A DNA stretch of 35,629 nucleotides from a virus. The translations under genes were made by a program, and so were the position numbers. The notes under the pieces are model-generated. The model saw nothing but the letters and a program-made list of their open reading frames with translations, was not told where the DNA came from and did not search any database. Each line of letters opens with the position of its first letter. Positions within the stretch are counted from its first letter, which is position 1. This document shows, one piece after another, positions 1-35,629 of this stretch. The DNA lies in IMG/VR virus record IMGVR_UViG_3300030104_006802, positions 1 through 35,629 of that record; one strand, written 5' to 3'.

Positions 1-5
1 GCCAT
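1..5 (-). CDS. First codon of a gene leaving the window
   Basis: The minus strand shows ATG at 5-3 followed by GC, then the window ends. A Shine-Dalgarno sequence AGAGGA (complement of 11-16) lies five bases upstream of the ATG, and a perfect late promoter lies further upstream at 58-65. This combination is the start of a late gene downstream of the fibre cluster. Nothing can be said about the product. Confidence 0.6.
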
Positions 6-57
6 TTGGCTCCTCTGATGGTATATACCGTAATCACCGATATCTATCGGTTCATAT

Positions 58-65
58 TATTTATA
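58..65 (-). promoter_or_regulatory. Late promoter TATAAATA
   Basis: The minus strand reads TATAAATA, the exact T4 late promoter element recognised by the gp55/gp33 system. It lies about 50 bases upstream of the ATG at 5, in the gap after the 115-aa gene, so it should drive the gene that leaves the window. Confidence 0.75.
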
Positions 66-74
66 CGGAATATT

Positions 75-422
75 CTACCAAGGTACTTCCTTATCTATTG
101 CAATTGGATTATCCTGTAATATCAATAACTTGACAGATGCTTCATTTTCTTCTTTAGTTTTTGCACTAACAGTAGTCAATTCAGATGAAATCCAACCAAG
201 AACTTCACTTTCAGTTAAATCGGCATAAGGTTTAAATCCAGAAGTAGAAGCACTAATTCCATCCGTTGATATATGAAATCTATCTGATTTTGTTACTGTA
301 TATTTTAAAGGATCAGAATCATCAACAGAAGTTGTAACCACTTTTATATTCTCAACAACATTATCAGAACTACTCCTAAGAACTTCCATCAATGTAATAT
401 TTTGTGTATGTGTTATAGCCAT
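75..422 (-). CDS. Conserved-type cyanophage hypothetical protein, 115 aa
   Basis: I do not recognise a family. The protein is soluble and acidic, without membrane segments or cysteines, and ends in a short tail (KEVPW). It follows the giant tail fibre and the dioxygenase-like gene and has its own late promoter (444-451), so it is expressed late and could be a virion or fibre-assembly protein; that is inference from position only. The ATG at 422 is the first in frame after the late promoter. No clear ribosome binding site precedes it, and the leader would be only about 15 bases. Confidence 0.7.
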   Translation of the reverse strand: MAITHTQNITLMEVLRSSSDNVVENIKVVTTSVDDSDPLKYTVTKSDRFHISTDGISASTSGFKPYADLTESEVLGWISSELTTVSAKTKEENEASVKLLILQDNPIAIDKEVPW

Positions 423-443
423 GGGTATACTAACTAGTAATGT

Positions 444-451
444 TATTTATG
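444..451 (-). promoter_or_regulatory. Late promoter CATAAATA
   Basis: CATAAATA on the minus strand differs at one position from the T4 late consensus. It overlaps the stop codon of the upstream gene (447-449) and lies 22 bases before the ATG at 422. Confidence 0.6.
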
Positions 452-1136
452 AATCTGCATCCAGAACCAATTTACCAATATAATCAGAAATCTCTTTATG
501 TTCCATTTTATCAAGTAATTTGTGGTAGATATCAAAATCTAATTCCACACTACTCTGAACTAAAAATCCAACACTAAACCTGTCACACTCACTACCAACA
601 CAATGCCAAAAGTAAGGTGGTGATTCAGGTACTTTAAATTGTCTTACAGTGAGTCCTTTATCATCATAATCAGTAATAATCTCATCCTTTTCATAATCAT
701 AATACTTAAAGAATGATTTCTTATCTTCACTTGCCCAAGTTATATAAAATCTTTCGCCTGGTGCTTCACAATTAGTATGCCATCCCATATATCCTGTTGG
801 TGGATAATAAAATTGACCTCTTGCTTGAACTGGAAGACTATATCTATCCCTCAATACTTGTCTAATATTTTCAGCCTGTTCCGCATTTCCTACTGTAGCA
901 ACATTATAATTAAAGAGATTTTTTGTATTATTCATATCTAATGATTCTTTTTTATTATAAAGTTCCATTAAAGATTCTCTGTTTATTTTATCTTTCCATT
1001 CAGGTACTTCTACAATAGTTTTCTTACGATCATTATCATGCATAGCAAATCTTTTAGCATGTTCAATCGATGGAACCATATTCTCAATAATTTTTTCTAC
1101 TTCATGTTCATTAAATGGATTTCTAATAAGCCTCAT
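447..1136 (-). CDS. 2OG-Fe(II) oxygenase-like protein with an HxN motif, 229 aa
   Basis: The C-terminal half resembles the double-stranded beta-helix of 2-oxoglutarate/Fe(II) oxygenases: GWHTN around residues 118-122, a second histidine at 178 (FWHCV), and RFSVGF at 186-191, where R and S would bind 2-oxoglutarate. The usual triad is HxD/E...H; here the acid is asparagine (N122), so iron binding may be altered or lost. The frame is open upstream to 1226, but that would overlap the fibre gene and lie upstream of the late promoter at 1157-1164. I therefore chose the ATG at 1136. The gene sits between the giant fibre and a small late gene. A role in modifying a virion protein is possible but unproven. 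Confidence 0.6.
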   Translation of the reverse strand: MRLIRNPFNEHEVEKIIENMVPSIEHAKRFAMHDNDRKKTIVEVPEWKDKINRESLMELYNKKESLDMNNTKNLFNYNVATVGNAEQAENIRQVLRDRYSLPVQARGQFYYPPTGYMGWHTNCEAPGERFYITWASEDKKSFFKYYDYEKDEIITDYDDKGLTVRQFKVPESPPYFWHCVGSECDRFSVGFLVQSSVELDFDIYHKLLDKMEHKEISDYIGKLVLDADS

Positions 1137-1156
1137 AACAAAATATAGAAATAGGA

Positions 1157-1164
1157 TATTTATA
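1157..1164 (-). promoter_or_regulatory. Late promoter TATAAATA
   Basis: A perfect TATAAATA on the minus strand, overlapping the last codons of the giant fibre gene and ending 20 bases before the ATG at 1136. It supports 1136 rather than 1226 as the start of the next gene. Confidence 0.75.
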
Positions 1165-1165
1165 T

Positions 1166-4100
1166 TTATCCAAGCTCTAGAATCCAAATAGCACCACCAC
1201 CACCTGCTGTTCCAGTATGTGAACATCCACCATCATCACCACTAGATGCAGTCATACCACCTCTTCCACCTTGACCATAATCACCTGCAAAGAATCTAGT
1301 ACCACCATGTGAGCCATTAGCACCTCTCTGGCCAGAATTAGCACCAGCACCTCCATTACCACCAGATGCGGTAGCTCTGTTACTAGTAGGACCAAAGTAA
1401 CTTGTGCCTCCATTACCACCAGCAGATGGACTATCGTCACAACTACCTACTGCATGTAAACTACCACCAGCACCTACGGAGTATGGAATACTTTGGATTC
1501 CACTTAATTGCTCCCGATAATTGAAATTCTGGCCACCATTACCACCCCAACCACCTAATCCAGTACCCCGTGCATTACCTCCAGCTCCTCCACCACCATT
1601 AACAATGGCGACTAAGTGGGTACACCAACTCTGAGTAGCAAAATTACCACTTCCTGAATTCAAAACAGTTACTCTTACTCTATCAGTATCTCCTACACCT
1701 AAGAAGGCCTTTATAGCAGCTGCAGTTCCATGTCTAACCGTATTATCATTATTAGTTTCACATAATACCTTAGTAACACCACTTCCTGCATCAACTGCAT
1801 GTATTCTTGAACCTGATGCACTGGTATCAAACTTATCAGCAAACATGGTTCCAGTGACATGAGCACCATCACTTCGAGTATCAAGTCTAGAATTTCCTCC
1901 ATGATAAAGGGTTGTTGCACCACCCCATCCACCTTGTAGTACGTTGCGAATAGTACCATTAACATTTTCTCTAATAAGGATTCCAGTTCCAGTAGTTGAA
2001 CCTAACTCTATCGTCAAATTAGCATTACCACCTTGTGTTTTAATTATATTTCTGTTTCTATAATGAGAAACACCGTTGCTTGAAGATCCGTGGAATATTT
2101 GTAAATCATTACCAGCACCAAATTGTAATGTATCATCAGTACCAAACGTAGTAGCATCAGAAAAACTAATATTCTTACCATTAGTATCAAGGTGGCCACC
2201 TAATTGTGGTGATGTATCTGTAATAAGAGCAGTATTAACTAATCTCCAAACATTATCACCAGCTAGGAAATAAGTACTAGTTCTATTATTATTAGTTCCA
2301 AGATAATTCTGATGAATTGTTCCAGCATTTATGTTATCAGCATTTCTATAGAAAGAACCTTCATTATTATCTAATTTATCAGCATTTAATCCAGAAGCAG
2401 GGCCGTCATTACCTACGTGCCAAACAGTATGGTTACTTGACGTAACCTTCATTGCAGTAGTGTGCCAAACACAACTACTACCTATAGATCCCTGAGGCAC
2501 TCCATTTTGACACCAAACCATCATGTGACCGCCACCCATCGTGCCGCCAGTGGTGTTATTAGTATGCTTGTAAGCTAGTCCATATAAACCGCCGAAGTTT
2601 GTTCCAGAGGAATGGTTCTTATAAGCAGTACCCATAGACCAAATATGATCGGTTTTGTAAGAATCGTAAGTTCCAAATATTCCGTTATGTCTAGCATTAG
2701 AAGTTAATGCTCCACTAAACGAATCATCTTGATCCGATCTTAATAAGCTTGCACCCTCAATATCATCAACTTTTTGTGCATTTATACCAAGTGCATTAAT
2801 ACTAGAAGCTGAAATTCCTAGTTGACCAAATGATGGATTATTACCTTCATGATAGATTGCATAACTAGCAGCACCCATCGACCATCCACCTACGGATAGT
2901 TTATTAGTACCAGCATCTAATCCAAAATAAAGGGCATAGTCACTACCAGTGTGGAATGCCATAAAGGCATCCTTACCAGAACCAGTATTATAAATTTCTA
3001 TACAACCTTGTGAACCAGATGCAGTATTAATAGCATCCCAATTATTTGTGGCATTAGCAGTAAATTGAATCCGATGATTAGCTACATCACCAGTATCAGA
3101 TCTTAAGAAACTTGCACTATCAATATTATCAAGTAATGCAGCATTTGATGCAGTACCAGTTAAATTACCAGTAACATTACCAGTTACATTACCTGTGATA
3201 TTTCCACTAAATGTTCCTGTGGTTGTTCCAGATAATGTGACACCTGCTTGAGTAGTTGTTAATCTTACGCCTGGATTAGTTCCAGCCCAATAAAGTTCTA
3301 CTGCGGAATCATCATAACAAATAATACTCTCTTCATCATTTCTAGCTCTAATATAGATATTTGAATTATCATTAGAACCACCATTCTGAATATAAATATG
3401 ACCTTTATAGTTTGCAAGTGCGAAATTACCATCATCATGCCAAAGTTGTGTATCACCACTACCACCAAGTCCTAACGTAGCATTATCTCCAAGACGAAGT
3501 TGATTTGATGATTTATCCCATATTGCACTATAATTATCACCAGTAAAGTTCACATCAGCATTGAATGTAGAAGCTTCAGCAACAGTCAATCCATCTAATG
3601 TTGTAGCTCCATCAACATCCAAAGTACCTGAAATAGTGGCATTACTATTAACATCAAGAGGCCCTTCAACATTTACATCACCAGTACCATTTGGATCAAG
3701 ACTTATTGATCCATTAGTATTTGTTGATTGAATATTATTACCATTAATTCTAATATTATCAACATCTGCTAGTCCAACAACTGTAAGATTTCCTGCAATA
3801 TCAGTCTTATCTAATGTTGTGTCACCATCAACATCTAAGTTACCTGAAATAGTGGCGTTTGAATTAGCATCAAGTGTAGTAAACTTACCTGTAGATCTTG
3901 AAGCAGAACCGATTGCTGTTCCATCAATATTTCCAGCGTTAATATCAACAGTTGCTAATGTTGCAGTTCCTGAAACATCAACATTGGCATTAGCATCTAT
4001 ATTTCCAGAGAATGTAGATATACCTGTTGTGATTTGTTCTGTTGCATGTAAGTGAGGTATATTTGTATTCTTTAATGAACTGAATGTAGATTCACCTTGA

Positions 4101-7100
4101 ACAGTTAAGTTACCACTTTGATCTCCACTACTATAATTACTAGCACGATCTAAAGTAAGATTATAAATGGTAGCAGGAGCAAAAACGAAAAGAGATTTCG
4201 AAACTGTTCCTTGTTCAATTGAAATTGTGCCAGGAACAGTAAGTTCATTCCTAATTCGTAAATTATGAAATACTGCCTGTGATGGGATTTTATTAATAAC
4301 AGTAATTTGATCACCTTGAATCGAGACCTCATTACCATGATTACCTTTAGTGAACGTAATACCAGTAACTTCTGTTTCACTACTATCTGGATCCAATACT
4401 ACCCATGCTCTATCCAGTTCTATTTTTGTACCAGTTACTCTTACTACTTTATATACACCATTGAACGCATTAATGTTACCATTACCAGTAGAAATGGTAA
4501 TAACACAACCGCCTGGTCCACCAGTACCAATTGAGTTATTACCACTTGGCAAACCATGATTAGAACTGGTTATTAATAAATTCTTAGCTACAGTAGCACT
4601 ACCAACAGTCTCACTACCTACTACATTAATACTACCAGTAAATGACCCAGTAACATTTGCAGCACCATTACCACCCAACCATTCCATATAATCATCCTTA
4701 CTTACAGTGATTCTATCAACACCATTACCGTCAGCAGCATAAGAGAATCCAGTAACGTCTGATAATTCACCATCAGCAGAACTGGAATAAACAAGTTTAT
4801 TCAATGATAGATCACTAATCTTAGCAGTATCTGCAACTAATGAATCAATATTTGCAGTTCCATCAAGATATAAATCTTTGAATTCTACACCAGATGCACC
4901 TAAATCTACTGCATCATCAGTAAGAGGTACGAGGTGTCCATCAAATCTACCAACAGGAGTAATACTATCTGTAGCAGCATTACCAAGGTTTATATCACCA
5001 TTAAGATCTGTTTGTCCACTTGCAGATAAGGTTGTAAAAGCACCAGAAGATGCTGAGTTAGCACCAACAGTAGCACCATCAATTGTACCACCATTAATGT
5101 CTGCTGTATCAGCAACCAATGAATCAATATTTGCAGTACCATCAAGATAAAGGTCTCTCCATTCTAATCCAGAAGCACCTAAGTCTCTAGCGCCATCAGT
5201 AGAAGGAACTAAGTTAGTATCATATCTACCAATTGCACTGATAGTATCAGCTGCACCATCACCAAGATTTATCTCACCGTTTAAATTTACCGTTCCACTA
5301 AATGTAGATACTCCAGTATTAGTAAGGTTATCGGTTTCTAATGTTCCAATAATATTAACGCCATCATCCTTAGTCTCTAATCGTTTTGTATTATCATGGT
5401 ACAGATCTACTGAGCCATTATGATTAACAATTATACTTTCTTCACCACTATTACCTTGAATTTTTACAGAACCACCACTTGTTGCGTTTCTAATGAATAA
5501 TGTATTATTGCCAGGAGAATCTATAAAACCTGACGATCCATCAGAGTAAATCTGAATATCTCCAGTTCCTGCACCAAATGTTGCCTTAGTATTATCAGCA
5601 AACTCAAGAGCGTTATCTGACTTATCCCATAATATATCCCTACCCGCTGTTGCTCCATCAAAATGAACATTATTATTAAAGGTTGTAATACCTACAGCCT
5701 CATCACTACTATCAAATATGACTCCTTTTGTAAATGTAGTAATACCAGTAACATTCAAACTACCATTAACTAACAATCTACCGATTGTCACGTCAGTGAA
5801 TAGTGTAGTACCAAGGAATGTACTAATACCAGTCATTAAGAGGTAATCAGCAACTACAGCACCACGAACATCAAGAGCACCACCATAACCTTGTAGTACA
5901 CCATTAGAATCTGTTTTACCAGCACGACTTGCAGATGTAGATCCAAGACCAACTATACCAAGACTGAGTTGATCTCTGTCTTTCTCAGTTGAAATAAGAC
6001 CAAACTGTTTCCATCCTTGTGATGTGTAAACCCATCCAAGATGATCACCAAAATCAGGATTAGCCTTGAATAGAATATCTCCAAGAGTTGAGGATCCTGT
6101 TGGTGGAGTTGCAGTATAAGTGATAGTTCTGGATGGAGATAAACCACCAGTAAGATCAATAGAAACAAACTCAGCACCATCATCTGATGAAGAAGTTAAT
6201 TTCTTAGTTACTGTAGTAGGAGCATTAATCCTAACAGTTGTATTATTATTACCATCAACAATTAAACCTTCTCTAATATTAACACTATCAAAGATAACAT
6301 CAAGTCTTCCACCTGCAGAATCACCTTCTGCTCCAGATCCAGTAGTAGTTGGAATAGGAATATTGAATGTGGCTTCTGTACCATCTTGTGAGTTAACAAC
6401 CTTGTTACCTATATGGAAGTCACCTGCATCATTAACACCAGTATAAACAACAGAACCACCATTATCTGTAGTAGATTGTGCAAGGAAATTTTCTTCTCTA
6501 GTAAGAATTCTATCCTGTTTCTCTGGGAAACTGGTTGAATAGTTACCAGGCCCAAATCCAAGATACTCAAATGTATGACCAGATGCACGAAGAACAGATG
6601 CCCTTCTCTTTTCAACAGGTAACACACGAATTTTCTTAGCAAGAGAACTTGCAAGATGAGTTTCTGCTCTAGAACCTAACTGTCCTCTAAGAACAGTAGC
6701 CGCATTACTTGAGAAATTAGCTGAAACACGTACAATTTCATCATCAATTTGTATATAATCACCTTTAACAAATCCTGAAGAATCTGTTAGTGTTAATGTA
6801 GTATTAACAGCAGTCAAAGCAGCATTACTTAAAGTTGTACTAATACCAACAGCTAATGGAACTTGTCTTTCAGCAAGTTTTTCATCACCTACAACAATTT
6901 TACCACCTTTTGCACCATATAAAACAGGAAGAACCTGAGCCTTTCCACCTGATGTTGTATAAGTTGCAGGAGTAAGTTTCTCAGTAAATTTGAATGAGAA
7001 TTGTGTAGTACTATTCTTCTCAAATACAAGATGATCTCCATTGTATATGGTTTGTGCAGCACCAACAATACTAAATGAGTTATTAACACTCAATCCATGA

Positions 7101-10100
7101 GGTTCATCTGTAGTTACTACTGCGATTCCTGTATCAGGATTAGAGTAAGCTATAGAATTAATTCTAGGTGCATTACCTGCCAACATGAAGAATCCAGTAT
7201 GGATACCAGCAGTAGTTGTACTATGAATACCTGCAGGTTTTCCACTTGGTAATTGATAAGTAATACTCTTAGGAGTTACTGAAGTAACAGTATGAATACC
7301 ATTATATCCAGAATTATATCTATTACCAACAGTACCAACACCAACTATCTGAATTGCATCACCAATATTACTATGAATTATAGAAACAGTTACTGTTGCA
7401 TTACCAGCACCAGCCTTTACATTAAGAGTATTACCCTTAGTATATCCAGCACCACCATCAACAATCTCAACAGCAGTTACTACTCCAGCACCATTAACAG
7501 TTACATTAGCAGTTGCACCATGTCCAGATCCACCTGATAACTCAACGTTATAAAGAATACCTGCACTACCATATCCACTTCCTCCAGCAGCTAATGTAAG
7601 TTTAATGATTGTATTGAAATTATGTTCAACGTTAGTCCATACTGTAGTAATACCATTAGTATGACTTGCAGCACCAGTTACTGCATAACCAATTTGATTA
7701 CCAACAATAAAGTTATTTGTAAATTCCTTACTTAAACTACCTCTAAGATCATTAGTAACAACTTTACCGATTGGAGTATTAAGTGCAAAACTTGCAGCAT
7801 GGGAAGGATCCATACTAAAGTTATCAGCATCATACTGTGGATAAAGATCAGTTATATTTTGATTAAACTTAGAATTAGTATACTCATTTACCGTAGGAGA
7901 TATACTACTATCAACACAAATCAAATGATATACACCATCTTGTCTTTGATAATCATGAGACTTAATGGTTTCTGCACGATATACAGTAAATGTATCTTTA
8001 TGTTTACGTCTACTTACTGTGGGAAGATTATCACTTCTATTGGTACTTGTATCTGTAAATGTGCCAGGATCTGTATCATAGAATAATACTTGAAATCCTT
8101 TAGCACTAGTAATACCAACAATATCTCTTACAATATTATATCCTTCATTTATAGTACCAGCTGAATTACCACCACTTCTAATCTTCTTAAACTGTACATC
8201 ATCACCCATAATTAAATTATGAGGTTTCTCAGTAACAACAGTTGTAATACCAGTGTTTGGATCTCTGTCAACACTCTTTACAATACGAAGATTTCTCTGA
8301 ACCGTTACATTAGGAATATCATTAGTAAATTCACCAGATGTAGATACACCAACAGTACTTGATTCCTGTAAAGTATAGCCAGGAATTGGTGGTCTTGCAT
8401 CAGAAGATTCTTTAGGTATTACATACCTAAGTCTATAAATCTTATCATTAAGAGATCTAGTATCTTCCTTTCTTCTGATAAATGTCTTACCAGTCCTTGG
8501 TCCTAATTGTGCAGAATTACTATTAACAGCAGCATATACTTCATTGGAAGTACCTTTAACTTGGATATACCAGTTACCCTTAGTAGTATCATATTGTATT
8601 GGATGTCCTAAATCGCCAGGTTTCTTATCACTTACTCGTGATTCAATAGTAAGAACACCACCTTTATTATTATTAATTGCAATAATATTTCCAGATCCAC
8701 CAAGTAATGCATCATTCTTATTTCTTGCAAGTTTTATTTGTGTATTTGTTAAAGAACTTTCTTGAGTAGAAGCATTAGTTACTGCATAGTAAATAACATT
8801 AGTATCAATTCCGTCTGGAAGGAATCCATCATCAGAAATTACACGAATACTTTCACCAGCAGATAACTGATGAACAGAAGTTAAAGTTATCTTACTATCA
8901 GTTATACTATTAATTACACCAGTTCTTTCTACATCATAAACCTTCATAGTGGAATAATCAGATCCACCAGTCTTATTCTGCATTATGATTTCAGCACTAT
9001 ATGTACCAACACCAGCAATACTTACATTTAATAAATCAGGATTTGTACGTATAATACCATCTACTCCAGCTTTTGCACCAATTCTATATCCATTAATTAC
9101 ATGTACGGGAGGAATAGCTGGATCAGTAAATCCATCTAAAAAGATGTGTTCTTGATCAACAGTTGAAGCTAAAGTCTTAGTAACATCAATAGCTTCCCAC
9201 TCAACCGAAATATTTTTCTGGAATTGACTTTCGGGTGGAATAATATGAGTAATATATCCTCTATTATCTTTAGCAAATGAAGAATCTTTAAATCCCTTTG
9301 CATTTAAAGATACAGAACCAAAGTTGGAATTGGAGTTAGTGATAGACATATCACCACCACTTTCACTAGTGAAATGCTCAGAGAAACCAACCGCAAACAC
9401 AGAAACTGCCTGAACAAATGCATTATTAGATGCTTTAATATGGGCGTTTTTATATGTTGGTCTATACCGTGAAGATCCATTCAAATAAAGTGGTTTTTCA
9501 CTAGAAGGTGCAGTACCATTATTATCATACTGTCCAGTAGTCTTATTATAAACTAGGAATGCATTATTGTCTTTCTGCAATCCAATACCAGTAAACTGAG
9601 CAACAAGCATGGATTTAAATCCAGATGCCTTAGATCCATCAGCATGGAGACCACACATACCATAAGCAGATCTTAAGGAACAGTGGAAAATATATGGAGA
9701 AGATCCTGTTACATTGTCAGTATCAGGTACTATAGTTTCAACACCACCAATAGTAGGAGTTGCATCCGTTGGAGTACTTGAAGCCTCATAAGTAAACCGA
9801 CGTTCACTACTAACACCAGTTACAGTGAAGTTACCATTGTAGATATTTGGGAATGTAGTAACACCAGCTATCCTAATAGCACTATCCACAACAAGCCCAT
9901 GAGATGTTGAAGTATCTACAGTTATTGTTGAAGTTGGAGTTGAACCATCACCTGCAATAATCTGACTAACTGAAATATCATTAACAACAACAGGTCCAGT
10001 AATCTCAAACTCAGGCAACTTAGGTTGCATGTCAGTATTAACTGGGAAGTCAGCTATTCCTCTACCAGAATCATCACCAAAGGCTCTCTGAACCTTGTGG

Positions 10101-10834
10101 AAATACATTTGAAGATCGGTAGTGGTAGTTGAAGTACCAATACCTACACCATTTACACCATCAGCATACTCAAATACTGTTAATTTATGGTGAGAAAATT
10201 GTGGAAGATATTTATTTGTTGTATAATCCTTATAGCAAGACTCTTTAGGATTAGCATCAAAGAAACTTACCGCCCAAAAATGACATCCACCAGTTAAACG
10301 GAATACTGCAGACTTATTAATTTGTGCATTTTCAGGATCTGGTACGAATTTAGGTCTTATTTTTGTCTTACGTACATCATAGCCAGCTATAGATACACCA
10401 CGGGGTACAATTACACCACCTTCTACAGAGTTATACTTATATAATTCATTCGTTGGATCATCAAGATTATAGTTAGTAGAATCAGATAATTCAGGAAAAT
10501 TAGCATTTGAAATAATATTACCTTGTCTATCCCTGAATAATGCTGCAGAAGCATTATCTGGATCTGTAACTACATTTAATCCAGGCCTATTATCAATCTC
10601 ATGTTCGCCTGGGTATAATAATACTGTCGTTCTATCAAATTTATCATTATCCTGACCAATTTGGTACGAAAATCTAGCAGCTTCAAGTAGAGCTCTCTGG
10701 ATTGTCTTAAATGGTCTGGTTAATGAATTACCTTGGTTTTCAATACTATCTGTAGCATCCAAATCAGTTGGATTTACATATAGTATGTTACCTTCAACAT
10801 TCTTTAGGAAATTTTCTAGTCTACTTAAAGGCAT
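1166..10834 (-). CDS. Giant tail fibre / structural protein, 3222 aa
   Basis: This is the largest gene of the window. The N-terminus (SRLENFLKNVEGNILYVNP, then RPFKTIQRALLEAARFS) matches the common start of cyanophage fibre proteins and suggests a pectin-lyase-like beta-helix over roughly residues 1-560. Around 1080-1130 there is a glycine-rich GGxGY module. Residues about 1700-3050 are built from repeated fibre modules such as DLYLDGTANIDSLVADTA (twice), NATISGxLDVDGxTTLD (twice) and a GNVTG run. The last ~170 residues are glycine-rich with GGNGG motifs and end AIWILELG, resembling the glycine-rich tips of phage adhesins. It probably binds the host surface. A stop codon seven bases upstream forces the ATG at 10834; a late promoter lies at 10870-10877 and the ribosome binding site is weak. 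Confidence 0.85.
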   Translation of the reverse strand: MPLSRLENFLKNVEGNILYVNPTDLDATDSIENQGNSLTRPFKTIQRALLEAARFSYQIGQDNDKFDRTTVLLYPGEHEIDNRPGLNVVTDPDNASAALFRDRQGNIISNANFPELSDSTNYNLDDPTNELYKYNSVEGGVIVPRGVSIAGYDVRKTKIRPKFVPDPENAQINKSAVFRLTGGCHFWAVSFFDANPKESCYKDYTTNKYLPQFSHHKLTVFEYADGVNGVGIGTSTTTTDLQMYFHKVQRAFGDDSGRGIADFPVNTDMQPKLPEFEITGPVVVNDISVSQIIAGDGSTPTSTITVDTSTSHGLVVDSAIRIAGVTTFPNIYNGNFTVTGVSSERRFTYEASSTPTDATPTIGGVETIVPDTDNVTGSSPYIFHCSLRSAYGMCGLHADGSKASGFKSMLVAQFTGIGLQKDNNAFLVYNKTTGQYDNNGTAPSSEKPLYLNGSSRYRPTYKNAHIKASNNAFVQAVSVFAVGFSEHFTSESGGDMSITNSNSNFGSVSLNAKGFKDSSFAKDNRGYITHIIPPESQFQKNISVEWEAIDVTKTLASTVDQEHIFLDGFTDPAIPPVHVINGYRIGAKAGVDGIIRTNPDLLNVSIAGVGTYSAEIIMQNKTGGSDYSTMKVYDVERTGVINSITDSKITLTSVHQLSAGESIRVISDDGFLPDGIDTNVIYYAVTNASTQESSLTNTQIKLARNKNDALLGGSGNIIAINNNKGGVLTIESRVSDKKPGDLGHPIQYDTTKGNWYIQVKGTSNEVYAAVNSNSAQLGPRTGKTFIRRKEDTRSLNDKIYRLRYVIPKESSDARPPIPGYTLQESSTVGVSTSGEFTNDIPNVTVQRNLRIVKSVDRDPNTGITTVVTEKPHNLIMGDDVQFKKIRSGGNSAGTINEGYNIVRDIVGITSAKGFQVLFYDTDPGTFTDTSTNRSDNLPTVSRRKHKDTFTVYRAETIKSHDYQRQDGVYHLICVDSSISPTVNEYTNSKFNQNITDLYPQYDADNFSMDPSHAASFALNTPIGKVVTNDLRGSLSKEFTNNFIVGNQIGYAVTGAASHTNGITTVWTNVEHNFNTIIKLTLAAGGSGYGSAGILYNVELSGGSGHGATANVTVNGAGVVTAVEIVDGGAGYTKGNTLNVKAGAGNATVTVSIIHSNIGDAIQIVGVGTVGNRYNSGYNGIHTVTSVTPKSITYQLPSGKPAGIHSTTTAGIHTGFFMLAGNAPRINSIAYSNPDTGIAVVTTDEPHGLSVNNSFSIVGAAQTIYNGDHLVFEKNSTTQFSFKFTEKLTPATYTTSGGKAQVLPVLYGAKGGKIVVGDEKLAERQVPLAVGISTTLSNAALTAVNTTLTLTDSSGFVKGDYIQIDDEIVRVSANFSSNAATVLRGQLGSRAETHLASSLAKKIRVLPVEKRRASVLRASGHTFEYLGFGPGNYSTSFPEKQDRILTREENFLAQSTTDNGGSVVYTGVNDAGDFHIGNKVVNSQDGTEATFNIPIPTTTGSGAEGDSAGGRLDVIFDSVNIREGLIVDGNNNTTVRINAPTTVTKKLTSSSDDGAEFVSIDLTGGLSPSRTITYTATPPTGSSTLGDILFKANPDFGDHLGWVYTSQGWKQFGLISTEKDRDQLSLGIVGLGSTSASRAGKTDSNGVLQGYGGALDVRGAVVADYLLMTGISTFLGTTLFTDVTIGRLLVNGSLNVTGITTFTKGVIFDSSDEAVGITTFNNNVHFDGATAGRDILWDKSDNALEFADNTKATFGAGTGDIQIYSDGSSGFIDSPGNNTLFIRNATSGGSVKIQGNSGEESIIVNHNGSVDLYHDNTKRLETKDDGVNIIGTLETDNLTNTGVSTFSGTVNLNGEINLGDGAADTISAIGRYDTNLVPSTDGARDLGASGLEWRDLYLDGTANIDSLVADTADINGGTIDGATVGANSASSGAFTTLSASGQTDLNGDINLGNAATDSITPVGRFDGHLVPLTDDAVDLGASGVEFKDLYLDGTANIDSLVADTAKISDLSLNKLVYSSSADGELSDVTGFSYAADGNGVDRITVSKDDYMEWLGGNGAANVTGSFTGSINVVGSETVGSATVAKNLLITSSNHGLPSGNNSIGTGGPGGCVITISTGNGNINAFNGVYKVVRVTGTKIELDRAWVVLDPDSSETEVTGITFTKGNHGNEVSIQGDQITVINKIPSQAVFHNLRIRNELTVPGTISIEQGTVSKSLFVFAPATIYNLTLDRASNYSSGDQSGNLTVQGESTFSSLKNTNIPHLHATEQITTGISTFSGNIDANANVDVSGTATLATVDINAGNIDGTAIGSASRSTGKFTTLDANSNATISGNLDVDGDTTLDKTDIAGNLTVVGLADVDNIRINGNNIQSTNTNGSISLDPNGTGDVNVEGPLDVNSNATISGTLDVDGATTLDGLTVAEASTFNADVNFTGDNYSAIWDKSSNQLRLGDNATLGLGGSGDTQLWHDDGNFALANYKGHIYIQNGGSNDNSNIYIRARNDEESIICYDDSAVELYWAGTNPGVRLTTTQAGVTLSGTTTGTFSGNITGNVTGNVTGNLTGTASNAALLDNIDSASFLRSDTGDVANHRIQFTANATNNWDAINTASGSQGCIEIYNTGSGKDAFMAFHTGSDYALYFGLDAGTNKLSVGGWSMGAASYAIYHEGNNPSFGQLGISASSINALGINAQKVDDIEGASLLRSDQDDSFSGALTSNARHNGIFGTYDSYKTDHIWSMGTAYKNHSSGTNFGGLYGLAYKHTNNTTGGTMGGGHMMVWCQNGVPQGSIGSSCVWHTTAMKVTSSNHTVWHVGNDGPASGLNADKLDNNEGSFYRNADNINAGTIHQNYLGTNNNRTSTYFLAGDNVWRLVNTALITDTSPQLGGHLDTNGKNISFSDATTFGTDDTLQFGAGNDLQIFHGSSSNGVSHYRNRNIIKTQGGNANLTIELGSTTGTGILIRENVNGTIRNVLQGGWGGATTLYHGGNSRLDTRSDGAHVTGTMFADKFDTSASGSRIHAVDAGSGVTKVLCETNNDNTVRHGTAAAIKAFLGVGDTDRVRVTVLNSGSGNFATQSWCTHLVAIVNGGGGAGGNARGTGLGGWGGNGGQNFNYREQLSGIQSIPYSVGAGGSLHAVGSCDDSPSAGGNGGTSYFGPTSNRATASGGNGGAGANSGQRGANGSHGGTRFFAGDYGQGGRGGMTASSGDDGGCSHTGTAGGGGAIWILELG
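3148..3200 (-). repeat. Short in-frame repeat coding GNVTG
   Basis: A 12-base unit encoding G-N-(V/L)-T is repeated in tandem about four times, with slight variation, inside the tail fibre gene (protein SGNITGNVTGNVTGNLTG). It probably spaces two fibre modules. Such short repeats can change number by slippage. Confidence 0.6.
3600..3875 (-). repeat. Two diverged copies of a fibre module (NATISGxLDVDGxTTLD)
   Basis: Positions about 3609-3656 and 3827-3875 are close DNA copies, roughly 218 bases apart, and encode the same module with small changes. They lie in the repetitive shaft of the tail fibre and look like an older internal duplication. Confidence 0.6.
4827..5384 (-). repeat. Tandem 279-bp repeat in the tail fibre gene
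   Basis: Copy one begins at 4827 and copy two at 5106, an offset of 279 bases or 93 residues, so the frame is kept. Both encode a block around VGRFD or IGRYD, DLGASG, then DLYLDGTANIDSLVADTA. The match is strong over about 180 bases and weaker beyond. This maps to fibre residues of about 1817-2002. Confidence 0.75.
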
Positions 10835-10869
10835 TGTCGCTTATCCCGCTAGCAAGATTCATCTCCTAG

Positions 10870-10877
10870 TATTTAGA
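10870..10877 (-). promoter_or_regulatory. Late promoter TCTAAATA
   Basis: The minus strand reads TCTAAATA, a variant seen also at 20523-20530. It lies between the tRNA 3' end and the giant fibre start at 10834, about 36 bases upstream of that ATG. Confidence 0.55.
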
Positions 10878-10900
10878 CAACAAAAAACCTAATTAAATCA

Positions 10901-10971
10901 AGCGGGAGCTGAGATTCGAACTCAGGACAGAAGTTTGGAAAACTCGTATGTTACCCCTACACCACTCCCGC
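10901..10971 (-). tRNA. tRNA-Gly (anticodon UCC)
   Basis: A complete 71-base cloverleaf reads on the minus strand. The acceptor stem is GCGGGAG with CTCCCGC, followed by discriminator T. The D stem is GTGT/ACAT. The anticodon stem is CGAGT/ACTTC with a C-C mismatch at its base, and its loop TTTCCAA gives anticodon UCC (reads GGA). The variable loop is TGTC. The T stem is CTGAG/CTCAG with loop TTCGAAT. CCA is not encoded. It lies directly upstream of the glycine-rich giant fibre and overlaps the 3' end of the 76-aa gene by 15 bases. Confidence 0.93.
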
Positions 10972-11187
10972 ATTTTCAGACACAATTATATCGGAATAAA
11001 TGATCTGAATTTGGTCATCAATCTCAGTTACACACTCAACTATTTCCAAAACATCCATAAATTGTTCAATACTTTCACATGTAATTTCTTGAACAATACC
11101 CTCATTACTTACAAGATAAAAAGAGCGTCGGCAAATATCAACAACCGCAGCTGTTACATACTCATCATTTTCAAAAATTTCGTCCAT
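10957..11187 (-). CDS. Hypothetical acidic protein, 76 aa, ending inside the tRNA gene
   Basis: I do not recognise a family. The protein is acidic (MDEIFENDEYV; VLEIVECVTEIDDQ) with no membrane segment. Its last six codons and TAG stop are formed by the acceptor and D-arm region of tRNA-Gly, so the two genes share 10957-10971. A strong sigma70 promoter at 11209-11237 should transcribe gene and tRNA together, independently of the late baseplate operon. The ATG at 11187 lies about 15 bases after the expected transcription start and has only a weak ribosome binding site. Confidence 0.7.
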   Translation of the reverse strand: MDEIFENDEYVTAAVVDICRRSFYLVSNEGIVQEITCESIEQFMDVLEIVECVTEIDDQIQIIYSDIIVSENAGVV

Positions 11188-11208
11188 GTATCTTTTGATG
11201 ACTTTGAT

Positions 11209-11227
11209 ATCATAACAGAGTTATGAT
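11209..11227 (-). repeat. 8-bp inverted repeat over the -10 box
   Basis: ATCATAAC and GTTATGAT form a perfect 8-bp dyad with a 3-base centre. One arm is the -10 region of the promoter at 11209-11237 and the other lies in its spacer. This is where an operator would sit. It lacks a T run, so it is not an ordinary terminator. Confidence 0.5.
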
Positions 11228-11237
11228 TATTTGTCAA
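11209..11237 (-). promoter_or_regulatory. Sigma70-type promoter (TTGACA, 17, TATGAT)
   Basis: The minus strand has a perfect -35 TTGACA (11232-11237), a 17-base spacer and -10 TATGAT (11209-11214). It overlaps the stop codon of the 271-aa late gene and faces the 76-aa gene and tRNA-Gly. This gives early, host-polymerase expression of the tRNA from within a late cluster. Confidence 0.8.
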
Positions 11238-12042
11238 CTCCTCTACCGTAATCGTAACCAGATATTGAGAATTGTTCTGAATTGCCAGGATATTGTGCAG
11301 GCGTATCTCCCTCATATTCCACAATCAAAGGTTCTCCATCAATTCTTGCAGCATTAATCACATAGTAACAATCAACATTACTACCAGTACCAGATTTAAC
11401 GATAACAGTTTTACCCCATTCTATCTTTTCTACAAATAGATCTTGATTTCCTACTCCAATAGCAGTCAAACTAACAGTAATACTCTCAGTATCAACCAAT
11501 CCCTTCCAGTAGTCAGGCAATTCTATTTTGTTTCCTTTACTCAACCTTCCCCTGACATATACACCAGCTTCAGGGCCTTCTATACATACATGTCTTAATC
11601 TATGACCTTCCTTATTGGGATGTTTAATATCAAATCCTTTCCATCCCTGAACATTAATTGTACTACCTGTAAAAGCACAACTTTGTCCTGTACAATCTTT
11701 CAAATTACTATCATGAATATCACCACTATCAGGTTTTACTTGAAGATCACCTGCAATGTAATTATTAGGAGCTGTAATATTAATACCAATCTTATCATGT
11801 ATAATATGTACAGCACTTAAAGCTGTTGGGCCTGAAGTAGAAACTGTTGGACCAACATCAAGTACTCCTAGTGGAGGATTTGCTAATGGTGCATATCCCA
11901 ACTGAACAGGCCCATTAATTAATGCAAGACCACCATAATCAGAGTCTTCATAAGGTTTTTTCTGAGCTATATCTGAAATACCAGAACCACCCTCACTTCC
12001 AAGTGTAATTCTATTTCCATAGTGAACAAAATTGTTAGCCAT
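11227..12042 (-). CDS. Cyanophage fibre-like structural protein, 271 aa
   Basis: The central block FDIKHP...GHRLRHVCIEGPEAGVYVRG, followed by LPDYW and LIVEYEG, is a familiar cyanophage tail fibre or virion structural signature. The N-terminal half is glycine- and proline-rich and extended. A CTGQSC pair around residue 116 could form a disulphide or bind a metal. The start overlaps the stop of the 205-aa spike gene as TAATG, so translation is probably coupled. It is the last gene of the baseplate operon and is probably virion-associated. The exact role is unknown. Confidence 0.75.
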   Translation of the reverse strand: MANNFVHYGNRITLGSEGGSGISDIAQKKPYEDSDYGGLALINGPVQLGYAPLANPPLGVLDVGPTVSTSGPTALSAVHIIHDKIGINITAPNNYIAGDLQVKPDSGDIHDSNLKDCTGQSCAFTGSTINVQGWKGFDIKHPNKEGHRLRHVCIEGPEAGVYVRGRLSKGNKIELPDYWKGLVDTESITVSLTAIGVGNQDLFVEKIEWGKTVIVKSGTGSNVDCYYVINAARIDGEPLIVEYEGDTPAQYPGNSEQFSISGYDYGRGVDK

Positions 12043-12659
12043 TAGTTACCCTCAAATTCATCAAGTTTCATTGCTTTTAATAGTGAAGTTAATTTACTTA
12101 ACTCAACTGATGCACCAAAATCGGCAGATGATGCCATATTTAACACACCAGCTATTATACCACCAATTCCTTTGGCCGACATAGTAAAGTCTTTTCTAGC
12201 TTGAAGTCGAAGATTAGTACCAATAACCCTAGTGTCTGGACTATCAATAGTAATACTCTTATTAGCCTTCATAGTGATGTTACCATCATTAGTGGCAGTA
12301 ACACCCTTTGCCTCAAAAACTATATTATCAGCTCTTAAAATAATATCCCCATCTTCACATTGAATAACTGCATCACCATGTTTACAATTAATCAACTTAG
12401 CAGGAAAAACAGGATCTTGAGCGGCATCCCTTGGTCTTTTGATCTCTTCACCTAAAGCTTCAACAGATTGACCAGACACAAAAGTCATATAATCTTCTCT
12501 ATTTCCACCTTTTGTGTAAAAACCAAAACTAGAACCATTATTGGTAAGTAATCTATAAGTTACTTCACCTAGATCACCAGCTGTCATTCCAGCTTCATGT
12601 CTAAAATGTCGATAGATATCGAAATCTAGATCACCAGGCGGTTGTGGTACAGATGTCAT
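12042..12659 (-). CDS. Baseplate spike-like beta-helix protein, 205 aa
   Basis: The middle of the protein (about residues 90-160) is a run of short beta repeats such as DGDIILRADNIVFEAKG, DGNITMKANKSITID and NLRLQARKDFTMSAKG. This is the pattern of triple-stranded beta-helix tail spikes (gp5 C-terminal domain, gpV type). The N-terminus is VPQPPGDLDFDIYRHFRHE. The gene is joined to gp5 by a TAATG overlap. In T4 the spike helix is the C-terminal part of gp5; here it appears as a separate protein. Function is inferred from repeat pattern and position. Confidence 0.65.
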   Translation of the reverse strand: MTSVPQPPGDLDFDIYRHFRHEAGMTAGDLGEVTYRLLTNNGSSFGFYTKGGNREDYMTFVSGQSVEALGEEIKRPRDAAQDPVFPAKLINCKHGDAVIQCEDGDIILRADNIVFEAKGVTATNDGNITMKANKSITIDSPDTRVIGTNLRLQARKDFTMSAKGIGGIIAGVLNMASSADFGASVELSKLTSLLKAMKLDEFEGN

Positions 12660-14857
12660 TATGAACCTATCCTAGTACGTGTAAGTGGTTTACCGACACA
12701 ATTGACTACAAATATAATTTGATCGGATGCATCATCAAGTGATACTTCAGTTACTCCAGTTAGAGGAACAAATCTAAGAACCACTTTTATAATTGCACCT
12801 TGGCCAGTAGCGCTATTTATAGTAGCTTCTGGAATGCTCGTAAATCCAGATCCACCATTAACTACATCTACACCTACCAATCTACCACCAAGTACTTTCG
12901 GAGTAACAACGGCATTACCTACAGATATAGTATCAGTAGAATTATAACCATATCCACTATTGATAACAACTACATCATCAACTTCTGCAATTACAGGTGT
13001 AGCATCAGAGTTTGCAGATTGTGATATAGCATCTGATTCTAAATCACCATAAACTGTTTTAATCTTATCATATGTATTTTTATATCCATGACCAGCACTA
13101 TCCATAACAATTCTCTCAATCTCTCCGTTATCTGCAATTATAGCTGTTGCTTTTGCACCCGAACCATCTCCACAACTATCTTTAAATCTTACATATGGAG
13201 GTCTCTTTACGGTATAACCAAGTCCTCTCTCTATTAGATCAACACCTATAATTTGACCAAGATTGTTTATTACAGCATTTCCTAATCCACCAACACCTGC
13301 ACCACCAAATAATTCAACAGTAGGAGGACCACATCTCAATACATTACTTTCACATCCACCAACACCCAATAATGATGCTGGATCGCCTGCAATACCTTTC
13401 GCAGAAAAAATACTTGAAGCTCCCTTAACATTTTCCGCAGCCTCTTTAACACTACCAACCAATCCACCAAGACCAGGCACACCACCTGCAAGATTCAATA
13501 ACGAAGCAGACTCCATAAGTTTATTCATATTATCTCTTTCTTTTTGTGTTGGGCCAAGTCCAACATCATACCTACTTGGTAAAGGACATTTATGATCATC
13601 ACATCCAAGAAAATTATAAAGTATACCAACACCAGCTAATGCTTTATCAACCATTTCACCAACCGTCCCTAAAGCACCACCAAGTACTGCAGTTAAACTA
13701 TTGAGTATTGGTCCTATAGTACTAGTAATACCACCCATTATATTATTCAATAATGTACCTACAAACTGTTCCGAAGCACATAAAGGAGCATTAATGAGAT
13801 TACCCATCAAATCCTTTAAAAACCCAGTTATAGTATCTTTAAGAGCTGCAATAATATTACCAAATAAACAATGTATTTCATCAGTGACATCTTTCAACGC
13901 ATCACCAAACGGAGCTTTTAAATCTTCAGGGACAAGTTGATTTGTAAATTCGCCTATTCTTTCTTCAATATTAGAAAAAAGTGAATCTCTTATACCATTT
14001 GTAGTAGCTGTCATATAGCCACCAATCTTCTTAGAAACTAGATCAATTTCATCTTCAAGATCTACTACAGCTCCAGTTAATTTATTAACATAGAAATCAC
14101 CATAATTCTCAACCTTCATTAAGGTTTCAGAGAAATCACTAAGTGCAGTAGTTATAGCGCTAGTAGTGTTATCATTTTTACAAGTTGCAGGACTTTCAAC
14201 CTTAACTCTTTTCAAACCTTCATGAGTTCTATAAGCAGCAGTACTCATTGACTGTTCTTTAGAAGACTCATTAGATGCAATAGGTTCTTTAGTATCTCCT
14301 ATAGGAGTACCATCAATCTTACTATATTCCTTTTTTTTACTGAATTCTTTATCAGTTATGGCTGAATTATTACTAGGACTTTTTCCTACAACTTCCTGTT
14401 TATCCTTTACATCTAATACTTGTTTTGCAGCAGGTTTTCTACTTCCACCAGCAACAACATTTGGAGTAGGATCTGCAGCTCTTGGATCTCTATAAAAAAC
14501 ATGAGCAACAACTGGTTTTTGTTGATCATCTCCATCCAAATAAAACCCTAATACACTTTCACCACCTTCTAATTTGTGACTAGAATATCCTCCACCATAT
14601 CCACTCTGAGCCATTGGATTAGATAATACGTGGGCCCAAGGCAATTCCATAGGCTCCACGATTTGATCCGTCTTACCAACAATATTTACTTTTACACGGT
14701 GATTATAGATATTTTTATCTTCACCAGATTTGCCAGCATCCTTATCATAGATCTCCAAGGCATAGGGAGCCCAAGACTTACGTTCAGCGACTTGACCTAT
14801 CCACCACTGAATACCATTGGTGCCAAAACTATTTGTGCCTTCGAGAATACTAACCAT
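12659..14857 (-). CDS. 5: Baseplate hub protein gp5-like, 732 aa
   Basis: The N-terminal ~130 residues (WWIGQVAERKSW...NHRVKVNIVGKT...LPWAHVLSNPM...GESVLGFYLDGDDQQKPVVAHVFYR) match the OB-fold of T4 gp5 hub proteins. Residues of about 300-430 are long amphipathic or hydrophobic helices with many glycines. The C-terminal ~200 residues contain repeated GxGY modules (ERGLGYTVKRPPYVRF, NSGYGYNSTDTI, NGGSGFTSIPEA). I see no T4-type lysozyme catalytic motif, so the peptidoglycan-cleaving domain of T4 gp5 seems absent. The gene overlaps both neighbours by TAATG junctions inside the tail operon. Confidence 0.75.
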   Translation of the reverse strand: MVSILEGTNSFGTNGIQWWIGQVAERKSWAPYALEIYDKDAGKSGEDKNIYNHRVKVNIVGKTDQIVEPMELPWAHVLSNPMAQSGYGGGYSSHKLEGGESVLGFYLDGDDQQKPVVAHVFYRDPRAADPTPNVVAGGSRKPAAKQVLDVKDKQEVVGKSPSNNSAITDKEFSKKKEYSKIDGTPIGDTKEPIASNESSKEQSMSTAAYRTHEGLKRVKVESPATCKNDNTTSAITTALSDFSETLMKVENYGDFYVNKLTGAVVDLEDEIDLVSKKIGGYMTATTNGIRDSLFSNIEERIGEFTNQLVPEDLKAPFGDALKDVTDEIHCLFGNIIAALKDTITGFLKDLMGNLINAPLCASEQFVGTLLNNIMGGITSTIGPILNSLTAVLGGALGTVGEMVDKALAGVGILYNFLGCDDHKCPLPSRYDVGLGPTQKERDNMNKLMESASLLNLAGGVPGLGGLVGSVKEAAENVKGASSIFSAKGIAGDPASLLGVGGCESNVLRCGPPTVELFGGAGVGGLGNAVINNLGQIIGVDLIERGLGYTVKRPPYVRFKDSCGDGSGAKATAIIADNGEIERIVMDSAGHGYKNTYDKIKTVYGDLESDAISQSANSDATPVIAEVDDVVVINSGYGYNSTDTISVGNAVVTPKVLGGRLVGVDVVNGGSGFTSIPEATINSATGQGAIIKVVLRFVPLTGVTEVSLDDASDQIIFVVNCVGKPLTRTRIGS

Positions 14858-15084
14858 TAGTCGTCATAAATTAAACATTCGGGTTCGTCTGGATGTGTAT
14901 CACAGAAGAGTTCAATAGCATTAGGATCGTGATGATCACCAGCTTCTATCTCTTCGTGATGATGAGACTCATAATCTATAAGATCATGGAGTTCATCTTC
15001 AATATGATGACGTGTTGGTTCGGATATTGTAGGATCTTTTAAGAGCTCCCTATCCTTCTTAATGTGTGCTTCGATGGATTCCAT
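14857..15084 (-). CDS. Small His/Asp/Glu-rich protein, 75 aa
   Basis: I do not recognise a family beyond a general likeness to small cyanophage genes next to gp5. The protein is very acidic and histidine-rich (RHHIEDELHD, ESHHHEEIEAGDHHDP), with two cysteines in the tail FCDTHPDEPECLIYDD. The cluster of H, D, E and C could bind metal. A strong Shine-Dalgarno AGGAGG at 15088-15093 sets the ATG. Its stop overlaps the gp5 start as TAATG, so high translation here may feed gp5. A role in hub assembly is possible from position only. Confidence 0.7.
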   Translation of the reverse strand: MESIEAHIKKDRELLKDPTISEPTRHHIEDELHDLIDYESHHHEEIEAGDHHDPNAIELFCDTHPDEPECLIYDD

Positions 15085-15087
15085 TTT

Positions 15088-15093
15088 CCTCCT
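15088..15093 (-). promoter_or_regulatory. Strong ribosome binding site AGGAGG
   Basis: AGGAGG on the minus strand, three bases upstream of the ATG at 15084. This is the strongest ribosome binding site of the baseplate operon, which otherwise relies on TAATG coupling. It may re-set translation for the 75-aa gene and gp5. Confidence 0.7.
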
Positions 15094-15106
15094 TTAGCTA
15101 AGCTAT

Positions 15107-16384
15107 TTAATCTTTTTTGCCAGGTGCATCTCTGACAAGTCTGAGATGCGTATAACATTTTACACCCTGATTCGTAATTTGTATACTATGTCTTAGATCC
15201 TTGATAATATAATATCCAGAAAGCCAAGAATCTGTTCCTTCAGCAGTTTGAATTAGATCAGCTTCTATTACATCACCAGCTTCAAGTACAAGATTATAAG
15301 GAACAGTACATCTCAAAGATTGTGATAACAAACTCTCATATCTCATCTTAGCCTGAGTACGAACTTTGAGTGGATTATAATCATCATAACTATCCATCTT
15401 ACCTTCCATCTGCATAGTGCCTGGAACATAAAGGATTCTATTATGAACAGTTGGTTTTTCATTAATATCAAAACCATGTTCTAATTCATCTCCAGATACA
15501 TCTCCCAAACTTTCCTGTTTTATATCCACCTTACTCTTAACAACTACTTCAGTATCTGGAAACAAACTAAAAATATTAATATACTTTGTATTCTCACCAT
15601 ATACAGATTGTTGCATATTGGTTATCACATTAGACTCATGTTCAAATAAAGCATTATAAAGATTAAAGTCCTCATCTATTTCAGAATCTACTACTTCATT
15701 TTGAGTAAACGTAGGAATATCATCTTCTGCAGCTTTAGCTTCAGACATTATAGTATCAATACTCTTAAACTTATACCCACTCTTAGTCATCCAGAATAAA
15801 AATCCAGCACGATCTGTGCCACCACCTTCACTTGACATAGATTTAGATAAGGCACGTCTAGCTAGCCAATATATGGCCCTATAAGGTCTCCAATAATTAC
15901 CAAAGAACCCATCAGAATTTGCAGTATCTTCGATATCCAAATCTAATTCAGTCTTTATATTATTTTTTAAAATATTTTCAACATGACTATTAGATTTACC
16001 TTTAGGATCATATCTCTTAGTTACTCTTTCCTTTTCATTAGCAATAATATCTGAAGGATTGCAAGTAATCATGAAAGTATTAACTGTAGACTCAGTTTCT
16101 AATTGTCTAAAGGAAGTTAGTACCCATCCATTAATTTCCAATTCACCTGTAGGATGTTCTACTAATAAACTAACCAATTCTGTACCACGTAATTGAGCGT
16201 TAGATAAAGCACCCTCAATTGTACTGAAAACACATTTAATTTCAGTAATGGGTTCAAATATACCTTCAAAATAATCAAGACCCAAAAGTGTTGTAATATT
16301 ACCACCCAACTCCATTAAGGATTCATCCTCACCAAATCCCTCAATGGATAATTTCTTTATTATAGCGTTTTGTGAATTAGACAT
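15107..16384 (-). CDS. Baseplate hub / tail protein, gp27-like, 425 aa
   Basis: The N-terminus (LSIEGFGEDESLMELGGNI...FEGIFEPITEIKCVFSTIEGAL) and the late part (LRCTVPYNLVLEAGDVIEADL...SGYYIIKDLRHSI) have the pattern of baseplate hub proteins of the gp27 type, with paired tube-like domains. The length fits T4 gp27 (about 390 aa). It lies upstream of gp5, as gp27 partners gp5 in T4. The start overlaps the preceding gene by TAATG. The assignment rests on position and general pattern, not on a diagnostic motif. Confidence 0.55.
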   Translation of the reverse strand: MSNSQNAIIKKLSIEGFGEDESLMELGGNITTLLGLDYFEGIFEPITEIKCVFSTIEGALSNAQLRGTELVSLLVEHPTGELEINGWVLTSFRQLETESTVNTFMITCNPSDIIANEKERVTKRYDPKGKSNSHVENILKNNIKTELDLDIEDTANSDGFFGNYWRPYRAIYWLARRALSKSMSSEGGGTDRAGFLFWMTKSGYKFKSIDTIMSEAKAAEDDIPTFTQNEVVDSEIDEDFNLYNALFEHESNVITNMQQSVYGENTKYINIFSLFPDTEVVVKSKVDIKQESLGDVSGDELEHGFDINEKPTVHNRILYVPGTMQMEGKMDSYDDYNPLKVRTQAKMRYESLLSQSLRCTVPYNLVLEAGDVIEADLIQTAEGTDSWLSGYYIIKDLRHSIQITNQGVKCYTHLRLVRDAPGKKD

Positions 16385-17520
16385 TATGGGTTAAGTTCAA
16401 AATCTTGGCCTGAATCAATAATATGAATCTCAATATTTTTTTGAGACGTATCTTTATTTAACAGATCCAGTTCATTATTCTTTTTTATACCTTTGACATT
16501 CCTATTGGGTTCATTCTTAGCTTTAATATCATCCTTTTTATTTGCCCCCGTTATTTTATCAGCTAATGCACCTCCACCCATACTACCTATAACACCACCA
16601 ATTACTGCACCAAGAATAGGAATTGGAATAATTGCCTGACCTATAGCGGCACCTGCAAGACCACCTGCAAGACCACCACCAGTACCAACCGCAGCTTGTA
16701 AATTTGTTTGTTCTTCCTTCTTTCTATCACTAAATTCCCAAGCAGCAAATAAAGTATTTGTTACTACATTACTTCTCCTAAGTAAATTTCTAAGACCAGT
16801 TTTAGTTGCTTTCTTAGTTGCTTGAGATGCTAAAGATTTCGGTACAGATGGAGCTTTAGTAGGAGTTGATCCTGTTATCTTACCTTTAGTAATATCTACT
16901 TTTGGTTTAACTGGTTTTTTTAACAAGGAACCACTTTTTACCTTTACTTTATTTCTATTCTTTATTACCCTTCTCATATTCCTTACTCTATTAGCCTTCT
17001 TTATCTTAGAAGACATCTTAGTGACGGGTTTTGATTTTGCTATGGATTTTCCTATTGTTGGTGTTGCAATTAACGCACCCTTTCCAATATTATCAGCATT
17101 AGCTAATAATTCCAAAAGTCCTGCACCAAGAAGTGGTGTTCCTACTGATTTAGCCTTACTTTGTATACCACCCATCATTCCACCCATTATACCCTTTTTC
17201 CCAGTTATATCTCTTATCTTAGAATTATTATCACGCAATCTTCTTCTTAAATTCCCAATCTTAGTTATATCCTTATTAAGAGATTTATTACCATCCCCAA
17301 TAACTTTTACAATCTGATCCGTAAGTTTTACTGTAGTTGCGAGTCCATTACGTATTGATTGAAGTTGTTCTGATGTTATACTAGTACTTTCTTCAGTTTC
17401 TTGATCAACAGGTACTAAATTTGGTAACGGCCGTTCAGAAGTTTTTACAATTGTAGAACCCGTACTCTTAACTATAGATGATGAATCCTCATCAATTTTA
17501 TTCTCTATTTCTTTAGGCAT
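16384..17520 (-). CDS. Glycine-zipper tail protein, possible tape-measure component, 378 aa
   Basis: The protein starts with a low-complexity, charged region. It continues with a predicted helix (about 50-105), a highly basic middle (about 165-250, many K/R) and a glycine-zipper hydrophobic stretch near 278-325 (GGGLAGGLAGAAIGQAI, GAVIGGVIGSMGGGALA). Such zippers occur in tape measures and in proteins that insert into host membranes during DNA entry. The gene lies in the order chaperone, this pair, hub, where a tape measure is expected. TAATG overlaps link it to both neighbours. I do not recognise a named family. Confidence 0.5.
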   Translation of the reverse strand: MPKEIENKIDEDSSSIVKSTGSTIVKTSERPLPNLVPVDQETEESTSITSEQLQSIRNGLATTVKLTDQIVKVIGDGNKSLNKDITKIGNLRRRLRDNNSKIRDITGKKGIMGGMMGGIQSKAKSVGTPLLGAGLLELLANADNIGKGALIATPTIGKSIAKSKPVTKMSSKIKKANRVRNMRRVIKNRNKVKVKSGSLLKKPVKPKVDITKGKITGSTPTKAPSVPKSLASQATKKATKTGLRNLLRRSNVVTNTLFAAWEFSDRKKEEQTNLQAAVGTGGGLAGGLAGAAIGQAIIPIPILGAVIGGVIGSMGGGALADKITGANKKDDIKAKNEPNRNVKGIKKNNELDLLNKDTSQKNIEIHIIDSGQDFELNP

Positions 17521-18803
17521 TATGCTACACTACTCCTCTGGAATATTTCATTTAGTGAAACTCCACGTTCGGGAGAAACAGATGGTACTTCATCAGAAAC
17601 ACCTTTATTAATCGTAGTTCCACCATCACCTTTACCAGATCCTTTTGATCTATGATCAAATACACGAATACTACCTTTTTGATCCTCTACAGGAACCGTC
17701 TTATCAACTGCACCAGTTATCCCTGCAATTAGACTCCCTGCACTTTTTTCAATACTATTGGGATTAACTTGGTTACTTTGTTGCCATTCTTCTGGATACG
17801 TACTACCACCTTTACCACCAAATGTTTCACCAACAGGGCCTGGAAGTCCTCTAGGAATTGTCTTTCCATCAAAGGTGATTGTTGATAGGTCTGATTTTAT
17901 AGTTTTCTCATTGACCTTAGTTGTCTTATTAGTACTATTATTAGTAGTGGTATTATTATTAATTTCATTAATAGTTTCATTAGTGGTTTCATTTTTTCCA
18001 CCAATAAATTCAGAGGCCTTATTTTTATCCTTTATGGTTTTATCAGTCTTATCATCAATATTATCCTTATTATCCCGATTCTCTAATATTGATGCGTTTA
18101 TCTCACTTCCAATCACACCTCTATTATCAAAATCAGTTAAATCACCTGTAACAAAATCAGCAATACCAGCAAGACCTCTCATAAAACCTTCTGGTTTCGG
18201 CTTTGTATCATCTCCAACTAATGTTTTCTTTATCCTGTCCTTTCTCTCTTCTTTTGTAGGAAACAATGCTGCCAGTGCTTCAAGACCTAAACCTTTTGCT
18301 AGTGTACTTCCTGCAACACCAGCAACTTTTTTAGGTCCAGATAATAGTTTTTTACCAAAAGAATCTCTTCTATTCTCAGCTCTTTTTTTAGCTTGAAGTT
18401 TATCCCTATCTGCAATATCCTGTTGTATACTTTCTTCTAAATCTTTTCTATACTTTGTTTCTATATCAGCACTACTCTGCATAGCCTGAGATATTGCTGC
18501 TATGTTTGAATTTATTTCATTAATTTGATTAACAATACTACCTACTCCACCATCTCCAACTGGACTGATATTAATATTAGGAACCATTGTTGTTTGTGGA
18601 ACAACATTAGCACTTGCACTAACAGTCTCTGTACCTACTACTTCTGCATCAACATCAACTACAGCATCCGATGCAGGTGTTTCGCCCATAAAATTTAGAG
18701 CCTTTGATTTATCTGGTTGTTGTTTTTGTTTCTTACCACCAAGTAAATCAAGACCAAATTTTATATTATTAAGAGTACCTAACAATGCCAATGGTCCTGC
18801 CAT
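17520..18803 (-). CDS. Tail protein in tape-measure position, 427 aa
   Basis: It has a short hydrophobic N-terminus, a coiled-coil segment near residues 90-145 (VNQINEINSNIAAISQAM, then many E, K, R and Q), a hydrophobic and glycine-rich segment near 155-180, and a long polar region rich in N, T and K (NETTNETINEINNNTTTN). It directly follows the chaperone-like gp26 and 60-aa frames, the usual place of the tape-measure gene. At 427 aa it looks short for a cyanomyovirus tail, so it may act with the 378-aa neighbour. The start overlaps the upstream stop by TAATG. Confidence 0.5.
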   Translation of the reverse strand: MAGPLALLGTLNNIKFGLDLLGGKKQKQQPDKSKALNFMGETPASDAVVDVDAEVVGTETVSASANVVPQTTMVPNINISPVGDGGVGSIVNQINEINSNIAAISQAMQSSADIETKYRKDLEESIQQDIADRDKLQAKKRAENRRDSFGKKLLSGPKKVAGVAGSTLAKGLGLEALAALFPTKEERKDRIKKTLVGDDTKPKPEGFMRGLAGIADFVTGDLTDFDNRGVIGSEINASILENRDNKDNIDDKTDKTIKDKNKASEFIGGKNETTNETINEINNNTTTNNSTNKTTKVNEKTIKSDLSTITFDGKTIPRGLPGPVGETFGGKGGSTYPEEWQQSNQVNPNSIEKSAGSLIAGITGAVDKTVPVEDQKGSIRVFDHRSKGSGKGDGGTTINKGVSDEVPSVSPERGVSLNEIFQRSSVA

Positions 18804-18985
18804 TACCCTAACCCCTGTTGTTGTTGATGTTTCATCTTTTCAGCCTCAAGATAATTCTTTAATAAATTAACATAAATGTCACGTTCCCAAGGCATCATGT
18901 TTTCTATCTCAGTTAAGCTATATTTATGATATTGTATCAAAGAAAATGTAAGTTCATAGTATGACCCTGCACTCAAATGGGCCAT
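18803..18985 (-). CDS. Second tail-assembly-chaperone frame, 60 aa; probably also made as a gp26 fusion
   Basis: The small protein (YYELTFSLIQYHKYSLTEI, MPWERDIYVNLL) has the W-E-R-x-x-Y pattern often seen in second-frame tail chaperones. It can start at the ATG at 18985, but upstream there is only a weak GGA. Reading -1 from the slippery heptamer at 18994-19000 enters this frame through R-I-S with no stop, which would give a 299-aa gp26-60aa fusion. In lambda-type phages the fused gpGT recruits tail tube to the tape measure. I think the fusion is its main form; free translation is also possible. Confidence 0.7.
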   Translation of the reverse strand: MAHLSAGSYYELTFSLIQYHKYSLTEIENMMPWERDIYVNLLKNYLEAEKMKHQQQQGLG

Positions 18986-18987
18986 AC

Positions 18988-19701
18988 TTATCCGAAAAAA
19001 CTGGCCAGTCCCTCCAAAGTAACTGTAGATTCCACTTCAGTCTCAGGATTTGTAACTGTAATGTCATGAGATAATTTAGGCATAGTATCAAAGAAATTCT
19101 CAATCTCTTTAAATTGTTTAGAATTTAATTGTTCTATAAATTTAACCAATTCCTTTTTGGTAGAATCTTTTGCATCCCATGCTTCATCTTCACTAAAAAT
19201 CATTTCAATACAAGACGCAACAATATCAAATGTATTATCAGAATCCTGATCAAAATTAAAATTATCATCTATAAATTGATCCAATGATGGATACTTCATT
19301 CTTATTGTATAAGTATCATCAACCTTTATATCGGCAGAATGATCCTTATCTTCTTTAACCTTTATCTCATCAATAAAGATTTGCGTAGGAACTTGTGTTT
19401 TACCATCATCAGGACATGTGACCAAAATATCTATACTTTCACCTATGGATCTAGCACGAATATTTAAAAACAAATACTCAATATCAAATGTTGGTAATTG
19501 ATCTACTCTTACTCCTTTGGTAAGAATACAACTCTTAAGAACATCCTTAATTGCATTGGTTATACTTTTAGTATCTCCACCTTCTATAGCAAGTATAAGA
19601 ACTTTTTCTTCTTTTACAAGGAACGGTCTATATTTTATCTTCTTCCCATTGGAAGGTAACGTCAACTCATAAGTCGGAGTGACAATTGTTGGTAATGGCA
19701 T
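18988..19701 (-). CDS. 26: Baseplate/tail chaperone-like protein gp26, 237 aa
   Basis: The sequence (TYELTLPSNGKKIKYRPFLVKEEKVLILAIEGGD, ILVTCPDDGKTQV, DDTYTIRMKYPSLDQF) matches the T4 gp26 baseplate family. Its make-up and its place just upstream of the tape-measure region resemble the first tail-assembly chaperone (gpG) of other long-tailed phages. The 3' end holds GGAGGG, a 9-base spacer and T TTT TTC two codons before the stop (GGA, then TAA): a -1 frameshift signal into the 60-aa frame. The start is the ATG at 19701, after a 33-base gap with an ATAAAATA-like element. Confidence 0.8.
   Translation of the reverse strand: MPLPTIVTPTYELTLPSNGKKIKYRPFLVKEEKVLILAIEGGDTKSITNAIKDVLKSCILTKGVRVDQLPTFDIEYLFLNIRARSIGESIDILVTCPDDGKTQVPTQIFIDEIKVKEDKDHSADIKVDDTYTIRMKYPSLDQFIDDNFNFDQDSDNTFDIVASCIEMIFSEDEAWDAKDSTKKELVKFIEQLNSKQFKEIENFFDTMPKLSHDITVTNPETEVESTVTLEGLASFFG
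18994..19015 (-). other. Programmed -1 frameshift site (slippery T TTT TTC plus SD-like stimulator)
   Basis: On the minus strand gp26 reads GAG GGA CTG GCC AGT TTT TTC GGA TAA. The heptamer T TTT TTC (19000-18994) is in the correct X XXY YYZ register. GGAGGG (19015-19010) lies nine bases upstream, close to the spacing at which internal Shine-Dalgarno sequences stimulate -1 slippage in dnaX. After slippage the frame reads CGG ATA AGT ATG and continues through the 60-aa frame. I see no convincing downstream pseudoknot by eye. Confidence 0.8.
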
Positions 19702-19734
19702 AATAAGCTTTTCAGTATTTTATATAGGAGGGAT

Positions 19735-20517
19735 CTATTCACCTCTTCTTCTATTTGGATTACCTATTATTGGTTGATTTCCCTGACCCTTTGGAACTGG
19801 TTTATCTTTTATATCAAAGCCTACTACAGTCGTATCATCAGCAAGATTACCAACATCACCAGAATCTGACAGGCCTGTTCTACCCGCTCTCTTCATTGTT
19901 CTAGTAACGTCATCCATAATAAATCTAGTATATGCAATAGTAACATTTAATTTAAGTACACTACCAGATTCATAATTTACTGGAGATCCAGCAATAGATA
20001 ATGGAAAAGCTTCAAAGAAAGTATAACGTGACACACTTCCTCTTTTGGTTTCAAAGAAATCTTTATTGAACTTTACTATACTAAAATCAATTTTATAATC
20101 TTTAGGATAATTAAAAGTAGTTACCGCATTAGATGAAGATGTATTTGAACTACCACCATGAAGAGGATTTACTGTTTGTAACCAAGACTCAAAAAACTTT
20201 AAAGTTTTATACTCTCTATCAACCATAAAGGTAAAAGTAACATCATCATATATTCTAGAAAATGGAAGTTTTTCAGTAATACCTTGCCTATCACCTACAA
20301 CTTCAATAGGAACAAGATTAGATCCAGGCAAGATAGCATCAGAACAATATAGTCCTAAATCTTCATCAATAAATCTTCTATCTACTCCAGCTCTTCTTGC
20401 AGCAGTATATACTACTCCATTGGGTCTTAGAAAAACTTGATACCTATTATCAATGGCTACAGTCTGAAACCGTGACTTAATATCATCTATAGCGTATTTT
20501 GTTGGTTTTCTTGTCAT
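19735..20517 (-). CDS. Tail-tube-like baseplate protein, possibly gp54-like, 260 aa
   Basis: The pattern DDVTFTFMVDREYKTLKFFESWLQ, then YPKDYKIDFSIVKF, then YTFFEAFPLSIAGSPVNYESGS...VTIAYTRF is the tail-tube fold seen in T4 gp19 and shared by gp48 and gp54. Since gp48 is encoded nearby on the other strand and this protein sits at the head of the baseplate operon, a tube-initiator role like gp54 is the best guess. A tube protein or tube-like adaptor cannot be excluded. The late promoter CATAAATA at 20551-20558 precedes it by about 34 bases. Confidence 0.6.
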   Translation of the reverse strand: MTRKPTKYAIDDIKSRFQTVAIDNRYQVFLRPNGVVYTAARRAGVDRRFIDEDLGLYCSDAILPGSNLVPIEVVGDRQGITEKLPFSRIYDDVTFTFMVDREYKTLKFFESWLQTVNPLHGGSSNTSSSNAVTTFNYPKDYKIDFSIVKFNKDFFETKRGSVSRYTFFEAFPLSIAGSPVNYESGSVLKLNVTIAYTRFIMDDVTRTMKRAGRTGLSDSGDVGNLADDTTVVGFDIKDKPVPKGQGNQPIIGNPNRRRGE

Positions 20518-20522
20518 CGATC

Positions 20523-20530
20523 TCTAAATA
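20523..20530 (+). promoter_or_regulatory. Late promoter TCTAAATA (plus strand)
   Basis: TCTAAATA on the plus strand, 26 bases before the gp4 start at 20556. The same octamer precedes the giant fibre gene on the minus strand (10870-10877). Confidence 0.55.
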
Positions 20531-20550
20531 GATATCAGCTAGTCAGCTTT

Positions 20551-20558
20551 TATTTATG
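20551..20558 (-). promoter_or_regulatory. Late promoter CATAAATA (minus strand)
   Basis: CATAAATA on the minus strand drives the baseplate operon from 20517. Its first bases are the complement of the gp4 ATG (20556-20558), so the two divergent late promoters cross each other in a 38-base gap. Confidence 0.6.
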
Positions 20559-20996
20559 AGCTATAGTGGAAAATATAGGCCAAAGAATCCCACGAAGTAT
20601 AAAGGCGATCCCACGAACGTCGTTTATCGATCATTATGGGAACGTAAATTCATGATGTATTGTGATACTAATAACAAAATCCTTGAATGGGGAAGTGAGG
20701 AATTTGCAATACCCTACAGAGATCCTGTTAGTGGTAGGAGAAGACGTTACTTTCCAGACTTCTATATTAAATACATTGATGGGTCTAATAAAACCCGTAG
20801 AATGGTAGTAGAAGTCAAACCAGCAAGACAATGTAAAGAACCAAAAGTAAATCCACCCAAGAAAACAAAAACTTGGATGAATGAGGTCTATACATGGGGT
20901 GTGAATCAAGCTAAATGGAAAGCTGCAAAATCTTTTTGTGATGATAGATTATGGGAATTCAAAATCTTCACAGAAAAAGAGTTAGGTATTAAATGA
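20556..20996 (+). CDS. 4: Head completion protein gp4, TnsA-like nuclease fold, 146 aa
   Basis: It matches the T4 gp4 (gp50/65) head completion family. YRSLWERKFMMYCD gives a helix with E29. RRRRYFPDFYI supplies D68, and MVVEVKP supplies E86 and K88, so the E...D...ExK core of TnsA-like endonucleases is complete. In T4 the protein finishes packaged heads before tail joining. It is the first gene of the plus-strand late group, followed with a 4-base overlap by the 169-aa gene. No clear ribosome binding site precedes the ATG. Confidence 0.85.
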   Translation: MSYSGKYRPKNPTKYKGDPTNVVYRSLWERKFMMYCDTNNKILEWGSEEFAIPYRDPVSGRRRRYFPDFYIKYIDGSNKTRRMVVEVKPARQCKEPKVNPPKKTKTWMNEVYTWGVNQAKWKAAKSFCDDRLWEFKIFTEKELGIK

Positions 20997-21502
20997 GTAT
21001 TGCAGAAGACATAGTAAAAGAAGCAGGCAAACGAAACCGCAGCCGTGATTGGTATCGTGGCAAATTGATGGAAGTGTTGTCAAGTTATCAGGGTAAGAAA
21101 TATGATGATCCTGGCGAATTTGGAAATGTATCATCACCAGTAGAAGTTGGTGAAATGTATTTCTTCAATTATATTGCAACTAAACCACAAAGATTGAAGT
21201 GGTATGATCAATTTCCAATGACTTACGTAATGGGTGTATTTGCAGATGGATTTCTTGGAGCAAACTTACACTACCTAAATATGAAATTAAGAGAAGGTGT
21301 TGCATTAAGCCTTCTAAATAGAGTTGATGATGCAATTGTACCTAGTAAAACTATACATAAGTATTATTTTAGTGGTGTACAAAAACAAGTAATGAGAGTA
21401 CCAGAAGAGGAGATGTCAGGAGTGTCATTATTACCCACATCAAAATTCGTTAATACTACTGGTAGGGATATTCCTTCCTATAGAGTATGGAGGGATAAGT
21501 AA
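20993..21502 (+). CDS. Conserved cyanophage late protein of unknown role, 169 aa
   Basis: I do not recognise a named family. The protein has the blocks DWYRGKLMEVLSSYQ, GEMYFFNYIATKPQRLKWYDQFP and GVFADGFLGANLHYLN, soluble and aromatic-rich, without membrane segments or cysteines. It overlaps gp4 by four bases (ATGA) and the next gene by TAATG, and lies between head completion and baseplate genes, so it is probably a virion or assembly protein. Confidence 0.7.
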   Translation: MSIAEDIVKEAGKRNRSRDWYRGKLMEVLSSYQGKKYDDPGEFGNVSSPVEVGEMYFFNYIATKPQRLKWYDQFPMTYVMGVFADGFLGANLHYLNMKLREGVALSLLNRVDDAIVPSKTIHKYYFSGVQKQVMRVPEEEMSGVSLLPTSKFVNTTGRDIPSYRVWRDK

Positions 21503-22086
21503 TGGCCGCCATATACAATAATACTAGATTTAAAACAGCATCAAACAAGAAATATTATTTTAGTGTTGATCTTGATACTGCAGATAATGAAACATATAGT
21601 GTTTATAGTTATGAATTCGCATCTCAATTCGATGCCGAATTATTAAATACTGGTCGTATTGCTTCACTAACAATAAACACCAGTGGAATGGGTACTGGCT
21701 ATAGTGTTGCAAATGAAGTAGCAACTACTTCAGACTTTAGAGGTAAAAATTGTTTGGTTAATATAGGTGCAGTAAGTGGTGATGGAGCTATAATAGCAAT
21801 TGGAATACAATCTGCAGGTAATAACTACCATATAGGTGATACTATCACCATATCTGGAGGAGGATCTAATGGTATAGCTACTGTTAGTGATGTCACAACT
21901 GGATTATCATCCACTTATACACCCACAGGTACATTAATGTATACTGAAAAAATTTCCAATGTAATAAACAGAGGATCCACTAGTGATTTAGTTAATGATA
22001 ATGCAACTTTAATTGATGCATATGGATCAATAGAATTCTTAAACAATGTGAGAAAACAAGTCAAAAATTGGGTGTTAGGAAAATGA
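21502..22086 (+). CDS. Virion-type protein with GxGY modules, 194 aa
   Basis: An N-terminal beta-rich part (YYFSVDLDTADNETYSVYSYEF) is followed by two GxGY-type modules (SGMGTGYSVANEVAT and SAGNNYHIGDTITISGGGS) like those in the gp5 C-terminus and the giant fibre. The C-terminus (INRGSTSDLVNDNATLIDAYGSIEFL) is helical. It lies between late genes with short overlaps on both sides. The shared module suggests a baseplate or tail surface protein; the role is unknown. Confidence 0.65.
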   Translation: MAAIYNNTRFKTASNKKYYFSVDLDTADNETYSVYSYEFASQFDAELLNTGRIASLTINTSGMGTGYSVANEVATTSDFRGKNCLVNIGAVSGDGAIIAIGIQSAGNNYHIGDTITISGGGSNGIATVSDVTTGLSSTYTPTGTLMYTEKISNVINRGSTSDLVNDNATLIDAYGSIEFLNNVRKQVKNWVLGK

Positions 22087-23312
22087 GCCAAGGAAATAGA
22101 GGACTTAAAAGATACCGCAATTTAGAGAAATCAAATTCTAAATTGAACAATACACTAAAAAACAGTGATATCAATTCTGAAGAATCTGGTATTAATCAAA
22201 ATAAAGCACCAAATCAAACTCCTAATGTTTCTAATAAATTAAATACCCAATATGGTCAACAATCCTTACCTAAGATTAATGGTGGTCAAGTATTACAATA
22301 TCCAGTAGATTTAGATACAAGTATTCAAGATTACTTCGAAATTCAAATCTTTAAATATAGACCTGCAAAAGTTTTGCCTGGCATCACTAGAACCTCTCAG
22401 GGTTATGGTATTAAATCTAATACAAAGAGTGAAAATAATAAAACTACTATAGAAACAACAACTACACAATCAGGTACAGATTATTCATATGTAGCTACTA
22501 GAAGACAAAACAGACAAAATCAAAGATTAGAAGAACTTCAGGGTACAATTCAACTACCTATGCCATCAGACATTAAAGATGGAAATCGTGTTGACTGGGG
22601 TGGTGAAACGATGGGCAGTCTTGAAGGAGAATTAAGTGAAGATATTATTAAAAATATGGGTAGTGGTGCATTTGGTAGTGGTGATTTTGAAGATGGGGGA
22701 TTTGGAAAAACTGTAGGAGATGTAACACAAAAATTAGGAGGATTAATACAAAATAAAGGATTTAGAAGAAAACAACAACTAAAGCTAATAGCTGCTGCAG
22801 GCAAAACACTAGGTCTTAACGTAGATGTTGATCAAGCTCTCAATAGAAAATTTGGTGTTGTAAAGAACCCAAATCTTGAGTTATTATTCACTGGCCCACA
22901 ACTAAGAGATTTTACCTTTATGTTCAGATTCAGTCCACGTAGTTCGGATGAATCTGCAAAAGTTCGTATGATAATAAGATCCCTGAAACAACATATGGCA
23001 ACCAAGAAAAATCCAAAAAGAGGTGCTAAAGGCGAATCTACAGGAAATTGGTTACTAGGAACACCAGATGTATTTAAACTTAGATATATAAAGGCCAAGA
23101 CGCAACAAGATATCAAAGGTTTAAATAAATTTAAAACATGTGCTTTGAAAGGTATTAATGTAGATTATACAGGTGGTCTTGGTAGATTTGCTGCATACGA
23201 TGAAGACAGTCAACCAATAACAACCTTTGTAACATTAACCTTTGGGGAATTAGTTCCTCTATATGATCAAGATTACTTAGAATTTGATTCTCACGACGAT
23301 GTAGGTCTCTAA
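22083..23312 (+). CDS. 48: Baseplate tail-tube cap gp48, 409 aa
   Basis: It matches the T4 gp48 tail-tube cap family. After a polar N-terminus come LQYPVDLDTSIQDYFEIQIFKY, a glycine-rich linker (residues about 180-225), and the tube-like core LELLFTGPQLRDFTFMFRFSPRSSDE...WLLGTPDVFKLRYI...ALKGINVDYTGG...TTFVTLTFGELVPLY. I chose the ATG at 22083, which overlaps the upstream stop as ATGA and follows AGGA, rather than the TTG at 22068. In T4, gp48 sits on the hub and starts tube polymerisation. Confidence 0.85.
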   Translation: MSQGNRGLKRYRNLEKSNSKLNNTLKNSDINSEESGINQNKAPNQTPNVSNKLNTQYGQQSLPKINGGQVLQYPVDLDTSIQDYFEIQIFKYRPAKVLPGITRTSQGYGIKSNTKSENNKTTIETTTTQSGTDYSYVATRRQNRQNQRLEELQGTIQLPMPSDIKDGNRVDWGGETMGSLEGELSEDIIKNMGSGAFGSGDFEDGGFGKTVGDVTQKLGGLIQNKGFRRKQQLKLIAAAGKTLGLNVDVDQALNRKFGVVKNPNLELLFTGPQLRDFTFMFRFSPRSSDESAKVRMIIRSLKQHMATKKNPKRGAKGESTGNWLLGTPDVFKLRYIKAKTQQDIKGLNKFKTCALKGINVDYTGGLGRFAAYDEDSQPITTFVTLTFGELVPLYDQDYLEFDSHDDVGL

Positions 23313-23984
23313 ATGTCTAATTATTTCCGAAAATTACCAAATTTAGATTATCCAACTCTACTTAAAACTAAGCAGAGTAATACTGATTACATAGAAACAA
23401 AAAACCTCTTTCGTAGAGTTAAAATACGAGAGGATTTGTTTTCCAATTTCGTGGTATTTGATCAATATAAAATTGTTGGTGATGAAAGACCAGATAACGT
23501 AGCTGAAAAGGTATATGGTGATGATAACTTAGATTGGGTAATATTGATGTCTAACAATATAATTGATGTTAAAAATGAATGGCCTATGACACAAAATGAT
23601 TTAAATACTTATACTAATGAAAAATATACACAAAAAGAATTAACATATATTCATCATTATGAAACTATAGAATTTAGAGATAGAAATAATCAATTATTAG
23701 TTCCAGCTGGAAAAATTGTAGATGAATCATTTACTATAGAATATTATCTTGGAGAAAGTGGTCTTAGAAATAATGGCCAATTAAAAACAGCATCCCCAAT
23801 AAGATCAGTAAACAACTATGAAAATGAAATAGAGATTAATAATAAAAAAAGGTCTATTAATGTCATAAAGGAAGATGTACTTGGATTATTCCTAAAAGAC
23901 TTTAATAGGATTATGAAATATGATAAGTCATCACAGTATGTCAACAGAAAACTTAAAAAGACCGAAAATATAAGAATCCATTAA
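23313..23984 (+). CDS. 53: Baseplate wedge protein gp53, 223 aa
   Basis: The sequence (NYFRKLPNLDY, then LFRRVKIREDLFSNFVVFDQYKI, then RPDNVAEKVYGDDNLDWVILMSNNI) is typical of the gp53 wedge family, close in length to T4 gp53 (196 aa). It begins right after the gp48 stop. It is the last gene of the plus-strand late group, followed by a double terminator facing gp32. Confidence 0.88.
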   Translation: MSNYFRKLPNLDYPTLLKTKQSNTDYIETKNLFRRVKIREDLFSNFVVFDQYKIVGDERPDNVAEKVYGDDNLDWVILMSNNIIDVKNEWPMTQNDLNTYTNEKYTQKELTYIHHYETIEFRDRNNQLLVPAGKIVDESFTIEYYLGESGLRNNGQLKTASPIRSVNNYENEIEINNKKRSINVIKEDVLGLFLKDFNRIMKYDKSSQYVNRKLKKTENIRIH

Positions 23985-24022
23985 AAAAATCCCTGGCCAT
24001 TAAAAATGACCAGAGATTTTTT
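23983..24022. terminator. Bidirectional intrinsic terminator between gp53 and gp32
   Basis: A stem made of A-rich, CTGG and CAT segments pairs with ATG, CCAG and T-rich segments around a small loop (about 23997-24008). Runs of A on one side and T on the other let it work on both strands. It separates the convergent genes gp53 and gp32. Confidence 0.8.
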
Positions 24023-24025
24023 CAG

Positions 24026-24048
24026 CGCTTTTTTGGAATTAAAAAGCG
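24026..24048. terminator. Second hairpin, probable terminator
   Basis: CGCTTTTT (24026-24033) pairs with AAAAAGCG (24041-24048) over a 7-base loop. It follows the first terminator and ends 12 bases before the gp32 stop, which gives a tandem pair of hairpins between the convergent transcripts. Confidence 0.55.
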
Positions 24049-24060
24049 AAATAATATGGC

Positions 24061-24963
24061 TTACTCTTCAGCAAGCTTTTGGAAGTAACTTAGTGCATCG
24101 TCTGCATCCTCATCGGGAGCTGCAACTGCAACAGGTGTTCTAGTAGGAACACGAGCCTCTTCTACTTCAGCAACAGAACCACGACTAATATCTTCCTCCT
24201 CAAATCTAGGAGCAGCAGGACGTGACTTGTTACCTAAAACATACTCAAGACGAGTCTTAAGATCATCATAGGACTTGAACTTATCCGCAGAAACTAATTC
24301 CTGTAAGGAATACTCCTTCTTCCAAAGAGCTTCAAGAGCATCATCATCACCATTCAATAATGGAGATGGAGCAGCAAACTCAGAACTATCATAGTTCCAG
24401 AATCCAGCAACTTTTTTGATCTTAATCTTGAAATCTGCACCACCCCAGAAATCAAATGGGTTGATTGCATTCTCATCTTCAAACTCAGGTTGCATAGCTT
24501 CCTGAATCTTATCAAAGATTTTCTTACCAAACTTGTAAAGGAATACCTTACCTTCATTAGAAGGATTAGAAGGATCTTTTACAACATAGATGTTGGTGTA
24601 ATATGATAACTTACGTTTCTGTTTACGAGCTATTTCTTTATTAGCATCAGAACCAGAATTCCACAACTGTGAATTGTGTTCTGAGACAGGATCTTTTGAT
24701 CCTAAAGTAGTTAAAGAGTTCTCCATGAACCAACCACCAGGCCCTTGAAAAGCATGTGAGTATAACTTTACCCAAGGAATATCTTCCTTATCAGGTGCAG
24801 GTAGGAATCTAACTACGGCATAACCGTTACCAGATTTATCAACTTCTGGTTTCCAAAGACGATCATCGCCTCCAGATGTAGTATTCATTTTCTCAACTTC
24901 TTTAACTAATTTAGATGTTAAAGAGCCAAGTTTAGATTGTTTTTTTAAGTCTGAAAAAGACAT
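24061..24963 (-). CDS. 32: Single-stranded DNA binding protein gp32, 300 aa
   Basis: It matches T4 gp32: a basic N-terminal helix, the core GYAVVRFLPAPDKEDIPWVKLYSHAF...GWFMENSLTTLG...KRKLSYYTNIYVV, and an acidic C-terminal tail ending ALSYFQKLAEE for contacts with replication partners. It coats DNA at the replication fork. The protein contains no cysteine at all; the segment ENSLTTLGSKDPVSEHN stands where T4 has zinc-binding cysteines. A near-perfect sigma70 promoter lies upstream at 25002-25030. Confidence 0.92.
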   Translation of the reverse strand: MSFSDLKKQSKLGSLTSKLVKEVEKMNTTSGGDDRLWKPEVDKSGNGYAVVRFLPAPDKEDIPWVKLYSHAFQGPGGWFMENSLTTLGSKDPVSEHNSQLWNSGSDANKEIARKQKRKLSYYTNIYVVKDPSNPSNEGKVFLYKFGKKIFDKIQEAMQPEFEDENAINPFDFWGGADFKIKIKKVAGFWNYDSSEFAAPSPLLNGDDDALEALWKKEYSLQELVSADKFKSYDDLKTRLEYVLGNKSRPAAPRFEEEDISRGSVAEVEEARVPTRTPVAVAAPDEDADDALSYFQKLAEE

Positions 24964-25001
24964 AGGATTAAATCGGATTTTTTGAGATTTTGGATGTGTT
25001 T

Positions 25002-25030
25002 AGTATAACAAAAATTTTGTCACTTGTCAA
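25002..25030 (-). promoter_or_regulatory. Sigma70-type promoter for gp32 (TTGACA, 17, TATACT)
   Basis: Perfect -35 TTGACA at 25025-25030, a 17-base spacer and -10 TATACT at 25002-25007 on the minus strand. It overlaps the end of the DUF1825 gene. The leader to the gp32 ATG is about 30 bases and lacks a Shine-Dalgarno sequence. Confidence 0.85.
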
Positions 25031-25361
25031 GACGGTTCTCAACAATTGTACGAAGATGAACAATAGTATCTTGCATCATTTTAAACAAGAGAGCTGGATT
25101 ACTATCTTGTTTTAAACCAAGCATCTTGGTTGATTCATCAATACTTTCCTTCATAGCTTTCGCTTCAGGATCATCTGATAAAGATAATCTAGTGTACATG
25201 ATACGTTGTTTTTCAAGAAGATCTTCAAGATCTTCTATATGTTCATACTGTTCCTCAACAGTCATTTCAGGAAATTTCAAAGCACTTTTCATAACATCTT
25301 CCTGAAGTTCATTTATTTCAACAAGAGCAGCCCGAACTTGGGCACTTTTTAGGAAACTCAT
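25020..25361 (-). CDS. DUF1825-like cyanobacterial/cyanophage protein, 113 aa
   Basis: The helical protein (EINELQEDVMKSALKF; EHIEDLEDLLEKQRIMYTRL; LSDDPEAKAMKESID; LLFKMMQDTIVHLRTIVE) follows the pattern of DUF1825, a small protein of cyanobacteria that many cyanophages carry. Its function is unknown. It starts in an ATGA overlap with gp59 and ends next to gp32, so it belongs to the replication group. Confidence 0.7.
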   Translation of the reverse strand: MSFLKSAQVRAALVEINELQEDVMKSALKFPEMTVEEQYEHIEDLEDLLEKQRIMYTRLSLSDDPEAKAMKESIDESTKMLGLKQDSNPALLFKMMQDTIVHLRTIVENRLDK

Positions 25362-25969
25362 AAGATTTTCTCTCTTAGAATTTTTTTATAACGAAGTACA
25401 TCTATATTTAGGAACGATCTATATTTTTTCATCTTCAAGGAAACCGTACTCCAAATAGGATCTACTAATTCTTTATCAAGTTCTTTACCAAACCCTAGTA
25501 TCATATCAAGAATAACAAGAGTCTCTATTGAGATATTTTTCTTTAAGTATTCTTTGAGGATTTTTGGATGTTGGCGATTACTAATGAAGTAGCTGTCGAA
25601 ATCACCTCCCGAAAAGACTCCCTCAATTTCATTTGAGAATATGTAAGAGAGTGATTGATTTCTTTTTTGCCATTCTTTGAAGTTGGTTTCTCCATTTTCA
25701 ATAATCTCCCCTATCCAAACTTTAGAAGGATCTTCACTTGAAATAAAATTAGAAATAAAATATTGAGTAATTTCTTCATCACTTTTCTTCCTACTCATAC
25801 GTTCAAAAAAATATCTATCCTTTCTTTTGTTAAAAGAAACAATAGATGCTCTAGACTTACCACCATACTTAAGATAATCATACTTCTCCTTGGTAAAGTG
25901 TTGCTTCATTGCAATATAAGTTCTATAACATTCAAACGGAGTCACTTTTATCTTAGTTTTTAATGACAT
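25358..25969 (-). CDS. 59: Helicase loader gp59, 203 aa
   Basis: The N-terminus TPFECYRTYIAMKQHFTKEKYDYLKYGGK...FNKRKDRYFFERMSRK...YFISNFI is the signature of T4 gp59, which loads the gp41 helicase onto gp32-coated DNA. The length is close to that of T4 gp59 (217 aa). It lies in the order gp33, small gene, gp59, DUF1825, gp32, so loader and SSB are encoded close together. It overlaps the DUF1825 start by ATGA. Confidence 0.88.
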   Translation of the reverse strand: MSLKTKIKVTPFECYRTYIAMKQHFTKEKYDYLKYGGKSRASIVSFNKRKDRYFFERMSRKKSDEEITQYFISNFISSEDPSKVWIGEIIENGETNFKEWQKRNQSLSYIFSNEIEGVFSGGDFDSYFISNRQHPKILKEYLKKNISIETLVILDMILGFGKELDKELVDPIWSTVSLKMKKYRSFLNIDVLRYKKILREKIL

Positions 25970-26129
25970 TATTATAAAAAGGATTCTTTATTTCAGGATG
26001 AACAAAGTAAGATTTACTATAAGGTTTTCCATCTTTTATACCATGTTCATGAACAGGAACTGAAATCCTAGTTTCAATAAATGTTGATTGATGAGGTGGC
26101 ATTGGTGGTAAATGATATGCAAATGGCAT
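25953..26129 (-). CDS. Small hypothetical protein, 58 aa, between gp33 and gp59
   Basis: An uninterrupted frame starts with ATG at 26129, two bases after the gp33 stop, and ends 17 bases inside gp59. The peptide begins MPFAYHLPPMPPHQSTFIE and includes ISVPVHEHGIKDGKPYSKS. It is proline- and histidine-rich. The tight packing between two same-strand genes supports a real gene; without it a 162-base gap would remain. Function unknown. Confidence 0.65.
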   Translation of the reverse strand: MPFAYHLPPMPPHQSTFIETRISVPVHEHGIKDGKPYSKSYFVHPEIKNPFYNNVIKN

Positions 26130-26131
26130 AA

Positions 26132-26389
26132 TTACAATGGAAGTTTAGCTCGTGATGTTCTCTTTAGAAAATTTAATTCCGTTGCTTGAGCCTTTATCTT
26201 TTCCTTTAATGGTTTACTAATAAGTTTAGATACAGAATCTACTTCTATCTTATTCTCATCACAGTAATGCACTATAGCATCAATATAATTCAGTCCAGTA
26301 GTATCTTTTACAAGGTTTTCTATGTCCTGAGTAAATTTAGTTTGACACAGGAACTTTTCCTTTAGTGCCTTATCTAGGTCTTTATTCAT
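26132..26389 (-). CDS. 33: Late transcription co-activator gp33, 85 aa
   Basis: The protein (DLDKALKEKFLCQTKFTQDIENLV, LNYIDAIVHYCDENKIE, SKLISKPLKEKIKAQA) matches cyanophage gp33, which links the late sigma gp55 and the sliding clamp to RNA polymerase. It is consistent with the TATAAATA-type late promoters in the window. I chose the ATG at 26389; the upstream ATG at 26407 lies deeper in the nuclease gene. It overlaps the nuclease stop by eight bases. Confidence 0.8.
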   Translation of the reverse strand: MNKDLDKALKEKFLCQTKFTQDIENLVKDTTGLNYIDAIVHYCDENKIEVDSVSKLISKPLKEKIKAQATELNFLKRTSRAKLPL

Positions 26390-27053
26390 TGGTGAAATTA
26401 GTAACAAATTTTTTAATATACTTAACTAATAGACTAATATACTCGTCTTTATTCCTTTTGTCAAACACTTTAACTTCTCCTGATGGAGTTGTCATAATAG
26501 TGATTAATTTCTTAACTGGTATACCAGTTAGTTCGTAATACATACATGCGTATGCAGTTTCTTGAACAAAATAATTTTCTAACCAAGCCTCTGGTTTAAT
26601 TCTCTCTGAAGTCTTAAAATCAATGACTGCAAGTTCTCCATCATACTCTCCAATACAATCCACACGGCCCGCAATACCAAAAAACTCAGAATACATGGAG
26701 CGCTCAATAGCATGTATATTATCGATCTTATCAATGAATGGCTTGGCATGGTGGAACATGAACTGTGTAGCGGGTAAATGTTCCTCCCATATAATTTCTT
26801 TTTGTTCAAGGTAGTCTTGTGCGGCTTCATGGAAATCCGTACCCCTTGTAGTAGCTTTTTTCGTTATTCGATTCGCCTCTTCGTCACCTACTCTTTGTCT
26901 CCACTTTATAAATTTTTCTTTGTTATAAAATGAGGTGATTGATGTTATAGATGGAACCCAATCACCAGTTGGCAATTCATATAAACGACAACCTGGCGTA
27001 TCTTTACTCTTTAACTCTATGTCACCGAGATAATTATGAAAAGTTCTTTGCAT
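26382..27053 (-). CDS. PD-(D/E)XK (RecB/Cas4-like) nuclease, 223 aa
   Basis: The core is visible: a histidine in RGTDFHEAAQ (H75), E117 near ERSMYSEFFGIAGRVD, D132, and the pair D145 and K147 in AVIDFKTS, followed by Q and Y in the helix VQETAYACMYYE. This is the PDDEXK_1-like exonuclease fold common in cyanophages. It may act in recombination or host DNA degradation. The start overlaps the phoH stop by TAATG and the end overlaps gp33. Confidence 0.8.
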   Translation of the reverse strand: MQRTFHNYLGDIELKSKDTPGCRLYELPTGDWVPSITSITSFYNKEKFIKWRQRVGDEEANRITKKATTRGTDFHEAAQDYLEQKEIIWEEHLPATQFMFHHAKPFIDKIDNIHAIERSMYSEFFGIAGRVDCIGEYDGELAVIDFKTSERIKPEAWLENYFVQETAYACMYYELTGIPVKKLITIMTTPSGEVKVFDKRNKDEYISLLVKYIKKFVTNFTNE

Positions 27054-27808
27054 TAGAGTCCTAGAGCGAGTTTTGCAATGAGATAATCTCTTACGAGACC
27101 TGAACGAACAATATCATCAACACCAAATTCAACCATCTCAAACTGTTCTTCTAGTTGTTGGATGATCTTCATAAAGTCTAAGATACCATTACGTTCATTT
27201 GTTTTAGTGAGATCTGTTTGTGATGCATCACCACAAAAAACAATTTTAGAGTTCTCACCAACTCTTGTTATTATACTATCCAACTCATGGAAATTCAAGT
27301 TCTGACACTCATCTATTAACAAGATGGAATCATCAAATGTAGTACCTCTGAGGAAGGATGTAGACCAGAAAGAAATAGTCTCTTGTGCTTTTAGATTACC
27401 ATACAACATTTCAAAGTCTGCATCTGTAGGCATCTCAAACATATACTTAACCATATTCTTATATGGTATCTGATATAGTAAAGACTTATCTTCATGATCT
27501 CCAGGCAAGAAACCAATTTCTCTTGTAGATACTAATGATCTAAAGATATAAACTTTCTTGTATGGTGTGCTGTCAGATAGAACATCTTGTAGTGCAAGAT
27601 AAAGTGCAATGAATGTCTTACCTGTTCCTGCACAACCATAACCAAAGACGTTCTTTCCATCTTTGTAAGCATCAAAAAACTTCTCCTGATTTTTTGTAAG
27701 AGGAGTGATATCAACTAGAAGATCATTGTTGATAGGTTTCTTTCTTTTCATCTGCTTAGAAGTGTAGCCAACCCCGATGGGTTCAGTAGTTTTCTTCTTT
27801 CTTGGCAT
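27053..27808 (-). CDS. phoH: PhoH-like ATPase, 251 aa
   Basis: Walker A is GCAGTGKT (residues 58-65) and Walker B SILLIDECQN (161-170), followed by KIVFCGDASQTDL, the usual PhoH pattern. The basic N-terminus (PRKKKTT) may bind nucleic acid. PhoH is very frequent in cyanophages; its exact role is not settled and links to phosphate starvation and RNA metabolism are proposed. I see no Pho-box-like promoter directly upstream; the gene is in an operon with its neighbours. Confidence 0.9.
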   Translation of the reverse strand: MPRKKKTTEPIGVGYTSKQMKRKKPINNDLLVDITPLTKNQEKFFDAYKDGKNVFGYGCAGTGKTFIALYLALQDVLSDSTPYKKVYIFRSLVSTREIGFLPGDHEDKSLLYQIPYKNMVKYMFEMPTDADFEMLYGNLKAQETISFWSTSFLRGTTFDDSILLIDECQNLNFHELDSIITRVGENSKIVFCGDASQTDLTKTNERNGILDFMKIIQQLEEQFEMVEFGVDDIVRSGLVRDYLIAKLALGL

Positions 27809-27809
27809 G

Positions 27810-28064
27810 TTAACTATAATCCCTATTTTTACGAACAGTAGAACCAGGCTGTTTAGAAGCCCTGTCTAGTACTTCGTTCCATCCACTAGAATTTGCCTCT
27901 CCTTTGAAACGCATCTCACCAATCTCTTGACAAGCAGCAACTCCTGCACTCCAATCTTTATCCCAGTCAGGATTCTCATCCTTCCACTCACCATATTGTT
28001 TCATAGTCATGGAGAGTTCTTTCTTCTCTTTAGTTTTTAAATTAATAACAGGATAGGTGGGCAT
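27810..28064 (-). CDS. Small conserved cyanophage protein next to thyX/phoH, 84 aa
   Basis: It begins PTYPVINLKTKEKKELSM and contains EWKDENPDWDKDW, then GWNEVLDRASKQPGS. The opening resembles FmdB-like small proteins of cyanophages, but the zinc cysteines are missing, so I give no function. It is packed between thyX (3-base gap) and phoH (1-base gap). A GAGGA ribosome binding site precedes the ATG at 28064. Confidence 0.7.
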   Translation of the reverse strand: MPTYPVINLKTKEKKELSMTMKQYGEWKDENPDWDKDWSAGVAACQEIGEMRFKGEANSSGWNEVLDRASKQPGSTVRKNRDYS

Positions 28065-28066
28065 AA

Positions 28067-28774
28067 TTAATCCTCAGTAGGTTCTTCAGTGGGTTTTTTA
28101 ATTTCACTATTCAATCTATCTATCTCCTTAAGAACAGGGTTTTTAATCCATTCCAGTGCCTCTGATACTGATGGATATTGTTCAATGAAGATCTTTCTAC
28201 AATCTTCCGCAATCTCCATGTGTTCCTTCTGTGTACCATGTGCAGAACGTAGATTAATATAATGTATCCAAGAACGGCAAGAGCCTGTCATGTAGATCCT
28301 TGTAGGAGTACATAAAGGTAATACCATTCTAGCACACTCTTTAGCAACACCTTGTTCCAACATTTGAGTATAAAGACTAGTAGCAGAACTAAACAAAGTA
28401 ATCATCTGACGATTAAGTTTGTCAACCAACTTAGGATCTAAATCATCAGTAGAGTTCTGACGATTCTTTTCATCCTGTCTACGAAGTTCTGGTAATTCTA
28501 TTTCACCAAGTGTCGTACTAGCAGCATATCTCTGAGAGAACTCTTGAAATGTAAAAGATCTATGACGTAATATCTGTGCAGCAATAGCACGAGTAGTCTC
28601 AATCTCTAAGGTCATTGAGGCCTGTTCAAACACACTCCAATGGTTGTGTTTGATACAGTACTTCAATAGTCCTGCATACTTATCGTTGTCCTGATTAGAA
28701 GGGTTAGAAACACGGGCAATATATGCCATGTTTTCTTCAGGATTTGGTGTCGCTTGAATCAGTCTTGCTTTCAT
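28067..28774 (-). CDS. thyX: Flavin-dependent thymidylate synthase ThyX, 235 aa
   Basis: The ThyX signature RHRSFTFQEFSQRY (residues 70-83; RHR, S80, R82) is complete. HNHWSVFEQASMTLEIETTRAIAAQ precedes it and the conserved substrate region SCRSWIHYINLR follows. The enzyme makes dTMP from dUMP with FAD, NADPH and methylene-THF, which supplies phage DNA synthesis. The start is the ATG at 28774, inside a 38-base overlap with the 50-aa frame upstream. Confidence 0.93.
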   Translation of the reverse strand: MKARLIQATPNPEENMAYIARVSNPSNQDNDKYAGLLKYCIKHNHWSVFEQASMTLEIETTRAIAAQILRHRSFTFQEFSQRYAASTTLGEIELPELRRQDEKNRQNSTDDLDPKLVDKLNRQMITLFSSATSLYTQMLEQGVAKECARMVLPLCTPTRIYMTGSCRSWIHYINLRSAHGTQKEHMEIAEDCRKIFIEQYPSVSEALEWIKNPVLKEIDRLNSEIKKPTEEPTED

Positions 28775-28889
28775 TCGTTTTAAATCTTTTTTTAATCATT
28801 TTAGCATAGTACACATCCTTTTCCGTATACCAATCTGGATGTTTCTTTGCCCTCTTCAAGAGTTTTTTAGCTGCTTTCTTGTCATTCAA
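28737..28889 (-). CDS. Small basic protein with TTG start, 50 aa
   Basis: The frame starting TTG at 28889 reads (M)NDKKAAKKLLKRAKKHP, DWYTEKDVYYAKMIKKR, then a polar tail ending 38 bases inside thyX. It is strongly basic and resembles small cyanophage proteins with a DWYT motif. There is no in-frame ATG before residue 31 and no good ribosome binding site, so the start is uncertain; an ATT or ATA start is possible. It fills an otherwise empty 142-base gap. Confidence 0.55.
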   Translation of the reverse strand: MNDKKAAKKLLKRAKKHPDWYTEKDVYYAKMIKKRFKTNESKTDSSDTKS

Positions 28890-28916
28890 AATAATATAAT
28901 AGAGTATGATTACCTA

Positions 28917-29078
28917 TTATTTAGTATAGTAAGCTTTAAAATAATTAACAATACCATTAGAAGTGACTTGTTTACTGCACCATTCATCAGCACATTCATA
29001 GATCGATCTATTGGATGCAGTATCTCCAAATTCATGTAAAAGAATTTTTAATACTTGTTCTCTTAGTTTAAGATTCAT
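28917..29078 (-). CDS. Small hypothetical protein, 53 aa
   Basis: The protein starts MNLKLREQVLKILLHEFGD and contains ASNRSIYECADEWCS. I chose the ATG at 29078, one base after the stop of the preceding 45-aa gene; the longer frame to 29171 would overlap that gene. It looks like a small helical cytoplasmic protein. Function unknown. Confidence 0.65.
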   Translation of the reverse strand: MNLKLREQVLKILLHEFGDTASNRSIYECADEWCSKQVTSNGIVNYFKAYYTK

Positions 29079-29079
29079 C

Positions 29080-29217
29080 TTAGAAGACCTCATCGTAATC
29101 AGATTCAACAGAATCTTGTGGAATATATTTACCAGTATCAGAATAAATTTCTGAATCCAATTCATCCACAACCTCTTTCAAGGCAGTAATTAAAACTTTT
29201 AGTTTAGCTCTATTCAT
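29080..29217 (-). CDS. Small hypothetical protein, 45 aa, possibly leaderless
   Basis: The frame runs from ATG at 29217 to TAA at 29080. The protein begins MNRAKLKVLITALKEVVDE and has an acidic C-terminus (ESDYDEVF). A -10 box TATAAT ends seven bases before the ATG, so transcription would start at or next to the start codon. The stop is one base from the next gene's ATG. Function unknown. Confidence 0.65.
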   Translation of the reverse strand: MNRAKLKVLITALKEVVDELDSEIYSDTGKYIPQDSVESDYDEVF

Positions 29218-29223
29218 GATCGT

Positions 29224-29252
29224 ATTATACCATAAAAAAAGGAGGGGATCAA
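29224..29252 (-). promoter_or_regulatory. Sigma70-type promoter overlapping a terminator (TTGATC, 17, TATAAT)
   Basis: -10 TATAAT at 29224-29229 is perfect. -35 TTGATC at 29247-29252, with a 17-base spacer, lies in the loop of the terminator hairpin at 29234-29261. Transcription would begin near 29217, the ATG of the 45-aa gene. Confidence 0.65.
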
Positions 29253-29261
29253 CCCCTCCTT
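29234..29261 (-). terminator. Strong terminator after the riboswitch-controlled peptide gene
   Basis: A 9-bp stem AAGGAGGGG/CCCCTCCTT with a 5-base loop is followed on the minus strand by a run of seven T. It ends the short transcript carrying the glutamine riboswitches and the 44-aa gene. Confidence 0.9.
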
Positions 29262-29268
29262 GATTTTA

Positions 29269-29403
29269 TTATGCAGAGACTACACAATACTGTGTTTCCT
29301 CTGAGTGCTTGATCCCCCTGTAAGTAAGATCAGCTTTGATTTTCTGACAAGCTTTCTTGTCATTGGTGTCATACTGGACACCCCTGTATGTGACTAGTGC
29401 CAT
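29269..29403 (-). CDS. DUF4278-like small peptide under riboswitch control, 44 aa
   Basis: The peptide starts MALVTYRGVQYDTN and contains a second copy of the motif, DLTYRGIKHSE, so it seems to be an internal repeat of T-Y-R-G units, as in the small cyanobacterial DUF4278 family. The ATG at 29403 has AGGAG (29412-29416) eight bases upstream. A longer frame to 29544 is open but would run through the riboswitch and is rejected. The gene is alone between its own promoter with tandem glutamine aptamers and a strong terminator. Its role is unknown. By analogy with other peptides behind this RNA it may affect nitrogen metabolism. Confidence 0.8.
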   Translation of the reverse strand: MALVTYRGVQYDTNDKKACQKIKADLTYRGIKHSEETQYCVVSA

Positions 29404-29433
29404 TGGATTTACTCCTAAAGTAGTTGGGTTTTT

Positions 29434-29483
29434 AATCCGTTCCTTTAGTCGGCTTTTGCGTCCTCCGAAGAGGATGAACGATT
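29434..29483 (-). promoter_or_regulatory. Glutamine riboswitch (glnA / Downstream-peptide RNA type), gene-proximal copy
   Basis: The minus strand shows AATCGTTC, a hairpin around CATCCTC-TTCG-GAGGACG, then CAAAAGCCGACTAAAGGAACG and GGATT. The outer stem pairs AATC/GATT and GTTC/GAAC. CGTTCATCC..GGACG..CCGACT.AAGGAACG is the conserved core I remember for the glutamine-binding glnA and Downstream-peptide RNAs of cyanobacteria. Its last bases GGATT could instead pair with AATCC at 29405-29409 next to the start codon. Ligand binding may therefore free the ribosome binding site (inference). Confidence 0.8.
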
Positions 29484-29528
29484 CCGTTCCGAGTCGGCTT
29501 ACTTGCGTCCCTATCGGGATGAACGATT
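29481..29528 (-). promoter_or_regulatory. Glutamine riboswitch (glnA / Downstream-peptide RNA type), promoter-proximal copy
   Basis: The second copy abuts the first. AATCGTTC is followed by a hairpin CATCCC-GATA-GGGACG, then CAAGTAAGCCGACTC and GGAACGG. It keeps the AAGTAAGCC segment that the other copy has shortened, but lacks two bases in the AAAGGAACG segment that the other copy keeps. Transcription should start right at this element (promoter at 29535-29563). Confidence 0.78.
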
Positions 29529-29534
29529 GTGTTA

Positions 29535-29563
29535 ATACTAACACAGTTATATTATATAGTCAA
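29535..29563 (-). promoter_or_regulatory. Promoter of the riboswitch unit (TTGACT, 17, TAGTAT)
   Basis: -35 TTGACT at 29558-29563, a 17-base spacer and -10 TAGTAT at 29535-29540 on the minus strand. The expected start of transcription falls at the 5' edge of the first aptamer. Confidence 0.65.
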
Positions 29564-29574
29564 GTAGTACACTT

Positions 29575-29850
29575 TTAAAGCTGTCTACCATGTTGATCAA
29601 CTAAACCAAGTTTCTTTATCTGACCCAAATTAGATCTTTCCTGCTTCTTAAGTTTCTTATACTCCTTAAGAATTTTTTCTACTCGTGAATTGAGTATCTT
29701 AACTTTCAATTCATCATCACCTTCCTTATCAACGAAACCAAGTCCAGCCTTTTCGGTCTGATCTTTAGAATCTACATAATCATTAATATTTTCTTGTATT
29801 TCACCTCTAATAAGTTCAGTTATCTGAGCTCTTAATAAATCATCATTCAT
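29575..29850 (-). CDS. Hypothetical charged helical protein, 91 aa
   Basis: The protein is rich in E, K, D and L with a likely coiled coil at residues 48-75 (KVKILNSRVEKILKEYKKLK). It starts in an ATGA overlap with the preceding gene and ends just before the promoter of the riboswitch unit. No family recognised. It belongs to a run of small same-strand genes starting at the glutaredoxin gene. Confidence 0.65.
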   Translation of the reverse strand: MNDDLLRAQITELIRGEIQENINDYVDSKDQTEKAGLGFVDKEGDDELKVKILNSRVEKILKEYKKLKKQERSNLGQIKKLGLVDQHGRQL

Positions 29851-30191
29851 TTATTATCCTCCGTTGACTTACGTTTTCTTTTCTTTCTGGGTGGGGGAGC
29901 ACTTTTAATCTTACCCCATGTCTTAGGATTCATAGTACCAGAAGTCCAAGATATTTTTTGAATAACATTCTTCTTAAATGCATCCCAATAAGAATCAAAA
30001 ATAGGGACTCTATACCCCATAACAATATCTTTCCATTGTTTCTCACCATCATCACATTCAATAAGATATGCAGTAGTTGGAAGAGATTTATCACCAGCTG
30101 CTTTATCATCACAACCAGTCATAATAACAACAACACTATTATCTTTCAGTATTGAAACTTGTTCTTCAGTTAAAGAAACCGTGGTTGTCAT
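29847..30191 (-). CDS. Hypothetical protein with basic C-terminus, 114 aa
   Basis: I chose the ATG at 30191 (MTTTVSLTEEQVSIL), which overlaps the upstream stop as ATGA, rather than 30206. The core holds VVVIMTGCDDKAAGD and WKDIVMGYRVPIFDSYWDAF. The C-terminus PPPRKKRKRKS is very basic and may contact nucleic acid. Function unknown. Confidence 0.65.
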   Translation of the reverse strand: MTTTVSLTEEQVSILKDNSVVVIMTGCDDKAAGDKSLPTTAYLIECDDGEKQWKDIVMGYRVPIFDSYWDAFKKNVIQKISWTSGTMNPKTWGKIKSAPPPRKKRKRKSTEDNK

Positions 30192-30649
30192 GAACGACCA
30201 CCCCAATGAATATCAGGATAAGCCTCAGCAATAATGTCTTGAGTCAACTTATACTTAGCTGATAATTTCTTATCCTTAGTCAAACAAATTAACTCAGCTT
30301 CCTCCATATGAAGTCTCTCAAGTAATTGAATAAACATACTCTCTCTTCTCAATGATGGAAGAGTATCATTACCACCTTTCACATAGTGATATAGATTTTT
30401 ATACTCTGAGGTTAACTGGTTATGATCCGTGCCCTTTGGCGCCTCATTGGGGTTGTAAGGTACTGTTCCATCAGGAAGCATACTTCTGACACTATCGTCA
30501 TAATTCCAGATCAATACTGCACGAATGGCAGGGGAATCATACTCTTTCAATAATTCAATTTTCTTTGCCTTAGACCTTGCCTTTGATACTGCATCAAGTA
30601 TTTCAGTTATCAAGGGATTGGGTGGCAACTTTTTAGTCTTAGTAACCAT
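30188..30649 (-). CDS. DUF6433-like cyanophage protein, 153 aa
   Basis: The blocks NPLITEILDAVSKARSKAKK, YDSPAIRAVLIWNYDDSV, VPYNPNEAPKGTDH and IIAEAYPDIHWGGRS match a protein conserved in T4-like cyanophages and annotated only as a domain of unknown function (DUF6433 as far as I recall). It is soluble. It lies among small genes on the minus strand between glutaredoxin and the riboswitch unit. Function unknown. Confidence 0.75.
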   Translation of the reverse strand: MVTKTKKLPPNPLITEILDAVSKARSKAKKIELLKEYDSPAIRAVLIWNYDDSVRSMLPDGTVPYNPNEAPKGTDHNQLTSEYKNLYHYVKGGNDTLPSLRRESMFIQLLERLHMEEAELICLTKDKKLSAKYKLTQDIIAEAYPDIHWGGRS

Positions 30650-30651
30650 GA

Positions 30652-30909
30652 TTAATCATCATCCTCCAAATAATAATCGTTTTCATCTAACATAACACGT
30701 AGAGCTGTTAGTTCTGTTTTAATCAAGTTCCCGTCTTGATCATACATCTCAGGATGAGATGAAATTTGTGCATTCTTTAGTGTAACATAGTCAGACCACT
30801 TATCGCAAGCGAACCAACCAATAAAAGCACCAAGAATCATACCGAGAAGAGTTCCACCTATACAAAAGAGAGCTGAGTAAACCAACGTTACTTGTACTGA
30901 TGTAAGCAT
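30652..30909 (-). CDS. Small membrane protein, 85 aa
   Basis: One strong transmembrane helix covers residues of about 8-34 (VYSALFCIGGTLLGMILGAF, then IGWFACD), followed by a cytoplasmic acidic tail with HPEMYDQDGN and ending YYLEDDD. This layout is common among small cyanophage proteins. AGGA precedes the ATG at 30909. Function unknown; it probably sits in the host inner membrane. Confidence 0.7.
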   Translation of the reverse strand: MLTSVQVTLVYSALFCIGGTLLGMILGAFIGWFACDKWSDYVTLKNAQISSHPEMYDQDGNLIKTELTALRVMLDENDYYLEDDD

Positions 30910-30930
30910 TAGTAGATATCCTATCTAAGT

Positions 30931-31335
30931 TTATTTAGTGAGTTTTTTACGATTCCTAGAACCCTTTCTTCTGCCAGGTTTTTTATCATTTTTATATTTA
31001 AAAACATCACTGACAATGGATTCAAGATACGTTTTTATCTTTCTCGCCATAGGTTTACCTAAGTAACCATATGACTCTCTGATTTGTTTATGTTCATTAT
31101 CACTACCACCTTCAATATACAAATTTAATTCATTAACAGTTAATTCTATACTATGAACTGTGCTACTATCAATAAACTCATCAATCATAGGCCCAGTCAA
31201 TCTATTTGATGTTAGATAACTATACATATCAAAAGTAAATGTTTGTCTTAAAAACACATCATCAATAACATGTTCCACCATATCATAAATGTTTGAATCT
31301 ATAGGAATTTTTTTCATTAGTCTGAATCGTTTCAT
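30931..31335 (-). CDS. Conserved-type hypothetical protein with basic GRRKGSRNRKK tail, 134 aa
   Basis: The body (IPIDSNIYDMVEHVIDDVFL, then RQTFTFDMYSYLTSNRL, GPMIDEFIDSS) is helical and acidic. The tail KKPGRRKGSRNRKK is strongly basic and may bind DNA or RNA. I chose the ATG at 31335, which overlaps the glutaredoxin stop (TAATG), rather than 31380 inside that gene. No function is known to me. Confidence 0.65.
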   Translation of the reverse strand: MKRFRLMKKIPIDSNIYDMVEHVIDDVFLRQTFTFDMYSYLTSNRLTGPMIDEFIDSSTVHSIELTVNELNLYIEGGSDNEHKQIRESYGYLGKPMARKIKTYLESIVSDVFKYKNDKKPGRRKGSRNRKKLTK

Positions 31336-31571
31336 TAGATAATACGTTCCTCCCTTAGATATTTTACAGAGTCCATACATCCACCAAGTTTTTTGCCATC
31401 CATTACGACTTGTGGAAAAGTTGATCCTTTACCAAACTCGGCATAGAACTCTTCTCTAGTAAAGTTATCATCTAATTTGTATTCTGTAAAGGCTAAATCT
31501 TTACCAAGGAGAATTTGTAGTATAGAAGAGCAATATGGACACCCTTCTTTTGTATAAACAGTAAAATTCAT
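31335..31571 (-). CDS. grx: Glutaredoxin, 78 aa
   Basis: The CPYC active site is at residues 11-14. TFPQV with the cis-proline and LGGCMDS for glutathione binding follow, and the length is typical. It reduces disulphides and could serve ribonucleotide reductase, as phage glutaredoxins do (nrdC in T4). It is the first gene of a small-gene operon and has a sigma70-like promoter at 31591-31619. Confidence 0.92.
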   Translation of the reverse strand: MNFTVYTKEGCPYCSSILQILLGKDLAFTEYKLDDNFTREEFYAEFGKGSTFPQVVMDGKKLGGCMDSVKYLREERII

Positions 31572-31590
31572 ATGAGTAGAAGTACTAAAA

Positions 31591-31619
31591 ATTATATAGA
31601 AATAAATTTATGTTGCGAA
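31591..31619 (-). promoter_or_regulatory. Sigma70-type promoter for the glutaredoxin operon (TTCGCA, 17, TATAAT)
   Basis: -10 TATAAT at 31591-31596 is perfect. -35 TTCGCA at 31614-31619 matches at four of six positions with a 17-base spacer. The leader is short and has no clear Shine-Dalgarno sequence. Confidence 0.5.
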
Positions 31620-31644
31620 TATTAATGGTATGTTATCAAACACG

Positions 31645-31652
31645 AATAAATA
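31645..31652 (+). promoter_or_regulatory. Possible late promoter AATAAATA (plus strand)
   Basis: AATAAATA is one base from the T4 late consensus and lies 30 bases before the leader peptide at 31682. A weaker sigma70-like -10 (TAGAAT, 31657-31662) is also present, so the class is uncertain. Confidence 0.4.
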
Positions 31653-31681
31653 ATGATAGAATAACTGACGGAGGCCCCAAG

Positions 31682-31717
31682 ATGAATCCAAAGTTTTTTA
31701 TTATGGGACTCATTTAA
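31682..31717 (+). CDS. 11-aa leader peptide MNPKFFIMGLI
   Basis: ATG at 31682 has a strong ribosome binding site GGAGG (31670-31674) at the ideal 7-base spacing, better than that of the gene behind it. It stops at 31715-31717, and the 60-aa gene starts 14 bases later. It may be a translated leader or a coupling peptide. The shortness makes it uncertain. Confidence 0.45.
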   Translation: MNPKFFIMGLI

Positions 31718-31731
31718 TATGGAGAATATCA

Positions 31732-31914
31732 ATGCATAACTTACTTTCACACAACCAATTAGCTGGTTGGAATCAAAACGTTAGACACCTTGAACAAACA
31801 CTAGACAACGCTAACGAACAAAGTCAAATAGTCAACGATTATTATACGTGTCTGATAGAATATGCAGAAGATAATCACCGAGATCAAATATGTAAAACTA
31901 TTCTAAAAGAATAG
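31732..31914 (+). CDS. Small plus-strand protein, 60 aa
   Basis: The protein (HNLLSHNQLAGWNQNVRHLE, then DYYTCLIEYAEDNHRDQICK) is helical and resembles a short protein found in other T4-like cyanophages. GGAGA lies upstream of the ATG. It is the only plus-strand gene in the right third of the window, has its own promoter and ends at a strong terminator. Function unknown. Confidence 0.75.
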   Translation: MHNLLSHNQLAGWNQNVRHLEQTLDNANEQSQIVNDYYTCLIEYAEDNHRDQICKTILKE

Positions 31915-31917
31915 TTA

Positions 31918-31953
31918 TAAAGAGTAGGAGTTTTACCTCCTACTCTTTTTTTT
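31918..31953 (+). terminator. Intrinsic terminator after the 60-aa plus-strand gene
   Basis: AGAGTAGGAG (31921-31930) pairs perfectly with CTCCTACTCT (31937-31946) over a 6-base loop, followed by a run of eight T. It also separates this gene from the convergent 79-aa gene. Confidence 0.9.
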
Positions 31954-32191
31954 AATAGAATTTTTGTCTATCATAAGATCTTTCAAGCTCCACTACAACA
32001 GAATCTACAATACGATTAAAAGATCTTGACATCTGGCGATATCCCGAACCAACATACAGTTGTCCAGCAAATACCGATGCAGTTGCAAGACCCCAAAAGA
32101 TATAATAAAACTTAGACTTAACTTGATTTCTTTGTTTCTGTCTCAATGTTCCCCATTCAGGTATTGGGGGTGTTTCATAACGATTGTTCAT
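31952..32191 (-). CDS. Small membrane protein, 79 aa
   Basis: A polar N-terminus (ETPPIPEWGTLRQKQRN) leads into one membrane helix near residues 28-48 (FYYIFWGLATASVFAGQLYV), then a charged C-terminus. No family recognised beyond likeness to other cyanophage small membrane proteins. It is last in the purC operon, two bases after its upstream neighbour. Confidence 0.68.
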   Translation of the reverse strand: MNNRYETPPIPEWGTLRQKQRNQVKSKFYYIFWGLATASVFAGQLYVGSGYRQMSRSFNRIVDSVVVELERSYDRQKFY

Positions 32192-32193
32192 AA

Positions 32194-32457
32194 TTAGTCA
32201 TCCAAATCTGGTAATTTTTTCTCAACCCAGTGTTCTGAGTTGTCTATCCCTGCTGCTTTAACATACCTCATAATATGTTCATCAATCTGATGATAGATTG
32301 GATGTAAATCCAAATCCATATTAATATCATGTGCTATCTGAGTAACTTGTGACTCAGTAAAACAATGATCAGGATGTAATAGATCACAACATGGTATTCT
32401 TTTTTCGATCAATTCATTTAAGTTGATACGAATTTCATAATCTCTGTATACTGGCAC
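32194..32457 (-). CDS. Hypothetical protein with GTG start, 87 aa
   Basis: The start is GTG at 32457, overlapping the upstream stop as TAGTG and preceded by GGAGGA. The protein has CCDLLHPDHCF with three cysteines and a histidine, then helical segments and WVEKKLPDLDD. Metal binding is possible. Function unknown. Confidence 0.65.
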   Translation of the reverse strand: MPVYRDYEIRINLNELIEKRIPCCDLLHPDHCFTESQVTQIAHDINMDLDLHPIYHQIDEHIMRYVKAAGIDNSEHWVEKKLPDLDD

Positions 32458-32651
32458 TATTCCTCCTCAAGTGTTCTATTACGTATGACTATCCTATCTC
32501 CTTCAATACAGAATTGTAGGATGTCATCATGATCCCAACATAACTCCTCATATAACATGTTGAGTTTAGCCATATCTTCGTACATATCAGAAGGCTCTTC
32601 ATCCCGAAAAACATGTTCTTCTGGTTCTAAATTTCCGTGCATGTCAGACAT
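32457..32651 (-). CDS. Acidic hypothetical protein, 64 aa
   Basis: A very acidic small protein (EPEEHVFRDEEPSDMYEDMAK...CWDHDDILQF) ending RNRTLEEE. The ATG at 32651 overlaps the purC end by eight bases. A second ATG three codons on is possible. Its GAGGAGGAA 3' end forms the ribosome binding site of the next gene. Function unknown. Confidence 0.62.
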   Translation of the reverse strand: MSDMHGNLEPEEHVFRDEEPSDMYEDMAKLNMLYEELCWDHDDILQFCIEGDRIVIRNRTLEEE

Positions 32652-33345
32652 ACCCTTGTAGTTCTTTTAGTATATATTGATATGCGGCCACTATATCACC
32701 TTTTTCTTTTCTAAACAAGTCCTTATCATAACTTTCTGACGTTCCATTCTTCCAGAGCCTCATTCCATCAGGTGATAGTTCATCAGCAAGAAGTAAATTT
32801 CGTTCAGAATCATAACCAAATTCTAATTTAAAATCAACAAGTGTAAAACCTATCTCACGAAATATCTTTGATAATATTCCATTAACTTCTCTAGCAGTAT
32901 ATTCTAGATCTTCTAGAACATCACCATAACCCATCAATTTAACTCTATCTTCTGTAAGTAAAGGATCATCTTTCTTATCATCCTTCAAATAATATTCAAC
33001 TAAAGGCCAGTTAATAACTTGCCCTTCTTCTAATGTTGTTTGTCTAACGATAGAACCAGCGGCAATATTTCTAACCACAACTTCTATTGGTATTATGTCC
33101 ACCTTCTTACAAGACATAATAGCAATAGGAATACTATTAAGATAATGAGTCTTAATTCCACGTTCCTCTAATATCTTAAAGAGTAATGCAGAAATTTCCA
33201 TACAGACTTTTCCTTTTCCTTCAGGAAAATCTATCCTTCTACCATTACCAGCAGTAACTTTATCCTCATATTGTATAAAGACTTTATCAGGTTCAGATGT
33301 TGTAAAGACAGTCTTTACTTTACCATGTAAAATTTCAGTTTTCAT
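32644..33345 (-). CDS. purC: SAICAR synthetase PurC, 233 aa
   Basis: The protein shows the PurC landmarks: GKVKTVF near the N-terminus, YEDKVTAGNG, VVRNIAAGSIVRQ, VDFKLEFGYD and LLADELSPDGMRLW. It ligates aspartate to CAIR in purine synthesis with ATP. Cyanophages carry several pur genes to feed genome replication. The ATG at 33345 follows GAGGA and overlaps the upstream stop; the longer frame to 33387 is not needed. The length is normal for bacterial PurC (about 235-240 aa). Confidence 0.93.
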   Translation of the reverse strand: MKTEILHGKVKTVFTTSEPDKVFIQYEDKVTAGNGRRIDFPEGKGKVCMEISALLFKILEERGIKTHYLNSIPIAIMSCKKVDIIPIEVVVRNIAAGSIVRQTTLEEGQVINWPLVEYYLKDDKKDDPLLTEDRVKLMGYGDVLEDLEYTAREVNGILSKIFREIGFTLVDFKLEFGYDSERNLLLADELSPDGMRLWKNGTSESYDKDLFRKEKGDIVAAYQYILKELQGYV

Positions 33346-33580
33346 TATCCTCAATAAGAAATTCTTGTTCTTTTTGGAAGTATTCACTCATGTTTGATGA
33401 ACAATCAGGTGGTTCAGGATCTTTATAACCATTCCTTCTCTTCCATTCATTATACATTGTTTGCATAATCCATGACTGAGAGAGACTATGTGGTCCTTCT
33501 CTCAACAACTTTTCTTGTTTACCTGTGTAATAAGGAAGAGATTCTTCTCTCCAATTACTGTCATCCCAGTTTGTAGTCAT
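33335..33580 (-). CDS. Hypothetical protein upstream of purC, 81 aa
   Basis: A polar protein (DDSNWREESLPYYTGKQEKL, then SQSWIMQTMYNEWKRRNGYK) with an acidic tail. It overlaps purC by 11 bases and its neighbour by TAATG. Its WIMQTMYNEWKRRNGYKD has a parallel in IYGQMYKHWKKQKGVNW of the next gene, so the two may be related. Function unknown. Confidence 0.65.
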   Translation of the reverse strand: MTTNWDDSNWREESLPYYTGKQEKLLREGPHSLSQSWIMQTMYNEWKRRNGYKDPEPPDCSSNMSEYFQKEQEFLIEDNEN

Positions 33581-33858
33581 TACCAGTTAACTCCTTTTTG
33601 TTTTTTCCAATGTTTATACATCTGTCCATATATCATACCTTCATAAGATCTAATAGGCCTTCCCGTGAGAAGTTCTATTTGTTGTTCAGATAATTTCTTT
33701 TTATTATTTTCAAGATACTCAGATTCCCATTTCTTAAGAGATGGTAAAAATACTTTCATCCTTTCCTCAAATGTCATTTTTTCCCACTCATCATGGTGAT
33801 GTACATTAACAGCATATCTTATATTTGGTTGTGGGTCATGCATATTATCGCCAGACAA
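33580..33858 (-). CDS. Hypothetical protein with TTG start, 92 aa
   Basis: The start is TTG at 33858: AGGAGG (33866-33871) lies seven bases upstream, while the first in-frame ATG (33843) would be 22 bases away. The protein contains a histidine cluster VHHHDEWEKM and ends MYKHWKKQKGVNW. It is the first gene of the purC operon. Function unknown. Confidence 0.65.
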   Translation of the reverse strand: MSGDNMHDPQPNIRYAVNVHHHDEWEKMTFEERMKVFLPSLKKWESEYLENNKKKLSEQQIELLTGRPIRSYEGMIYGQMYKHWKKQKGVNW

Positions 33859-33887
33859 GTTGTTCCCTCCTTTCTAATACAAACTAC

Positions 33888-33915
33888 CTTATAATAGATT
33901 AAATCTATTTGGCAA
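33888..33915 (-). promoter_or_regulatory. Possible sigma70-type promoter for the purC operon (TTGCCA, 16, TATAAG)
   Basis: -35 TTGCCA at 33910-33915, a 16-base spacer and -10 TATAAG at 33888-33893 on the minus strand, just upstream of the AGGAGG and TTG start of the 92-aa gene. Each box is one base off consensus. Confidence 0.45.
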
Positions 33916-33917
33916 CC

Positions 33918-34052
33918 TTATGGCCGTCTCCCAGAGTCTTTATCTCTTGGTGGACCATCCTTACTATAAACTCCTAGTTGTGCTAGAAGAACTTGTAACC
34001 ATATTAATGATAGAACTAATACTAATAGTTCAAATACTGGTGTTGGTATCAT
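33918..34052 (-). CDS. Small membrane protein, 44 aa
   Basis: The frame from ATG at 34052 to TAA at 33918 encodes MIPTPVFELLVLVLSLIWLQ and a membrane helix continuing to about residue 27, then a polar tail with PPRDKDSGRRP. It starts in an ATGA overlap with the 104-aa membrane protein, so translation is coupled and the two may work together. Function unknown. Confidence 0.6.
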   Translation of the reverse strand: MIPTPVFELLVLVLSLIWLQVLLAQLGVYSKDGPPRDKDSGRRP

Positions 34053-34363
34053 ATCCTTGGTATATATCCTTTTGCTTGATTGAGTAAAGGTATAACTTCT
34101 GTCTCCACTTTCTCTGCAATCTTATCTACTATACTTATATCTATATCAAGAAAGGGTGGAATGATACCGAGTAGTCTTAATGTACCATCCAAAAATAATG
34201 CAAGACATGTAAATCCAAGAATCATACTAATGATAGTAGCATCCCTATTATGTTTACGCATTGATGCTTCATCAATTGCTCTTGCTTCTGCTAAAGCAGC
34301 TTCTATCATTAAGTCAACTTCTTCTTTAGTATAACATATTTCTTTAATAGTTTCTTCTGTCAT
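34049..34363 (-). CDS. Membrane protein, 104 aa
   Basis: An N-terminal acidic helix (EEVDLMIEAALAEARAIDEA) is followed by hydrophobic residues of about 43-72 (ATIISMILGFTCLALFLDGT, LRLLGIIPPFL), enough for one or two membrane passes, then a soluble helix. It overlaps the 44-aa membrane protein by four bases. No known family comes to mind. Confidence 0.65.
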   Translation of the reverse strand: MTEETIKEICYTKEEVDLMIEAALAEARAIDEASMRKHNRDATIISMILGFTCLALFLDGTLRLLGIIPPFLDIDISIVDKIAEKVETEVIPLLNQAKGYIPRI

Positions 34364-34365
34364 AA

Positions 34366-34581
34366 TTAGTAATCAAATTCATCAAGAATATCAAGAGCAT
34401 TATTGAGTGCTTGTTGAGCTGCCCATCTTTCTTTAGGTGTCCACATAGGATACCAAGTATGATTATCAATCCCCTTCTTTATATTCAGAAGACGTGATTC
34501 CATGTCAGTTTTTTTAAGTCTTCCGTTCATGTAAGTTCTGTAAAGGTTATTTGGCCATGCACAACTAAGAGTTGAGTCCAT
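34366..34581 (-). CDS. Hypothetical protein, 71 aa
   Basis: A small soluble protein (NNLYRTYMNGRLKKTDMESR; WYPMWTPKERWAAQQALNNA; ends DILDEFDY). It overlaps the 69-aa gene by 17 bases and precedes the 104-aa membrane protein by two bases. Function unknown. Confidence 0.6.
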   Translation of the reverse strand: MDSTLSCAWPNNLYRTYMNGRLKKTDMESRLLNIKKGIDNHTWYPMWTPKERWAAQQALNNALDILDEFDY

Positions 34582-34774
34582 TTGATCTTAACGTATAAAC
34601 ATACTCTAACACCTGTTGACGCACATCCATTAACTCATTAAAACATTTCTGATTATGAGCACAAGCACGTAAAACGGTATCAGGCTTATGTATAGATTCG
34701 ATGTACAAATCATACGCCCTATTCATCTTTTCTGTTTTGGTTTCACCATCAGATACTGGATTTTGATCTTTCAT
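34565..34774 (-). CDS. Hypothetical protein, 69 aa
   Basis: A helical, soluble protein with CAHNQKCFNELMDVRQQVLE. The ATG at 34774 lies two bases after the 29-aa membrane peptide's stop. The overlap with the next gene suggests coupled translation. Function unknown. Confidence 0.6.
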   Translation of the reverse strand: MKDQNPVSDGETKTEKMNRAYDLYIESIHKPDTVLRACAHNQKCFNELMDVRQQVLEYVYTLRSNGLNS

Positions 34775-34776
34775 TT

Positions 34777-34866
34777 TTAACTGTGTGGATCATAACGATT
34801 TATAATAGAATATACGATTGCTAAAGAGATTAAAGCAATACAAATAATAGGTAAAATTAAATGCAT
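34777..34866 (-). CDS. 29-aa single-pass membrane peptide
   Basis: ATG at 34866 opens MHLILPIICIALISLAIVYS followed by IINRYDPHS and a stop. It is nearly all one membrane helix with a short polar tail. The ATG directly follows the T run of the terminator at 34867-34901, and the promoter at 34896-34924 would start transcription about 20 bases upstream. Such peptides are frequent in cyanophages. Function unknown. Confidence 0.55.
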   Translation of the reverse strand: MHLILPIICIALISLAIVYSIINRYDPHS

Positions 34867-34901
34867 AAAAAAATGAGAGCATTTTTAGTCCTCTCATTTT
34901 A
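34867..34901 (-). terminator. Terminator after the 171-aa gene, overlapped by a promoter
   Basis: AAAATGAGAG (34900-34891) pairs with CTCTCATTTT over an 11-base loop, followed by seven T on the minus strand. The -10 box of the next promoter overlaps its 5' arm. Confidence 0.8.
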
Positions 34902-34924
34902 ACAAGTATTCAGTTGTGTGTCAA
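34896..34924 (-). promoter_or_regulatory. Sigma70-type promoter (TTGACA, 17, TAAAAT) laid over a terminator
   Basis: Perfect -35 TTGACA at 34919-34924, overlapping the stop of the 171-aa gene, a 17-base spacer and -10 TAAAAT at 34896-34901. Transcripts should start inside the hairpin, after its 5' arm, and so escape termination. Confidence 0.75.
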
Positions 34925-35436
34925 GTTATCCAATCTGGTTGTCTGGATGGGTCACGAAGATAATTAGATGCAACCCAAGGTTTGCTGCTAATGTAATTTT
35001 TGTAAGCAGTAAAAGTGTCAATGCTTGTGTCATGTTTATACTCATCTGGCATCGCTCTGGTAAATGATCTTGGTGTGGTTGGTTTACGAAGAGGAATAAT
35101 ACTTGCTGCTTCTTCTATAGTTTGTTGACAACTATGTATTTTACCATACCTATGGGTATACTCATCACATAGAGATATACCATGAGTAACTAACCACCAT
35201 GTATTAATCAATGATTCATTTGCCCAGACAGTACAAGGATGATTACGAAATGCACCCTTGTCTGTCTTGTATGGTTCACCATTGGTGCGATGCAATTGAC
35301 CGTAACCATGACCCCACTTGTCAGAACAAACAATAGATAACATTTGACATGTTTCTAATGGCATCTTGACTACATGCTTATCAGGTAATACCTGTGCAGA
35401 CACATAGGGTGATGGATCAGTAACAAATATATTCAC
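34921..35436 (-). CDS. Conserved cyanophage protein of unknown role with GTG start, 171 aa
   Basis: It starts with GTG at 35436 (MNIFVTDPSPYVSAQVLPDK). The layout VLPDKHVVKMPLETCQML, then FRNHPCTVWANESL, then LCDEYTHRYGKIH resembles small proteins annotated as pyrimidine-dimer glycosylase-like (an N-terminal basic KxxxE..Q helix, then an NHP-xxxW motif). That link is tentative. Several histidines and cysteines could bind metal. The gene lies just downstream of psbA, separated by a terminator and its own promoter. There is no Shine-Dalgarno sequence between hairpin and GTG. Confidence 0.7.
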   Translation of the reverse strand: MNIFVTDPSPYVSAQVLPDKHVVKMPLETCQMLSIVCSDKWGHGYGQLHRTNGEPYKTDKGAFRNHPCTVWANESLINTWWLVTHGISLCDEYTHRYGKIHSCQQTIEEAASIIPLRKPTTPRSFTRAMPDEYKHDTSIDTFTAYKNYISSKPWVASNYLRDPSRQPDWIT

Positions 35437-35464
35437 AAAAAAAAGGAGGTCGTTAGACCTCCTT
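35437..35464 (-). terminator. psbA terminator
   Basis: AAGGAGGT (35464-35457) pairs with ACCTCCTT (35450-35443) over a 6-base loop, followed by a run of eight T on the minus strand. The T run ends at the GTG start of the 171-aa gene. Confidence 0.88.
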
Positions 35465-35493
35465 ATTATAACAGACTATTCTGTTTTTATCAA
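35465..35493 (-). promoter_or_regulatory. Sigma70-type promoter between psbA and its terminator (TTGATA, 17, TATAAT)
   Basis: -35 TTGATA at 35488-35493 overlaps the psbA stop codon. The spacer is 17 bases and -10 TATAAT (35465-35470) abuts the hairpin 5' arm. The start of transcription would fall inside that arm, so the new RNA lacks a complete hairpin. Confidence 0.75.
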
Positions 35494-35629
35494 CCAACTG
35501 ATGGAGCAACAAGTGCAACCTCTGATGAACCTGCAGATGCAAGGTCTAGAGGGAAGTTGTGTGCATTTCTTTCATGCATAACTTCCATACCAAGGTTTGC
35601 TCTGTTAAGAACATCACCCCAAGTAGGAA
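35490..35629 (-). CDS. psbA: Photosystem II D1 protein PsbA, C-terminal 45 residues (5' part outside window)
   Basis: The frame reads [30 protein letters not shown], then [15 protein letters not shown] and TGA. The D1 manganese-cluster ligands are present: H332 and E333 in MHER, H337 in NAHN, D342 and A344 in PLDLA (standard D1 numbering). The last 15 residues are the extension normally removed by the CtpA protease after A344. Phage psbA keeps photosynthesis running during infection. It has its own terminator at 35437-35464. Confidence 0.97.

Follow-up and report, generated by a model that had tools for sequence, protein, structure and literature searches.

The locus under study lies in a 35.6-kb virus record (IMG/VR, IMGVR_UViG_3300030104_006802), of which the whole stretch of 35,629 nucleotides was analysed and is called the window here. 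The neighbours of the site are genes of a T4-like cyanophage, encoding a PhoH-like protein, thymidylate synthase, a ssDNA-binding protein, a baseplate hub protein and a tail lysozyme. Elsewhere the window holds a tRNA-Gly (tcc) gene (10901-10971) and, on the minus strand, a very long ORF of 3222 aa (1166-10834). On the minus strand of the site the order GTTCATCC, hairpin, GACGCAA, GCCGACT and GGAACG occurs twice, as copy 1 (29525-29485) and copy 2 (29480-29438), and this repeat pattern is not a matter of chance since the DNA is common to 121 phage records. The first-pass annotation had described the two repeats in that motif order, and the promoter, AGGAG sequence, 44-aa ORF and terminator that it listed around them all have counterparts here, the promoter as two overlapping promoter-like sites. 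From upstream to downstream the features are:

29579-29551, minus strand: promoter-like TTTAAA-17-TATAAT overlapping the following one, a consensus match only
29535-29563, minus strand: promoter-like TTGACT-17-TAGTAT, a consensus match only
29528-29545, minus strand: palindrome TGTGTTA-GTAT-TAACACA around the -10, abutting the aptamer
29521-29525, minus strand: putative outer P1, 5' strand CGUUC (copy 1)
29508-29519, minus strand: P2 hairpin of copy 1, UCCC-GAUA-GGGA, whose loop may carry an ORF in relatives
29500-29507, minus strand: J2/3 of copy 1, CGCAAGUA, with the 5' half of the E-loop and the C of the linchpin pair
29492-29498, minus strand: putative shared P3, 5' strand GCCGACU, with X = U29492
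29476-29489, minus strand: inner P1 hairpin GAACG-GAAU-CGUUC, made of the copy 1 3' strand and the copy 2 5' strand
29461-29474, minus strand: P2 hairpin of copy 2, UCCUC...GAGGA, whose loop may carry an ORF in relatives
29448-29454, minus strand: putative shared P3, 3' strand AGCCGAC, with Y = A29454
29443-29447, minus strand: J3/1, UAAAG, the 3' half of the E-loop and part of a possible anti-SD CUAAAG
29438-29442, minus strand: putative outer P1, 3' strand GAACG (copy 2); the next G (29437) is the linchpin partner
29412-29420, minus strand: CUUUAGGAG, anti-SD partner CUUUAG overlapping the ribosome binding site, with modest support
29416-29412, minus strand: ribosome binding site AGGAG
29269-29403, minus strand: gene of a 44-aa DUF4278 peptide with two YRG motifs
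29239-29261, minus strand: intrinsic-terminator-like hairpin, 9-bp stem and T-run

A palindrome with arms of at least 6 precedes the aptamer in 85 of 104 phage leaders, against about 11 expected from shuffles. Its arms differ among most of these leaders yet stay complementary; an operator and a 5' RNA hairpin are the candidate explanations.

The repeats had earlier been assigned to the glutamine-binding glnA and Downstream-peptide RNAs. The assignment held for copy 2, which in a cmscan search matched Glutamine (RF01739) at 29482-29434 with 36.7 bits (gathering cut-off 35; E 1.5e-4 over the window). Copy 1 on its own (29527-29483, restricted scan) stayed under that cut-off with 26.2 bits in RF01739. 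For Glutamine-II (Downstream-peptide, RF01704) the two copies scored 26.4 and 21.9 bits under a cut-off of 33. A match to RF00166 (E 0.024) lay far under the cut-off of that family and was set aside as chance. When whole doublets of two relatives (L009 and L071) were aligned with Infernal, each gave a single RF01739 match, of 43.6 and 41.7 bits, with 38-40 nt inserted in the loop of P3. The phage RNA is derived from type I and the host RNAs are of type II. The contig of L009 also bears a PhotoRC-II RNA (1021-1116, 57.1 bits).

One helix of the canonical aptamer has GCAAGUA with the 5' strand of P3 on one side and URAAG with the 3' strand of P3 on the other, as in the crystallised construct (PMC5393176). 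The phage element resembles glutamine-I (the glnA motif) in its core, CGUUCA-P2-CGNAAGUA-P3-GAAGGAACG, in its P1/P2/P3 junction and in its linchpin pair, but it is split over two repeats. Copy 1 holds GCAAGUA and the 5' strand of P3 and copy 2 holds the 3' strand of P3 and URAAG, each repeat having only half of a canonical P3 and E-loop, and a junction of P1, P2 and P3 in which AAGUA faces GAA at the P3 base is found only across the copies. Pairing between the repeats can be followed at X, the base before CGGAACG in copy 1, and Y, the third base after CGCA in copy 2. X and Y are Watson-Crick partners in all 124 phage doublets (GC 62, UA 39, AU 23), counted as they come with relatives included. 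The same is true of 38 out of 38 distinct core combinations, where shuffling gave a mean of 16.5 and a maximum of 28, and the mutual information of X and Y, 1.58 bits, is the highest among all core positions. The 80 loci that were retrieved via the loop protein described below, not via the RNA pattern, all have GC, and they represent one clade that adds no pair types. For 26 sequences with a long P3 the covariation of the cross-copy structure was 0.189, against 0.055 in shuffled alignments (0/500).

The folding calculations point the same way. With no structure supplied, RNAalifold run on 41 doublets formed an outer P1 by joining the 5' strand of copy 1 to the 3' strand of copy 2, and paired the two inner strands with one another as an inner P1, a hairpin that has a pairing probability of 0.97 in the window. 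In 35 of 36 and 52 of 52 leaders (87/88) the cross-copy fold surpasses the tandem one in stability, the average difference being 2.7 kcal/mol. The gap between the phage repeats is 3-6 nt, nearly always 3-5, which matches the need of a hairpin loop. P1 itself is invariant across the doublets and therefore cannot separate cross-copy from within-copy pairing; a search for P1 strand variants that would do so yielded one relevant locus, the sequence of which ends before copy 2. The P3 of the window carries two A-C mismatches.

The linchpin pair gives a further test. In the crystal structure, G23 reportedly pairs with the base that follows P1. Of 127 canonical single aptamers, 125 carry G-C at the two linchpin positions; phage doublets mostly have C-G instead. 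The outer linchpin pair is kept in 145 of 145 doublets and the inner one in 142 of 145; in the three misses (L032, L079 and L102) the script was anchored on the CGGA of CGGACGCA and not on the core. A few loci have the bases exchanged. In L106 and S-CREM1 copy 1 carries G and the base following copy 2 is C; in L020 and L042 it is copy 2 that carries G, and the base following copy 1 is C in L020 and U in L042. Each of the four retains the two cross-copy pairs and loses the two within-copy ones, and L116 shows the swapped pattern by eye. Such informative swaps are few, probably two events, and all of them point to cross-copy pairing. In the crystal structure, G22 and G23 make long-range contacts in the bound state (PMC5393176). 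Because each junction keeps its linchpin pair, the RNA likely has two glutamine sites that share one helix. The inner junction, which is without the GUA and GAA motifs, is a candidate site, and ligand binding may be absent there.

Since the cross-copy P3, the linchpin, RNAalifold, the energies and the Rfam alignment agree, the element can be read as one glutamine-I aptamer with a circularly permuted second aptamer inside its P3. The doublet is better explained as such a single interlocked structure than as two independent tandem aptamers. The proposal of the first-pass annotation, a pair of aptamers with an outer stem of its own around each, is accordingly not supported: the data favour stems between the copies, and P3, the E-loop halves and the linchpin all match between and not within them. 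We consider it fairly probable that the whole explanation, a composite riboswitch of the glutamine-I type built from two interleaved half-repeats with the function proposed below, is correct.

The X-Y and linchpin covariation would also be expected if two aptamers, each with its own P1, were docked through a kissing P3 plus tertiary pairs between the copies. That arrangement requires a pseudoknot, whereas the nested fold has the same pairs, is more stable and fits the glnA consensus directly; we regard the kissing arrangement as unlikely.

In many relatives the element also harbours a small gene. An ORF was found in a P2 loop of 78 of the 124 doublets (59 in copy 2, 17 in copy 1 and 2 in both), the isolates with ORFs in both loops being P-HM2 and P-SSM4; as the loci were gathered with a pattern that needs one short-loop repeat, doublets with both loops occupied are under-counted. 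The other 46, the window included, are without loop ORF. Examples of the former are L007 (6869-7030), L130 and L125. All of the 80 inserts found open with an ATG, 9-13 nt beyond the beginning of CGTTCA, and with few exceptions they stop inside or at the aptamer core. Synonymous changes dominate in the ORFs (median dN/dS 0.17 and 0.20), and the P2 stem is kept across them: among the first six positions 89-91% are paired, compared with 29-61% after sliding. Retrieval by the loop protein alone returned both aptamer halves in 80 of 80 cases and the downstream YRG gene in 79 of 80. The loop proteins, annotated as hypothetical in several isolates, have a common hydrophobic N-terminus and two invariant cysteines and match phrog_504, 6471 or 13397; a Pfam search of the loop ORFs gave zero matches, and one of the proteins is predicted to be a helical hairpin (mean pLDDT 80.6). 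L085 and L119, with and without the copy 2 loop ORF, encode an identical DUF4278 peptide, which means a recent gain or loss of the ORF. On a tree of DUF4278 peptides, a weak tree of short sequences, there are 24 and 14 changes for an ORF in loop 2 and loop 1, respectively. In a triple array (L043) an unpaired copy-1 type repeat is followed by a repeat with loop ORF and a copy-2 repeat, with A-U at X-Y. If true, the loop ORFs would make these metabolite aptamers unusual in housing a conserved protein gene.

The downstream gene encodes a peptide of 44 aa that matches DUF4278 only (PF14105; residues 5-32), passing the cut-off narrowly with 25.8 against 25.3 bits; a sequence search of the PDB with it gave zero matches. 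Its two YRG motifs are invariant in 18 aligned relatives, and the phage RNA nearly always precedes this one nitrogen-linked peptide family. Glutamine-II precedes short two-YRG peptides as well, in marine picocyanobacteria: such a peptide follows the type-II riboswitch in 11 of 12 marine host loci, one locus being without a pattern match. Two single canonical glutamine-I aptamers on viral contigs (L081, 698-751, 60.3 bits; L094, 548-599, 52.0 bits) precede a different YRG protein. A further likeness is with IF17 (gifB), which has DUF4278 in its N-terminal part and a glutamine riboswitch in its leader. However, the phage peptide is without the IF7-like C-terminal inhibitory part and its conserved arginines. 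The DUF4278 part is dispensable for the inhibition of glutamine synthetase by IF17 (PMC6316151), and therefore the earlier suggestion of a glutamine synthetase inhibitor is doubtful and unsupported for the phage peptide. A role in nitrogen control is likely.

How such an RNA would act can be sketched as follows. In the outer three-way junction the 5' strand of copy 1 would join the 3' strand of copy 2 as P1, next to copy 1's P2 and the P3 that bridges the copies; P3 would be capped by a permuted second junction made of the GAACG-loop-CGUUC hairpin and the P2 of copy 2. In the free RNA, CURAAG could pair with CUUYAG, which overlaps the ribosome binding site. Glutamine would stabilise both junctions, and the bound fold, engaging URAAG and P1, would withdraw CURAAG from CUUYAG and turn on translation of the DUF4278 peptide, a relative of the peptides that host cells make when nitrogen is plentiful. 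At the varying position of the anti-SD, A never stands opposite C, and fully Watson-Crick partners number 12 against 7.3 after shuffling (0.0025), a modest covariation. In the folding calculations an imposed aptamer did not raise the predicted accessibility of the SD (mean 0.42 free, 0.40 bound), and in the window it rose only from 0.12 to 0.27. As the folding energies show no change at the SD, the ON direction proposed here leans mainly on precedent, glutamine riboswitches of both type I and type II being activators of expression on glutamine (PMC6316151). What the analysis establishes is the sequence, the covariation across the copies, the family of the peptide and the distribution among phages; glutamine binding, the number of sites, ON-switching and the role of the peptide are inferred. 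The more general part of the first-pass annotation is supported: an RNA of the glutamine-aptamer family stands before a small peptide gene in a T4-like cyanophage, and it probably senses the nitrogen state of the host.

For the loop-ORF loci the same folding would have a second consequence. With the copy 2 loop ORFs P2 extends into the AUG in 50 of 59 cases, and because it reaches this codon the bound RNA should hide the start of the inner gene. The start and stop codons are both situated within the aptamer, and a fold induced by glutamine would thus close the inner gene and open the DUF4278 gene at the same time. This extended scheme, an interlocked two-site sensor with loops that serve as gene slots and one RNA that controls two phage genes in opposite directions, is offered tentatively as a possibility.

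The accessibility calculations without a clear switch, and loop ORFs that come and go, would also suit a decayed or non-switching RNA that is kept because it stabilises the mRNA or serves as a recombination spot, and not for glutamine sensing. We give this little probability, as some 145 distinct doublets show strict conservation of the ligand-core bases and the linchpin pairs and nearly always precede the same peptide family.

Earlier reports cover glutamine riboswitches of cyanophages and of other phages, as well as tandem glutamine riboswitches more generally. A glnA element was reported in cyanophage S-CREM1 (PMC9964418), where the entry spans 99 nt and both copies, and a glutamine riboswitch in methylophage Melnitz (PMC9004378); the passages on them list a cis-regulatory element only, without mention of an interlocked fold or a loop ORF. 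Tandem glutamine riboswitches are known (157 doublets and 4 triplets, PMC9481103; Weinberg 2010), and the phage RNA shares with those of SAR86 and other loci the two repeats per leader. Each phage repeat has its own CGUUC and GAACG. An ordinary tandem of two independent glutamine aptamers, each with its own P1 and together giving a steeper response, is nevertheless very unlikely here. Neither phage copy has a whole P3 or E-loop, in every genuine case that sets the two readings apart the linchpin is broken within the copies, and the stability and X-Y pairing described above are against it. In the bacterial tandem loci retrieved each copy has a full P3 and the gaps are 6-24 nt, whereas the phage repeats share P3. 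Several contigs of SAR86 or other marine bacteria in our collection (among others L220, L226, L262, L268 and L269) carry tandem glutamine-I elements with a complete P3 per copy. The composite was not found in 386 cyanobacterial genomes under strict filters; the 13 matches were all 49-62 nt long, and the ten that were fetched are single aptamers. Finally, a longer protein of 91 aa read through the repeats in the frame from 29544 is practically untenable, since this frame, open in the window, is open in only 5 of 45 relatives and the leader lengths occupy all three frames, which refutes it as a general reading.

A search of the accessible literature, as an incomplete check of priority, gave no report of the interlocked fold or the loop ORFs. 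To our knowledge, no described riboswitch couples two ligand sites via a permuted aptamer inside a helix. If the interlocked reading is right, the "tandem" glutamine riboswitches of marine phages would be one pseudo-symmetric RNA in which a helix encloses a permuted aptamer. It would also make testable how cyanophages read the nitrogen state of the host and answer it with a copy of the peptide that the host makes in nitrogen excess.
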